Shown here: piece after piece, positions 1 to 47,960 of the stretch
Layout of the letters: each line of letters begins with the position of its first letter
Numbering within the stretch: position 1 is the stretch's first letter
From: Paenibacillus hemerocallicola
GTDB lineage: Bacteria; Bacillota; Bacilli; Paenibacillales; NBRC-103111
Direction of reading: 5' to 3'
Length of the DNA stretch: 47,960 bases
Assembly (NCBI RefSeq): GCF_006265175.1
Contig: NZ_VDCQ01000072.1
Location: forward strand, 1-47,960
Program-made: the position numbers and the translations under genes
The notes under the pieces: model-generated
Told to the model about the DNA's origin: nothing
Databases searched by the model: none
Seen by the model: only the letters and a program-made list of their open reading frames with translations

Positions 1-1725
1 CGGCAGCTGTATTTTCCGATGAAGCAGTGGACCGGCGTTCACGCGCTGCATATTGCCAATCTGGAGTCAAGCGGGTTTGTTGCTCTTCCGCAACCTTCAG
101 CGGGAACCGTAAGCGGAACGGTGTATGGTCCCGGTCTTGAACCGTTGGAAGGCGCGAATGTGAATGTGAGCGGCTACGGCGTTTTATCAGTCGTAACCGG
201 GCCGGACGGTGCCTTCGTGATGCCTCGGGTTCCTGGCGGCTGGCAACGGATAACGGCAAGGAAAGACGACTATCGCACGACAGTTTCGGATGCCGTCTAT
301 GTAGAAGCAGGTCAAACTGTGAGCATCATGCTTGAGCTGGAGGACAGCTCGCCTCCGGTGTTGACCGGTACGCCGGCGGTAGGCGAGGGAATCGGGGAAC
401 CGGTACAGGCGACGGTGTCCCGCGACGGATGGCTGTACCTCGTACCGGAATCGGTGCTCCCGGTGCCGGCGCAGCTCGAAGCGGCTGCCGTCAGCACTTC
501 GGTGTACGCCGTCCGCACCGGGGTTGCGGCCCATAACCCGGCTTTCCTCGATACATCCGGCTTCGTCGAGGGGCGGTATATGTTGTATGCGGTAGACGGA
601 CGCGGACGCGTATCGGCAGGATCGCCCGTGCTGCTGCTATCGGCCAACCAATCGGTCGTGGACAATGAAGATCCGCTCGTTCGTTATGCCGGGACATGGG
701 CGACGACACGCAATGACGACCGGCATATCGGCAGCAGCGCCGTGACGGCGACGACGGACGGAGCCTCTCTCGAAATTCCGTTTTATGGCTCACGGGCGCA
801 GCTGCTCGGCGTTCGCTTTCATACGCACGGCAAAGCCGCGATATATATCGACGGCGAGTACCGAACGACGGTAGACAACTACCGCGCAAGCTGGAAAGCG
901 CAGGAGGTCATATTCGATACGGGACCGCTGCCGGAGGGAGCGCACATCATCCGGTACGAACGGATCGGCGAGAAAAACCCCGCCTCCAGCAATTATTTCA
1001 TCCATTTCGACGCGTTGCGTATCATGACTGCGGCGCAGTTGCCTCCTATTGCGAATCGCGTCGGGGAAGGACCGGTTGCCATCGGCACGCCGGTAGCGGC
1101 AGCAAGCTCCAAGAGCGCTACCCTTTATCTTGTCCCGCGAAGCACGAGCGTGTCCCGCAGTGCGATTGAAGCGGCAGGGGCAGCAGCTAACGGAGCAAGC
1201 GTAACGGTGACGGCTGCGGCATACGGGCTGCTCGACACGATCGGTTTTTCGCCGGGGCTGTACAGCGTGTATGCGATCGATGCGAAGGGCGACGTATCCG
1301 AAGCGCTTCCGCCGATTCCCGTGATCGATCCCGACGAAACGATTGTAGACAGCGCAGGACCGGTTGTCTACTATAGCGGTACGTGGTATACCACAAGCAA
1401 TGACATTCGGCATATTGGCAATAGCGCGGTGACTGCGATGAACGATGGGGCTTATGTCGACATTCCGTTTTACGGGAAAAGGGCGCAACTGCTCGGCATT
1501 CGCTTTCATACGCACGGCAAAGCCGCGATTTACATCGATGGCGAGTACCGGACGACCGTAGACAACTACCTCGCAAGCTGGAAGGCGCAGGAGGTCATAT
1601 TCGATACGGGAGAGCTGCCGGCAGGGCTGCATACGATCCGATACGAGCGGATCGGCGAGAAAAACCCCGCCTCCAGCGACTATTTGGTTCACTTTGACGC
1701 GCTTCGGGCGATAAACGAGCCATAA
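1..1725 (+). CDS. C-terminal part of a giant modular secreted lyase-like protein (5' end outside window)
   Basis: The reading frame is open from base 1, so the gene begins upstream of the window; the internal ATG at 19 is not the start. The visible 574 codons match the architecture of the C-terminus of the lyase at 19000-24993: a KQWTG.H segment, a carboxypeptidase-regulatory-like beta-sandwich (about bases 100-345), then two copies of a unit made of a LYLVP spacer (near 430 and 1117) and a GTW/IPFYG/IYIDG beta-sandwich (about 655-1030 and 1340-1710). The two copies share nearly identical stretches such as FHTHGKAAIYIDGEYRTTVD, so they arose by recent internal duplication. Such modules are non-catalytic and probably bind carbohydrate or the cell wall. 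The catalytic part is not visible; a heparinase II/III-like domain is inferred from the paralogue only. Confidence 0.8.
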   Translation, partial: RQLYFPMKQWTGVHALHIANLESSGFVALPQPSAGTVSGTVYGPGLEPLEGANVNVSGYGVLSVVTGPDGAFVMPRVPGGWQRITARKDDYRTTVSDAVYVEAGQTVSIMLELEDSSPPVLTGTPAVGEGIGEPVQATVSRDGWLYLVPESVLPVPAQLEAAAVSTSVYAVRTGVAAHNPAFLDTSGFVEGRYMLYAVDGRGRVSAGSPVLLLSANQSVVDNEDPLVRYAGTWATTRNDDRHIGSSAVTATTDGASLEIPFYGSRAQLLGVRFHTHGKAAIYIDGEYRTTVDNYRASWKAQEVIFDTGPLPEGAHIIRYERIGEKNPASSNYFIHFDALRIMTAAQLPPIANRVGEGPVAIGTPVAAASSKSATLYLVPRSTSVSRSAIEAAGAAANGASVTVTAAAYGLLDTIGFSPGLYSVYAIDAKGDVSEALPPIPVIDPDETIVDSAGPVVYYSGTWYTTSNDIRHIGNSAVTAMNDGAYVDIPFYGKRAQLLGIRFHTHGKAAIYIDGEYRTTVDNYLASWKAQEVIFDTGELPAGLHTIRYERIGEKNPASSDYLVHFDALRAINEP

Positions 1726-1932
1726 CCTCGTTGTTTGTTTGGGCTGCGCAACAGCTTCGAGACGAAAGTGGTGGATCGGCATCATACGCAAGAAGTAATA
1801 CTGGAACAAAATAGGGAGATTGTTGTTGCGTAAATGAGCCGATTGGACCAAAGGCTGGCTGGGAGAATTTGATGAATAGGAGGCGGAGCGGCTGTCCTTA
1901 AGCGTGCAGGGATCGCGACGTAACAGTGATAC

Positions 1933-1954
1933 GCGGGGCGGCTGACCGCCCCGC
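1933..1954 (+). terminator. GC-rich hairpin downstream of the modular protein gene
   Basis: GCGGGGCGG (1933-1941) pairs perfectly with CCGCCCCGC (1946-1954) around a CTGA loop. It lies about 210 bases after the stop at 1725. No T-run follows, so it may be a weak or factor-assisted terminator, or only an mRNA-stabilising hairpin. Confidence 0.45.
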
Positions 1955-2113
1955 CCTTCACCGCTTCAGCGGCTGCAAATCCGGGTGGATACGCCGCTCC
2001 CGTATCCAGAGCCGGATTGTATTAATCAATCTTTCATATACGAAGTAAAAGGATATCTGCATCGCAAATTTACTTTATCTTCCGCCTAGCCAATGAGTCG
2101 TCCCGCTATTTGG

Positions 2114-2142
2114 TTGCATTGGGAAATAAGGTATGTTAGAAT
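2114..2142 (+). promoter_or_regulatory. Sigma-A-type promoter of the cfr-like leader transcript
   Basis: A TTGCAT hexamer (2114-2119) and a TAGAAT hexamer (2137-2142) are separated by exactly 17 bases. The -10 is one base off consensus; the -35 is poor. A start near 2149 would put the whole attenuator (2181-2358) inside the leader RNA. Confidence 0.5.
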
Positions 2143-2159
2143 TTCGCTAACGCTTAACG

Positions 2160-2282
2160 ATGGGAGATGAAGAGGATAATGTAATCTTTCTTGCTTACCG
2201 CTTAAAGAACAATCAAGCTCTGTTCTGTTCTTTATCCGGCAAGAAAGTTACTTATTCTTTTCACTCAATAAATATATTCTGA
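2160..2282 (+). CDS. Possible 40-residue leader peptide within the attenuator
   Basis: An ATG at 2160, about 11 bases after the predicted transcription start, opens 40 codons (MGDEEDNVIFLAY...) ending at TGA 2280-2282. It covers both segment 1 and segment 2 of the attenuator, so a ribosome stalled in its first third would cover segment 1. There is no good ribosome binding site. A nested MKRIM reading frame (2167-2184) ends exactly where segment 1 starts and is an alternative. Translation of either is inferred only from position. Confidence 0.3.
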   Translation: MGDEEDNVIFLAYRLKNNQALFCSLSGKKVTYSFHSINIF

Positions 2283-2358
2283 TTTGGCCTGTATCGGCTT
2301 GAATCGCTGTATTTCATTGAGCTACAAGAAAGGTAACTTTCTTGTAGCTTTTTTATTT
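2181..2358 (+). promoter_or_regulatory. Three-segment transcription attenuator upstream of the cfr-like gene
   Basis: Three related segments can form mutually exclusive pairs. Segment 1 (2181-2193, ends CTTTCTTGC) pairs with segment 2 (2239-2251, GCAAGAAAGTTAC) with one bulge; AAAGAAC (2204-2210) and GTTCTTT (2226-2232) stack inside. Segment 2 can instead pair perfectly over 12 bases with segment 3 (2334-2345, GTAACTTTCTTG). Segment 3 is also the 3' arm of an intrinsic terminator: GCTACAAGAAAG (2321-2332), a GTAA loop, CTTTCTTGTAGC (2337-2348), then T6 (2349-2354). Pair 1:2 allows termination and pair 2:3 prevents it. The same logic controls several ribosome-targeting-antibiotic resistance genes (erm and ABC-F types), where a drug-stalled ribosome covers segment 1. 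Drug dependence here is inferred. Confidence 0.75.
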
Positions 2359-2372
2359 ATCAAAAGGAGTTC

Positions 2373-2411
2373 ATGGTGATGAAACTGACGTTTGCCCATG
2401 AAGGCAGCTGA
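2373..2411 (+). CDS. Possible 12-residue peptide ORF after the attenuator
   Basis: AAAAGGAG (2362-2369) sits 3 bases before ATG 2373, and a second in-frame ATG at 2379 has better spacing. The frame (MVMKLTFAHEGS) stops at TGA 2409-2411. It may be a second leader peptide or a relic start; only the ribosome binding site supports it. Confidence 0.25.
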   Translation: MVMKLTFAHEGS

Positions 2412-2469
2412 GACAACATCAAAGATCGTTGATTTGAAAAGCTAACTATTTCTAGGAGGATGAAAGCGA

Positions 2470-2583
2470 TGATGATTGAGGTTGTAGATGATCAAGTGAA
2501 CCGGTCACTGTCGATTGACGCGGTTCATCATAAAATTACACGAATGCCGGAGATTTATCCATTTATCGACAAATGCACGTAGC
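2470..2583 (+). CDS. Possible 37-residue small ORF between attenuator and cfr-like gene
   Basis: A textbook AGGAGG (2455-2460) lies 9 bases before ATG 2470. The frame reads MMIEVVDDQVNRSLSIDAVH... and stops at TAG 2581-2583, about 110 bases before the methyltransferase start. I do not recognise the peptide. It could be a translated upstream ORF, or the 5' end of a decayed gene. The ribosome binding site is stronger than that of many real genes in this window, which is the only reason to list it. Confidence 0.35.
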
Positions 2584-2694
2584 GAATCAGTCTGCATACG
2601 CTTCGTGTCCTTTCCAGCATAGTTGATTAATGGACGCTCGAAAGCAAAGGTTACGGATGCTTTTAGCGTTGTTCTCCGGCTGGAAGGAGAATTA

Positions 2695-3726
2695 ATGAAA
2701 CCAACCTCGAAATACGAAACGATTCGACAAATGTTGTCGGATCTGAAGTTGCCCGAATTTCGGTATCTGCAAATTTTGGATGCGATATTCAAGCGAAAAA
2801 TCGGCGAATACGAACGGATGACCATGCTTCCCAAGGTGTTGCGCGACGAATTGATTCGGACGCTTGGTCGGCACGTCTCCAGCGTTACGCCGATACTCGA
2901 AAAATCGTCGAAGCAGGTCAGCAAGGTATTGTTTGCCATTGCGGGCGGAGAGCGAGTGGAGACAGTTCGACTTAGCTATCAGCGTGGATGGAATTCGTTT
3001 TGCATTTCCTCCCAGTGCGGCTGCGGATTCGGCTGCCGGTTTTGTGCCACCGGCGCTATCGGCTTGAAACGAAATCTTAACGCTAATGAAATAACTGACC
3101 AACTGTTGTACTTTCATTTGAACGGCCAAACTTTGGACAGCATCTCATTTATGGGAATGGGAGAGGCTCTAGCGAACCCGCATATTTTCGATGCGCTAAC
3201 GATTTTGACCGACCCGCGTATATTTGGTTTAGGCCATCGAAGAATTACGGTTTCCACGATCGGCATTATGCCGGGCATTGACAGGCTGACAAGGGAGTTC
3301 CCGCAGGTCAACCTGACCTTCTCGCTGCATTCGCCGTTTGATGAACAGCGAAGCGAGCTGATGCCAATCAACGACCGCTTCCCGTTACATGACGTGATGA
3401 AGGCGTTAGACCGGCATATCCGGGATACGGGGAGAAAAGTATATATCGCCTATATTATGCTTCGAGGGATTAACGATTCGACTGAGCATGCGGAAGCGGT
3501 TGCCGTTCTGCTGCGGGGTAGGGGATCTGGGGAGCATCTGTATCACGTCAACCTGATTCCCTACAATTCAACCGATGTAACGCCCGAAAGCTTCGGGCAA
3601 TCTGACCGAAACCGGATCAAAAAGTTCGTTTGGGTCTTAAAGTCGAAGGGAATCAACGTCACGGTTCGAACCCAATTCGGATCGGACATTGACGCGGCTT
3701 GCGGTCAGTTATACCGAACCAGATAA
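2695..3726 (+). CDS. cfr-like (clb/clc type): Cfr-type 23S rRNA (adenine2503-C8) methyltransferase, radical SAM
   Basis: Predicted to methylate C8 of A2503 in 23S rRNA, which in characterised Cfr proteins gives resistance to phenicols, lincosamides, oxazolidinones, pleuromutilins and streptogramin A. The 343 residues match the usual length (staphylococcal Cfr is 349). Visible motifs: SFCISSQCGC (methyl-accepting Cys103), the radical-SAM CX3CX2C cluster (C110, C114, C117, in CGFGCRFCATG), SISFMGMGEALAN, NLTFSLHSP, and the C-terminal DIDAACGQLY with catalytic Cys336. The SSQCGC form and the ERVETV, KVYIAYIML and YHVNLI segments resemble Cfr rather than housekeeping RlmN, which has SSQVGC. I chose ATG 2695 because AAGGAG lies 6 bases upstream; an in-frame ATG at 2623 lacks one. 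The gene is AT-richer than its neighbours and stands alone. Resistance activity is inferred. Confidence 0.9.
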   Translation: MKPTSKYETIRQMLSDLKLPEFRYLQILDAIFKRKIGEYERMTMLPKVLRDELIRTLGRHVSSVTPILEKSSKQVSKVLFAIAGGERVETVRLSYQRGWNSFCISSQCGCGFGCRFCATGAIGLKRNLNANEITDQLLYFHLNGQTLDSISFMGMGEALANPHIFDALTILTDPRIFGLGHRRITVSTIGIMPGIDRLTREFPQVNLTFSLHSPFDEQRSELMPINDRFPLHDVMKALDRHIRDTGRKVYIAYIMLRGINDSTEHAEAVAVLLRGRGSGEHLYHVNLIPYNSTDVTPESFGQSDRNRIKKFVWVLKSKGINVTVRTQFGSDIDAACGQLYRTR

Positions 3727-3783
3727 TCGATGTTGAAAACTTAATTTGTTCTCCGGTCTCCGTCGGTCCGCCAGCTGGAAGAA

Positions 3784-3815
3784 AACACGGCTGCCCTGAA
3801 AATGGCAACCGTGTT
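3784..3815 (+). terminator. Hairpin after the cfr-like gene
   Basis: AACACGG and TGCC (3784-3795) pair with GGCA and CCGTGTT (3804-3815), with one mismatch in the stem. It lies about 60 bases after the stop at 3726. Only short T clusters follow, so termination strength is uncertain. Confidence 0.5.
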
Positions 3816-3964
3816 TGTAGTTTCAGATAAGAAGGAAAGAGAGGAGCCGGTAGATTGGAACAGCGGAAAGGGCATGCAGGAACGGTGAGAAGTGCATCGC
3901 CTAATTAGTTCCATATGGACGAGTGGCCGTAAGTCGGCCTAAAATCCTCCGTTATCAAAATGCG

Positions 3965-3990
3965 AACAAGCCCCGGTGCCGGGGCTTGTT
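3965..3990 (+). terminator. Strong GC-rich hairpin before the amidohydrolase pair
   Basis: AACAAGCCCCGG (3965-3976) and CCGGGGCTTGTT (3979-3990) form a perfect 12-base inverted repeat. The sequence then reads TGTCAT rather than a clear T-run. It probably insulates the amidohydrolase genes from the cfr transcript. Confidence 0.6.
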
Positions 3991-4208
3991 TGTCATATCG
4001 TGCATACCGCCGAACCATCGATAAATCAATATAGGGGAATCGAAGAATTACTAAAGAAAATGAACGATTACCAATCGTATTCTGTTAGCAAGCGATTTAC
4101 AATGAATGATGACAAGATTGCTGCTGCTGCTTATGCGTCGGGCCTAGGCAGTAGCAACGCCAGGAAACTTTATATGCAGCGGTTGATTCGGGGGAGGAGT
4201 TAGAACAG

Positions 4209-5255
4209 ATGAGCGCCACTATGAAAAAGATCGACGTCGATGTGCATAATGCGCTGAAAAGCCCGAGAGATATTTATCCCTATTTTCCGCAGCCGTGGAA
4301 ATCCCAAGGGGCCGGGCTGCCCACAAGCGGTTATCCTTCGCCGATCGATTTCAAACGCGAAAACAGCATACCGCCGTCCGGCGGGCCGGCCGCTTCCGAC
4401 GCCGATTATATCGTGCAGCATTTGATCGAGCCGAACGATATCGAATTCGCCATCATGACCGGCCATTATTTCGACGTATCGGCACTGGTCGATCCCGATC
4501 ATGCAGCGGCGATTGCGAGCGCCTACAACGACTATATGGCGAACGATTGGCTGCCGAAGCATGCGTCGTTCCGCGGCACAATCGTCGTCGCCACGCAAGA
4601 CCCGTTTCAGGCGGTGCGGGAAATCGACCGGATGGCCGAACGTTCGTCGATGGCAGCCGTCGTGTTAAGCACGGCCCAGCCAGGGCTTCTCGGGCAGCGA
4701 CGGTTTCATCCGATCTACGAAGCGGCGGCGCGTCATGGTCTTCCGATCGCGATTCATCCGGGAGCAGACGGAGGGGGCGGGACGTATCCGCCGACGCCGT
4801 CCGGCTATCCGACCCATTTTATGGAATATCATTTGCGTACCTCGCAAAGCTTCCTCGGACACATGATCAGCTTGGTGTGCGAGGGGGTTCCCGAGAAGTT
4901 CCCGAATTTGAAATTCGCGATGCTCGGGGGCGGCGTCTCCTGGGTACCGCATCTGCTATGGCGGCTGGATAAAAACTACAAGGCGCTGCGCTCTACGGTG
5001 CCGTGGCTGAAACGGTTTCCGAGCGAATATATTCGCGACCATTTCCTGTTTTCTGCGAATCCGCTGGAAGAAGCGTACGACCCGCAAAATATGCTCGATC
5101 TGTTCAATATGATCGACGCCGAGAACGTTTTGCTTTATTCGAGCGACTATCCGAACCGGGACGACGGTACGGCGACGAACTTATTGAATCGTTTAAGCCC
5201 GGAAGCGCGGAAAAAAATAGTTTACGATAACGCCAAGAAGCTGTATCGGCTATGA
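4209..5255 (+). CDS. Amidohydrolase family 2 (PF04909) protein, paralogue 1 with altered conserved residues
   Basis: A 348-residue TIM-barrel metal-dependent hydrolase or decarboxylase of the ACMSD/gamma-resorcylate decarboxylase superfamily. The N-terminal IDVDVHN (Asp11-x-His13) is the family's variant of HxH. Further landmarks are PSGGPAASD (about 55-65), AIHPGADGG and SSDYP (311-315). The start is ATG 4209, 9 bases after GGGAGGAG. It is the first of two tandem paralogues, 18 bases before the next ATG, and clearly co-transcribed. Compared with paralogue 2 it has Gly240 where the other has Glu246 (GGG versus EGG), and Asn316 where the other has His322 (DYPN versus DYPH). Both positions are usually conserved in this family, so catalysis may be changed or lost. 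Substrate unknown. Confidence 0.85.
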   Translation: MSATMKKIDVDVHNALKSPRDIYPYFPQPWKSQGAGLPTSGYPSPIDFKRENSIPPSGGPAASDADYIVQHLIEPNDIEFAIMTGHYFDVSALVDPDHAAAIASAYNDYMANDWLPKHASFRGTIVVATQDPFQAVREIDRMAERSSMAAVVLSTAQPGLLGQRRFHPIYEAAARHGLPIAIHPGADGGGGTYPPTPSGYPTHFMEYHLRTSQSFLGHMISLVCEGVPEKFPNLKFAMLGGGVSWVPHLLWRLDKNYKALRSTVPWLKRFPSEYIRDHFLFSANPLEEAYDPQNMLDLFNMIDAENVLLYSSDYPNRDDGTATNLLNRLSPEARKKIVYDNAKKLYRL

Positions 5256-5273
5256 GAGGAGTTGTCCGATTCG

Positions 5274-6338
5274 ATGGCAGGTCAAATACAGAAAGTCATT
5301 GACGTCGATGTGCATCAAATGCTGCCCAGCGGGCAAGCGCTGCTTCCGTACTTGCCGGAGCCGTGGAAATCGCGGTACGCCAAAACGGGCTCAGGCGGCT
5401 CGGGCATGAACCTGCACAACCCGGTTGGGGTAATCCGTCAAGATTGCCGTCCGCCGTCCGGCGGTCCTACAGCTTCCGACCCGGATTTTATGGTTCAAGA
5501 CTTGCTGAAACCGTACAATATCGAACGCGTTGTTTTAACCGGCGATATGATGGGCATTTCTACGGGACACGATCCGGATTTTTCCGCCGCTATCGCCTCG
5601 GCCTATAACGATCATCTCGTCGAATATTGGCTGAATACGAAGCATGAGCATTATGTCGGTTCGATACTCGTTTCCTCGTTCGACGCCCATTTGGCGGCGA
5701 GAGAAATCGACCGGATGGCCGATCACCCGAAGATGGTCGGCGTCATTATGTGCAGCGGCCAGCGGAACTTGCTCGGCCAACGCAATTTTTACCCGATCTA
5801 TGAGGCGGCTTCCCGACACGGTCTGCCTGTAGCGATTCATCCGGGCAACGAAGGCGCCGGAGGAACGCCGCCGCCGACGGGGCACGGCTATCCGACCCGG
5901 TACTTGGAATGGCACACCAGCTTGTCCCAAAACTATATGGCCCAACTGACCAGCTTAATATGCGAAGGCGTGTTCGAGAAATTTCCGAAACTGAAGTTTG
6001 TATTGCTGGAGGGCGGCATCGCCTGGCTGCCGGGACTGATGTGGCAGATGGACAAAGCTTACAAGCAGCTGCGCGCTACGATGCCGTGGCTGAAACGATT
6101 GCCGAGCGAATATATTCGCGATCACTGCTATTTATCTACGCAGCCGATCGAGGAGCCGGATGATCCGAAGCAGCTAATGACTATATTCGACATGATCGAC
6201 GCCGAAAACTTCCTTATGTTCTCGACCGACTATCCGCATTGGGATAACGATATGCCGACGGAAATTTTGAAGAAGCTGCGTCCGGAACATAAGCAAAAAA
6301 TATATTACGATAACGCCAAAAAATTATATAACTTGTAA
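5274..6338 (+). CDS. Amidohydrolase family 2 (PF04909) protein, paralogue 2
   Basis: A 354-residue metal-dependent hydrolase or decarboxylase of the same family as the preceding gene, similar along its whole length (for example CEGV.EKFP.LKF and LPSEYIRDH). It keeps the complete motif set: IDVDVHQ near residue 8, AIHPGNEG, LLEGGIAW (Glu246) and STDYPHWD (Asp319, His322). I chose ATG 5274; its GAGAGGAG (5254-5261) is 12 bases away, which is long. An in-frame TTG at 5262 would abut the ribosome binding site and is less likely. The pair has no transporter or regulator of its own. Substrate unknown: the family covers aromatic acid decarboxylases and lactone hydrolases. Confidence 0.87.
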   Translation: MAGQIQKVIDVDVHQMLPSGQALLPYLPEPWKSRYAKTGSGGSGMNLHNPVGVIRQDCRPPSGGPTASDPDFMVQDLLKPYNIERVVLTGDMMGISTGHDPDFSAAIASAYNDHLVEYWLNTKHEHYVGSILVSSFDAHLAAREIDRMADHPKMVGVIMCSGQRNLLGQRNFYPIYEAASRHGLPVAIHPGNEGAGGTPPPTGHGYPTRYLEWHTSLSQNYMAQLTSLICEGVFEKFPKLKFVLLEGGIAWLPGLMWQMDKAYKQLRATMPWLKRLPSEYIRDHCYLSTQPIEEPDDPKQLMTIFDMIDAENFLMFSTDYPHWDNDMPTEILKKLRPEHKQKIYYDNAKKLYNL

Positions 6339-6362
6339 ATTGCCTTCCAATTAATGTAAGCA

Positions 6363-6403
6363 AACCAAGCCTTCCAAAGCCCAGCGGCGATGGAGGCTTG
6401 GTT
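6363..6403 (+). terminator. Terminator of the amidohydrolase pair
   Basis: AACCAAGCCT..CC (6363-6375) pairs with GG..AGGCTTGGTT (6392-6403) with one bulged T. CGTTTTC follows. It lies 25 bases after the stop at 6338. Confidence 0.7.
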
Positions 6404-6679
6404 CGTTTTCGCCGGTTTGACACTTTTTGCAGCCGTCGCTGTCTTTTTATAAAATTGAGTCGTAGAATCGTTCAAGTCCGAAACTCCGGCAAGCTTATTG
6501 AGAGTAACAGAATAGGAGAATAGCAGATAGTAGGCGTTGAAGACAATCTTACTATGACGATTGCATGTTGCTTACAAATGAATTCTCATGTTCAATCATT
6601 GCTTTTTGGCGAAAATGATGGATCAGACGGCCTAGTGGCTGTCATTTGTTAAAAAACAATCGGAAGCACCATATCGTTT

Positions 6680-6709
6680 TTGACCGCATTGCTTACGATC
6701 CATTATGAT
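6680..6709 (+). promoter_or_regulatory. Putative promoter of the GNAT gene
   Basis: TTGACC (6680-6685) and TATGAT (6704-6709) are 18 bases apart, each one base off consensus. The predicted start near 6716 leaves a short leader before the gene's GAGGTGG. Confidence 0.5.
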
Positions 6710-6732
6710 AATCAATATCGAGGTGGTACAAC

Positions 6733-7164
6733 ATGCAGGATAAGGTGACCATTGCAGAAGCTAAAGACTTCGACTATGAAAAATTGCGTGACATCTTCTT
6801 TACGGTCCGTCGCGATTCTTTCCACTGGGTGGATCCTCTAACATTAAGTTTATCCGATTTTGATAAAAGCACGAAGGATGAATTAATACTTGCCGCCTTT
6901 ATAGAGAACGAACTTGCAGGATTCGTATCCGTGTGGGAGCCGGACCGATTTATACATAATTTGTTTGTTAGAAAAGAGTTCCAGGGTCGTGGTATAGGAA
7001 CAGCTCTTGTAAAAGAAGTGAGCAGAAGATTAGGGCTGCCATTAACCCTTAAATGTGTAAAGGCAAATACCGACGCTTTGAATTATTATTTATCAAACCA
7101 ATGGACCATCGAACAGGAAGCTGAGAGCGCAGAAGGTTTATATTGTTTAATGAGGTACGAATGA
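6733..7164 (+). CDS. GNAT family N-acetyltransferase
   Basis: A 143-residue acetyl-CoA-dependent acyltransferase. The FQGRGIGTALV segment (Q84-G85-R86-G87-I88-G89) is the motif A pyrophosphate-binding loop of the GNAT fold (Q/RxxGxG/A). IHNLFVRKEF before it is the usual beta-4 strand, and ANTDALNYYLSNQW is the C-terminal helix-strand found in most GNATs. ATG 6733 follows GAGGTGG by 7 bases. The gene appears to be monocistronic and somewhat AT-richer than the surroundings. Such small stand-alone GNATs modify drugs, peptides or protein N-termini; the substrate cannot be told from sequence. Confidence 0.85.
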   Translation: MQDKVTIAEAKDFDYEKLRDIFFTVRRDSFHWVDPLTLSLSDFDKSTKDELILAAFIENELAGFVSVWEPDRFIHNLFVRKEFQGRGIGTALVKEVSRRLGLPLTLKCVKANTDALNYYLSNQWTIEQEAESAEGLYCLMRYE

Positions 7165-7244
7165 TCAGACCTTGCTTGCATCACCAGCAGCCTGTTGAAA
7201 CTAACGCGCAGTTTAGTATGGAAACCAGCGACTTGTTTTCCGTC

Positions 7245-7272
7245 TTGACATCCATATCGCTGCTGTCATACT
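7245..7272 (+). promoter_or_regulatory. Putative promoter of the RDD gene
   Basis: A perfect TTGACA (7245-7250) is followed after 16 bases by CATACT (7267-7272), which matches the -10 consensus at four of six positions. It lies just before the GGGAGG of the RDD gene. Confidence 0.45.
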
Positions 7273-7297
7273 TGCCTGTATAGGGAGGCTGGAGCCA

Positions 7298-7849
7298 GTG
7301 GACGAACGGATAGATGAAAGTCCGAAGAGCGTACCGTTTCGCACCCGCATCGTTGCCTTCTTGTGGGATTATGTGATCATTTTGGGTTATATCCTCCTAC
7401 TGATCGGAGTATCCTTTCCTGCGCGACCGCTGGTGAGTCCGCTATTTACGACAAGTCCCTTGTTGGCAGAGATTTCCGGGTTTCTCTTCATTACACTGCC
7501 CGTCTATCTTTATTTTGCCATATGCGAGGGGACGAAATCGCACGCAACATGGGGGAAACGAAAAATGGGGATTGCGGTGGCGGGCGTGCATGGTCAACCG
7601 ATCGGACTCGTAACCTCGCTCTTTCGTTCCGCCCTTAAATTTTTCCCTTGGGAACTGGCTCATTTCACCATTTGGCACATGGTGCTTCCTTCCGAGTATC
7701 CGGATTATTTCATCTATTCTTTATTGGGGACGGTCTACGGTCTGGTGCTTATTTATTTGATCAGCCCGCTATGGAGCAAAAAGAAACAAACGGTTTATGA
7801 CTCGATCGCAGGAACTGTAATAAGCCGATCTGGATTGGGCGGCGGGTAG
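7298..7849 (+). CDS. RDD family integral membrane protein
   Basis: A 183-residue membrane protein with the RDD-family signature: an Arg at the start of the first membrane helix (FRTRIVAFLWDYVII, about 15-29) with the paired Asp of LWD, then a WGKRKMGI cytoplasmic loop before a KFFPW helix, and a final VYDSIAGTVI (about 167-176) supplying the C-terminal Asp. Four to five hydrophobic segments are visible. The start is GTG 7298, 9 bases after GGGAGG. Some RDD proteins act in Na+/H+ exchange or stress response, but most have no known function, and nothing nearby points to one. Confidence 0.8.
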   Translation: MDERIDESPKSVPFRTRIVAFLWDYVIILGYILLLIGVSFPARPLVSPLFTTSPLLAEISGFLFITLPVYLYFAICEGTKSHATWGKRKMGIAVAGVHGQPIGLVTSLFRSALKFFPWELAHFTIWHMVLPSEYPDYFIYSLLGTVYGLVLIYLISPLWSKKKQTVYDSIAGTVISRSGLGGG

Positions 7850-8298
7850 CTTCCCGACCCCGTTTTGTACGCTCGCGGTCGAGCACCGGAAACGGAGCGA
7901 CGGCACAATTGCGACGGCGATTAAGGCACCGGAAGGCGTGACGGTTCACCTGGCTGGTAGCGTCGTTGCAAGCTAGTGCGCCATTTCCGAAGTTCGTCCC
8001 TTTACAGAGCAGGGAAGCTGGCCACGGCGCAGGGGCCACATCATCTGGCTCTCCTTGGGCCTGAATCCCGACAATGGCCTTCTCATCCGTGTTCTCGAGG
8101 GCACGGTTGCTTTCGGGGAACGAATTTTTAGAACGCTCTACTAGTCGGCCCCGGCGGAGGGATGGCGTCGCATATCGGGTGTCAACGTTACGGGCGACGC
8201 CACTGCCGGTCTCGAACGAATTGCCGATATTGTTAAACAACACCCCGAGCTGGTTCATTCTCCGCGTCTTGAGCGGACGGTGCGGCGACTTTACTTGA
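7850..8298. other. Gap between convergent genes; possible gene debris
   Basis: No frame here has a ribosome binding site and a recognisable protein. A minus-strand frame in this interval contains a coherent-looking stretch (FNNIGNSFETGSG) of the kind seen in beta-helix enzymes, and a plus-strand stretch near 7900-7975 (APEGVTVHLAGSV) looks like the C-terminus of a glycosidase. Both suggest decayed sequence but neither can be assigned. No clear terminator for the two convergent genes was found. Confidence 0.4.
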
Positions 8299-9573
8299 TT
8301 ACCACAAATTTCCGTTTTCATCAAACGGCATGTCTTGCAGCTCTCCGACAATTTCCAAATTCGAATGGCTGGCAGCCTCGTCCAAAAGCGCTTCGGAAAT
8401 ATAAATATATTCCATATGAAGCGAATCCGCTATGCGAATGATTTTTGGCTTCCGAACATCGATTTCATTGCTTGCCCGGATACACGCGGCGATTGCGGCC
8501 CGATCGCTGTTCAAGATCATGGGGATGCGCACGACGTCAAAAACCGTGGAGGTTAAAGCGTTGATATAGGAAGCTTCCAAATCCGCCTTGTCAAACAATC
8601 TTCGGGTCGTTGCATGAGCCATTCCGGCTCCGATGATAACCCCGTGGCTTTCATCCGTAACATCAAGCACGGCCACTTTCTGCGACTTCAGCCCGCCGCT
8701 GGCATAGGGCGTAGCGAAGGTTCCTGTAATATTGGGGTCCATGCCGTCGCCGCTAATGTTTTTGCCGATTTTATCGACAATCAATACATCCGTTTCCTCG
8801 ATCCATATACGCGGCATGAATTGTTTGGCTTGCACTAACAGCTCCGGCTCTCTTTCGGCAATATGCTCTTTTCGAATCGCTTCCAGGAGGCAGGTTTCAT
8901 CAAAGGCGTTTTCTACGATGGCTACGGAAAACAGGATTTTGGCATGGTTTAAAATGGTATTTCCAAAAAGCGGGATTAACCGGCGCATATGTTTCCAGCC
9001 TGCCGCGTGGCAGGCGTTGGCTCCTTCTCGTTTGCCCAAACCGATTGCCATCATTTTCATGAGGCCGCTCTCATATTCCCCCCGGAATGCGGTATGCGGC
9101 TTCACGCGTCCCAGCACGACAATACCGTCAGCCTCCGCAGCATACCGGTCAATGACTACGGAATGACCTTCAGGCGTCGTGCCGATTTGCACCGTATCCA
9201 TCGTCGACTTGATCGGACAGCCGCAGTACGCCTCCGTAACGCCAAATTCCTCGATGATTTTTTGCTGGTTTTCCGCAATTCCTCCGCCATGGCTGCCCAT
9301 GGCGGGAATGATGAAGGGAAGTGCTCCTTTTTCTTTCAGAACCCTGACGATTTCCCGTGTAATAAGAGCAATATTGCGTATGCCCCTGCTTCCGACCGTG
9401 ATGGCGATCCGCATGCCGGGAAGAATGATGCTCGAGATATCGTCTTGTCCCAAAATGTCGTTGATCTTCTGCGGAATATTATCCGGAGGAATCGAAGGAC
9501 GCGGGAATTTCTGCTTGACCTTGACCATTTTAGGAATAGGCACTTCATTTAACAAATCATAAAAAACAGTCAC
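8299..9573 (-). CDS. LarA-like (DUF2088, nickel-pincer racemase superfamily) protein
   Basis: A 424-residue protein of the lactate racemase LarA superfamily, whose characterised members racemise or epimerise 2-hydroxyacids with a nickel-pincer nucleotide cofactor. Family landmarks are IAITVGSRGI (about 55-65), AMGSHGGG, RVKPHTAFRGEYESGLMKMM, GLGKREGANACH and DKIGKNISGDGMDPN. The His residues in SHGG and KPHT and the Lys in DKIGK lie where LarA has its catalytic and cofactor-anchoring residues. GTG 9573 follows GGGAGAG by about 10 bases. It is the last gene of a five-gene operon with a sugar ABC transporter and a Gfo/Idh/MocA dehydrogenase, so a sugar-acid-type substrate is likely. The cofactor genes larB, larC and larE are not in the window. 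Confidence 0.8.
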   Translation of the reverse strand: MTVFYDLLNEVPIPKMVKVKQKFPRPSIPPDNIPQKINDILGQDDISSIILPGMRIAITVGSRGIRNIALITREIVRVLKEKGALPFIIPAMGSHGGGIAENQQKIIEEFGVTEAYCGCPIKSTMDTVQIGTTPEGHSVVIDRYAAEADGIVVLGRVKPHTAFRGEYESGLMKMMAIGLGKREGANACHAAGWKHMRRLIPLFGNTILNHAKILFSVAIVENAFDETCLLEAIRKEHIAEREPELLVQAKQFMPRIWIEETDVLIVDKIGKNISGDGMDPNITGTFATPYASGGLKSQKVAVLDVTDESHGVIIGAGMAHATTRRLFDKADLEASYINALTSTVFDVVRIPMILNSDRAAIAACIRASNEIDVRKPKIIRIADSLHMEYIYISEALLDEAASHSNLEIVGELQDMPFDENGNLW

Positions 9574-9607
9574 CGGCCGATCACTCTCCCTGATTTGCTC
9601 CGATCCT

Positions 9608-10678
9608 TTACAACTGAATGATTTGCCCCGATTTCACGCTTTGATGCACCGCTTCACACATTTGAGTTGACACCAAGGCTTCTTCTCCGCAAGGATAAGC
9701 CCCTTCCAATTGCTCCAGTTTCATTCCGTTTTTCAGCAAGCCGATCAGTTTCGTAAAGTACAGCATCGATTCGAAGGTGTACCCTTGCGGAGCGATGCCG
9801 TAAAACGGCCGTTCGACTTCAAGCGCCGCATAAGGGTTCGATACGATGGAGGCCGCTTCGTCCTCGAAGGCGCTCAGCACGCCGCGATCTTGACTGTCTA
9901 CTTCCGTCATCCCGTCCGAGCCGATGACGCGAATCCCTTGATTGACAATGGACGGGAACCCGTCTGGAATAATCCAGGAAGAGTCCATCGAGAATTGAGC
10001 GCCGTTCTCGAATTCGAATTTCGCCTGAATCGAGTCATACGTATCGATACCCATGCCGGCCAGCTTGTCCTTGTTGGCGGTGGCATATACTTTCTTGGGC
10101 TTGGATTCCAGCAGCCAATAGATCAAATCATAGAAGTGAATACCGAGAAACCACGCCGGAGAGCTGTGCTGCGCCCAATTTTTGAACCAGACGGAGGGCA
10201 CGACGATTTTATCTTCCATATAAGCATAGCCGTACTGAATCTTGCCCAGCTTTCCGTTTTTGATATCGTTTTTGAGCTGCATATGCGCCGGATCAAATCG
10301 TTTATGGAAATCGACGAACAGCATAATGTTATTCTCCCGCGCCGCCCGGATCATATCCCGACCGCCGTCGCTGCTTGTATCCAGCGGCTTCTGGACCAGA
10401 ACATGCACGCCGTACTTGGCCGCTTCCAGCGTAATCTCCCGATGCAGGAAGTCGGGGGTGACGATGGCGACCGCATCGAGGTTCTCCTTGCGGAGCATTT
10501 CCTTATAGTCCAGGTACCCTTTGATGGCAAACGCTTTGGCTTGCTGATCGACAACCTCCTCTTTCAGATCGGCCAAGGCGACCAGTTCGATGTCTCCCAT
10601 TTTGGCGGCGAACGAGAAAGCCTTTAATATTTTCGTCCCGTAAATCCCTGCACCAATTACGCCTACTCGAGCTTTCAT
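9608..10678 (-). CDS. Gfo/Idh/MocA family NAD(P)-dependent oxidoreductase
   Basis: A 356-residue sugar or inositol dehydrogenase-type protein. The N-terminal VGVIGAGIYG (5-14) is the Rossmann dinucleotide-binding loop. LVQKPLD (Q96-K97-P98) is the family's EKP motif with Glu replaced by Gln; the lysine, needed for catalysis in the family, is kept. The conserved WFLGIHFYDLIYWL segment follows in the second domain. ATG 10678 has GGGAGGAA upstream. It lies 45 bases after the MalG-like permease and 34 bases before the LarA-like gene in the same operon, so it probably oxidises or reduces the imported sugar or its epimerised product. Confidence 0.87.
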   Translation of the reverse strand: MKARVGVIGAGIYGTKILKAFSFAAKMGDIELVALADLKEEVVDQQAKAFAIKGYLDYKEMLRKENLDAVAIVTPDFLHREITLEAAKYGVHVLVQKPLDTSSDGGRDMIRAARENNIMLFVDFHKRFDPAHMQLKNDIKNGKLGKIQYGYAYMEDKIVVPSVWFKNWAQHSSPAWFLGIHFYDLIYWLLESKPKKVYATANKDKLAGMGIDTYDSIQAKFEFENGAQFSMDSSWIIPDGFPSIVNQGIRVIGSDGMTEVDSQDRGVLSAFEDEAASIVSNPYAALEVERPFYGIAPQGYTFESMLYFTKLIGLLKNGMKLEQLEGAYPCGEEALVSTQMCEAVHQSVKSGQIIQL

Positions 10679-10723
10679 CCAAATTCCTCCCTAATTGGTC
10701 CTCTGCGGACATTCGATGGATCG

Positions 10724-11563
10724 TTACCCTTTCAAACCAGTTGTCGCAATGCCTTCCACAAAATATTTTTGCGAAAAAAAGAACAGCAAAATACTCGGCA
10801 CGATCGTTACAATCGCCATGGCCATGACCTGATCCCAGTTTACGGCCGCTTGCGCGTCCAAAGACATGCGAAGGCCGAGCATGAGGGTGTATTTCTTAAT
10901 GCTGTTAATAAAGATCAAGGAGTTGAAAAAATCGTTCCATGTCCATATAAACTGGAACAGCGCCACGGAGAATACCGCCGGCTTGCATAAAGGCAGCAAT
11001 ACATGGGTCAAAATTTTAAACGAATTGCACCCGTCCAGATGAGCGGACTCATCCAGTTCTTTGGGCAGTCCCCTGAAAAATTGAACCATCAGAAATACAA
11101 AGAAGGGGTAGCAGGCAAATATGGCCGGAACGATGAAAGGGTAATAGCTGTCCAGCCAGCCCAATTTTTTGAACAGAATATATCTCGGAATGATAATAAC
11201 CGCATTGGGAAGCATCAGCGTCGAGATCATGATGGAAAACAATATATTCTTTAAAGGGAACTTGAATCTGGCGAACCCGTAGCCCACCAAAATACTGGAG
11301 GCAACGGTAAACAGAACCGTAGGAATGACCAGCTTGAACGTATTGATAAAAAAGTCGCCGTACGTAAACTGACCGCTTCCTTTCCAACCGGCCGCATACG
11401 CCTTCCAGGAAAAATTCGCCGGCAGGAAGCTGTTCGCCGCGCCGAATATTTCCTCATTGGTCTTGAACGAGGCCAGAAACAGCCATATCAGCGGATACAC
11501 GATAATGGCTCCGAACAGGATTAATACAATATATTGAATATAGCGGTTTCCCCTGATGCTCAC
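10724..11563 (-). CDS. Carbohydrate ABC transporter permease, MalG type
   Basis: A 279-residue inner-membrane subunit of a CUT1-class sugar importer with six predicted membrane helices; the first is YIVLILFGAIIVYPLIWLFL. The EAA loop that docks to the ATPase reads LPKELDESAHLDGCNSF (about 180-196). The C-terminus, FFFSQKYFVEGIATTGLKG, is typical of MalG-like permeases. The start is GTG 11563; GGAGGT, which overlaps the end of the upstream permease gene, is 8 bases before it, so the two are translationally coupled. No ATPase gene is present, as usual in Firmicutes where a shared MsmX/MsmK serves many importers. Confidence 0.9.
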   Translation of the reverse strand: MSIRGNRYIQYIVLILFGAIIVYPLIWLFLASFKTNEEIFGAANSFLPANFSWKAYAAGWKGSGQFTYGDFFINTFKLVIPTVLFTVASSILVGYGFARFKFPLKNILFSIMISTLMLPNAVIIIPRYILFKKLGWLDSYYPFIVPAIFACYPFFVFLMVQFFRGLPKELDESAHLDGCNSFKILTHVLLPLCKPAVFSVALFQFIWTWNDFFNSLIFINSIKKYTLMLGLRMSLDAQAAVNWDQVMAMAIVTIVPSILLFFFSQKYFVEGIATTGLKG

Positions 11564-11565
11564 CG

Positions 11566-12474
11566 TTAATGACCTCCGTCTTCATAGTGCACCCAGCTTT
11601 TGGACGATCTGAATATCAAGAAGGATATAATCAGAATAAGGATAAAAAGGACCCAGGAGAGGGCGGAGGCATAGCCCATTTTAAAATTGGAGAACGCTTC
11701 CTCGTACAATTTCATCCCGAACAAATAAGTTCCCTTCATTGGCGCGCCGTTGGTGACGACAAAGGCGGATGTGAACTCCTGCAAAGCCGTTATCAGCTGC
11801 ATGACCAGGTTGAAAAATATGATCGGCGTCAGCATGGGGACGGTTATCGTAAAAAACATCCTCGATTTGGACGCGCCATCCATCGTTCCCGCCTCATAGA
11901 GCTCTTGCGGAATTTGTTTCAGTCCTGCCAGAAACAGCACCATGGAGGAACCGAACTGCCAGACGGTCAGCAAGCTTAAGGTGAATAGCGCCATATACGT
12001 GCTTCCGAACCATTCCACCGGCGGAATATGAAAAAAAGCGAGCACATGGTTGACCAATCCGTCTTTCAAGAACATGGCCCTCCACAAGATGGCGATGGCG
12101 ACGCTTCCTCCGAGAATGGAGGGGATATAATATACGGTCCGGAAGAAGTTGACGAATTTCAGCTTGAGATTCAAAATAACGGCTACGAGGAGAGCAAAAA
12201 TCAGCTTTAACGGCACGGCCATCAAAACATAAACGATAGTGACCTTTAATGAGAGCAGAAAGTTCGGATCGATCGTAAACATATCCGTGTAGTTTTTCAA
12301 TCCGATCCATTTCGGGTCCCGGGCCAAAGAATAATCGGTGAAAGAGTAGTAGAGGGAAGCAAAAATCGGATAAAACTGAAAAACAAGAAAACCGATAATC
12401 CATGGCGAAATATAAAACAATCCTGTGTAATTCCTGTAATCCCTGTAATTCATCCTATCAGCCAGCTTTCGCAT
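11566..12474 (-). CDS. Carbohydrate ABC transporter permease, MalF type
   Basis: A 302-residue CUT1 sugar importer subunit. Membrane helices begin at GLFYISPWIIGFLVFQFYPI (about 18-37), and the EAA motif reads YEAGTMDGASKSRMFFTIT (about 190-210). The gene ends 2 bases before the GTG of the MalG-type gene. I kept ATG 12474 but no good ribosome binding site precedes it; an in-frame ATG at 12453 (MNYRDYRN) is an alternative. It works with the lipoprotein encoded upstream (12587-13921). Confidence 0.9.
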   Translation of the reverse strand: MRKLADRMNYRDYRNYTGLFYISPWIIGFLVFQFYPIFASLYYSFTDYSLARDPKWIGLKNYTDMFTIDPNFLLSLKVTIVYVLMAVPLKLIFALLVAVILNLKLKFVNFFRTVYYIPSILGGSVAIAILWRAMFLKDGLVNHVLAFFHIPPVEWFGSTYMALFTLSLLTVWQFGSSMVLFLAGLKQIPQELYEAGTMDGASKSRMFFTITVPMLTPIIFFNLVMQLITALQEFTSAFVVTNGAPMKGTYLFGMKLYEEAFSNFKMGYASALSWVLFILILIISFLIFRSSKSWVHYEDGGH

Positions 12475-12500
12475 AAAGTAGGGAGAAGACTGACAACAAC

Positions 12501-12524
12501 GGGCTTGCCGGTTCCGGCAAGCCC
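12501..12524 (-). terminator. Intercistronic hairpin between lipoprotein and permease genes
   Basis: GGGCTTGCCGG (12501-12511) and CCGGCAAGCCC (12514-12524) form a perfect 11-base inverted repeat. No long T-run follows on the minus strand. Hairpins at this position in sugar ABC operons usually protect or partly terminate the message so that the binding protein is made in excess; that role is inferred here. Confidence 0.6.
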
Positions 12525-12586
12525 CGGTCGTCAGAGAGCAGGTACGTCGCTCTGCCCTGAATTTCCGCCAAACAGTCGTTCACAAT

Positions 12587-13921
12587 TTATTTGGCCGCCG
12601 CTCTTAATTCGGTCAGCTTGGTCTGGAACTGCTTGATCATCTCGTCTGCCGCCGCTTCGGGCGTCGCTTTGCCGAACCCGACTTTTTCAACCGCATCCAT
12701 CATAATATTTTGCAGCTGGATATTGAGCGAGATCACATTGTCCGCCATGCCTTGCTTTTTCGTAGCCAAATCAATCGCCTTTAGGATGAGGGGATCGATC
12801 AGGTTTGAATCCGCGCTTACTTTTCTGCCGATTTCGGTCGGAGGCACCGATCGGGTATCCTTCAAGATGGCAAGAGCTTCTTTATCGTTGAAGAAGAAGT
12901 TCAAAAATTTGGCCGCCTCTTCTTTGTTGGCAGACTTGCCGTTGATACTGATCATTTGAGCGGGCCTCACAATAATTCCCGTATCCTTGGCATCCTTGGC
13001 GACAGGAGGGAGGACGACATCCGCCGAGTTTTTGAACGGTTCCTTTCTGGGACCAAGGGCCGCAATCCATTCGATCGTCGCCCCGGCCTGTTGGTTCGTC
13101 CAGACGGAGTTTTCGAAATATTTGGCCTTGAACATATATTGTTGAGCGGCAGGCTCCACGACCTTTTGATCGAACAGCTTCTTCAAGTAGATGAAAGCGT
13201 CAACAAGATCGGCCCTCGTAAACCCGAGCGTATAGTCTTCCTTGACGATTTGGCTGCCGGTCTTTTGCTTCAAATAGGGCGGCAAAATTTGCACGACCGT
13301 AGCGAATTGGTCGGTTACGAGGAAATACGATTTCGGGTCCGCCTTGTTCACTTTCGCCCCTTCGGACAGGATCGTATCCCAATCCCATACGGTGTCGGGG
13401 CTAATGCCAGCTTTGGTCAAAACATCCTTGTTGATGAGCATCGTAATGCCGCTGATTCCGGTTGGAAGACCGACCAATTTGCCGTTGACGACACCGTAAT
13501 TGTTCACGAACGCTTCATCGAAGCTTTTCGTATCGATGCTTTTCAGTTGATTCAAGTCCTCGAAGGAGTTGAACTGCTTCGTAAAATCGGCGAGCCATGG
13601 CGGGTCGATCTGCATGATATCCGGCGCGGAGCCTCCCGCCAGCTGTGTCATCAGCTTCTCTTTGTAGCCGTCCGCCCCCATATATTCGCCTTCGATTTTT
13701 ACATTCGGATTTTTCGATTCGTACAGGGCAATGACATCCAGCGTAGCTTTATGACGCGGGTCCGATCCCCACCAGGAAAATCGCAAGGTGACGGGTTTGT
13801 TGCCGGAAGCCTTTGCGCCTTCAGAGGATGAAGACGAATCGCTGCCACCGCATCCGGCCACCGCCAAAGCCAACATGGGAACGATGCATACTGCGCTTAC
13901 TATTTTCGAAAGCCCTTTCAT
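12587..13921 (-). CDS. Extracellular sugar-binding lipoprotein of an ABC importer
   Basis: A 444-residue family 1 solute-binding protein. The N-terminal signal ends in LAVAGCGGSDSSSSS, a lipobox with the lipidated Cys at about residue 24 and a Ser-rich linker. The mature part shows TLRFSWWGSDPRHKATLDVI and GSAPDIMQIDPPWL, both typical of oligosaccharide-binding proteins. ATG 13921 is preceded by GAGGAGG. It is the first gene of the operon running down to 8299 and is divergent from the YesN/YesM pair, which probably senses the same sugar. Ligand not identifiable; the flanking lyases and LarA-like protein favour a uronate-containing oligosaccharide. Confidence 0.9.
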   Translation of the reverse strand: MKGLSKIVSAVCIVPMLALAVAGCGGSDSSSSSEGAKASGNKPVTLRFSWWGSDPRHKATLDVIALYESKNPNVKIEGEYMGADGYKEKLMTQLAGGSAPDIMQIDPPWLADFTKQFNSFEDLNQLKSIDTKSFDEAFVNNYGVVNGKLVGLPTGISGITMLINKDVLTKAGISPDTVWDWDTILSEGAKVNKADPKSYFLVTDQFATVVQILPPYLKQKTGSQIVKEDYTLGFTRADLVDAFIYLKKLFDQKVVEPAAQQYMFKAKYFENSVWTNQQAGATIEWIAALGPRKEPFKNSADVVLPPVAKDAKDTGIIVRPAQMISINGKSANKEEAAKFLNFFFNDKEALAILKDTRSVPPTEIGRKVSADSNLIDPLILKAIDLATKKQGMADNVISLNIQLQNIMMDAVEKVGFGKATPEAAADEMIKQFQTKLTELRAAAK

Positions 13922-13972
13922 ATTTGACCTCCTCTTTTGTTTTCTATCGGTGATCGATCAACCTTGTGTTTA

Positions 13973-13978
13973 AGTATA
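13973..13978 (-). promoter_or_regulatory. Putative -10 of the sugar importer operon promoter
   Basis: On the minus strand TATACT (complement of 13973-13978) lies about 50 bases before the lipoprotein start. The hexamer 17 bases upstream (TTATTG) is a poor -35, as expected for an activator-dependent promoter. Confidence 0.35.
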
Positions 13979-14065
13979 ACAGCTGGCTCTTGTTCCAATA
14001 ACGGACCGCAATTCACTTAAGGTATCGTTATTTAGCCAGTTGTCCGGCTTCTTGAATGAAAAGGG

Positions 14066-14123
14066 TATCATGAAATGATATTATCGCCTCACGAACGGAT
14101 TTTATCCGATCATAATGGGATAA
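14066..14123. promoter_or_regulatory. Inverted repeats between the sugar ABC operon and the YesN/YesM pair
   Basis: TATCAT-GAA-ATGATA (14066-14080) is a perfect palindrome with a 3-base centre. TTATCC (14102-14107) and GGATAA (14118-14123) form a second inverted repeat with a 10-base centre. Both lie in the divergent intergenic region and are candidates for binding by the AraC-type response regulator. No experimental support. Confidence 0.35.
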
Positions 14124-14259
14124 TACCGCATCCTAAAGCACTTTCATTTGGCGAGTCCGGCTGCTGCCGCGATCTTTTCAGCCCTAAAATTAACTTGACG
14201 ATCGGCATAGAGATGGATACCATGAAAAGCACATGATGAAACCGCCAGGGGGAGTTAAC

Positions 14260-15036
14260 TTGTACAAGCTTCTTTTAGTGGACGATGAATACGAAATAAG
14301 AACGGGGCTTTGCCAATATTTCCCTTGGGACGAGATCGGTTTCGAGATTGCCGGACAGGCGGAGCACGGCAAGCAGGCACTGGATTTCGTAAAAAGTCAC
14401 ACCGTCGACGTCATCCTTTGCGATATCAAAATGCCCGTGATGACCGGGATCGAGCTGGCCGAGGAGCTGCAAAAACAAAAATCCAAAATCAAAATTATTT
14501 TTTTCAGCGGTCACAGAGATTTCGAATACGCCCAAAAAGCTTTGTCTTTCGGAGTAAAAAGCTATGTGGTCAAATCAACCAAATTCAGCGAGCTGGTCAA
14601 CGTGTTTAAAAAGGTAAAGGACGAGCTCGATCAGGAAGCGTATGCAACCGATCCGTCCGGCAAAGAACAAGCTGCGGAAGATGCCGAAGAAGTCCAAAAC
14701 TTTTACGATCGGGTGATCCTCACCATCAAAAACCATATCAAGGAGCATTATCAAGATGTGGAGCTCGACGACGTAGCCAGGCTTGTGCATATGCATCCGA
14801 ATTATGTCAGCAAGCTGTTCAAGAAACAGACGGGACAAAATTTTTCCGATTACCTGTTAACGGTCAGAATGGAAAAGGCGGTCGAGCTGCTTAAAGATGT
14901 AAGATATAGAACGTTTGATGTAAGCGCTATAGTCGGTTACAGTAACGTGAAAAATTTCACGAGAAGGTTCAAAAGCTATTACGGCAAAAGTCCGCGAGCT
15001 TTTCGAACGAATGAAAACGTCAATCGGGAGGAGTAA
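14260..15036 (+). CDS. AraC-type response regulator (YesN-like)
   Basis: A 258-residue DNA-binding response regulator. The receiver domain (about 1-120) has the acidic pair in LLLVDDE (Asp8, Asp9), the phospho-acceptor Asp55 in LCDIKMP, a Ser in FFSGH, and the switch Lys in YVVKST. The C-terminal AraC double helix-turn-helix (about 155-258) shows VARLVHMHPNYVSKLFKKQTG and YRTFDVSAIVGYSNVKNFTRRFK. I chose TTG 14260, 5 bases after GGGGGAG, which gives the standard MYKLLLVDDE start; an in-frame ATG at 14233 has no such site. It is 6 bases upstream of its kinase gene and probably activates the divergent sugar importer operon. Confidence 0.88.
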   Translation: MYKLLLVDDEYEIRTGLCQYFPWDEIGFEIAGQAEHGKQALDFVKSHTVDVILCDIKMPVMTGIELAEELQKQKSKIKIIFFSGHRDFEYAQKALSFGVKSYVVKSTKFSELVNVFKKVKDELDQEAYATDPSGKEQAAEDAEEVQNFYDRVILTIKNHIKEHYQDVELDDVARLVHMHPNYVSKLFKKQTGQNFSDYLLTVRMEKAVELLKDVRYRTFDVSAIVGYSNVKNFTRRFKSYYGKSPRAFRTNENVNREE

Positions 15037-15042
15037 CACGGC

Positions 15043-16830
15043 ATGGCGGGACAGCCTATGAAAAAACAATTTTTTTTAAAAAACCTAGCCCTGTTCCTGA
15101 TCCTCTTGTTAATCCCGTTAATCATTTATGGAGCCTCGTCCATTGCGCTGACACAAAATGAGCTGAAAAACAATATCAATACAAATAACGACAGTATATT
15201 AAAACAAACGAAGGAAAACGTCGAGCTTGTTTTAAACGAAATCGATCAATTGAGTCTGGTCTATGATACAAACGCCGACATCGGGTTTGAAATGGATGCC
15301 ATCCTGCAAAGCTACTCGACCACCTACGAAAGAAATGCCGTAACGAAAATAATTAAGGGGTTTATGAATGCCGACCCCAGCGCAAGACCTTATATTAATT
15401 CCATCTATGTTTATTACGAGAGCGGGGGCAGCCGGTTTTTCTCGTCCAGCGAGGGCGTCGTCAACCTGGCTCAGGAGGCGGATAACGCGTGGTACGCAAG
15501 CTACCGGAATCAAGATCCGAACAAAACGTTCTGGACGGAAGCGAGAGAAATCAAGCGGGCTTCCTTTGATGAAAAGCCTTTGCAAATTATGACGATTTAC
15601 CATCGCATGTCTTCGCGCAACGGGGTTATTATCCTGAATATATTGCCGCAATATATCGAGAACATTCTTACCAGCATTACGCCGCTTCCCGAGCAAAGCC
15701 TGCTCATTATGAATGCGGACAAGCAGGTCCTATTTAAAAATTCGAATGCCGCCTTGCTCCAAGATATCGATCTGAATCAAATAAGCGAATCGCCCCTGAA
15801 CTTTTTTACGTTGAAATTTGCAAGCGGTTACTATATCATTTCCAAGTTTCAATCCGATCGATATGGCTGGCAATACTTGTCGATCGTCCCGCAGCATACG
15901 CTCTACGAATTCCCGTCCCAGCTCGGCAAGCTCATGCTGATGCTGCTTGTGGCGGCATTTTTAATAGGCCTCGGGCTGGCTTATATTATTACGCGACGAA
16001 ACTACGGACAAATATCCAAAATCGTCCATATACTCGATTCGGCGGAAAGCGGAAATCCGCTTCCTCCCATGTCGACCCGCATTACGGACGAATACAGCTA
16101 TATCATCAATAATATCCTGAAAACGTTTATCGAGCACAGCTTCTTGAAAATTACATTGTCCGAGAAAAAGTTCAGGATGAAGGCGATGGAGCTTACGGCG
16201 TTGCAGGCGCAGATCAACCCTCATTTTCTGTTTAATACGTTGAGAACGATCTATTGGAAATCGTTTGCGCTCTCGGGAAAACAGAACGACGTCAGTTTAA
16301 TGATCGAAAATTTGTCCGATCTTCTGGACTATTCTCTGAGCAAGCCCGAGGAACGGGTCACATTGGAAGAGGAAATACGGAGGACGATCAGTTATACGGA
16401 TATTCAACAAGTACGCTACAAAGACAAATTTGACCTTATATGGGATGTCGACGAAGAAGTGAACCGGCATACGGTAATCAAGCTCATCCTGCAGCCCATT
16501 ATTGAAAACAGCATCTATCACGGGATTCGAGAGAAAGAAGGGAAAAGCCTGATCAAAGTAAAAGCCTTTGCCGCGAATTCCCTTCTCCGCATCTCCATTA
16601 TCGACAACGGCGCCGGTATAGACCCGGAAACGATGAAGACGATCAAGGAAAAGCTGAAAGACTCGGAAGACTATTCCGATCATATCGGTTTATTCAATAC
16701 CGATAAGCGACTGAAGCTTACGTATGGCGAAGCCTACGGCCTGCAGCTCAGAAGCAAGCCCGGCTTCGGAACGGTCGTGTCCATGTCGATTCCCTCTTCG
16801 CCGGAAGGACCTGTGCCGTCGAATGGTTAG
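15043..16830 (+). CDS. Sensor histidine kinase (YesM-like)
   Basis: A 595-residue membrane kinase. TM1 is at about 10-35, an extracellular sensor domain follows to about 293, TM2 (MLMLLVAAFLIGLGLAYI) is at about 294-318, then a linker. The phospho-acceptor His394 lies in QINPHFLFNTLR, the YesM/LytS-type His-kinase motif. IIDNGAGID (about 519) is the N/G1 ATP-binding box, and GFGTVVSMSI near the end is the G2 region. ATG 15043 is 9 bases after GGGAGGAG and 6 bases after the regulator's stop, so they form one operon. Its stop overlaps that of the convergent hydrolase by 4 bases (16827-16830). Confidence 0.9.
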   Translation: MAGQPMKKQFFLKNLALFLILLLIPLIIYGASSIALTQNELKNNINTNNDSILKQTKENVELVLNEIDQLSLVYDTNADIGFEMDAILQSYSTTYERNAVTKIIKGFMNADPSARPYINSIYVYYESGGSRFFSSSEGVVNLAQEADNAWYASYRNQDPNKTFWTEAREIKRASFDEKPLQIMTIYHRMSSRNGVIILNILPQYIENILTSITPLPEQSLLIMNADKQVLFKNSNAALLQDIDLNQISESPLNFFTLKFASGYYIISKFQSDRYGWQYLSIVPQHTLYEFPSQLGKLMLMLLVAAFLIGLGLAYIITRRNYGQISKIVHILDSAESGNPLPPMSTRITDEYSYIINNILKTFIEHSFLKITLSEKKFRMKAMELTALQAQINPHFLFNTLRTIYWKSFALSGKQNDVSLMIENLSDLLDYSLSKPEERVTLEEEIRRTISYTDIQQVRYKDKFDLIWDVDEEVNRHTVIKLILQPIIENSIYHGIREKEGKSLIKVKAFAANSLLRISIIDNGAGIDPETMKTIKEKLKDSEDYSDHIGLFNTDKRLKLTYGEAYGLQLRSKPGFGTVVSMSIPSSPEGPVPSNG

Positions 16831-17726
16831 AAGCATGTTTGCAAGAAATCGTATCCTTGTTCAAGGGCTTCCAGCGGCGGGTGATGGCCGGTTGCATGAT
16901 TGATGAAGAGATATTGCGACGCATCGGAATAGCCGGCCCGCTTCAGGACGTCCAACGCCCCTTCGTCATCGTAAAGTCCCGCGATCAGCACAAACGGCTT
17001 GAGTCCGCCGATGCGGAGAAGCTCGGCATGGTCCATATCGGCGGCTTTCAGTTTGTCGAGCTTGTCTCCCCAGTACCACGGTTCCGACCAATTCGTCCGA
17101 TCCCATTCCAACCCGAAGTCGCTGCCCAGTATAGCTTTGATACGGCGGTCCAAACTGCCAGTGTATAAAGCCATTTTTCCTCCAAGCGAATGCCCGGCTA
17201 TACCGATACGTTCGTTATCGACGCGTGGGTCGGAGCATAGGAGGTCCACCAGAAGCCGCGTATCCGCAATCAGCTTGCCGATACCGGTCCACTCGGGGTG
17301 GTCGCGAAGCAGGGCGTCGGCGGACAGCCGCCAACGCGAAAAATCTTGGCGTTCCAGTTCGAGGCTCCGGTAGGTGAGGTGATAGGCTTCCGCCGTGACA
17401 GCCGCATATCCGCGGCGCACAAGTTGCAGAGCCATCGCCAGGTTAGGTTCGTTGGTCGGCTCGAGCGTGTCCGGGTTATATCCGGCCATCCGGTCGGGGT
17501 AGTAAAACGGAACGACTACCGCAGGCAATTTTTCTTTGATGGTTTTCGGGAGCATCAATAATGTCCTTTGCACGGTACCCGGACCGTTTGCCTGCTCATA
17601 CAACTCGCCATCAAATTCGGCCGTCTCGAATTTGCGAATCAGCCGCAGATAGGGCTTGTAGTCATAGTGATTCGGCTTGCCGATCCTATCGAGCCATCTT
17701 TGAGCAGCGTCATTTGTTTCGTTCAT
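16827..17726 (-). CDS. Alpha/beta hydrolase, dienelactone hydrolase / acetyl esterase type
   Basis: A 299-residue serine hydrolase with a full catalytic triad: nucleophile Ser180 in GIAGHSLGGK, acid Asp253 or Asp254 in AGLYDDEGA, and His281 or His282 in ATGHHPP. LPAVVVPFYYPDR is the first core strand and loop. There is no signal peptide, so it acts in the cytoplasm. ATG 17726 follows AAGGAG by about 8 bases. It is convergent with the YesM gene and shares its last 4 bases, with no terminator between them. Next to sugar import and lyase genes, removal of acetyl or methyl esters from imported oligosaccharides is plausible but inferred. Confidence 0.82.
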   Translation of the reverse strand: MNETNDAAQRWLDRIGKPNHYDYKPYLRLIRKFETAEFDGELYEQANGPGTVQRTLLMLPKTIKEKLPAVVVPFYYPDRMAGYNPDTLEPTNEPNLAMALQLVRRGYAAVTAEAYHLTYRSLELERQDFSRWRLSADALLRDHPEWTGIGKLIADTRLLVDLLCSDPRVDNERIGIAGHSLGGKMALYTGSLDRRIKAILGSDFGLEWDRTNWSEPWYWGDKLDKLKAADMDHAELLRIGGLKPFVLIAGLYDDEGALDVLKRAGYSDASQYLFINHATGHHPPLEALEQGYDFLQTCF

Positions 17727-17887
17727 TCCGATTCTCCTTGGTGTAAGGGTTGATGATTCCGGGGGCTTGACCGATGTGAGAGCGATTTTAACCCCTCCAA
17801 TCTAGATTCTCCGGAAGGAAGGCATTCCCTCCTTTGTGTAGAAATAGTTTGTAGTTGAGTAGGAGAATTGCCTGCTAATGGGGGCGT

Positions 17888-18072
17888 GGAACGAAAAGTT
17901 CCGCTAATCCGCATCACGGTATCGGAAAATGGGCTTAGCGGAACAATTAGTTCCTTTATTGTAGTCTCGGGGCACGTTTCCGAGGCTTTTTCGCGAAATA
18001 ACGGAAAAAATCGTTCCGTTAAGGCCCGTTCCACTGACTTCGCGAGCCGATAGCGGAACTTTTTGTTCCGCT
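17888..18072. repeat. Cluster of four GGAAC-N5-GTTCC type inverted repeats
   Basis: Unit 1: GGAAC-GAAAA-GTTCC followed by GCTAA (17888-17907). Unit 2: GCGGAAC-AATTA-GTTCC (17938-17954). Unit 3: TAACGGAA and TTCCGTTA around a 7-base centre (17999-18021). Unit 4: AGCGGAAC-TTTTT-GTTCCGCT (18052-18072), perfect. They occur about every 40-60 bases, differ in loop sequence and keep the arms, as expected for a family of small mobile or structured repeats. Similar units recur in Paenibacillus intergenic regions, from memory and unverified. Confidence 0.7.
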
Positions 18073-18321
18073 TCGTCCCCGTATTTCGGCGCTCCCCCTG
18101 GGCGTGTTTGCAAACCGTCTCTCCGAAGCCAACGTTTAAGTCATCAAATTACTATGCAGCCCGGCCACCCAGACGTTTTTGGTCCAGCTCGCGGGCAACG
18201 GGACGTACTTGCCAAGCCCGCGTTCCGTGAATGGAGGTTAGTGCGGATAATCACGAGTAACGGTTCATGAATTCCTTAAGGAATCAAGCATTGCCAACTT
18301 CGGGCTTTTTTCGATCAAGCA

Positions 18322-18350
18322 CGACCTGCGGCAATTACAACCGCAGGTCG
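18322..18350. terminator. Isolated hairpin
   Basis: CGACCTGCGG (18322-18331) pairs perfectly with CCGCAGGTCG (18341-18350). A T-run (18305-18311) lies on its left side, so it could end a leftward transcript from the AraC relic. No intact gene uses it. Confidence 0.4.
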
Positions 18351-18499
18351 GTTTGCATTCGCGGCGAAATCGCCATATAGAGCGGGACGACAAAAAAATA
18401 ATACTTCTTCCCCGAATGTCGCCTACATCCCTTGTCGTAGTCCCTTCGGGTATCGGGGGAGTAGGGAAAATGAATCGATCGTTGACCTTGGCGCGGAAC

Positions 18500-18640
18500 A
18501 AGCGCTCGTATTCAAGATTACGTCATTATGACAGATATCGATCGGGCGATCGAGGAAGCGGTAGTAATGGCTCGAATCGTGAATGCCAACGTTTTCGGCG
18601 ATCGACATGATGTTAAGGTCCGTTTCACGAAGCAACTAAG
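18500..18640 (-). pseudogene. Relic of an AraC-family helix-turn-helix
   Basis: On the minus strand a stretch reads LLRETDLNIMSIAENVGI followed by HDSSHYYRF. This matches the second helix-turn-helix of AraC-family regulators (consensus like LL..TDL.I.EIA..VGF.DSSYF.R.F). It is preceded in frame by a stop codon, and the sequence after YYRFL no longer fits the family. No ribosome binding site or remaining domain is visible. It is read as a fragment of a lost regulator. Confidence 0.55.
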
Positions 18641-18999
18641 CTGATGTTTCACCTTTTAACAGATTATGGGCACGCGACGAGCTGAGCGACAATACTTTGG
18701 CAAAGTCATCGTTTGTGTCCCGATCGACAGAACTACGAAGTTGGCTTCAAATATACGCAGGGGCATAGAGAACAGCCCTGCTTTTCTTCTTTCAGGCTGC
18801 GAAAGTGAGCTTTATACGCATCTACGTGCTGGCGTCCATGTACGCCGTTCGTGCCTCCATTTACTTTCCGCATCGCAATGATACACTGAAATCGAATTCG
18901 TCGCTTCGGCCGGGCGGCGGGTATTTCCGACGACAAGGAGGATCTCGAAGCAGTGTCGTTTTCAGCAGAACAGATCGTGGAAAGGGAGGCGAATGGAAA

Positions 19000-21900
19000 T
19001 TGCGAAAGTGGATTTCGATGTTGATCGCGGCGAGCTTGCTGCTTCCGCCCATCGCGTTGCCCGATGCGGCACGGGGGGAACAAGCGCCGCCGTTCGGGGA
19101 GGAAGGGCCGGTGTATCCTTTTGCAAACAAGTGGGCCGTATTGCCCGAATGGAGCCAAGCTCCGGTCGTGGACGGAACGTTGGACGAGCCCGTATGGCAG
19201 CAGGGGGAGTCGCTCGGCGATTTCCGAAATATATACTCGTTCGAGCCCGCCGCCGGCAATGCCGAGTACAAGATCGCTTACGACAGCACGAACTTGTATA
19301 TCGGCGGGTCGTTGTCTTTGCCTTACTCGGAAGCGCTTTCACAAATTGAGATCGTTTTCAGTCCGTCGGCGGCGGAGCCGATTCACTATGTGGCCAGCGT
19401 TCCGGTTCACCCGGAACGGTCGATCACGACGGAATGGAACATGACGATCGCGCCGACGGATGTGCCGCAGCGCATCGCTCTGAGCGGATTTCCCTCGGTG
19501 TCGGCGGAGCACCCGGGAACGGACTTGTTTTCCATAGAAGCGGCGATCCCTCTTTCTTCGTTCGGCCTCTCCGGCGGCATATCGCCCGGCGACGAGTGGC
19601 GAATGAATATCATCCATGTATACAACATCAATACCCAGCCGATGTCGTCCTGGATGCCGATCCGTACGGCCCGGTATATGGATCGTTCGGGAGGGGCGGT
19701 TACGCTGTTGGGCAATGTCGTCGACGCCGGCGCTCTTGGAAGCGTCTTCTTCGGGGAAGCCCCGGGAGAGCGTTGGCTGCCGGCCAATCGGGAGCTGGCA
19801 TTTGTCGGTTTGACGGAAATGCGTCTGGCGTTTGATCGTCCGACATCGGCCGCCTACACGTACCGGCTCGATTGGAAAGGGCCTGGAGGACACTGGGAGG
19901 AGCTGGAGGATGTCGCGGTCTCGACCTCAGGCTCGAAGGTGACGCTCGATTTCGCGCATCCGTTTCCCCAGCGAAACGGCATGTACCGGCTCAAGCTTGT
20001 TGCGGAGGACAGCGGCTCGGCCGACAAGTATATGGCGATCGTTTCCTTTGACAAGGAGCAGCTCGTAAAAGCCGGTTTAACGTCTCTGAACTACGTGCCT
20101 TCGTTCGGAGGAGCAACCGCCGTTACGTATGCCCCGGCCTCTTCTCTGGTCGAGCAAACGCTGCAGCTCATTCCGGACCAGAACGGGTTCGACTTCATCG
20201 GCTTGCCGGAAATGCCGGAGCTGTCTCCGGAGGATATGTACACACTATCGGAAGACGGGCAGAGCATCGTATCCAATCGTACGAGCACCGTTTACCCGAA
20301 TGCGGCTTATCCCGAGAACAAGGTGTTGACGGCGATCGGGCGCAACAACGTCGAAGTGGAGTATCCTTACTATGAGGACCCCGAAGGGAAGAGGTACTTT
20401 CTGACCGCCCATCTATGGTATTTGCAAAGAACGCGCGCGATCGCCCAAACGGAGACGATCTCCAAGACCGACCCGCTCGGAGCCGCGCGGTTGCTGTACC
20501 GATTCGCCCAAGCGTACGAAAATTATGTGCCGACCGCGGACCAAAGATGGCACAACCGGCCGCTGAACATTACGTCGGGACCGCCTTTCAATTACTGGGG
20601 CGGCATGTGGAATGCCTGGTATATCAACGATCTGAACAGTCTGCGTCCGCTGTTCCGAGCATTCGCCAATATTCAGCAGACGGATGCGCTGCAAGTGCTC
20701 GGCAACGAGCTCGGGGTGGATGTCGATCAGAAAATCGTCGGTGACATGTTCCTGCCTTCGATCGATTACGTGCTCAGCTACCCGGAGACGCTCGGCAACT
20801 TGTCCTCCTACTTATGGAACGGACTGATCGAAGCCGGCAAGGCGCTGAAGCAGCCGGAATATATTCATATAGCCGTCGAGTCGATGAACGGGTATGCCGA
20901 ACAACGATTTTTGCCAGACGGCGCCTGGTATGAAGTGACGGTCTCGTATCATAACCAGGCGACGAACGGTCTGATCAGCTCGATCAAGCTGCTGGAAGGC
21001 TACAGCGATCCGGCGGGCTATGTATCGCCGCGAACCGGCAGAAGGTTCGACAATCTCAATCTGTACAATGAGTTTCCGATTTTGGAGAAGGCCAGAAGCT
21101 TCCCGAAAACGCTCGTGTACCCGGATAATAAAGTGCTGCCGATTCAGGATACGTGGGCATCGACCAACGTTTCCGATCCGGCTCCGGACAGAGGCGCCCT
21201 TCTGCAGCCTTCTTCGGGCATCGGACGGCTGACGCTCGGCGAGGGAAAAGAGCAAACGCAGCTGTACATGCAGTTTTCGCCGAAATACGGACATAATCAT
21301 TACGATCCGCTCGGCATCAATTTGTATGCGGAAGGTCAGGAACTGCTCCCGGACCTCGGATATACGCATTCCAAATACCGGTACTTTTCCATCTCCGCCA
21401 TCGGCCATAACACGGTTGTCGTCAACAGCCGGAATATGACGATAAACGACAGCTCCAGACCGGGAGGCAAGGTCGAGCAATTCGTAACGGGCGCAAGCGG
21501 CGGACCGTTCCAGGCGATGCGGGCGAGCCAGGCGGAGGCTTATCCGGAGACGAGCGAATACAGCCGGGAGCCGTGGATGATCTCTTTCCCGGACGAAAAC
21601 GGGAAAGGGTACGTGCTGGACCTGTTCCGAGTGTCGGGCGGAGATCGCCATGAATATACGCTGCAGGGCGATGCGAACCGGGACGCCTACTTCCAGACCG
21701 GGCTGCCGCTCAGCGATTACGGTCCGAGATTGCTGCCGCCGGGCGTGCAGGCGCAGGAAGCCCAATCCCAAAGCGAGATCGGTAGCGCGGAGGGGCATTA
21801 TCCCGGGTACATATATGTCAAGGACGTCAAGCAGGCACAGCTGTCGGAAGACCGCTACCGGGTCACGCTGGCTACCTACGGCGCCGGGGGAAAGACGGCG

Positions 21901-24900
21901 AAGCTGAATGTGACGGGCTTGCTGGAAGACGGCTCGAACGAGCTGTTTCTCGGCCGTTCCCCCTCGATCCGATCTACCCGTCTCGGAGGACGGGATTTTG
22001 ACAATAACGACGACGTCTCTCTGCACGATATGCCGAAGCTGGTGCTGCGGCGGGACGGAACGAACTTGACCAGCACGTTCGCGACGGTGCTGGAGCCTTA
22101 TGCCGACGGCGGGACGGCGCGCATCGAGGGGATCGACCGACTGGTGCCGGAGCAGGCTCCCGCGGGAGCCACGGCCATCCGGATCACGTACGGCAATACG
22201 ACGGATATTATTTTGAGCAATCTCCGCCATCCGGATCAACTGCTTACGGTCGGCGATATCTCGATGAGAGGCGAGATGGGCTTTATCCGACTGAACGGCG
22301 GGGCCGTGGAGGAAATGCGCCTGATTGGCGGCACGCTGCTCCGAAAAGGGAGCGCGGAGATCGTCGATACAGGGGTTACTGCGGGAACGATCCTGGAGAC
22401 GAAGCGGACGGCGGATGGCGATCCGTACAACGCGCTCGTCACCGATACGGCCGTATCGACAGACCTGATCGGCCGATACGTCATCGTCCGGCACCCCGAC
22501 CAAATGACGCGGGGATATAAAGTCGGAGGCATTACGCAGTCCGGCGGCAAAACGGACATCGTGCTGGCGGAGCAGGATCCGGGCTTCACGGTCCGGGGCG
22601 ACGGCAGTTCCGAATTGAATTATTACCCGGCCAAGCAATGGACCGGAACGCATACGTTCCGCATTGCCCATGACAAAACTTGGGGCGGAGGCTCCGTTTC
22701 CGAGACGCTGCCGACAGGCACGGTGACAGGAGTCGTATACGACCCGTACGGCGCTCCGGTGGAAGGGGCCGTCGTCAACATATCCGGCTATACCGGCCTT
22801 TCCGCGAATACGGACGGGAACGGCGGCTTCACGCTGGCGAACGTACCGGCAGGCGTGCGAAGAGCAACCGTCGCCACAGCCGTATACAGCAGGGAAGTAT
22901 CCGCCGCCGTGTATGTAGCTTCCGGTCAGACGGCATTTACGGCCATCCCGCTGCTCCGCGAAGCGCCTCCGCGCTTGTCGGACGTAACCGGGGCGGCCGG
23001 AGCGGGCATGCCGGTATCGGCGACGAGTTCGAAAAACGGTACGCTGTATCTCGTGCCCGACTCGACCTTGCCTTATTTGTCCGCGATCCAGACGGCCGCG
23101 GCAACGGCAGGCGCCTCCGCCTATGCGTCCGTGCCAGGTGTGCCGGTATCGATCGGCACGTCGGGACTGGCGCCGGGGCTTTATCGGGTATTCGCGTCGG
23201 ATGGGCAAGGTGTCTTATCTTCAGGGATAGCCGTACAGCTGATTCAAGCCGGTCTCGATGTGATCGACGACAATAGCCCGGCCATTCAGTATACGGGGAC
23301 ATGGACCAATATTTCAAGCGCGAACTATTACGGCGGCACGGTGAGGCGGGCGCAGTCCGTCGACGCATATGCGGATATCCCGTTTTACGGAAGCCAAGCG
23401 AGAGTGATCGGCAGTGTAGGCTTCAATGGCGGCTATGCGGAAATTTATATCGACGGGGAATGGCAGGCGACGATCGATACGTACAGTTCGTCGACCAAGT
23501 ACCAGCAACTTCTCTATGAAACGGCCGAGCTGCCGGAAGGCGTCCATACGCTCCGGATCGTCGTGCCCGGAACGAAGCGGGAGGAAGCCGCCAACTATTA
23601 TGTGACGCTGGATGCGGTGCGGGTGCTGCAAGCGAATCAAATACCGCCCAAGCTGACGAACATAACGGCGGGCCCTGTTGCAGCGGGCGCCACCGTGTCG
23701 GCCAAAAGCTCGAAAAATGGCACGTTGTACCTAGTCCCGGCTGTGACGGAAGCGACCCGAACGGCCATCGAAGCGGCGGGCGCGTCGGCGGCCGGAAGAA
23801 CGGGCGCCGTAACCGCAGGGGTATACGGCGCTTTGGATACGACCGGCTTGACTACGGATTTGTATCGGGTGTATGCGATCGACGGCAACGGCAACGTATC
23901 GATCGGATCGGACGGAATCGCCGTTGTCGAGCCCGTCGCCGCCGATGTCGAAGACGATTCGGCCGTGATCGCGTATTCGGGAACATGGCTGCGTCTCTCC
24001 AGCGGCTCCTACTCGGGAGGAACGGTCAATCGCGGGGGATCGGCGGGAGCGTACGCGGACATTCCGTTCTACGGGACGTCGGCCCAACTGCTTGGCACCT
24101 TGCACGTCAATAACGGTCGGGCCCATATATATGTCGATGGCGTCTACAAGACGACAGTCGATTTGTACAGCGGCTCTACCAAGTACCAGCAGCTGTTGTA
24201 CGATACGGGACCGCTGAACGAAGGATTGCACGTCATCCGTGTGGAAGCCGCGTGGACGAAGCAGGCGTCGGCCCAAAACTATTATGTGCCGCTGGACGTT
24301 TTGCGCGTATTCAGCCAGCCCGCTTTGTACGGCGTCACGGAGGGACCGATTGTCGCGGGGCAGTCCGTAAAGGCGACCAGCACCAAAGCTAGCACGCTTT
24401 ATTTGGTGCCCGCCTCTACGGCTGCGACGAAGACCGCCATCGAAGCCGCCGGAGCATCGGCGAACGGCAGATCGACGAGCGTAACCGCAGGAGTGGCCGG
24501 GACATTAAGTACGACGGGTCTTGCGACCGATCTGTACAAGGCGTATGGGGTCGATGCATCGGGCAGCGTAACGGCCGGTTCCGACGGGATCGTGGTAGTC
24601 GAGCCAGCAGCGGCCAAAATCGACGATTTGGCTCCGATTATTTCGTATTCGGGAACATGGACGCGTCTTTCCAGTACCAACTACTGGGAAGGCACGGTCA
24701 ATCGGGGGCAATCGAACGGGGCGTATGCGGACATTCCGTTCTACGGGACGTCGGCCCAACTGCTCGGCACCCGTCACGTCAACAACGGTCAGGCGAACAT
24801 TTACATCGATGGAGTATTTCAGGCTACGATCGATCTGTACAGCGGGTCGACCCGCTACCAGCAAGTGCTGTACGATACCGGAACGCTGAGTGAAGGCCTG

Positions 24901-24993
24901 CATGTGATGCGCGTGGAAGCGGCGTGGACGAAGCATGCTTCGGCACAAAACTACTATATTATCCTGGACGCTCTGGAGTCTGCTATGGATTAA
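19000..24993 (+). CDS. Giant secreted heparinase II/III-like polysaccharide lyase with CBM9-like and repeat modules
   Basis: A 1997-residue secreted protein. I start it at TTG 19000, 10 bases after GGGAGG, where a signal peptide begins (RKWISMLIAASLLLPP, cleavage probably after DAARG). A CBM9-like domain (about 45-215; VVDGTLDEPVWQQ, YDSTNLYIGG) precedes an alpha-toroid with FNYWGGMWNAWYI and WYEVTVSYHNQATNG (about 525-665). A heparinase II/III-like beta-sheet domain (about 735-1000) carries KYGHNHYDPLGINLYAEGQ and SISAIGHNTVVVN. Then come a carboxypeptidase-regulatory-like domain (about 1240-1315) and three copies of a LYLVP spacer plus GTW/IPFYG/IYIDG module (about 1340-1540, 1570-1770, 1795-1997). 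It probably cleaves an acidic polysaccharide outside the cell by beta-elimination; the substrate is unknown. The C-terminal modules are shared with the gene at 1-1725. Confidence 0.85.
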   Translation: MRKWISMLIAASLLLPPIALPDAARGEQAPPFGEEGPVYPFANKWAVLPEWSQAPVVDGTLDEPVWQQGESLGDFRNIYSFEPAAGNAEYKIAYDSTNLYIGGSLSLPYSEALSQIEIVFSPSAAEPIHYVASVPVHPERSITTEWNMTIAPTDVPQRIALSGFPSVSAEHPGTDLFSIEAAIPLSSFGLSGGISPGDEWRMNIIHVYNINTQPMSSWMPIRTARYMDRSGGAVTLLGNVVDAGALGSVFFGEAPGERWLPANRELAFVGLTEMRLAFDRPTSAAYTYRLDWKGPGGHWEELEDVAVSTSGSKVTLDFAHPFPQRNGMYRLKLVAEDSGSADKYMAIVSFDKEQLVKAGLTSLNYVPSFGGATAVTYAPASSLVEQTLQLIPDQNGFDFIGLPEMPELSPEDMYTLSEDGQSIVSNRTSTVYPNAAYPENKVLTAIGRNNVEVEYPYYEDPEGKRYFLTAHLWYLQRTRAIAQTETISKTDPLGAARLLYRFAQAYENYVPTADQRWHNRPLNITSGPPFNYWGGMWNAWYINDLNSLRPLFRAFANIQQTDALQVLGNELGVDVDQKIVGDMFLPSIDYVLSYPETLGNLSSYLWNGLIEAGKALKQPEYIHIAVESMNGYAEQRFLPDGAWYEVTVSYHNQATNGLISSIKLLEGYSDPAGYVSPRTGRRFDNLNLYNEFPILEKARSFPKTLVYPDNKVLPIQDTWASTNVSDPAPDRGALLQPSSGIGRLTLGEGKEQTQLYMQFSPKYGHNHYDPLGINLYAEGQELLPDLGYTHSKYRYFSISAIGHNTVVVNSRNMTINDSSRPGGKVEQFVTGASGGPFQAMRASQAEAYPETSEYSREPWMISFPDENGKGYVLDLFRVSGGDRHEYTLQGDANRDAYFQTGLPLSDYGPRLLPPGVQAQEAQSQSEIGSAEGHYPGYIYVKDVKQAQLSEDRYRVTLATYGAGGKTAKLNVTGLLEDGSNELFLGRSPSIRSTRLGGRDFDNNDDVSLHDMPKLVLRRDGTNLTSTFATVLEPYADGGTARIEGIDRLVPEQAPAGATAIRITYGNTTDIILSNLRHPDQLLTVGDISMRGEMGFIRLNGGAVEEMRLIGGTLLRKGSAEIVDTGVTAGTILETKRTADGDPYNALVTDTAVSTDLIGRYVIVRHPDQMTRGYKVGGITQSGGKTDIVLAEQDPGFTVRGDGSSELNYYPAKQWTGTHTFRIAHDKTWGGGSVSETLPTGTVTGVVYDPYGAPVEGAVVNISGYTGLSANTDGNGGFTLANVPAGVRRATVATAVYSREVSAAVYVASGQTAFTAIPLLREAPPRLSDVTGAAGAGMPVSATSSKNGTLYLVPDSTLPYLSAIQTAAATAGASAYASVPGVPVSIGTSGLAPGLYRVFASDGQGVLSSGIAVQLIQAGLDVIDDNSPAIQYTGTWTNISSANYYGGTVRRAQSVDAYADIPFYGSQARVIGSVGFNGGYAEIYIDGEWQATIDTYSSSTKYQQLLYETAELPEGVHTLRIVVPGTKREEAANYYVTLDAVRVLQANQIPPKLTNITAGPVAAGATVSAKSSKNGTLYLVPAVTEATRTAIEAAGASAAGRTGAVTAGVYGALDTTGLTTDLYRVYAIDGNGNVSIGSDGIAVVEPVAADVEDDSAVIAYSGTWLRLSSGSYSGGTVNRGGSAGAYADIPFYGTSAQLLGTLHVNNGRAHIYVDGVYKTTVDLYSGSTKYQQLLYDTGPLNEGLHVIRVEAAWTKQASAQNYYVPLDVLRVFSQPALYGVTEGPIVAGQSVKATSTKASTLYLVPASTAATKTAIEAAGASANGRSTSVTAGVAGTLSTTGLATDLYKAYGVDASGSVTAGSDGIVVVEPAAAKIDDLAPIISYSGTWTRLSSTNYWEGTVNRGQSNGAYADIPFYGTSAQLLGTRHVNNGQANIYIDGVFQATIDLYSGSTRYQQVLYDTGTLSEGLHVMRVEAAWTKHASAQNYYIILDALESAMD

Positions 24994-25030
24994 ATCGGAC
25001 GATCACCGTTGCGTCGGACAATACCTCAGC

Positions 25031-25061
25031 CAGTCCCTGCCCTGTAAAGCGGCAGGGACTG
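25031..25061 (+). terminator. Hairpin after the giant lyase gene
   Basis: CAGTCCCTGCC (25031-25041) pairs perfectly with GGCAGGGACTG (25051-25061), about 40 bases after the stop at 24993. Few T residues follow. Confidence 0.55.
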
Positions 25062-25111
25062 ACTGTATTCCGAGACGGCATATATGAATCAAATGCGGTA
25101 GAGTCGGCGGC

Positions 25112-25157
25112 AAAAAAGTATGCTCCGCAGGTGCGTCCCCGGGAGCATACTTTTTTT
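25112..25157. terminator. Bidirectional terminator between convergent genes
   Basis: The left arm AAAAAAGTATGCTCC (25112-25125 region) and right arm GGGAGCATACT plus T7 (25141-25157) form a stem flanked by A6 on one side and T7 on the other. It can therefore stop transcription from the lyase (plus) and from the solute-binding protein gene (minus, ending at 25186). Confidence 0.8.
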
Positions 25158-25185
25158 GATGAGCATCCTTGACATGTTCGTCGTC

Positions 25186-26508
25186 TTACTTGGCCTTTGC
25201 TTCCGCGATTTTCTTGTTGATCGCCTCATCGGCGTCGCGAAGCGCCGTATTAACGTCTTTTTTGCCTTCGATCACATTCAGAAATTCCGTATTGATATCG
25301 CCGAGGCTGACCAGGGAAGAGATCGGATTCGGCACGGGCGATACCGCAAACTGATTATAGAATACGGCCGCGACATGCTTGCCTTTGAATTGCTCGCCTT
25401 CTTGCCCGAACGTCTGGCGAATTTTATCGTCCTTCAGGCTGGTCGCCCGGCCTTCTTTGTTGTTTTGCAGCTGCACCTCGTCGGTGAGCAAGTGCGTGAC
25501 GACCTGGAACGCCTGCTCTTTGTTTTTGCCGTTCGTGACGAAGAAGTATCGGGGGCCGGCTTGAAATCCCGTCTTGGAAGCGTCCTTGAACGTCGGGGCG
25601 GCCGCCATATCCCACTTCAGGTTCTGGGCTTGTGCGAACCGTCCGGAGCCGGACAAGGGGGAAATCACCATCGCTACATTTTGATCCTGATAGAAGGCGT
25701 TCAACTGTCCGTTGAAGTTGTTGAATTTGCTGTCGAGCTGGTTGCCCGGAATTTCGTAGAACTGCTTATACGTATTGAACAGCCGCTTCCAGGAGTCCGT
25801 ATTGACCGACGCCTTGTCTTCCTTCGGGTCGATCAAGGGCAGCGACAACTGATTGCTGGACATCAGGAAGCTGTAAAACATGCCCAACCCTTTATAGTTG
25901 ATGTTGTTTTCGGTGCGGGTCAACGTCTTGGCCAGATCGTATGCCTCTTCCCAGCTCAAGCCGTCCTTCGGGTATTTGACGCCGAATCGGTCGAATATGT
26001 CTTTGTTGTAAAACAGGACCGTCCCGTTGACGTCGTCCGGAAGCCCGTACATGCGGCCTTGGCCGGAAGCTTCGCGCATCATTTGAATCGTCGACGGGTC
26101 GAAGCGCTCCAGATCGACTTTGTATGTCTTGATCAATTCGGTCATATCGTACTGCAGGCCTTTGTCGATCAAGCTCGTCTTCATGCCCGAAGCGGAATCC
26201 CACACGATATCCGGGATGACGCCCGAGGCGATGAGGCTGTCCAGCGTAATTTCCTTGGTCGGCAGCAGCAGCTTGATCGTATACTGCGGATATTTCGTCT
26301 TCAGCTTGGCGATGGCTTCCTCGAACGCTTTCTGCTGGGAAGTAATCGTCGTGAAAATAGACAGCTCCGCCGGGGCGCTCAAATCGACTTTGGGCTGCTG
26401 GGGCTGCGGAGGCGCGGACGAGGAGTCGCCGCCGCTGCCGCAGGCCGTGGCGATTCCGCTCAAACAGGCGATGGCCGCCAGCCATTTTGTTTTGTGTACG
26501 AGTTGCAA
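25186..26508 (-). CDS. Orphan extracellular solute-binding lipoprotein
   Basis: A 440-residue family 1 binding protein for sugars or oligosaccharides. The N-terminus reads KTKWLAAIACLSGIATACGSGGDSSS, a signal peptide ending in a lipobox-like ATAC followed by a Gly/Ser linker. The mature protein shows PAELSIFTTITSQQKAFEEA and VIPDIVWDSASG. I start it at TTG 26508, about 7 bases after AGAGGGGG. No permease genes adjoin it, so it either uses a distant transporter or acts as a sensor partner. It is divergent from an AraC regulator, with an inverted repeat between them, and shares a bidirectional terminator with the giant lyase. Confidence 0.87.
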   Translation of the reverse strand: MQLVHKTKWLAAIACLSGIATACGSGGDSSSAPPQPQQPKVDLSAPAELSIFTTITSQQKAFEEAIAKLKTKYPQYTIKLLLPTKEITLDSLIASGVIPDIVWDSASGMKTSLIDKGLQYDMTELIKTYKVDLERFDPSTIQMMREASGQGRMYGLPDDVNGTVLFYNKDIFDRFGVKYPKDGLSWEEAYDLAKTLTRTENNINYKGLGMFYSFLMSSNQLSLPLIDPKEDKASVNTDSWKRLFNTYKQFYEIPGNQLDSKFNNFNGQLNAFYQDQNVAMVISPLSGSGRFAQAQNLKWDMAAAPTFKDASKTGFQAGPRYFFVTNGKNKEQAFQVVTHLLTDEVQLQNNKEGRATSLKDDKIRQTFGQEGEQFKGKHVAAVFYNQFAVSPVPNPISSLVSLGDINTEFLNVIEGKKDVNTALRDADEAINKKIAEAKAK

Positions 26509-26621
26509 GAAAGATCCCCCTCTTCAACTGAAACGAATGTTCGTCACCCGGCCGAGGAAACGGTTACATTCTCAGTATACAGCGGACGGCCGCAAAGTAA
26601 ATGGAGGGCAACCCGATAAAC

Positions 26622-26688
26622 ATGGACAATAGCCCGATCGTATCGGCAATTGCTGAAATCGGTTCCAAAACTTCGTGTTATTGTCCAT
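26622..26688. promoter_or_regulatory. Inverted repeat in the SBP/AraC divergent region
   Basis: ATGGACAATA (26622-26631) and TATTGTCCAT (26679-26688) are exact reverse complements, centred 57 bases apart. They lie in the 310-base region between the solute-binding protein (minus) and the AraC-type gene (plus), a plausible pair of regulator half-sites that could loop DNA. The rest of the region holds only promoters. Confidence 0.45.
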
Positions 26689-26731
26689 ATTTGACATGCG
26701 CGCATCCATTTCCTTGCCGGAGAGGCTGCCC

Positions 26732-26737
26732 TATAAT
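26732..26737 (+). promoter_or_regulatory. Perfect -10 hexamer upstream of the AraC gene
   Basis: TATAAT (26732-26737) lies about 80 bases before the AraC start. The expected -35 position (TTTCCT) is poor, consistent with a regulated promoter. Confidence 0.35.
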
Positions 26738-26817
26738 GCAGATAGAGCGGACGATTCACCGGCATGCTTACCGGACATATACGGCGTGTCGAGAATGAAA
26801 GGAGCGGAGCGTTCATA

Positions 26818-27648
26818 ATGGAACCGGGATTTTTCGAACGGTTTTATCCCAAAGTCATCAGCGTGCAGAAGCGCGATCCTTCGTACTGGCAAGAGAAAAA
26901 TTACTCGGTGCTCGTCAGATCGGCAAGCATCCGGAATTTCTTCTATATTTTCGAAGGGACGGGGCATGTCGAGCTGGACGGCGTCCGGCATATGCTCTCT
27001 TCCGGAAGCATGTTCCACGTCCCGCTTCGTTGCCGTTTTTTGCTCAGCAGTACCATGGATCGTCCTCTTCTCTATTATTCCGTCCACTATGATTACAAAA
27101 TGATCGAATGGGAAGGAGAGACAGGGCAATGTTTGGAGCCGGCTTATGCCGGTCTGCCGTTCGAGTCGGTCATGCAGCTGCACGATCAGGAGCTGTTCAC
27201 CTCCGGGATGCAGCGACTGTACGAAGTGTGGCACGGCAAGGACACGGGGTTCGAATGGAAGGCGAGGGTCGCTTTTCTGAACGCGCTCTGCCAAATCAGC
27301 GAGCAGAAGCGGATCGAGCAGGGCGATCTCGAGACGACGCAATCGATTATTCGCAGCATGGATTATATTCGCAGCCACTATAACGAGCCGCTCAAACGGC
27401 ATGAATTGGCGGAAAGCGTGTCGTTGTCGATCAATCATTATTCTTTTTTGTTCAAGCAATACTCGGGTTACTCGCCGATGCAGTATATAGCCAGAGTGCG
27501 GCTGGACAACGCCAAGCATATGCTGCGCAACAGCAATTTGCCGATCTCGGAGATCGCGCTCCGAGTCGGCTTTCAAGACCCGCTTTACTTCGCGAGAGTA
27601 TTTGCCAAAGAAACCGGATTTTCGCCCAGAGCTTATAGGAAAGCCTAG
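26818..27648 (+). CDS. AraC family transcriptional regulator
   Basis: A 276-residue regulator with an N-terminal cupin-like sensing domain (IFEGTGHVELDGVRHML, about 40-60) and a C-terminal double helix-turn-helix (about 175-276; LAESVSLSINHYSFLFKQYS and ISEIALRVGFQDPLYFARVF). I chose ATG 26818, 8 bases after GGAGC and 13 after AAAGGAG; the open frame extends to 26764 without a site. It heads an operon with two FAD/Rossmann-type genes and a Gfo/Idh/MocA gene, and is divergent from the orphan binding protein, so it probably senses the same sugar and controls both directions. Confidence 0.87.
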   Translation: MEPGFFERFYPKVISVQKRDPSYWQEKNYSVLVRSASIRNFFYIFEGTGHVELDGVRHMLSSGSMFHVPLRCRFLLSSTMDRPLLYYSVHYDYKMIEWEGETGQCLEPAYAGLPFESVMQLHDQELFTSGMQRLYEVWHGKDTGFEWKARVAFLNALCQISEQKRIEQGDLETTQSIIRSMDYIRSHYNEPLKRHELAESVSLSINHYSFLFKQYSGYSPMQYIARVRLDNAKHMLRNSNLPISEIALRVGFQDPLYFARVFAKETGFSPRAYRKA

Positions 27649-27681
27649 CGGAAAATTCGCGACAGAAAGGTGACGATAGCA

Positions 27682-28557
27682 TTGACAAGCGAAATATATA
27701 CGGCGACCGGCGCGCGACCGGCTCCCGAGACCGTGTCGGTCCTCATAATAGGGGCGACGCTGGCCGGGATCGGACTCGCCTATGCGGATAAGGATCGGAC
27801 GCTTGCAGTCGAAAGAACGTCGGGACCGGGCCAGGAATTTATTCCTTGCTTCCATCCGGGCACTCCGGTCCGGGAAGCGGCCTCGGAGCTTGGCCGGGCG
27901 TTGCGGGAGGAGCTTGCGGGGCGCAACCTGCTGTCGGGCGATGGCCGGCTGCATCTCGGCGCGCTGGCGCCCGTACTGCTGAACCGGATCGCCATGGACG
28001 GTTTGCGTATACGTTTTTTGACGGAGGTCGTCAACGTGGAGCTGGAGCAAACGGGCGATTATTTGGTCACGTTGTTTGACGCCTCCGGCTTGTGGCACAT
28101 TCTGGCGCATCAAATCGTGGATACGACTTCAACCTGCTTGTCTTCGCCGGAGCTGCGCCCCGTTATCGCAAGCAAAACAATAAATGCGATGCTGCACAAT
28201 GTCGATACGCAAGCCGTTCTGCCGGTCGTCGGGGACGGAATCGCCGAGGTGCTGCAGGGCCGTTTTCCAGGCGAAGTGATATTGAAGCTCCACGTCGATG
28301 CAGACGATGACATGCCCGCGGCGAGAAACAAGCTGCACCGGTATTGGGCGGGACGCGGAGAAACGTTCGGCGCTTGGACGCTGGGCGTCGTGGCCGACAC
28401 CATGGAAGTTCGTACGGCAGCGGGACCGCATGCCGTCGGCGAACGTCGCATATGGCTGCCGTCTTGCGCCTACGACAATGCCTTACAGTCGTTTGAAGCG
28501 GGCTTTGCATTCGGAAAGGAGGGAATCCGGCATGAAACTTTCTCAACGCATTCATAA
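27682..28557 (+). CDS. Rossmann/FAD-type protein of unknown function
   Basis: A 291-residue protein. The N-terminus has a Rossmann-like strand-loop-helix, VSVLIIGATLAGIGLAYAD (about 20-38). The glycine loop reads G-A-T-L-A-G instead of GxGxxG, and the usual acidic residue lies in LAVERTSGPGQEF. DTTSTCL (about 151) corresponds to the DxTG region of FAD oxidoreductases but lacks the Gly. It is about half the length of its neighbour and looks like a reduced member of the same superfamily. The start is TTG 27682, 8 bases after AAAGGTGA; GTG 27670 overlaps that site. Its end overlaps the next gene by 26 bases, so they are coupled. Confidence 0.6.
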   Translation: MTSEIYTATGARPAPETVSVLIIGATLAGIGLAYADKDRTLAVERTSGPGQEFIPCFHPGTPVREAASELGRALREELAGRNLLSGDGRLHLGALAPVLLNRIAMDGLRIRFLTEVVNVELEQTGDYLVTLFDASGLWHILAHQIVDTTSTCLSSPELRPVIASKTINAMLHNVDTQAVLPVVGDGIAEVLQGRFPGEVILKLHVDADDDMPAARNKLHRYWAGRGETFGAWTLGVVADTMEVRTAAGPHAVGERRIWLPSCAYDNALQSFEAGFAFGKEGIRHETFSTHS

Positions 28558-30427
28558 TAGGGTGGAACAGCGGGAAGTCGGTCAGCCGGCGTTTGCCCGC
28601 CAATACGATGTAATCGTGGCCGGCCTCGGAACGGCCGGTTCGATCGCCGCCATCGCCGCGGCCCGTCGCGGCTTGACCGTGCTCGGCATCGAAAGCTTGA
28701 CTTGCATGGGCGGGGCCGGAACGGCCGGAGGCATATTCAGCTATTATTTCGGCCTGAGAGGCGGCTTGCACGAGGAGTTCGACGAGGAGATCGCCAAGCT
28801 GGAGAGCGACGGATACCCGAAGCGGGGCAAAAGCAGCGGCGATCTGAAAAAGCTCGTGCTGGAACGCCACGCTCTGGACGCGGGTATGGACATTCGGTAC
28901 GAGTCGACGGTAGTCGGCGTGTACGTCGAAGGCAATACGGTGAAGGGGCTGCGCTGGATTTCACCGGAAGGGCAGCAGGAGGCGGGCGCGAAGATCGTGA
29001 TCGATTGTACCGGCAACGCCGAGGTGTGCGCGATGGCGGGCTGCGGGATACGGCGGGGAAGGGAAAGCGACGGCCGGTCGCAGCCGTTCTCCAATGCGCT
29101 GGAGATGGTCAACGGCAATCGGATCGCGACCTTTTATACCGACTCCGGCTATGTCGATCCGACCGATGGAGGGGATGTGTCCCGAGCGATTATCGAATCG
29201 GCACTGTTGCCGACGCATCTGAAGGACAAGTACGAAGACCATTCGAGAATCGTGCGGGTTGCTCCGCTGCTCGGCATTCGCGAAGGCCGGTTTATCGAAG
29301 GGGAAGAGCAGGTGACGCTGGAAGCTATTCTGACCGATTCGACGAGCGACCGTCCGCTGTTTTATGCCTATTCCAATCTGGACAATCACAGCAAGGACAT
29401 TGCGTTCGAAAGTACGAATCAGCAGGATTGGATTGTCGGCGCGGGGCTGTGGGGACTCAACTTTTCGGTGCCGATCCCGCTCGGGGCTTTGATTCCGAAG
29501 GGATACGACGGGCTTCTGGCCGCCGGACGTTGCCTCGCTATCGATCACGATATATCCGGCTGCATCCGGATGAAGCGGGAAATGCATAAGACAGGCGAAG
29601 CCGCCGCCGCCGCCGCGGCGCTCTCCATCGAACTGGGCGTTCCATTGAGAGAAGTGCCTTACGAACCGTTGGCCGCCGAATTGAAAAAGACGGGCTGTCT
29701 GAACGAGCAAGGTTATGTCCGTTTCCGCGACACCAGCTTGCCGAAAGAAACGTGGGCGATCTCGGAAAGGGATGCCTCCTCGATCTGGATGACCGACCCG
29801 TCGGCCATTCGCGAGGGGCTATCGGGTATGAAGCCGGGAATCGCCATCTGGTCGGCCAAGCGGCTCGCCGAGCGCCTGAACAATCAGCTGCGGGAATGGA
29901 TGACCGAGACATGGGAGGAGCATTTGCCTAAAAACTGCGCTTTCGCTTTGGCGCTGCAAGGCGACGAAGCGGCGATGCCGGTGTTGCGGGAAATCGTACA
30001 ATCGCGCGATCCATTCGTGCCGAAAACGAGCCGGAAGTACAATCAGGTGCGCGGCTATGCGGCGATCTATTTGTTGGGCACGCTGGGGGATGCGGAAATC
30101 GTCCCCGAACTGCTGGCGATTATGCGGGACCGGGAATCGTTCGTCAATTCGTCCACGGATGCGGAATTTATCAATACGGATGACGATTACTACTTCCAAT
30201 ATTTCACCTTTTCGTTGATGGCGCTGTACCGGATCGGAGAGAAGCATGACCGCCTGCGCCGGGATATCGCCGAAGGGATCGAGTCGATCGTCGGACAGCC
30301 GGGATTCGCGCTGGCCGTGACGTTGAAAGGCAATACCGAATTATTGCACGAGATGACGGGTACGGTGCGCGGCATTATCGCCAAAACGATCGCTCCGTGG
30401 TTTGACAAGACGGGAGCGAGAGCATGA
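28532..30427 (+). CDS. FAD-dependent oxidoreductase (PF12831 type)
   Basis: A 631-residue flavoprotein. YDVIVAGLGTAGSIAAIAAAR (about 25-45) is the GxGxxG FAD-binding loop, LTCMGGAGTAG follows as in the FAD_oxidored family, and IVIDCTGNAEV (about 155) is the second FAD contact. GYDGLLAAGRCLAIDHDISGCIRM is the typical C-terminal FAD-binding segment. The last 150 residues contain HEAT-like helices (DEAAMPVLREIV, AAIYLLGTLGDAE). ATG 28532 is 7 bases after AAAGGAGGG, inside the end of the preceding gene. Its stop overlaps the ATG of the Gfo/Idh gene (ATGA). The family often oxidises sugar derivatives or cyclitols; the exact substrate is unknown. Confidence 0.87.
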   Translation: MKLSQRIHNRVEQREVGQPAFARQYDVIVAGLGTAGSIAAIAAARRGLTVLGIESLTCMGGAGTAGGIFSYYFGLRGGLHEEFDEEIAKLESDGYPKRGKSSGDLKKLVLERHALDAGMDIRYESTVVGVYVEGNTVKGLRWISPEGQQEAGAKIVIDCTGNAEVCAMAGCGIRRGRESDGRSQPFSNALEMVNGNRIATFYTDSGYVDPTDGGDVSRAIIESALLPTHLKDKYEDHSRIVRVAPLLGIREGRFIEGEEQVTLEAILTDSTSDRPLFYAYSNLDNHSKDIAFESTNQQDWIVGAGLWGLNFSVPIPLGALIPKGYDGLLAAGRCLAIDHDISGCIRMKREMHKTGEAAAAAAALSIELGVPLREVPYEPLAAELKKTGCLNEQGYVRFRDTSLPKETWAISERDASSIWMTDPSAIREGLSGMKPGIAIWSAKRLAERLNNQLREWMTETWEEHLPKNCAFALALQGDEAAMPVLREIVQSRDPFVPKTSRKYNQVRGYAAIYLLGTLGDAEIVPELLAIMRDRESFVNSSTDAEFINTDDDYYFQYFTFSLMALYRIGEKHDRLRRDIAEGIESIVGQPGFALAVTLKGNTELLHEMTGTVRGIIAKTIAPWFDKTGARA

Positions 30428-31488
30428 AACAAGTGCTGAATGTCGGGTACGTCGGTTGCGGCGTAATGGGGCAAGTCTATTTGAACGCGGCGCGGTCAAT
30501 TCCGTTTATCCGCTCCGCTGCGGTAGCGGACTCGGTCGAGGCGAGCGCGAGGAAAGCGGCGGAAACGTTCGGCGTCGCCGCCGTTTACACGGATGCGGAG
30601 GCGATGTTCGCCGATCCGAACGTCGATGCTGTCGTGCTGGCGCTGCCTGCGATCGCGCGAACGGAGCTGGCGGTGCAGGCGTTTCGCGCCGGCAAGCATG
30701 TGCTGACGGAGAAGCCGGTCGCCCGCGATGCGGACGAAGTGCGCAGGCTGATCCGGGAGAGAGGCGATCTGATCGCGGGCTGCGCCTCCTCCAGAACCCG
30801 GCTGCTCGATTCGGCGGCCGTCGTGGCCGATACGCTCGCGCAAGGGAAGCTCGGCACGCTGCGGATGATGCGCTGCCGCTGGCAGACGAGCGCCAAGCCG
30901 AAGCCGGAGGTGATGCCGCCGCTATGGCGGTTCTCCAAGGAAGTGAACGGCGGGGGGAATTTGGCCAATCTGGGGACGTATATGCTGGACTACTTTCTTG
31001 GCATTAACGGCTGGAGCCTGGAGCCGGATACGATTCTCGCCCGCACGTGGACGATCGCGGATTCGTTCGCCGACCATGTACCAGCGGGCTCGGACGGGGA
31101 GACTCTGACGTCGGCGCTCGTCAGCTTCAAGAACGGACCGGTGCTGATGATCGAGCAAGGCGAGCATTATGTCGGGGAGCGGGTGCATGAATGCCAGCTG
31201 ATCGGCACGGACGGCACGTTGACTTTCCCGGTCGTGCCATCGAATGCCCGCGTCGTGCTGAGTCAATATGCGGAAGCGGACGGCAGCATCGCCGAACAAG
31301 TGTTGTGGGAAGGGCAGGAAACCTTCAGCACGGTGCACCAGCGGGTGTTCGCGGACTTCTCCCAAGCCGTGCTGGAGGGCCGCCAGCCGAGCACGGGTCT
31401 GGAGCAGGCGCTTGTCGTGCAAAAAATTGTCGACGGCGTGTACGAATCGGCGCGACGCGGCGAAGCGGTTCGGGTCGAGAATATATGA
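30424..31488 (+). CDS. Gfo/Idh/MocA family oxidoreductase
   Basis: A 354-residue NAD(P)-dependent dehydrogenase. VGYVGCGVMGQVYL (about 6-19) is the Rossmann loop, LTEKPVARD (about 96-104) the EKP catalytic motif, and GGGNLANLGTYMLDYFL (about 176-192) the conserved segment before the C-terminal sheet. The ATG overlaps the stop of the FAD oxidoreductase. Its own stop overlaps (ATGA) the first codon of a tartrate dehydrogenase fragment at 31485, showing that this operon once continued. Confidence 0.87.
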   Translation: MKQVLNVGYVGCGVMGQVYLNAARSIPFIRSAAVADSVEASARKAAETFGVAAVYTDAEAMFADPNVDAVVLALPAIARTELAVQAFRAGKHVLTEKPVARDADEVRRLIRERGDLIAGCASSRTRLLDSAAVVADTLAQGKLGTLRMMRCRWQTSAKPKPEVMPPLWRFSKEVNGGGNLANLGTYMLDYFLGINGWSLEPDTILARTWTIADSFADHVPAGSDGETLTSALVSFKNGPVLMIEQGEHYVGERVHECQLIGTDGTLTFPVVPSNARVVLSQYAEADGSIAEQVLWEGQETFSTVHQRVFADFSQAVLEGRQPSTGLEQALVVQKIVDGVYESARRGEAVRVENI

Positions 31489-31556
31489 GACACTATTCGA
31501 TGGCGCTTATTCCCGGAGACGGAATCGGCGTCGCGAGGTCAAAAGGTGCTGTTTAG
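31485..31556 (+). pseudogene. 5' stump of a tartrate/isopropylmalate-type dehydrogenase gene
   Basis: ATG 31485 overlaps the stop of the Gfo/Idh gene. The first 49 bases (31485-31533) match 34842-34890, the start of the intact dehydrogenase gene, at 46 of 49 positions (MRHYSMALIPGDGIGV versus MRDYSIALIPGDGIGV). The similarity then ends abruptly; the frame reads ARSKGAV and stops at TAG 31556. The promoter and operator of the next operon follow at once. This is a truncated duplicate, either a deletion relic or a recombination scar. Confidence 0.85.
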
Positions 31557-31588
31557 TTGTCAAAAAAATGTATACAAAAATGTATATT
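31557..31588 (+). promoter_or_regulatory. Promoter with GntR-type tandem palindromic operator, copy 1
   Basis: TGTATACA (31569-31576) and TGTATATT (31581-31588) are separated by AAAA. TTGTCA (31557-31562) is a -35 candidate and TGTATA (31581-31586, 18-base spacing) the -10, so the operator covers the core promoter. The same arrangement recurs at 37181 and 37842. It precedes the PF04734/CocE/dehydrogenase operon. The FCD-type GntR protein encoded at 36456 is the obvious binder, by inference. Confidence 0.7.
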
Positions 31589-31625
31589 GAAAGAGTGCCG
31601 TTTGAATAAAGGAGGAGCTCGAGCG

Positions 31626-31697
31626 ATGGGTCAGGACATGGGGATAAACGCAAGCGCATTCGAGGGCCGCTCAGCCGGATCGGGTGCATCTCGATGA
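31626..31697 (+). CDS. Possible 23-residue coupling ORF ahead of the PF04734 gene
   Basis: AAAGGAGGAG (about 31610-31619) sits 6-7 bases before ATG 31626, the strongest ribosome binding site in this area. The frame, MGQDMGINASAFEGRSAGSG..., stops at TGA 31695-31697 and overlaps the ATG of the next gene (31694) as ATGA. The next gene has no good site of its own, so it is probably translated by coupling. The peptide is not recognised. Confidence 0.5.
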   Translation: MGQDMGINASAFEGRSAGSGASR

Positions 31698-33031
31698 TCC
31701 GCTGCGGAATGTATGAAGCCGTTATTACGCCTCCGCTGGGAAGCTCCATGCCGGGGCATGCCGGAGAACGAAAGGCCGCCGAAGTGCTTGACGACCTGTA
31801 CGCGAAAGCGTTGGTGATCGATTCGAACGGTCACGTTGCGGCGCTTGTAGTCGTGGATGCCTTGTACGTGCAGCGGATAGAAGTACAGAAGATCCGGGAG
31901 CGCATAAGCCGCCATACCCCGATTCCGCCGGATCGGGTCATGGTGTCGGCCACGCACTCGCACTCGGGCCCGCCGATTCGTCCCGGCTTCGACGGCTTCG
32001 ACCACCCTTCCTACCTCAATTACATGGTGGAGAGAACGGCGGATGCGGTCATTCTGGCCTATAATCGGAGGCGGGAGGCGCGAATCGGCTCCGGAATCGG
32101 CCGGGCGGAAGGCATCGCCTTCAATCGCCGGTATTGGATGAAGGACGGCACGGTCCGTACGAATCCGGGCTTCCGGCATCCGGAGCTTGTCCGTCCCGCC
32201 GGACCGGCCGACCCGGAACTGCTGGTCGTGCGGATCGAGGACACGGAGGGCCGTCCGATCGGGGCGGTGACGAATTTCGCTTGCCATACCGACACGCTGG
32301 GAGGCGGCAATCTGGGACTAAGCGCGGATTATCCGGGCGAGCTGAGTCGGCTGTTGAAACGGGAGCTCGGTTCGGAAGCGGTTTGTCTGTTTGTGCAGGG
32401 CGCGAGCGGGGATTTGAACCATTACGACTTTACGAAGCCCAAATCGATCGAGCCCGGCCATTACCGCGTCATGGGACGCAAGCTGGCGGACGAAACGATG
32501 AAGGTGTGGCGGACGATCATGCCGTCTCAATCGGGTGATCTGCCCGTATCCGTACGGCAAGCCTTCTTTCCGATCGCGTACCGGCTGCCGACGGAAGCCG
32601 AGGCCGACGAGGCCCATCGGACGCTCGCTTCGGAGGGGGCTACGGAGAAGGAGCGCTACTTCGCCGAGCATTTGTTGAACATGCTGAACGACCCGGAGAA
32701 GACCGCCATGGTCGAGGTGCAGACGTTTCGATTGGGCGAGCTCGCGGTGGTCGGACTTCCGGGCGAAATATTCGCCGAATTCGGACTTCGCCTCAAGCGG
32801 CATTCATCGTACAAGTATACGATGATCAATACGCTGTGCAACGGCTCGATACAAGGATACGTCTGCACGAAGGAAGCGTATGTGCAAGGGGGCTACGAGT
32901 CGAAGCTCAAGCGCAACCATCGCATACCGTCGGGAGCCGGGGACTTGTTCGTCGAGCACGCTCTGCAAGGCTTGGCTTCACCCGGAAAGGAGGCGCTTGA
33001 AAGCGGATGTCCGAGCAACGATCCCGCGTAA
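31694..33031 (+). CDS. Neutral/alkaline ceramidase N-terminal-domain-like (PF04734) hydrolase
   Basis: A 445-residue protein with the PF04734 fold: EAVITPPLGSSMPGHAGER at the N-terminus, the Zn-binding SATHSHSGPP (about 90-99), TNFACHTDTLGG (about 197-208) with a further His, and GLPGEIFAEFGLRLK. There is no signal peptide. The ceramidase nucleophile motif GDVSPN is replaced by GDLNHYD, so the catalytic Ser is missing and true ceramidase activity is unlikely. Many bacterial members of this family sit in catabolic operons with unknown substrates. The start is ATG 31694, probably coupled to the short ORF 31626-31697. Its 3' end overlaps the CocE gene by 25 bases. Confidence 0.82.
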   Translation: MIRCGMYEAVITPPLGSSMPGHAGERKAAEVLDDLYAKALVIDSNGHVAALVVVDALYVQRIEVQKIRERISRHTPIPPDRVMVSATHSHSGPPIRPGFDGFDHPSYLNYMVERTADAVILAYNRRREARIGSGIGRAEGIAFNRRYWMKDGTVRTNPGFRHPELVRPAGPADPELLVVRIEDTEGRPIGAVTNFACHTDTLGGGNLGLSADYPGELSRLLKRELGSEAVCLFVQGASGDLNHYDFTKPKSIEPGHYRVMGRKLADETMKVWRTIMPSQSGDLPVSVRQAFFPIAYRLPTEAEADEAHRTLASEGATEKERYFAEHLLNMLNDPEKTAMVEVQTFRLGELAVVGLPGEIFAEFGLRLKRHSSYKYTMINTLCNGSIQGYVCTKEAYVQGGYESKLKRNHRIPSGAGDLFVEHALQGLASPGKEALESGCPSNDPA

Positions 33032-34845
33032 GCGTAAGCCGCGATGTTCCGATCGCGATGAGAGACGGAACCCGCCTCTATGCGGACCTGTACAGGCCGG
33101 AAGTAGACAGGCGTTATCCCGTTCTGCTCCAGCGAACTCCTTACAACAAAACTGTGGAAACATGGCCGAAAACGAATTTCCGACCGTCCCCCGCTTTTCT
33201 CGCTTCTTGCGGGTATGCCGTCATCATTCAGGATGTGCGAGGCAGATTCAAGTCCGAAGGCGAGTACGATCCGTACAAGCGGGATGCGGAGGACGGCTAC
33301 GACACGGTTCAGTGGGCGGCGGCGCAGCCGTGGTCCAGCGGCAAGGTGGGCATGTTCGGCGGCTCCTACATGGGGGCGACCCAGTTTTTGGCAGCTTCCG
33401 CCAAGCCGCCGGCTTTGCAGGCGCTGTTTCCGTATTTCACCGGCTCCAGTCATTACGATACATGGGTGTACGCCGGAGGGGCGTTCAATCTGCTCACCCG
33501 GTTCACCTGGGTAGTCCGCATGATGGTCGATACGGCGGCCCGCAAAGGAAGCGGGATGCCGAAGCCGTTGAAGGAGCTGGCCGAAGCGATGGCCGAGCTT
33601 CGCAAGTCGGCTTCCGCGGAAGCCGGATCGGATGTGGCGGAGTTGGAGCGCGGCATCGTCGCTTTGCTGTCGAGGCTGCTGAATCCGGTGCCGCTGCGGG
33701 AGCTGCCGATTCCGGAAGAGCTCGGCGGATATTTCTTCGATTGGCTCGACCATTGGAAGGACGACGGCTACTGGCAGCGTATCAATACGGAAAACGAGTA
33801 CGGTCGGATTCGTCTGCCGATGCTTCATATCGGCGGATGGTATGACGAATTCGCCCGGTCGACTTTGGACAACTATGTCGGATTTTCCCGTCACCTGGCA
33901 AGCGAGGCCGGACGCGTTTCGCAGAAGCTGATCATGGGTCCGTGGATTCACGGCTCGTTTTCGCGGAATATCGGCGATGTGGATTTCGGTCCGGAAATCG
34001 ACGAAAGCGAACGATACATCAATGATCTGAACGCCGCTTACTTCGATTATTGGCTGAAGGGGATCGACAACGGCTACGCGGAGACGCCGCCCGTACGTTT
34101 ATTTATTATGGGCGTCAACCGGTGGCGCGACGAGCGGGAGTGGCCGCTCGCCAGAACGGACTACCAGAGCTGGTACGTGCACAGCGACGGGACCGCGAAT
34201 GAGGCGAGGGGCGGCGGTTGGCTGTCGCCCGAGCCGCCCGTGGACGAACCGCCCGACCAATACGCGTATGACCCAGACCATCCGGTTCAGACGAATGGCG
34301 GCAATATTTTGCGCATCGGGATGAATATCGGACCTTGTGATCAGCGACGTGACACTCCGCGCGACGATGTGCTGTCGTATGTCAGCAAGCCGCTGGAAGC
34401 CGACATGGAAGTAACGGGGTATATCAAGATGAAGCTGTGGGCGGCTACGGATGCGGAAGATACCGACTTTACGGCAAAGCTGATCGACGTCTATCCCGAC
34501 GGGACGGAGATCAACATTCAAGACGGCGTCATCCGCGCGAGTTTCCGCGAGTCGCTTGCCGATCCGCATCCGGTCGAGCCGGGGCGCGTATACGCGTACG
34601 AGATCGATTTGTGGGCGACGAGCCAACTGTTTTTCAAAGGCCATCGGATCAAGCTTGAGCTGTCGTCCAGCAATTTTCCGCGCTTTAACCGCAACCTGAA
34701 CACGTTCGGGCCGCCCGCCGAGCAGCGGGACGTTCGGATCGCCCGTCAGACAATCTATCACGACACGATTCGCCCGACCCATATCCTACTGCCCGTTATT
34801 CCGGGGGCGGAGCCGAATGATCGGCAGAAAAGAGACGACCAATGA
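33007..34845 (+). CDS. CocE/NonD family hydrolase (X-Pro dipeptidyl-peptidase S15-like)
   Basis: A 612-residue cytoplasmic serine esterase or peptidase. The N-terminal DVPIAMRDGTRLYADLYRPE is the family's entry motif. The alpha/beta-hydrolase core has IIQDVRGRFKSEGEY (about 76-90) and the nucleophile elbow MFGGSYMGAT (Ser near 119). The catalytic His is expected in MGPWIHGSF (about 313-321). A C-terminal jelly-roll domain (about 365-600) shows GNILRIGMNIGPCDQR and LKLELSSSNFPRFNRN-like strands. ATG 33007 lies 13 bases after AAAGGAGG and overlaps the previous gene; its stop overlaps the next ATG (ATGA). Characterised relatives split cocaine, glutaryl-acylase or Xaa-Pro substrates; here an ester or amide of a carboxylic acid is likely. 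Confidence 0.88.
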   Translation: MSEQRSRVSVSRDVPIAMRDGTRLYADLYRPEVDRRYPVLLQRTPYNKTVETWPKTNFRPSPAFLASCGYAVIIQDVRGRFKSEGEYDPYKRDAEDGYDTVQWAAAQPWSSGKVGMFGGSYMGATQFLAASAKPPALQALFPYFTGSSHYDTWVYAGGAFNLLTRFTWVVRMMVDTAARKGSGMPKPLKELAEAMAELRKSASAEAGSDVAELERGIVALLSRLLNPVPLRELPIPEELGGYFFDWLDHWKDDGYWQRINTENEYGRIRLPMLHIGGWYDEFARSTLDNYVGFSRHLASEAGRVSQKLIMGPWIHGSFSRNIGDVDFGPEIDESERYINDLNAAYFDYWLKGIDNGYAETPPVRLFIMGVNRWRDEREWPLARTDYQSWYVHSDGTANEARGGGWLSPEPPVDEPPDQYAYDPDHPVQTNGGNILRIGMNIGPCDQRRDTPRDDVLSYVSKPLEADMEVTGYIKMKLWAATDAEDTDFTAKLIDVYPDGTEINIQDGVIRASFRESLADPHPVEPGRVYAYEIDLWATSQLFFKGHRIKLELSSSNFPRFNRNLNTFGPPAEQRDVRIARQTIYHDTIRPTHILLPVIPGAEPNDRQKRDDQ

Positions 34846-35921
34846 GAGACTATTCGATCGCGCTTATTCCCGGAGACGGGATCGGCGTCGATGTCATCCG
34901 CGAAGGCCGCAAGGTGCTCGAAGCGGTATGCGAAATCGACGGCGGCCTGAAATTCGATTATACCGAGTTCGACTGGAGCTGCGAGCACTACGCCAGGCAC
35001 GGCAAAATGATGCCGGACGACGGGCTGGAGCGGCTTCGCGGCTTCGACTCCATCTACTTGGGCGCCGTCGGCTATCCCGGCGTGCCGGATCATGTTTCCT
35101 TGTGGGGGCTGCTGCTTCCGATTCGCCGCGCCTTCCGGCAATATATCAACATCCGGCCGGTCAAGCTGCTCCGCGGTATTCGGTCCCCGCTTGCCGGACG
35201 GAGCGCCGAAGATCTCGATTTCATCGTCATTCGCGAAAACAACGAGGGCGAGTATTCCAGCATGGGCGGCCGCATGTACGAAGGGACGCCGCTCGATATG
35301 GCGATCCAGAACAGCGTCTTCACCCGGACCGGAGTGGAGCGGGTGCTGCGGTACGCGTTCCGCTTGGCGCAAGCGAACGGAAAGCGCAATCGGCTGACCT
35401 CGGCGACGAAATCGAACGGCATCAACCATACGATGCCGTTCTGGGACGAGTACGTGGGTCGGATCACGGCCGAATATCCCGGCGTGGAAGTAAGCAATGT
35501 CCATATCGACGCCTTGTGCGCCTTCTTCGTGACGAAGCCGGATACGTTCGATGTGGTGGTCGCGTCGAACTTGTTCGGCGACATCTTGACCGATCTCGGA
35601 GCGGCCATCGTAGGCGGTCTCGGCATCGCGCCTTCGGCGAATATTAACCCCGAGAAGGAGTTCCCCTCGATGTTCGAGCCCGTTCACGGTTCGGCACCGG
35701 ACATAGCCGGGAAAGGGATCGCGAATCCGATCGCGGCGATCTGGTGCGTCAGCATGATGCTGGAGCATCTGGGCGAGGCGGAAGCGGCCAAGGCGGTGCT
35801 GGAAGCGGTGCAGGACGTGCTGGAGGAAGGACAGGTGCTCACGCCCGATCTCGGAGGCAAGGCCAGTACGCGGGACGTGGGCGATCATATTTGCCGCAAG
35901 CTTAGATTGGCTGCGAAGTGA
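34842..35921 (+). CDS. Tartrate dehydrogenase/decarboxylase or D-malate dehydrogenase
   Basis: A 359-residue member of the isocitrate/isopropylmalate dehydrogenase family. ALIPGDGIGVDVIREG (7-22) is the N-terminal signature. GVPDHVSLWGLLLPIRRAF (about 83-101) with QYINIRPVKLL is characteristic of tartrate/D-malate dehydrogenases (TtuC/DmlA) rather than LeuB. IRENNEGEYSSMGGRM, NLFGDILTDLGA (metal-binding Asp) and FEPVHGSAPDIAGKGIANP (NAD-binding) complete the site. It probably oxidises and decarboxylates a beta-substituted malate-type acid. It is the last gene of the operon that starts at the operator at 31569. A truncated copy of its 5' end lies at 31485-31556. Confidence 0.88.
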   Translation: MRDYSIALIPGDGIGVDVIREGRKVLEAVCEIDGGLKFDYTEFDWSCEHYARHGKMMPDDGLERLRGFDSIYLGAVGYPGVPDHVSLWGLLLPIRRAFRQYINIRPVKLLRGIRSPLAGRSAEDLDFIVIRENNEGEYSSMGGRMYEGTPLDMAIQNSVFTRTGVERVLRYAFRLAQANGKRNRLTSATKSNGINHTMPFWDEYVGRITAEYPGVEVSNVHIDALCAFFVTKPDTFDVVVASNLFGDILTDLGAAIVGGLGIAPSANINPEKEFPSMFEPVHGSAPDIAGKGIANPIAAIWCVSMMLEHLGEAEAAKAVLEAVQDVLEEGQVLTPDLGGKASTRDVGDHICRKLRLAAK

Positions 35922-36360
35922 CAGCCGTCTCGGAACCCGTAAAGGAAACCATCGATTGAACCGAACCGATCGGCATGAAACGGATAACGCTTGACGGGCA
36001 ATAGCCAGCCTCCGCCTTGGAACAGGGACGGAGGCTTTATTGCGTTTGCCTTACTCTTGAATTTCGATTACATCTTTTAGTTAGCGAAGCGGCGAGATTG
36101 TCGGGGCAAGGGTCGGGAGTTTCAGATCATAGTCCGCAGTCCCGCGTTCCAAACGATACTGGTGCAACTGACCGGGCCCGGCACGAGAGTGCCGAGTACC
36201 CGTTCGGTCGCAGGCGGAGGCTACGGTTCGATCGGCAAGCAACGTACTCGGATTCGAGGGAGGTCAACGACTGACGGTTGCACTGTCCGCGCCATTCGGG
36301 ACATTTGAAGCGAGCAGGATCGCCGAACTTGATCGGCGCAACCCCGATTCGCTCCCGGGA
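35922..36360. other. Gap after the dehydrogenase gene
   Basis: Beyond the terminator at 36007-36036 the stretch is GC-rich, and I found no ribosome binding site, recognisable protein or repeat in it. An 85-codon plus-strand frame (36017-36274) starts inside the terminator and looks random. Confidence 0.55.
36007..36036 (+). terminator. Terminator of the PF04734-CocE-dehydrogenase operon
   Basis: AGCCTCCG (36007-36014) pairs with CGGAGGCT (36029-36036), followed by TTATTGCGTTT. It lies about 85 bases after the stop at 35921. Confidence 0.65.
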
Positions 36361-36414
36361 TTGACGATGCGCCCAAATCGACTTAAAATGTAAAAATACA
36401 TTATTGTACACAAT
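36361..36414 (+). promoter_or_regulatory. gntR promoter with probable autoregulatory operator
   Basis: TTGACG (36361-36366) and TAAAAT (36384-36389) are spaced 17 bases, a strong sigma-A promoter. Directly after the -10 lie TGTA-AAAA-TACA (36389-36400) and ATTGT-AC-ACAAT (36403-36414). They resemble relaxed versions of the TGTATACA operator found at the other three promoters, so GntR could block its own transcription here. Confidence 0.6.
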
Positions 36415-36455
36415 AGGGCGAGAAGAGTGAAGCCGATATAAGGAGCGAACCGAGT

Positions 36456-37124
36456 TTGGAACAAACGAAGCGTCGAAAAGCAAGTGATGCGATCTATACC
36501 GAAATCAAGCGGAAAATTATCGAATTCGAATACGAACCGAACGAACATCTTAGCGAGGAGCTGCTGGCCAAATCGCTGGAGGTGAGCCGTACGCCGTTGC
36601 GCGAAGCGTTTCACAGGCTGGAGCTGGAGAAGCTTGTCACCAAGCTGTCTACCGGACGTATCGTAGTAGCGAGACTGACGATCGTCGAGGCTGAAGAATT
36701 GTTTCAGGTAAGAGCGGCGCTGGAGGGACTGCTGACCCGTCATGCGACACGGAACATGAACGAGACGACGCTGGAGAAGCTGGAGCAGGTGATGCGGAGA
36801 ATGCAGGCTGCCGCCGATTCGCACGATCATGCCGAGGTCGTGCGCTGCGGCAGCGAGTTCCATCAATTGCTTTACCAGTTATCGCAAAACGGGACGGCCA
36901 TCGGTTTTCTGGAGCAGCTCAGAAGCCGGCTCGAGCGGTATAGACGAATCGGAGGGTACAAGCACCCGCACTATGCGGCCAACCTCCCTGTCGAGGAGCA
37001 TGAGGCCATATTGACCCGCGTTCGGGCGGGCGACGCCGACGGGGCGGAGCGTACGATGGTGGCGCATGTGAGCCGAAGCCTCGAAACCGTCAAAGAAACG
37101 CTGCAAATGTACTTTATCAAATAA
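36456..37124 (+). CDS. GntR family regulator with FCD ligand-binding domain
   Basis: A 222-residue FadR-subfamily repressor. The winged helix-turn-helix is at about 10-75 (EIKRKIIEFEYEPNEHLSEE; LAKSLEVSRTPLREAFHRLE is the recognition helix). The all-helical FCD domain (about 80-215) keeps His residues in SEFHQLL, PVEEHEAIL and MVAHVSRSL that usually bind a metal and a carboxylate ligand. The start is TTG 36456, 10 bases after AAGGAG. It lies between the two operons whose promoters carry the TGTATACA operators, so it is their likely repressor, relieved by a carboxylic acid from the pathway. Confidence 0.9.
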   Translation: MEQTKRRKASDAIYTEIKRKIIEFEYEPNEHLSEELLAKSLEVSRTPLREAFHRLELEKLVTKLSTGRIVVARLTIVEAEELFQVRAALEGLLTRHATRNMNETTLEKLEQVMRRMQAAADSHDHAEVVRCGSEFHQLLYQLSQNGTAIGFLEQLRSRLERYRRIGGYKHPHYAANLPVEEHEAILTRVRAGDADGAERTMVAHVSRSLETVKETLQMYFIK

Positions 37125-37171
37125 GGGCAGCAAGCCGGGCATCCGCCGGTTGCGGATGTTCGATTTTTTTC

Positions 37172-37200
37172 TTCCAAAAATGTATACAAAGATGTATACT
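37172..37200 (+). promoter_or_regulatory. Promoter with GntR-type tandem palindromic operator, copy 2
   Basis: TGTATACA (37181-37188), AAGA, TGTATACT (37193-37200). The last six bases form a TATACT -10, and TTCCAA (37172-37177) stands at 17-base spacing. The only gene start downstream is the enolase-superfamily stump at 37344, so this regulated promoter has lost its gene. Confidence 0.72.
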
Positions 37201-37343
37201 AAATGCATCGCGCAATTTATAACACTAATTCGGGCCTTTTGAAAGACCTATTCAGAGACCCGCAGAGGAGTAAATCACGGTCTTCCTGGCACCCTTGCGC
37301 ATAAGGGAGCTTAACGAGCGAATTGGCGAGAGGGAGACTTGCG

Positions 37344-37412
37344 ATGAAGATCGAGCGAGTAGAGCTGAGAAGACTGCATGTACCGTTGAAGGCGCCGTTC
37401 GAAACAAGCTAA
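37344..37412 (+). pseudogene. 5' stump of a mandelate racemase/MenC-type enolase-superfamily gene
   Basis: GAGGGAGA lies 6 bases before ATG 37344. The frame reads MKIERVELRRLHVPLKAPFE plus TS and then stops (TAA 37410-37412). These 22 residues are a textbook N-terminus of the N-acylamino acid racemase / o-succinylbenzoate synthase group, where the sequence would continue with FG and some 340 further residues. Nothing downstream resembles the rest in any frame. The operator-bearing promoter 2 is 150 bases upstream. Confidence 0.7.
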
Positions 37413-37496
37413 GGATTCGAGTACAGAAGGCTGGTGGATAACTTCAGACAGCCGACCGAATGACGTCAACGGAAGCTTGCCGCCAGTCCGTTACCA

Positions 37497-37690
37497 ACAT
37501 GTTTCCTGTAAAATATGTAGTGATTTTCAGGAAAAACGCAAAATTCGCCGAAAAAACCGGTAAACATACAGGTAAATCGACGTCAGGCCGAAAAGGGAGC
37601 GTTGATGAGCGAAAATAACTGTATGTATTCCAGTTCACTACGGCAGCAGGGCAAGTCTACAACGAAATAACTGCATGTTTTCCAGATTGT
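37497..37690. repeat. Degenerate AACTGTATG...CCAG-type intergenic repeats
   Basis: Four related motifs occur: ACATGTTTCCTGTAAAAT (about 37497-37515), TAAACATACAGGTAAAT (about 37559-37576), TAACTGTATGTATTCCAGTT (about 37615-37635) and TAACTGCATGTTTTCCAGAT (about 37668-37688). Some are in opposite orientation, giving imperfect inverted pairs. They look like copies of a small interspersed repeat. No coding potential is visible between them. Confidence 0.5.
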
Positions 37691-37723
37691 TCGACTGATT
37701 CACCGAACTTAGAGACAATGAAG

Positions 37724-37755
37724 CCGAAACGTTCTCTCGGTCAGGAGAACTTCGG
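37724..37755 (+). terminator. Hairpin downstream of the enolase stump
   Basis: CCGAA and GTTCTC (37724-37736, two-base bulge) pair with GAGAAC and TTCGG (37745-37755), followed by TTTCTTGTG. It ends the relic transcription unit before operator copy 3. Confidence 0.6.
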
Positions 37756-37833
37756 TTTCTTGTGTGGCTGGGAAATATTCGGATTCATGAACCATCGAGG
37801 AAAAAAGACGATCGCAAAACGCAAAAAAGTCTG

Positions 37834-37861
37834 TTCAATATTGTATACAAAGATGTATACT
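37834..37861 (+). promoter_or_regulatory. Promoter with GntR-type tandem palindromic operator, copy 3
   Basis: TGTATACA (37842-37849), AAGA, TGTATACT (37854-37861), identical to copy 2 in all 20 bases. TATACT (37856-37861) is the -10 and TTCAAT (37834-37839) the -35 at 16 bases. It drives the M20 stump and, behind it, the MaoC-CoA-transferase-methylcitrate operon. Confidence 0.72.
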
Positions 37862-37911
37862 ATGATTGAGCGAGTTTGCAAAGCTTGACCTGCAAAGGAG
37901 AGGGGCATGGC

Positions 37912-38165
37912 ATGACGGATGTATATGCTTATTTGAAAGCGAATCAAGACGAGTTGCTCGCCGACCTGAAACCGCTTGTCCGGGCCGAGTCTCCTTCTCT
38001 GGATAAACGGCTGACAGATCTTTGCGGCGGGGTGTTGCAGGAGCTTTCCGCGATCGGATCGGCATCGAGGCGCAGCTTCTTCCGCAGGAGCATGTAGGCG
38101 ACAACATGAGATTCGCATACGGGGAAAGGGAAGGGGATGGCGGCGGACTGTTGGTGCTATCCCCG
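37912..38165 (+). pseudogene. Frameshifted, truncated M20 metallopeptidase (carboxypeptidase G2-like)
   Basis: ATG 37912 follows AAAGGAGAGG. Frame 1 reads LLADLKPLVRAESPSLDKRL and on to GVLQEL, the N-terminus of M20 peptidases such as glutamate carboxypeptidase. It then slips by one base at a short T-run near 38051. The next frame continues FRDRIGIEAQLLPQEHVGDN and then GEREGDGGGLLVLS, where the family would show the Zn-binding SH.DTV motif. After LLVLS the similarity ends. So there are two lesions: a one-base deletion and loss of about three quarters of the gene. It stands where the first gene of the operon would be. Confidence 0.8.
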
Positions 38166-38284
38166 GCCGGCGTCATTAGGTTGAAAGCAGTGGTACGAAG
38201 TGGTCTGTCCCGGCGGGCAATCGGGTCGAAACGGGCGGCTGCTATAGGAAGCGACTGTAATCGCGAGAAGGGAAGGAAACCGGC

Positions 38285-38785
38285 ATGGCGGAAATACATA
38301 CCCCCTACGGAAGAGTGTTCGAGGATTTCGAAGTCGGAGACGTCATACGGCATTGGCCGGGCCGAACGATTACACAGGCGGACGATCTGCTGTTCAGTCT
38401 GCTCAGTCTGAACCAGCATCCGCTGCATATCGATGCGCACTACGCATCTCAGACGTCTTTCGGCCAAAACGTCGTCAACGGCACGCTCGTGTTCTCGATT
38501 AGTGTCGGACTGACGGTTAACGATATTAGCGGCGCGGCGATCGCCAATCTCGAATACGAGAACGTCGCGCATCTGCTGCCCACCTTTCATGGAGATACGC
38601 TGTACGCACGTACGGAAATATTGTCCAAGACGGAGTCGAAGAGCAAGGAAGACCGCGGTGTCGTATATGTCGAGACGATCGCGAGCAACCAGCGGAACGA
38701 GGATGTGCTGCGCTTCCGCAGGAGGCTGATGGTGCCCAAGCGGGCATTCGCGATCCGACCGCATACGCATACCCGTCCGAAATGA
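38285..38785 (+). CDS. MaoC-like (R)-hydratase, itaconyl/mesaconyl-CoA hydratase type
   Basis: A 166-residue single hot-dog-fold hydratase. FEDFEVGDVIRHWPGRTIT (about 12-30) is the usual entry. LNQHPLHIDAHYASQTSFGQ (about 45-64) corresponds to the catalytic hydratase-2 motif (D-x-N-P-[LIV]-H) in the variant seen in C5-dicarboxylyl-CoA hydratases. VVNGTLVFSISVGL follows. ATG 38285 lies about 8 bases after AAGGGAAGGA. It is the first intact gene of a six-gene operon, next to a class III CoA-transferase and co-transcribed with a CitE-type lyase. This suggests hydration of itaconyl- or mesaconyl-CoA to citramalyl-CoA, by inference. Confidence 0.82.
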   Translation: MAEIHTPYGRVFEDFEVGDVIRHWPGRTITQADDLLFSLLSLNQHPLHIDAHYASQTSFGQNVVNGTLVFSISVGLTVNDISGAAIANLEYENVAHLLPTFHGDTLYARTEILSKTESKSKEDRGVVYVETIASNQRNEDVLRFRRRLMVPKRAFAIRPHTHTRPK

Positions 38786-38807
38786 CGGACAGGAAAGGGG
38801 CAGAAGC

Positions 38808-39995
38808 ATGAAACCGTTGGAAGGCATTCGGGTGCTGTCCGTGTCGCAGTACGGCGCCGGACCATACGCTACCTTGCAGCTGGCCGACCTGGGCGCGGAA
38901 GTGATCAAGATCGAGGACCCGCATACGGGCGGCGACGTCTCGCGCTCGGTCATTCCGTATGCGGAGCAGGGCGACAGCTTGTATTATCAGGCGTTCAACC
39001 GCAACAAAAAAAGCGTCACGCTCGATCTGAAATCGGAGACCGGCAGGACGCTGTTCCGGCAGCTGGCCGCCAAGTCCGACGCCGTCTTCAACAACCTGCG
39101 CGGCGATGTGCCGGCGAAGTTGGGGCTCACCTACGAGCAATTGAAAGACGTCAATCCGCTCATCGTCACGTGCTCGCTGTCCGGCTTCGGCACAAGCGGC
39201 TCGATGAAGGCGGAGCCCGCCTACGATTATTTGCTCCAGGCGATGCTCGGGCATATGTCGCTCACCGGCGATCCTTCCGGCCCTCCGGAGAAGTACGGGC
39301 TATCGATGATCGACTTCTCGACCGGCATGATGGCCGCGCTCGGGCTGATGGTCGGCTTGTTAAGGGCGAAGACGCGAGGAGAAGGCTGCGACGTCGATGT
39401 GAGCTTGTTCGATACGGCGGCTTCGGTACTCAACTATTTGGCCATCTGGAATTTGAACAAAGGCTACGTTCCGCAAAAAACGGCGCATTCGGCCCATCCG
39501 AGCCTCGTGCCGTCCCAATTGTTTCCGACGAAAGACGGCCATATCGTCATTATGTGCAACAAGGAAAAGTTTTTCCCGGCATTGTGCCGGGCTATCGAAG
39601 CTCCGCATTTGGCTGAGGATGCGAGATTTGCGAACTTCGAGTCCCGGTTCGAGCATAAGGAAGCGCTTGTGGCCGAGCTGATCGCCGTATTCGAGAGGGA
39701 GAACAAGGCTCATTGGCTGGAGAAGCTGCAGGGCGTCGTTCCCGTCGCCCCGGTAAATACGGTGGAAGAAGCGATGAAGCACCCGCTGCTGCGGGAGCGG
39801 GACATGATCGTCAGCGTGGACCATGCGTCCTTCGGAGAGGTCAGCATGATCGGCACCCCGATCAAAGTATCGGGCAGGAAGCCGGATTACCGGGCCGCGC
39901 CTGCCCTCGGCGCGGATAACGAAGAAATTTACGGCGGCTTGCTCGGTTTATCCCGCGCCGAGCTGGACCGGCTGGCCGCCGAACGGATCGTCTGA
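38808..39995 (+). CDS. CaiB/BaiF class III CoA-transferase
   Basis: A 395-residue family III CoA-transferase that moves CoA between carboxylic acids through an Asp-bound thioester. LEGIRVLSVSQYGAGPYATL (4-23) and LADLGAEVIKIEDP are the N-terminal signature. The catalytic Asp169 lies in GLSMIDFSTG, at the position found in formyl-CoA and carnitine CoA-transferases. NRNKKSVTLDLKSETGR and the C-terminal YRAAPALGADNEEIY are also typical. It is 22 bases after the MaoC gene. The probable acceptor is the C5 dicarboxylate used by the pathway, with succinyl-CoA as donor; both are inferred. Confidence 0.9.
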   Translation: MKPLEGIRVLSVSQYGAGPYATLQLADLGAEVIKIEDPHTGGDVSRSVIPYAEQGDSLYYQAFNRNKKSVTLDLKSETGRTLFRQLAAKSDAVFNNLRGDVPAKLGLTYEQLKDVNPLIVTCSLSGFGTSGSMKAEPAYDYLLQAMLGHMSLTGDPSGPPEKYGLSMIDFSTGMMAALGLMVGLLRAKTRGEGCDVDVSLFDTAASVLNYLAIWNLNKGYVPQKTAHSAHPSLVPSQLFPTKDGHIVIMCNKEKFFPALCRAIEAPHLAEDARFANFESRFEHKEALVAELIAVFERENKAHWLEKLQGVVPVAPVNTVEEAMKHPLLRERDMIVSVDHASFGEVSMIGTPIKVSGRKPDYRAAPALGADNEEIYGGLLGLSRAELDRLAAERIV

Positions 39996-40051
39996 CGGGG
40001 CGCTACCCCATCTGCCGAAACCGAATCCCATTCCATGACAAGGAGTGAAAG

Positions 40052-41179
40052 ATGATGGCGGAACAAACGGAATTTCGCCCGGGCCTCGAGGGCATTATCG
40101 CCAGCGAAACGGACATTTCGTATTTGGACGTTGCGGCCGAGCAAATCGTCATTAGAGGTTATGACCTGATCGAGCTGGCGCGCACCGTCACCTATGTCGA
40201 TGTCGTCGGATTGCTGCTGGACGGGACACTGCCGGATGAGGCGCAGCAGACGAAATTGGCGGCGGAGTTGGCCGCGGAAGCGGCGCTGCCGGACGCCATA
40301 TGGCCCATTGTCGCTTACCCGGCGCCGCACAAGGAAGCGATGGATATTTTGCGGACCGGCATATCCGCACTCGCCGCCTTTGACGAAGAGCTGGGAGACC
40401 GGTCGCGGGAGGCGAATCGCCGCAAGGCGCTGCGCCTGCTGGCCAAAGTCCCGAATCTCGTGGCAAACGGCTACAGGCTGCAGACGGGGCAAGCTCCGAT
40501 CGAGCCGAAGCGGGAGCTGTCTTACGGCGCCAATTTCCTGTACATGCTGACCGGACGGCTGCCGGACGAGCGGGAGGAACGGGCATTCGACCAGTCGCTG
40601 ATCGTATACAGCGAGCACGAGATGCCGAACTCGACATTCGTCGCCCGGGTTATCGCCTCGACGCAGTCGGATCTGTACGGCGCGTTGACCGGCGCCGTGG
40701 CCTCGCTCAAAGGAACGCTGCACGGCGGCGCCAATGAAGCGGTCATGTACATGCTGCAGGAGGCGAAGACGCCCGAAGGGCTGGAGAAGCTGATGAAGGC
40801 GAGACTTGCGGGCAAGGAACGCATTATGGGCTTTGGCCATCGGGTATACATGAAGAAAATGGACCCGCGCGCGCTGCTCATGAAGGAAGCGCTTGCAGAC
40901 CTGTGCGAGCGGCGGGGCAGTCGCGAGCTTTACGAGATGTGCGAGCTGGGCGAGCGGATCATGCGCGAGGAGAAGGGACTGTACCCAAACCTCGACTATT
41001 ACGCCGCCCCGGTTTACTACTTGCTCGGCATACCGATCGACCTGTATACGCCGATTTTCCTGGCCTCGCGAACGGCGGGCATCGGCGCCCATGTCATGGA
41101 GCAGCACGCGAACAACCGGCTGTTTCGCCCGCGCGTGCTGTATAACGGACCGAGAGGATTACGGCCGACCCTGCAATGA
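40052..41179 (+). CDS. prpC (mmgD-like): 2-methylcitrate synthase / citrate synthase
   Basis: A 375-residue citrate synthase-family enzyme that condenses propionyl-CoA (or acetyl-CoA) with oxaloacetate. The catalytic residues are His189 (YSEHEMPNSTF), His263 (GFGHRVY) and Asp315 (PNLDYYAAPVYYLLG); ASRTAGIGAHVMEQ carries the substrate-binding Arg. LKGTLHGGANEAVMYMLQE is typical of PrpC/MmgD. ATG 40052 is 6 bases after AAGGAG. PrpD and PrpB genes follow in the same operon, which identifies it as the methylcitrate enzyme. The predicted product is 2-methylcitrate. Confidence 0.9.
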   Translation: MMAEQTEFRPGLEGIIASETDISYLDVAAEQIVIRGYDLIELARTVTYVDVVGLLLDGTLPDEAQQTKLAAELAAEAALPDAIWPIVAYPAPHKEAMDILRTGISALAAFDEELGDRSREANRRKALRLLAKVPNLVANGYRLQTGQAPIEPKRELSYGANFLYMLTGRLPDEREERAFDQSLIVYSEHEMPNSTFVARVIASTQSDLYGALTGAVASLKGTLHGGANEAVMYMLQEAKTPEGLEKLMKARLAGKERIMGFGHRVYMKKMDPRALLMKEALADLCERRGSRELYEMCELGERIMREEKGLYPNLDYYAAPVYYLLGIPIDLYTPIFLASRTAGIGAHVMEQHANNRLFRPRVLYNGPRGLRPTLQ

Positions 41180-41326
41180 GGCGGCAAACGTTCGGCCGTC
41201 GCTGTGCAATGCAGCACTGTGTGCCGGGATCCGCGCGGTGCGCGAAAGAGCGGATACGACCGAGTCTCCGTTGGCGAAGCGGCTTGCCCGGCTTCGAAAT
41301 ATTACTATGGAAGGAGCATGTTGCAC

Positions 41327-42772
41327 ATGCATCATGAATTTGCCCAGCAATCCCGCGGAACGCCGGATGAACTGCTGGTCCAACTCGCCGATTACGTCCT
41401 CGATAAACGGATTGATAGCGCGGAAGCCTACGATACCGCGCGTTACGTGCTGATGGATACGCTCGCCTGCGGCTTCCTGGCGCTGCGTTACCCGGAATGC
41501 GCCAAGCATCTCGGACCGATCGTTCCGGGTACCGTCGTCCCGAACGGAGCGCGCGTTCCCGGCACGCAATATGTGCTCGATCCGGTCCATGCGGCGTTCA
41601 ATATCGGCTGCATGATCCGCTGGCTCGACTACAACGATACGTGGCTGGCGGCGGAATGGGGGCATCCGTCGGATAATCTCGGCGGCATTCTCGCGGTGTC
41701 CGACTTTATCAGCCGCCAGCGCGCGGCCCGGGGAGAAGCGCCGCTTACGGTGCGTGACGTGCTGACGGCCGCGATCAAAGCCCATGAAATTCAAGGCGTG
41801 CTCGCGCTCGAGAACAGCATGAACCGGGTCGGCCTCGATCACGTCATGTTCGTGAAAATCGCTTCGACCGCCGTTGTGACCGCTCTATTGGGCGGAAGCC
41901 GGGATGAGGTCATCAACGCATTGTCCAATGCCTGGATCGACAATGCCAGCTTGCGCACGTACCGGCATGCTCCCAATACGGGTTCGCGGAAATCGTGGGC
42001 GGCGGGCGACGCGACGAGCCGGGCGGTGCGGCTCGGGCTCATGGCGCTGAAGGGCGAGATGGGGTACCCGAGCGCGCTAACCGCGAAAGGCTGGGGCTTC
42101 CAGGATGTGCTGTTCAAAGGCAACACGCTGACGCTCGCCCGCGAGCTGGACGCCTACGTCATGGAGAGGGTGCTGTTCAAAATATCGTTCCCGGCCGAGT
42201 TCCACGCGCAGACGGCCGTCGAGTGCGCTTTCCGGCTGCACGGGCACGTGAAGGACCGGTTGGAGCTGATCGACCGGATCGAGCTGACCACGCACGAGTC
42301 GGCCATCCGCATCATCGACAAGAAAGGGCCGCTGCACAATCCGGCGGACCGCGATCATTGCCTGCAGTATATGGTCGCGATCGGCCTGCTGTTCGGCGAC
42401 CTGACCGCCGACCATTACGAGGACGGGATCGCCGGCGATCCTCGCATCGACGCGCTCCGCGACAAGATGGTCGTCAGCGAGAATCCGCAATACAGCCGCG
42501 ACTATCTCGATCCGGATAAACGGTCCATCGCCAACGCGGTCCAGGTGTTTTTCCAAGACGGCACTTCGACGGAGAAAGTCATCTGCGAATATCCGATCGG
42601 TCACCGGGAACGACGGACGGAAGGCATTCCGAAGCTGGTGGAGAAATTCGAAAGCGCCATAGCGACCCGGTTCCCGAAAAAGCAGCAGCAGGACATCATC
42701 CGGTTGTTTGTCGATACCGAGCGTCTGGATGCGACGCCGGCGCATCATTTCATGGAACAATTCGTTATTTGA
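41327..42772 (+). CDS. prpD (mmgE-like): 2-methylcitrate dehydratase (MmgE/PrpD family)
   Basis: A 481-residue protein that dehydrates 2-methylcitrate to 2-methylaconitate. [20 protein letters not shown] (about 99-118), followed by DNLGGILAV, is the hallmark of true PrpD rather than cis-aconitate decarboxylase. [20 protein letters not shown] and [18 protein letters not shown] are further family blocks. I chose ATG 41327, 10 bases after GGAAGGAG; ATG 41318 is too close to that site, and the frame open from 41204 has none. It lies between prpC- and prpB-like genes. Confidence 0.92.
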
Positions 42773-42839
42773 TCGTAAAGGAAACGGGGCGGGACCGGCA
42801 TAGGCCGACTCGCCCGTCTTCCGTCAGGAGGGGAATCGG

Positions 42840-43763
42840 TTGACTTGGTTTATGGAACGGGACATATCGCAGCGGGAATTGGCCGAGCGTTTCTTGACAC
42901 TCATTCAAGGTAACGCGGTATTGAAGCTGCCCGGCGCTCACGACGGATTGGCGGCCCGGATGGCGCAGCTTGCCGGGTTCGAGGCGCTGTATTTGTCGGG
43001 TGCGGCGTATACGGCTAGCCGGGCTTTGCCCGATCTCGGCATCGTCGGCTCGGGGGAGCTGGCCGACCGGGCGCGCGAGCTGATACGCGCCACGGGCTTG
43101 CCGCTGCTCGTGGACATCGATACGGGCTTCGGAGGCGTATTGAACGCGGCGCGTACCGCGAAGGAAATGGTCGAGGCGAAAGTAGCCGCCGTGCAGCTGG
43201 AGGATCAGGATTTGCCGAAAAAGTGCGGCCATTTGAACGGCAAGAAGCTCGTCACTCCCGAAGAAATGGTTCAAAAAATCCGGGTCATCAAGGAAGTATG
43301 TCCGTCGCTTGTCGTCGTCGCCCGAACCGATGCGAAAGATGCTGAAGGGATTGACGCGGCCATCTCGCGGGCCCGGCGGTACGTGGAGGCGGGGGCGGAC
43401 GCGATATTCCCCGAGGCGTTGTCGACCGAGGAGGAGTTCCGCCGGTTCGCCGCCGCGATCGAAGCGCCGCTGCTGGCCAACATGACCGAATTTGGACGCA
43501 CGCCGTATTATACGGTGCGGCAGTTCGAAGAGTGGGGATATCGGATGGTGCTGTTCCCCGTCACGTCGCTGCGGGTAGCCGCCAAGGCGTACGAGCTCGT
43601 ATTCCGGGACATTATGGAGCATGGCACCCAAGTGGGCGCGCTGGATCGGATGCTGACCCGCAAAGAGCTGTACGAAGCGATCCGGTATTACGATTACGAG
43701 AAGCTGGATGCAGGCATTGCGGCCACCGTGCTGCCGGGAACGACGGAAGGGAGGGAACGGTAG
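42840..43763 (+). CDS. prpB (mmgF-like): 2-methylisocitrate lyase
   Basis: A 307-residue member of the isocitrate lyase/PEP mutase superfamily that cleaves 2-methylisocitrate to pyruvate and succinate. Catalytic Cys129 lies in KKCGHLNGKKL, the defining motif of methylisocitrate lyases. LPLLVDIDTGFGG (about 85-97) carries the metal-binding Asp pair, and AVQLEDQDLPKKCGH the second acidic cluster. LLANMTEFGRTPYYTVRQFE follows. The start is TTG 42840, 6 bases after AGGAGGGG. It completes the methylcitrate trio. Confidence 0.93.
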   Translation: MTWFMERDISQRELAERFLTLIQGNAVLKLPGAHDGLAARMAQLAGFEALYLSGAAYTASRALPDLGIVGSGELADRARELIRATGLPLLVDIDTGFGGVLNAARTAKEMVEAKVAAVQLEDQDLPKKCGHLNGKKLVTPEEMVQKIRVIKEVCPSLVVVARTDAKDAEGIDAAISRARRYVEAGADAIFPEALSTEEEFRRFAAAIEAPLLANMTEFGRTPYYTVRQFEEWGYRMVLFPVTSLRVAAKAYELVFRDIMEHGTQVGALDRMLTRKELYEAIRYYDYEKLDAGIAATVLPGTTEGRER

Positions 43764-43850
43764 CGCAAAGGCGTTGCTCCATAATCGGATAGACCGCCTA
43801 TTTTCCCTTTGAATCCGGCATTTTAAACGGTTCGTAAAGGAGTGCATGTC

Positions 43851-44705
43851 ATGAGTTTGGTTTATTTGTTTACCCCGGGCGACAACCGTAGCAAGCTGGA
43901 GAAAGCGGCAGGAAGTGACGCGGATGTTGTCATCATCGATCTGGAGGACGGGGTAGCCCCCGAGTGCAAGGCTTCTGCCCGCCGGCAGGCGTACGCCTTC
44001 CTGGAGGAGAAGCGGAGAGAAGCCGGGCGGAACAACTCGTTCGTCATTCGCTGCAATCCGGCGAACAGTCCGCATTTTGCCGAGGATATGCGGCTTGTTC
44101 GCGAATGCGGTGCTGTCGGAGCGATGATTCCGAAGTGCGAGAGTGCGGATGAGCTGCGCACGGCGAACGAAGCAGCCCCGCTTGCAGAGCTCATTCCGCT
44201 CATCGAATCGGCCCGGGGCGTACAGCAGGTGGAGGGGATCGGCACGGCTAGCAACCGCATCCGCAGGGTTGCCTTCGGTGCGGTCGACTTCGCGCTCGAT
44301 ATCGGTGCGGATTGGAGCGAAAGCGGTGAAGAGCGGGTGTACGCGATGGGCCGAATCGTACTGCTGTCGCGGGTAGCGGAACTGGAGCCGCCGATCGACG
44401 CCGTATTTCCGCTGCTAGACGCCAAGGAATCGTTTATGAGAGATGCGGAGCTTGGCAAACGGATCGGCTTTTATGGGAAAATGATCATTCATCCGCGACA
44501 TATCGACTGGGTCAGGGATGCCTACCGGATACCGGAGGAGGAGATGGACTGGTGTCGCAATGCAGTCCGTTTGTATGAGAGCATGCATTCGGGCGGATCG
44601 GTTCAGTTGGAAGGCAGGCTGATCGACCTGCCGGTATATGTGAGAGCTAAGCGCAAGTTGGGCGACCTGGTTGCGCAGCGTGAGGGCGGGTCCGCCGCTG
44701 ACTGA
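43851..44705 (+). CDS. HpcH/HpaI/CitE family acyl-CoA lyase
   Basis: A 284-residue citrate lyase beta-subunit-like TIM-barrel enzyme. The entry SLVYLFTPGDNRSKLEKAA is followed by VVIIDLEDGVAPECKA (Glu and Asp of the metal site), FVIRCNPANSP (substrate Arg), AMIPKCES, LIPLIESARGV and VAFGAVDFALDIG. IGFYGKMIIHPRHIDWV is the C-terminal motif. No citrate lyase alpha or gamma genes are present, so it is one of the stand-alone lyases that split malyl-CoA or citramalyl-CoA. I chose ATG 43851, 8 bases after AAAGGAG; ATG 43842 is only 3 bases away. With the MaoC and CoA-transferase genes it would yield acetyl-CoA and pyruvate. Confidence 0.88.
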   Translation: MSLVYLFTPGDNRSKLEKAAGSDADVVIIDLEDGVAPECKASARRQAYAFLEEKRREAGRNNSFVIRCNPANSPHFAEDMRLVRECGAVGAMIPKCESADELRTANEAAPLAELIPLIESARGVQQVEGIGTASNRIRRVAFGAVDFALDIGADWSESGEERVYAMGRIVLLSRVAELEPPIDAVFPLLDAKESFMRDAELGKRIGFYGKMIIHPRHIDWVRDAYRIPEEEMDWCRNAVRLYESMHSGGSVQLEGRLIDLPVYVRAKRKLGDLVAQREGGSAAD

Positions 44706-44810
44706 CGAAATCCATGCAGGAAAATCGCCGTAATTGTTTGGCATGGCAATGGGCGCCGCAGGATGCCACGTGGGGGATCGCAAAAGTAACAATATATATT
44801 TTCTGGAAAC

Positions 44811-44849
44811 AACGCCCTCGCAAGCAGGCAGCCTGTTTGCGAGGGCGTT
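44811..44849 (+). terminator. Terminator of the MaoC-CitE operon
   Basis: AACGCCCTCGCAAGCAGGC (44811-44829) pairs with GCCTGTTTGCGAGGGCGTT (44831-44849), with a single G-T pair. It is the longest stem in the window, about 105 bases after the last stop. Few T residues follow. Confidence 0.7.
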
Positions 44850-44893
44850 CACATTTGCATGCAGAAAAAAAGTAGTCTAAGCCATTCTACGGA

Positions 44894-45190
44894 ATGGATT
44901 CGATCGAGGACCTGTACACTCCGAAATTTCTGAAGCTAGCCGAGGAAGCTTCGGCGATTACGTTCATGTCCGAGAAAGCGCCTCCGCTCCTTATGGGCTA
45001 CGATTACGAGTTCGATCTTCCGCGCATTCCGGCGGACGCTCCGGTGAGCGTTGTGATCCACCATCCGATGCACGGCTACGTGCTCAAGCAGAAGTATGAC
45101 GCGCTCGGCAAAACGTTCGTACTCCGGCATGTCGGAGATCCGCTCCGTGCGGGTGAACTGGCGCGTTTCCTGCTCGGCAGCTTCGGCTGA
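44894..45190 (+). pseudogene. C-terminal relic of an alpha/beta hydrolase (esterase/lipase type)
   Basis: 98 codons from ATG 44894 read like the C-terminal third of an acetyl-esterase-type hydrolase: SAITFMSEKAPPLLMGYDYE (strand 7 with the acid), then HHPMHGYVLKQKYDALGK, FVLRHVGD and ARFLLGSFG. The nucleophile elbow and core sheet are missing. There is no ribosome binding site before the ATG, and stop codons lie immediately upstream in frame. It is best read as a decayed gene rather than a functional small protein. Confidence 0.55.
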
Positions 45191-45207
45191 AGGCTTGTAA
45201 CACATAT

Positions 45208-45246
45208 AGCGGGCTCCGTATCACAGCGGGGCCCGCTTGTTTTTTT
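45208..45246 (+). terminator. Intrinsic terminator
   Basis: AGCGGGCTCCG (45208-45218) pairs with CGGGGCCCGCT (45227-45237) with one mismatch, followed by TGT6. It probably belonged to the hydrolase gene. Confidence 0.75.
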
Positions 45247-45310
45247 CGCCCCATAGTCGCTATACGGTCATTTGTCGCTTTGGGATTCTCGTGGAACTGA
45301 ATTAGAGTGT

Positions 45311-45360
45311 TTTACCGCAGCGCGCATCTGAATGATGTGCGCTTTTTTGTATTCGGTAAA
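45311..45360 (+). terminator. Nested hairpin with T-run upstream of the beta-helix genes
   Basis: AGCGCGCAT (45319-45327) and ATGTGCGCT (45335-45343) form a stem with one G-T pair, followed by T5G. An outer inverted repeat, TTTACCG (45311-45317) and CGGTAAA (45354-45360), encloses it. It may be a terminator or a leader-RNA element of the gene at 45507. The rest of 45250-45506 shows nothing more. Confidence 0.5.
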
Positions 45361-45506
45361 TCGTATTATAGAGTTGCCGGTGAACCTATGGAGGACCGGA
45401 TTGCCTTGCGCAAAGTCCATATCGCCAATGGTCAGGCGGGGAACCGCTGCGATAGGCTAATGATATGCAAACGCTTACGGTTATTCAATCATAAGGAGAG
45501 ATTGCG

Positions 45507-47438
45507 ATGGAGATCAAGAAAATGAGCCGGCGAAAATGGCTCGGCACAGTAGGAGCGGCGGGTGCGATGTTGGTAACGGGCAGTCTGCTCGCGAAGAGCA
45601 ATGTGCAAGCTGCCAAAGAGGAACAACTGATTGTGGTTGATGATATAACCGCACTGAAGGCGCTGGCACATCCGGAGAAAGTGCAATTCGTGATGACACG
45701 CGGCTATTACGCATCAGGTGACGGCGGAGGTGCGTTATACTGCATCGTGGCCGGTATGAGCTATGCAGGCGCACCGGATGGTTTTGTGGATCATGCATTA
45801 AGTGCAGCGGGAAAAGTCGCCGTGATGGATATCTCGAACGGCATCGATATGAAGCAAGCCGGCGTCCAGTCCGGCGTCGATTGTACCGCGCGTGTTCGTG
45901 CGGCGTATGCAAAGAATGCGAAGACGTACACGTATTCGGGAGACATGGCGCCGATCATCGATTGCGACGATCCGAACTATCCGTCGTCCAAATTTGCCGG
46001 CGGCATCTTCCCGCCAAGCTTTAGCAGCCATTGGTTTGACGGGCAATTCCGCTTTCAGGCAAAGGGGAGCGCGAACGGGGAGTATGTGCTGTTTAATTTT
46101 CAAGGCCGTGAGCATGTGACGATGTATCGTCCGTGGATTGTAGGCGATGTCGGTACGACACATACAGGTACGGGCGGCGAATGGGGCTTCGGGTTTTATC
46201 TCGTTTCCGGTGCGAAGCATATTACGATTCAAGAAGGATTGGCAGAGAAGTTTTGGGGCGATGGCTACTACATCGGGATTTACCCCGCGAATCCGAATTT
46301 GCCGATCCCGGAGCATATTACGCTGGAGAACTGTGTCGCCGATTCCAACCGAAGACAAGGCTTATCCATTACGGCGGTCAAGCATGGTCGTATCGTCGGC
46401 GGCGAGTATCGCAATACAGGAAAAATCGCTTCTGCCAACCCTGCCTATGGCATCGATATTGAGCCGAACAATCAAACGAAGTCATACATCGATGTGTCGC
46501 TAATCGATGTCGCGACACGCGGCAATTCGCGCGGCGGCTTGCAGTTCGTACCCGGCTTTTTGTCGTCGCCGCTGCCGGAGCTGCCGTTCTACAACGTCTA
46601 CGTGAGCAACTATCGTTCAGTCGAAGATGGCAATGTCGGCGCGATGCGATTTGCGTATCCGGATTTGTCCGGCAGCATCAATATCAATCGCAAGCTGTAC
46701 GGCTCTATTGTCATTCACAAAGCAACGATTGAGCGTCCTGCCGCCAAAGGGGTCGATTGGAGCAGATGGGTCCATACCGCGCCGGAGGTGATCGCATCGG
46801 ACGTTACAGTATTGGATGCGAACACGAGTGGTGTCGGCGGTTCGTCTTATCACGCGCGCTGTGCCTTTTCCATGATGATCGCTGCGGACGATGTGACGAA
46901 AGGCATGACGACGGTTGGCAAAGTGACCTTGATTCGCCCGAAAGCAATCGATACGCGAACCACACCGAAAATGATGGCGCCGTTCTGGATGCAGACAGCG
47001 CCAGGCGCATCCATCCGGCGGTTGACGATTGTGGATGCATACGGGGAGAACGATTTGGATGGCAACAAAGGATTTGTTCGTGTCAATGAAGCGGGAGGTG
47101 TAACCGTTCGCTATGAGGGGGACCGTCCGGTCAAGCTGCTTGATCAGCCGCTTGTATGTGCGGCGGGGACTTGGGCAGGGTACGAGCTGCGCTTGCCTGC
47201 GGCAGCGACGGGCGTGCTGGATGTCGAATTGCCTGCGTCGGCGGTATCGCTTGGTTTGACGTATACGATTGTCAATACGTCCCAAGCGGGTGGTCAGGTG
47301 CGGATCAAAGCGACCGGATCGGACCAGTTGAAGCGAAACGGGGAGGCAAGCAGTACGCAACAGATCGTAGCTGCGCAGGAGACCTACACGGCAAAGGCCA
47401 ATCTCGCAGGCATATGGTCGCTGTTGGATCAAATCTAA
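45507..47438 (+). CDS. Tat-exported right-handed beta-helix protein (tail-spike / pectate-lyase-3-like)
   Basis: A 643-residue secreted protein. KKMSRRKWLGTVGAAGAML (4-22) is a twin-arginine signal (SRRKWLG), with likely cleavage after NVQA. After ITALKALAHP comes GYYASGDGGGALYCIV (about 67-82), the short beta motif with GDGGG found at the start of phage tail spikes and pectate-lyase-3/GH55-type beta-helices. The middle (about 200-450) contains repeated coils such as HITLENCVADSNRRQGLSIT. The C-terminal 100 residues form a separate beta domain. ATG 45507 follows AAGGAGA by 7 bases. Probably a polysaccharide-degrading or polysaccharide-binding protein; no catalytic residues can be assigned. 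A close paralogue follows after 19 bases. Confidence 0.8.
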   Translation: MEIKKMSRRKWLGTVGAAGAMLVTGSLLAKSNVQAAKEEQLIVVDDITALKALAHPEKVQFVMTRGYYASGDGGGALYCIVAGMSYAGAPDGFVDHALSAAGKVAVMDISNGIDMKQAGVQSGVDCTARVRAAYAKNAKTYTYSGDMAPIIDCDDPNYPSSKFAGGIFPPSFSSHWFDGQFRFQAKGSANGEYVLFNFQGREHVTMYRPWIVGDVGTTHTGTGGEWGFGFYLVSGAKHITIQEGLAEKFWGDGYYIGIYPANPNLPIPEHITLENCVADSNRRQGLSITAVKHGRIVGGEYRNTGKIASANPAYGIDIEPNNQTKSYIDVSLIDVATRGNSRGGLQFVPGFLSSPLPELPFYNVYVSNYRSVEDGNVGAMRFAYPDLSGSININRKLYGSIVIHKATIERPAAKGVDWSRWVHTAPEVIASDVTVLDANTSGVGGSSYHARCAFSMMIAADDVTKGMTTVGKVTLIRPKAIDTRTTPKMMAPFWMQTAPGASIRRLTIVDAYGENDLDGNKGFVRVNEAGGVTVRYEGDRPVKLLDQPLVCAAGTWAGYELRLPAAATGVLDVELPASAVSLGLTYTIVNTSQAGGQVRIKATGSDQLKRNGEASSTQQIVAAQETYTAKANLAGIWSLLDQI

Positions 47439-47457
47439 TAGGAGATGGGGGAAAAAG

Positions 47458-47960
47458 ATGGAGAGCAAAAGGATGAGTCGTCGTGCATTGCTTGGTACGT
47501 TGGGGCTTGCAGGAGGCACGATGTTGGCAGGGAGCATGCTGCCGCTTAATCTCGCCGAAGCGGCAAGCTCGTCGTGTATGCTAGTTGACACGGTTGCGCA
47601 GATGCTGCTGCTAAGCAGTGTGGATGAGGGACAATGGGTCAGGACAAGCGGCTACTATGCATCAGGCGACGGCGGAGGCGCATGGTATCGCATTGTGGCG
47701 AGTACAAGCTACGCGGGGACTCCGGATGGTTTTGTGGATCATGCATTAAGTACAGCGGGAAAAGTCGCCGTGATGGATCTGTCGAACGGCATCGATATGA
47801 AACAAGTCGGCGTCCAGTCCGGCGTAGATTGTACGGCTCGCGTTCGTGCGGCGTATGCAAAGAATGCGAAGACGTACACGTACACGGGAGACATGGCGCC
47901 GATCATCGATTGTGACGACCCGAACTATCCGTCGTCCAAATTTGCCGGCGGCATCTTCCC
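47458..47960 (+). CDS. Second Tat-exported beta-helix protein, truncated by window end
   Basis: 167 codons are visible. The N-terminus has a twin-arginine signal (RMSRRALLGTLGLAGGTML). The first 60 residues differ from the preceding gene, but from GYYASGDGGG onward the two are almost identical (for example DHALS.AGKVAVMD.SNGID and DCDDPNYPSSKFAGGIFP), also at DNA level. ATG 47458 follows GGAGATGGGGGA. It is a tandem duplicate, probably co-transcribed with its neighbour; the remaining 3' part is outside the window. Confidence 0.8.
   Translation, partial: MESKRMSRRALLGTLGLAGGTMLAGSMLPLNLAEAASSSCMLVDTVAQMLLLSSVDEGQWVRTSGYYASGDGGGAWYRIVASTSYAGTPDGFVDHALSTAGKVAVMDLSNGIDMKQVGVQSGVDCTARVRAAYAKNAKTYTYTGDMAPIIDCDDPNYPSSKFAGGIF

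Follow-up and report, generated by a model that had tools for sequence, protein, structure and literature searches.

A probable orphaned lsa-type ABC-F attenuator with a putative start-stop sensor ahead of the cfr leader in Paenibacillus hemerocallicola

The 47,960-nucleotide stretch of Paenibacillus hemerocallicola DNA analysed here (NZ_VDCQ01000072.1, positions 1 to 47,960; "the window") contains a methyltransferase gene preceded by an unusual regulatory region. A preliminary description of this region proposed a three-segment transcription attenuator that makes a Cfr-type gene inducible by drugs. The locus therefore raises the question of whether such an attenuator exists, for which gene it arose and what would act as its sensor. 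The gene itself (2695..3726, ATG 2695; all features are on the forward strand) encodes a Cfr-family 23S rRNA (A2503-C8) methyltransferase, as had been proposed. Its product matches the NCBIfam Cfr model TIGR04432 with 626.5 bits (cutoff 550) and the RlmN model TIGR00048 with 271.3 bits, which is below the cutoff of 290.

The attenuator, termed element A, was confirmed as real in its sequence and predicted structure. Its promoter (2114..2142) is correctly placed upstream and consists of a -35 TTGCAT (2114-2119), a 17-nt spacer and an extended -10 TATGTTAGAAT (2132-2142), with transcription expected to start near 2149. The promoter has 8 of 12 consensus matches, below the threshold of a stricter promoter scan (9), and so was unlisted there; of 37 sequences, counting the window, 29 had a best site of at least 8 in the searched stretch and the other 8 one of 6 or 7. 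Segment 1 (2181..2193, GTAATCTTTCTTG) belongs to a longer anti-antiterminator stem (2164..2266) identified by folding, alignment and covariation. Segment 2 (2240..2251, CAAGAAAGTTAC) can pair with segment 1 or, perfectly over 12 bp, with segment 3 (2333..2344, GTAACTTTCTTG), which lies one base from the 2334-2345 first given. Segment 3 occupies the loop and 3' arm of an intrinsic terminator (2320..2355), which comprises a hairpin of 14 pairs (2320-2349) and a T run. Four terminator-like sites were found versus 3.0 +/- 1.4 in shuffles, so the number of sites is uninformative and only the length of this hairpin counts, the next-longest having 7 pairs. The predicted fold of 2149-2360 has an energy of -72.6 kcal/mol versus -40.0 +/- 4.3 for shuffles (z -7.5; 0 of 200 shuffles as good). 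No Rfam family matched the window at or above its gathering score, and the weak matches that did turn up lay far below it. A weak whole-length match to ncr1575 (19.5 bits, gathering score 60, E 3.4) was gone when a shorter stretch was used and was rejected; a literature search by that name gave no publication.

The alignment used for element A (A2) contains 99 of 100 fetched places plus the window, and was fitted to a structure model derived from loci adjoining cfr. Covariation was found in two of the three helices among these 100 aligned sequences. In the anti-antiterminator, 20 pairs were changed on both sides versus 9.7 +/- 1.8 in shuffles, and in the terminator 5 versus 1.7 +/- 0.7, with 0 of 500 shuffles as high in either case; these shuffle counts overstate the significance because the sequences are related to each other. 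The antiterminator pairing was 95.3% intact, yet its covariation in A2 was not beyond shuffles. One locus (L018) had an element A that the first pattern search missed and a relaxed pattern matched.

The proposed drug sensor is a start-stop upstream ORF (uORF), ATG TAA, at 2179..2184. It is preceded by a ribosome-binding site seen in the alignment (2163..2170, GGAGATGA); two distant lsa leaders have GGAGGTGG and AGAGGTGG ahead of the AUG. The AUG is followed directly by a stop in 87 of 100 aligned sequences, and UAA, UAG and UGA are all found as this stop. In 11 of 100 the uORF from the conserved AUG has 2 to 7 codons. The AUG at 2179 sits 12 nt from GGAG, a longer spacing than usual. Ribosomes were modelled on the 93 sequences that could be parsed (7 of 100 could not). 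With a footprint of -14 to +14 on the AUG at 2179, the predicted fold became the antiterminator in 80 of 93, versus 8 of 93 without a footprint and likewise 8 of 93 with each of two control footprints; 13 of 93 still failed to reach the antiterminator with a ribosome on the AUG. The fold, the covariation of two helices and the footprint modelling agree with the preliminary description in giving three mutually exclusive helices, arranged as in ABC-F and erm leaders. The drug sensor is probably an ORF of minimal length, with the start codon followed directly by a stop.

Stalling had previously been placed on a leader ORF beginning at 2160 or 2167. Of 100 aligned sequences, 9 have an ATG at 2160, opening an ORF of 1 to 48 codons (one runs off the end), and 61 have a 2167-type start just after GGRG and in frame with the AUG. 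Given these counts and the AUG-stop in 87 of 100, 2160 is unlikely as a start, and 2167 was kept as a possible one that would allow a five-codon reading. The sensor might accordingly be a peptide of about five codons from 2167 (M-K-R-I-M in the window), or formerly MYNFSC from the equivalent of the AUG at 2179. The in-frame starts, the uORFs of 2 to 7 codons and the two distant lsa leaders, which encode MYNFSC and MINFSCR, would all suit such a peptide. However, 37 of 100 sequences have no in-frame start and keep the AUG nonetheless, a 2167-type start would abut the Shine-Dalgarno sequence directly, and the AUG itself yields a single residue in most sequences. We consider a short-peptide sensor unlikely. 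An erm-type attenuator with an arrest peptide was rejected, since no arrest-motif peptide was found and the conserved AUG opens a one-codon uORF in those 87 sequences.

The origin of element A was apparent from its neighbors. A covarying homologous leader does occur in relatives, but it is not by descent a leader of cfr, as the preliminary description had it. A full lsa-type ABC-F gene directly follows element A in 74 of 100 fetched places, and cfr follows without lsa between them in 22 of 100. The ABC-F protein of one locus (L006) belongs to the Lsa family (763 bits, cutoff 750). No intact ABC-F gene directly follows element A in the window, where only a remnant of the lsa 5' end is found (2371..2420; ATG 2373, in-frame stop 2409-2411). 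The local alignment of this remnant scored 60, whereas none of 200 shuffles exceeded 24. The 74 places before lsa and the roughly 50 nt of lsa start that were kept indicate that the window's leader was left behind by lsa. The loss of the lsa body in this lineage would have put element A directly upstream of a second leader, element B, and cfr. A further leader-lsa copy is present in each of the 22 genomes that lack lsa between element A and cfr, and also in the window's own genome. A possible 3'-end remnant of lsa (2420..2455; score 32, shuffle maximum 30) was dropped as evidence because, without the tail it has in common with element B, it was not beyond shuffles in the window: the score fell to 20, a value matched or exceeded by 54 of 500 shuffles over 2351-2445 and by 10 of 500 over 2412-2445. 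By its sequence, then, the window's element A is derived from, and laid out like, an lsa-type ABC-F attenuator, but is orphaned.

An orphaned leader might be a fossil, functionless without lsa, with cfr under element B or constitutive. The absence of lsa and the conservation of element B beside cfr are consistent with this. Against it, element A is equally well preserved in front of either gene, though the junctions differ between loci: anti-antiterminator pairing is 92.8% intact ahead of cfr versus 93.1% ahead of lsa, and terminator pairing 99.0% versus 97.6%. All 23 A-cfr rows, the window among them, have the AUG-stop at the aligned column, as do 59 of the 73 A-lsa rows. In addition, an unrelieved terminator would cut transcription of cfr from the element A promoter. 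We regard a fossil as improbable. That the leader evolved for Cfr, with ribosomes stalling on a peptide from 2160 or 2167, is very improbable, for while cfr does come after element A in 22 of 100 places and in the window, and a start occurs at 2160 in 9 of 100 and of the 2167 type in 61 of 100, lsa follows in 74 of 100, and 91 of 100 lack the 2160 ORF, whose length ranges from 1 to 48 codons in the others.

Element B (2454-2691), the second conserved leader, lies between element A and cfr and went unmentioned in the preliminary description. It contains a leader ORF (2454..2582; Shine-Dalgarno 2454-2459, ATG 2469 or 2472, stop 2580-2582), and 36 of the 38 sequences aligned preserve its full frame. 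Departures were 0.078, 0.119 and 0.112 at codon positions 1, 2 and 3; there is no third-position excess and hence no coding signature in this ORF. A hairpin within it (2496..2528; 2496-2503 with 2521-2528) is paired in 98.0% of cells, with one pair changed on both sides, which is not beyond shuffles. GCCGGAG (2546..2552) is complementary to CTCCGGC (2674-2680), and every pair is formed in 37 or 38 of 38 sequences; these motifs are invariant, and thus covariation is not applicable. A weak hairpin with a T run (2641..2664) was noted by eye in the position that a strong terminator occupies in another group of cfr loci. The alignment and fold also place a TTCTCC/GGAGAA hairpin (2672..2691) over the cfr ribosome-binding site. 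Taken as a whole, the window's element B does not fold better than its shuffles (z -0.99; 32 of 200). A Bacillus-type leader ORF is also found before plasmid-borne cfr on pWo28-1, where it is annotated as a hypothetical protein, and before cfr(B). Leaders ahead of cfr look widespread, and these two examples warrant a direct look at cfr inducibility.

Under the mechanism we propose, polymerase would start near 2149, and a ribosome would bind GGAG (2163) and initiate at the AUG at 2179. With no drug it would meet the stop immediately and leave, 2164-2194 would pair with 2239-2266 and hide segment 2, and the terminator (2320-2349) would form, stopping transcription near 2355. A drug acting at the peptidyl-transferase centre (pleuromutilin, lincosamide, streptogramin A, perhaps phenicol) would hold the initiating ribosome on the AUG, its downstream edge covering segment 1. 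The freed segment 2 would then pair with segment 3, beginning at the terminator loop, and polymerase would continue into element B and cfr. Element B would probably then control cfr translation, CTCCGGC either contributing to the masking of the cfr ribosome-binding site or pairing with GCCGGAG in the leader ORF. The net result would be two drug-sensitive gates in series ahead of cfr. We infer the drug response of element A, and induction by drugs is plausible.

Several comparable leaders have been described. Experiments on the vmlR (B. subtilis) and cplR (C. difficile; aligned with lmo0919/vgaL of Listeria) leaders show an attenuation logic of a uORF and a drug-stalled ribosome (PMC9226507, PMC10201436). 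As in element A, their uORF lies in the 5' arm of an anti-antiterminator or repressing hairpin, and an intrinsic terminator is present; the ribosome is drug-stalled there, as is proposed for element A. They differ in having uORFs of about three codons (MIN, MR[I/M]), versus one codon in 87 of 100 aligned element A sequences, and in that the ABC-F gene of the window is gone. The lsaA leader belongs to the same ABC-F family as the source of element A; its uORF consensus from uORF4u, MAGN (PMC10201436), is unlike that of element A, a comparison made through the published consensus. The hflXr/rli80 leader of Listeria likewise works by attenuation with a terminator, antiterminator, anti-antiterminator and uORF, but its uORF has 14 residues with an RLR motif, unlike element A (PMC6310831). 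In staphylococci and C. difficile cfr adjoins lsa (PMC10201436), whereas the window no longer has lsa but retains the leader and a piece of the gene's start. Among the literature matches listed, which cover the cfr literature incompletely, no title or abstract opening describes a cfr attenuator or leader; the word "leader" does not occur in PMC8752094, nor in the available part of PMC11047308, found under lsa, cfr and Paenibacillus. No start-stop leader for ABC-F or erm was among the matches listed, and start-stop sites with potential regulatory function are reported in E. coli (PMC11955535).

Sequence comparison documents element A and its conservation, together with its position ahead of lsa in relatives and the remnant of the lsa start, and the alternative structures were obtained in silico. 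The overall account, in which an lsa-type attenuator stood in the order A-lsa-B-cfr, lsa was lost and a drug-stalled start now gates cfr, is in our judgment likely. What appears new is an orphaned ABC-F attenuator in series with the own leader of cfr; ABC-F attenuators themselves are of a known kind. More tentatively, and with some doubt, this leader class may sense drugs without a leader peptide, by an AUG-stop shortened from a MYNFSC-like uORF, and after the loss of lsa may gate cfr together with the second leader. If true, the shortest possible ORF would act as an antibiotic sensor, which would separate sensing from nascent-peptide arrest and provide a clean test of drugs that block the first step after initiation. 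A start-stop sensor would read whether the initiating ribosome can release fMet and leave, and thus would answer any blocker of the peptidyl-transferase centre, whatever the codons. For the evolution of resistance control, it would mean that a gene was lost, its switch was kept and the neighboring gene came to be gated by it.

The gene downstream of element A, the three-segment attenuator at 2114-2355, is Cfr, in keeping with the preliminary description; the product (start at ATG 2695) scores 626.5 bits against TIGR04432 (cutoff 550) and falls under the cutoff of the RlmN model. A second relative, 39% identical, is carried on contig C124 of the same genome and is presumably RlmN. Elsewhere in the window, two neighbouring ORFs (4209-5255, 348 aa; 5262-6338, 358 aa) resemble mutual paralogues by eye, and a 568-aa ORF (19-1725) has an internal repeat, with HTHGKAAIYIDGEYRTTVDNY present twice.

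Segment 2 (2240-2251) had been described as having two alternative partners, and both pairings were recovered: one with segment 3 (2333-2344), perfect over 12 bases, and one with segment 1 (2181-2193) inside a long anti-antiterminator stem (2164-2266). Folding of 2149-2360, as had been proposed, gave -72.6 kcal/mol; 200 shuffles averaged -40.0 (sd 4.3; z -7.5) and none was as good. The observation holds. The terminator, also claimed to be strong, has a hairpin of 14 pairs, compared with 7 for the next best of the four sites listed by the scan. The upstream promoter was found as a site with an extended -10 at 2114-2142, without an entry in the stricter promoter scan. An Rfam search of the window gave no family at or above threshold.

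Element A was found upstream of cfr in 36 of the best 80 (of 129) cfr loci in genome contigs, and its pattern was unmatched in the other 44, in upstream stretches of up to 3 kb (less in a few). Of these 36 loci, 22 have the AUG of element A (2179 in the window) at a distance of 0.37 to 0.63 kb from cfr. The other 14 have it at 1.9 to 2.0 kb, with an ABC-F frame in between, which spans at least 495 aa (stop to stop) in 13; the frame flagged in locus L038 has only 270 aa. The one ABC-F typed by profile, that of locus L006, belongs to the Lsa family (763 bits, cutoff 750). A covariance model built from 37 element A sequences matched 81 of 104 genomes of the window's family (E 0.01) and, at 1e-4, 32 of 299 genomes drawn from the class. 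Among the 100 best full-length matches fetched, window excluded, a full lsa follows element A in 74 (alone in 66, with a partial cfr match in 3, with a full cfr after it in 5). Another 22 places have cfr without a full lsa in between: 14 without an lsa match, six with a partial ABC match (the one in L151 is to a more remote ABC gene, 3 kb further along) and two with an lsa-type gene after cfr. Pieces of lsa follow in two places (L197, L214) and neither gene in two (L212, L216). The order A-cfr-lsa thus occurs, the lsa-type genes of L154 and L163 being 63% identical and about 1.5 kb past cfr. Since a full lsa is next in 74 of 100 places, element A is primarily an lsa leader.

In an alignment of 99 of these places plus the window (L224 left out), which was fitted to the model and contains related sequences, both of which inflate pairing and covariation figures, standard pairs made up 89.1% of the anti-antiterminator stem, falling to between 41 and 51% when slid, and 20 pairs were changed on both sides, compared with 9.7 +/- 1.8 in shuffles, none of 500 reaching 20. 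The terminator had 97.9% standard pairs and five both-side changes against 1.7 +/- 0.7 (0 of 500 as high). The antiterminator had 95.3% (42 to 54% when slid) and no covariation above shuffles, perhaps because segment 3 is tied to two partners. Element A before cfr has decayed no more than before lsa: paired cells numbered 597 of 643 and 1844 of 1980, respectively, in the anti-antiterminator and 296 of 299 and 902 of 924 in the terminator, and AUG-stop stands at the aligned column in 23 of 23 (window included) and 59 of 73. The attenuator layout is genuine and conserved. Its kind is already known, vmlR and cplR having three-way attenuators whose uORFs are very short (PMC9226507, PMC10201436). 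Neither a cfr attenuator nor a start-stop drug sensor was found among the papers listed, which included only a minority of those on cfr.

The aligned AUG column holds ATG in 93 of 100 sequences; the next codon is a stop in most of these (UAA in 66, UAG in 16, UGA in 3) and a sense codon in the other 8. If the first ATG lying 6 to 16 nt past GGRG is taken as the start, the uORF is one codon long in 87 of 100 and two to seven in 11 (2 unparsed). The interchange of three stop codons, together with retention of the ATG where the stop is lost, speaks for a genuine start codon. The leader ORF had originally been placed at 2160 or 2167. An ATG at 2160 is present in only 9 of 100 sequences, and in 2 of 37 (window and L030) of the smaller alignment; a start of the 2167 type, right after GGRG and in frame with the conserved AUG, occurs in 61 of 100 (absent in 37, unparsed in 2). 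The latter frequency is compatible with a sensor peptide of about five codons; such a start would abut the SD directly, and we regard this peptide as unlikely. Its estimate was raised slightly, and those for the peptide-free class and the overall explanation below were lowered slightly, on account of the 61 in-frame starts and a 3' lsa remnant that was dropped.

The start-stop ORF is most likely the sensor of element A. When a ribosome was modelled as a footprint from -14 to +14 around the AUG (full-length fold, 93 parsed sequences), the antiterminator formed in 80 of 93, compared with 8 of 93 without a footprint, 8 of 93 with one on the apical loop and 8 of 93 with one on the spacer. Downstream reaches of +8, +11 and +17 gave 40, 66 and 81 of 93, and a nascent chain ending at segment 3 with the ribosome modelled gave 84 of 93. 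Leaders of two distant lsa genes, 62 and 66% identical, were weak model matches (L234, E 1.1e-7; L235, E 2.7e-5). Both have a nearby SD, and in them the corresponding AUG opens longer uORFs, MINFSCR and MYNFSC; MYNFSC is also encoded in L158, within the family. Formerly the uORF was probably longer, and it was then shortened. Pleuromutilins, lincosamides and streptogramin A act post-initiation with little context dependence (PMC10201436), which would explain a sensor that needs nothing past the AUG. A class of drug-sensing leaders without a leader peptide, with the start-stop ORF as sensor, is a tentative proposal that we hold somewhat doubtful.

Between element A and cfr lies a second leader, element B (2454-2691). 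A 15-base motif of element B, with up to two mismatches allowed, precedes cfr in 52 of 80 loci; shuffling each locus once gave 0 of 80. In the window's group (window and 37 loci; three further members, L042, L049 and L057, were omitted for their gaps), an SD precedes an ORF of about 40 codons, whose full frame is kept in 36 of 38 and broken in L038 and L039. The hairpin GTGAACCG/CGGTTCAC is paired in 98.0% of cells of these 38 sequences, with no covariation above shuffles. GCCGGAG is complementary to CTCCGGC, without variation able to test the pairing, and a TTCTCC/GGAGAA hairpin spans the cfr SD. The terminator hairpin is weak in this group, so element B here looks more like a translational attenuator; its fold in the window is not above shuffles (z -0.99, 32 of 200), which counts against this reading. 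In a second group of 21 loci, element B looks like a transcription attenuator. Its leader ORF SD can pair with a segment behind CCGGA and a terminator hairpin lies upstream of cfr (97.2 and 95.0% of cells paired; the terminator scan found the hairpin in 9 of 21). ACCGGAGCTTT can pair with the terminator's 5' arm (92.1% of cells; three both-side changes, 3 of 500 shuffles as high), and the whole structure is paired in 92.7% of cells. The leader ORF is frame-shifted in L041, L056 and L059.

Other cfr leaders occur further out. Loci of Bacillus, Neobacillus and Lysinibacillus (L076, L078, L080-L082) carry a leader ORF, MLTVFRILFG..., together with the segments AACTGTTTTT and AAAAACAGTTATCGGAGCTT, and Sporolactobacillus L079 has a diverged form. 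Three further records were chosen from 182 with a match. Plasmid-borne cfr on pWo28-1 (Mammaliicoccus sciuri) is preceded by MLTVFRILFGENTKIG..., annotated as a hypothetical protein, with segments nearly identical to the Bacillus-type loci and a terminator-like stretch; this 59-residue protein (L244, 584-763) belongs to the Bacillus type of leader ORF (MLTVFRILFG...), with complementary segments. Before cfr(B) on an Enterococcus faecium plasmid (L245), the terminator-like stretch is absent, but the start of the leader ORF is retained, as are segments AACTGTTTTT and AAAAACAGTT. The cfr(C) record has none of these features in the 300 bases examined.

In the window, 119 nt separate the element A terminator from element B. 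The first part aligns with the first lsa codons at a score of 60, compared with at most 24 among 200 shuffles. For the 3' lsa end the second part reaches 32 (shuffle maximum 30), largely from bases common to leader B; without this shared tail the score falls to 20, reached by 54 of 500 shuffles over 2351-2445 and 10 of 500 over 2412-2445. The 3' remnant is therefore not established and was dropped as evidence. The comparison covered the window and 22 loci; in 13 of these 23 sequences one or both lsa ends exceeded the shuffle maximum: the window, L009, L010, L011, L013, L014, L016, L017, L020, L021, L026, L028 and L030. Neither end did so in the other 10, which are L015, L019, L023, L024, L032, L036, L039, L040, L042 and L047. 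Remnants are clear in L009, L010, L011, L013, L020 and L021; the first three have 3' ends scoring 226 to 254 over 141 to 149 nt, and L011 also a 5' end (102). L026 and L028 lie at the margin, and their scores rest partly on the shared tail, as do those of L014, L016 and L017. Because the remaining stretches vary from locus to locus, they fit several losses of lsa or continuing erosion.

The window's genome carries a second leader copy on contig C91 (178023-178235; L083 1270-1482; start-stop ORF AUG-UGA, fold z -8.3) before an intact lsa, whose protein is 82% identical to that of L006 and whose single stop in the match is the last codon. All 22 genomes with lsa-less A-cfr also carry A-lsa elsewhere among the 100 places, compared with two of the five with A-lsa-cfr (Fisher p 0.0034, a post hoc comparison of related genomes with three genomes that have a partial cfr match left out). 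Element A would be an lsa leader by descent, now orphaned before element B and cfr, and this account, with its start-stop sensor, is quite probably the best overall explanation. As all 22 lsa-less genomes and the window's own have a further A-lsa, loss of lsa from the operon copy goes with the presence of a spare copy.
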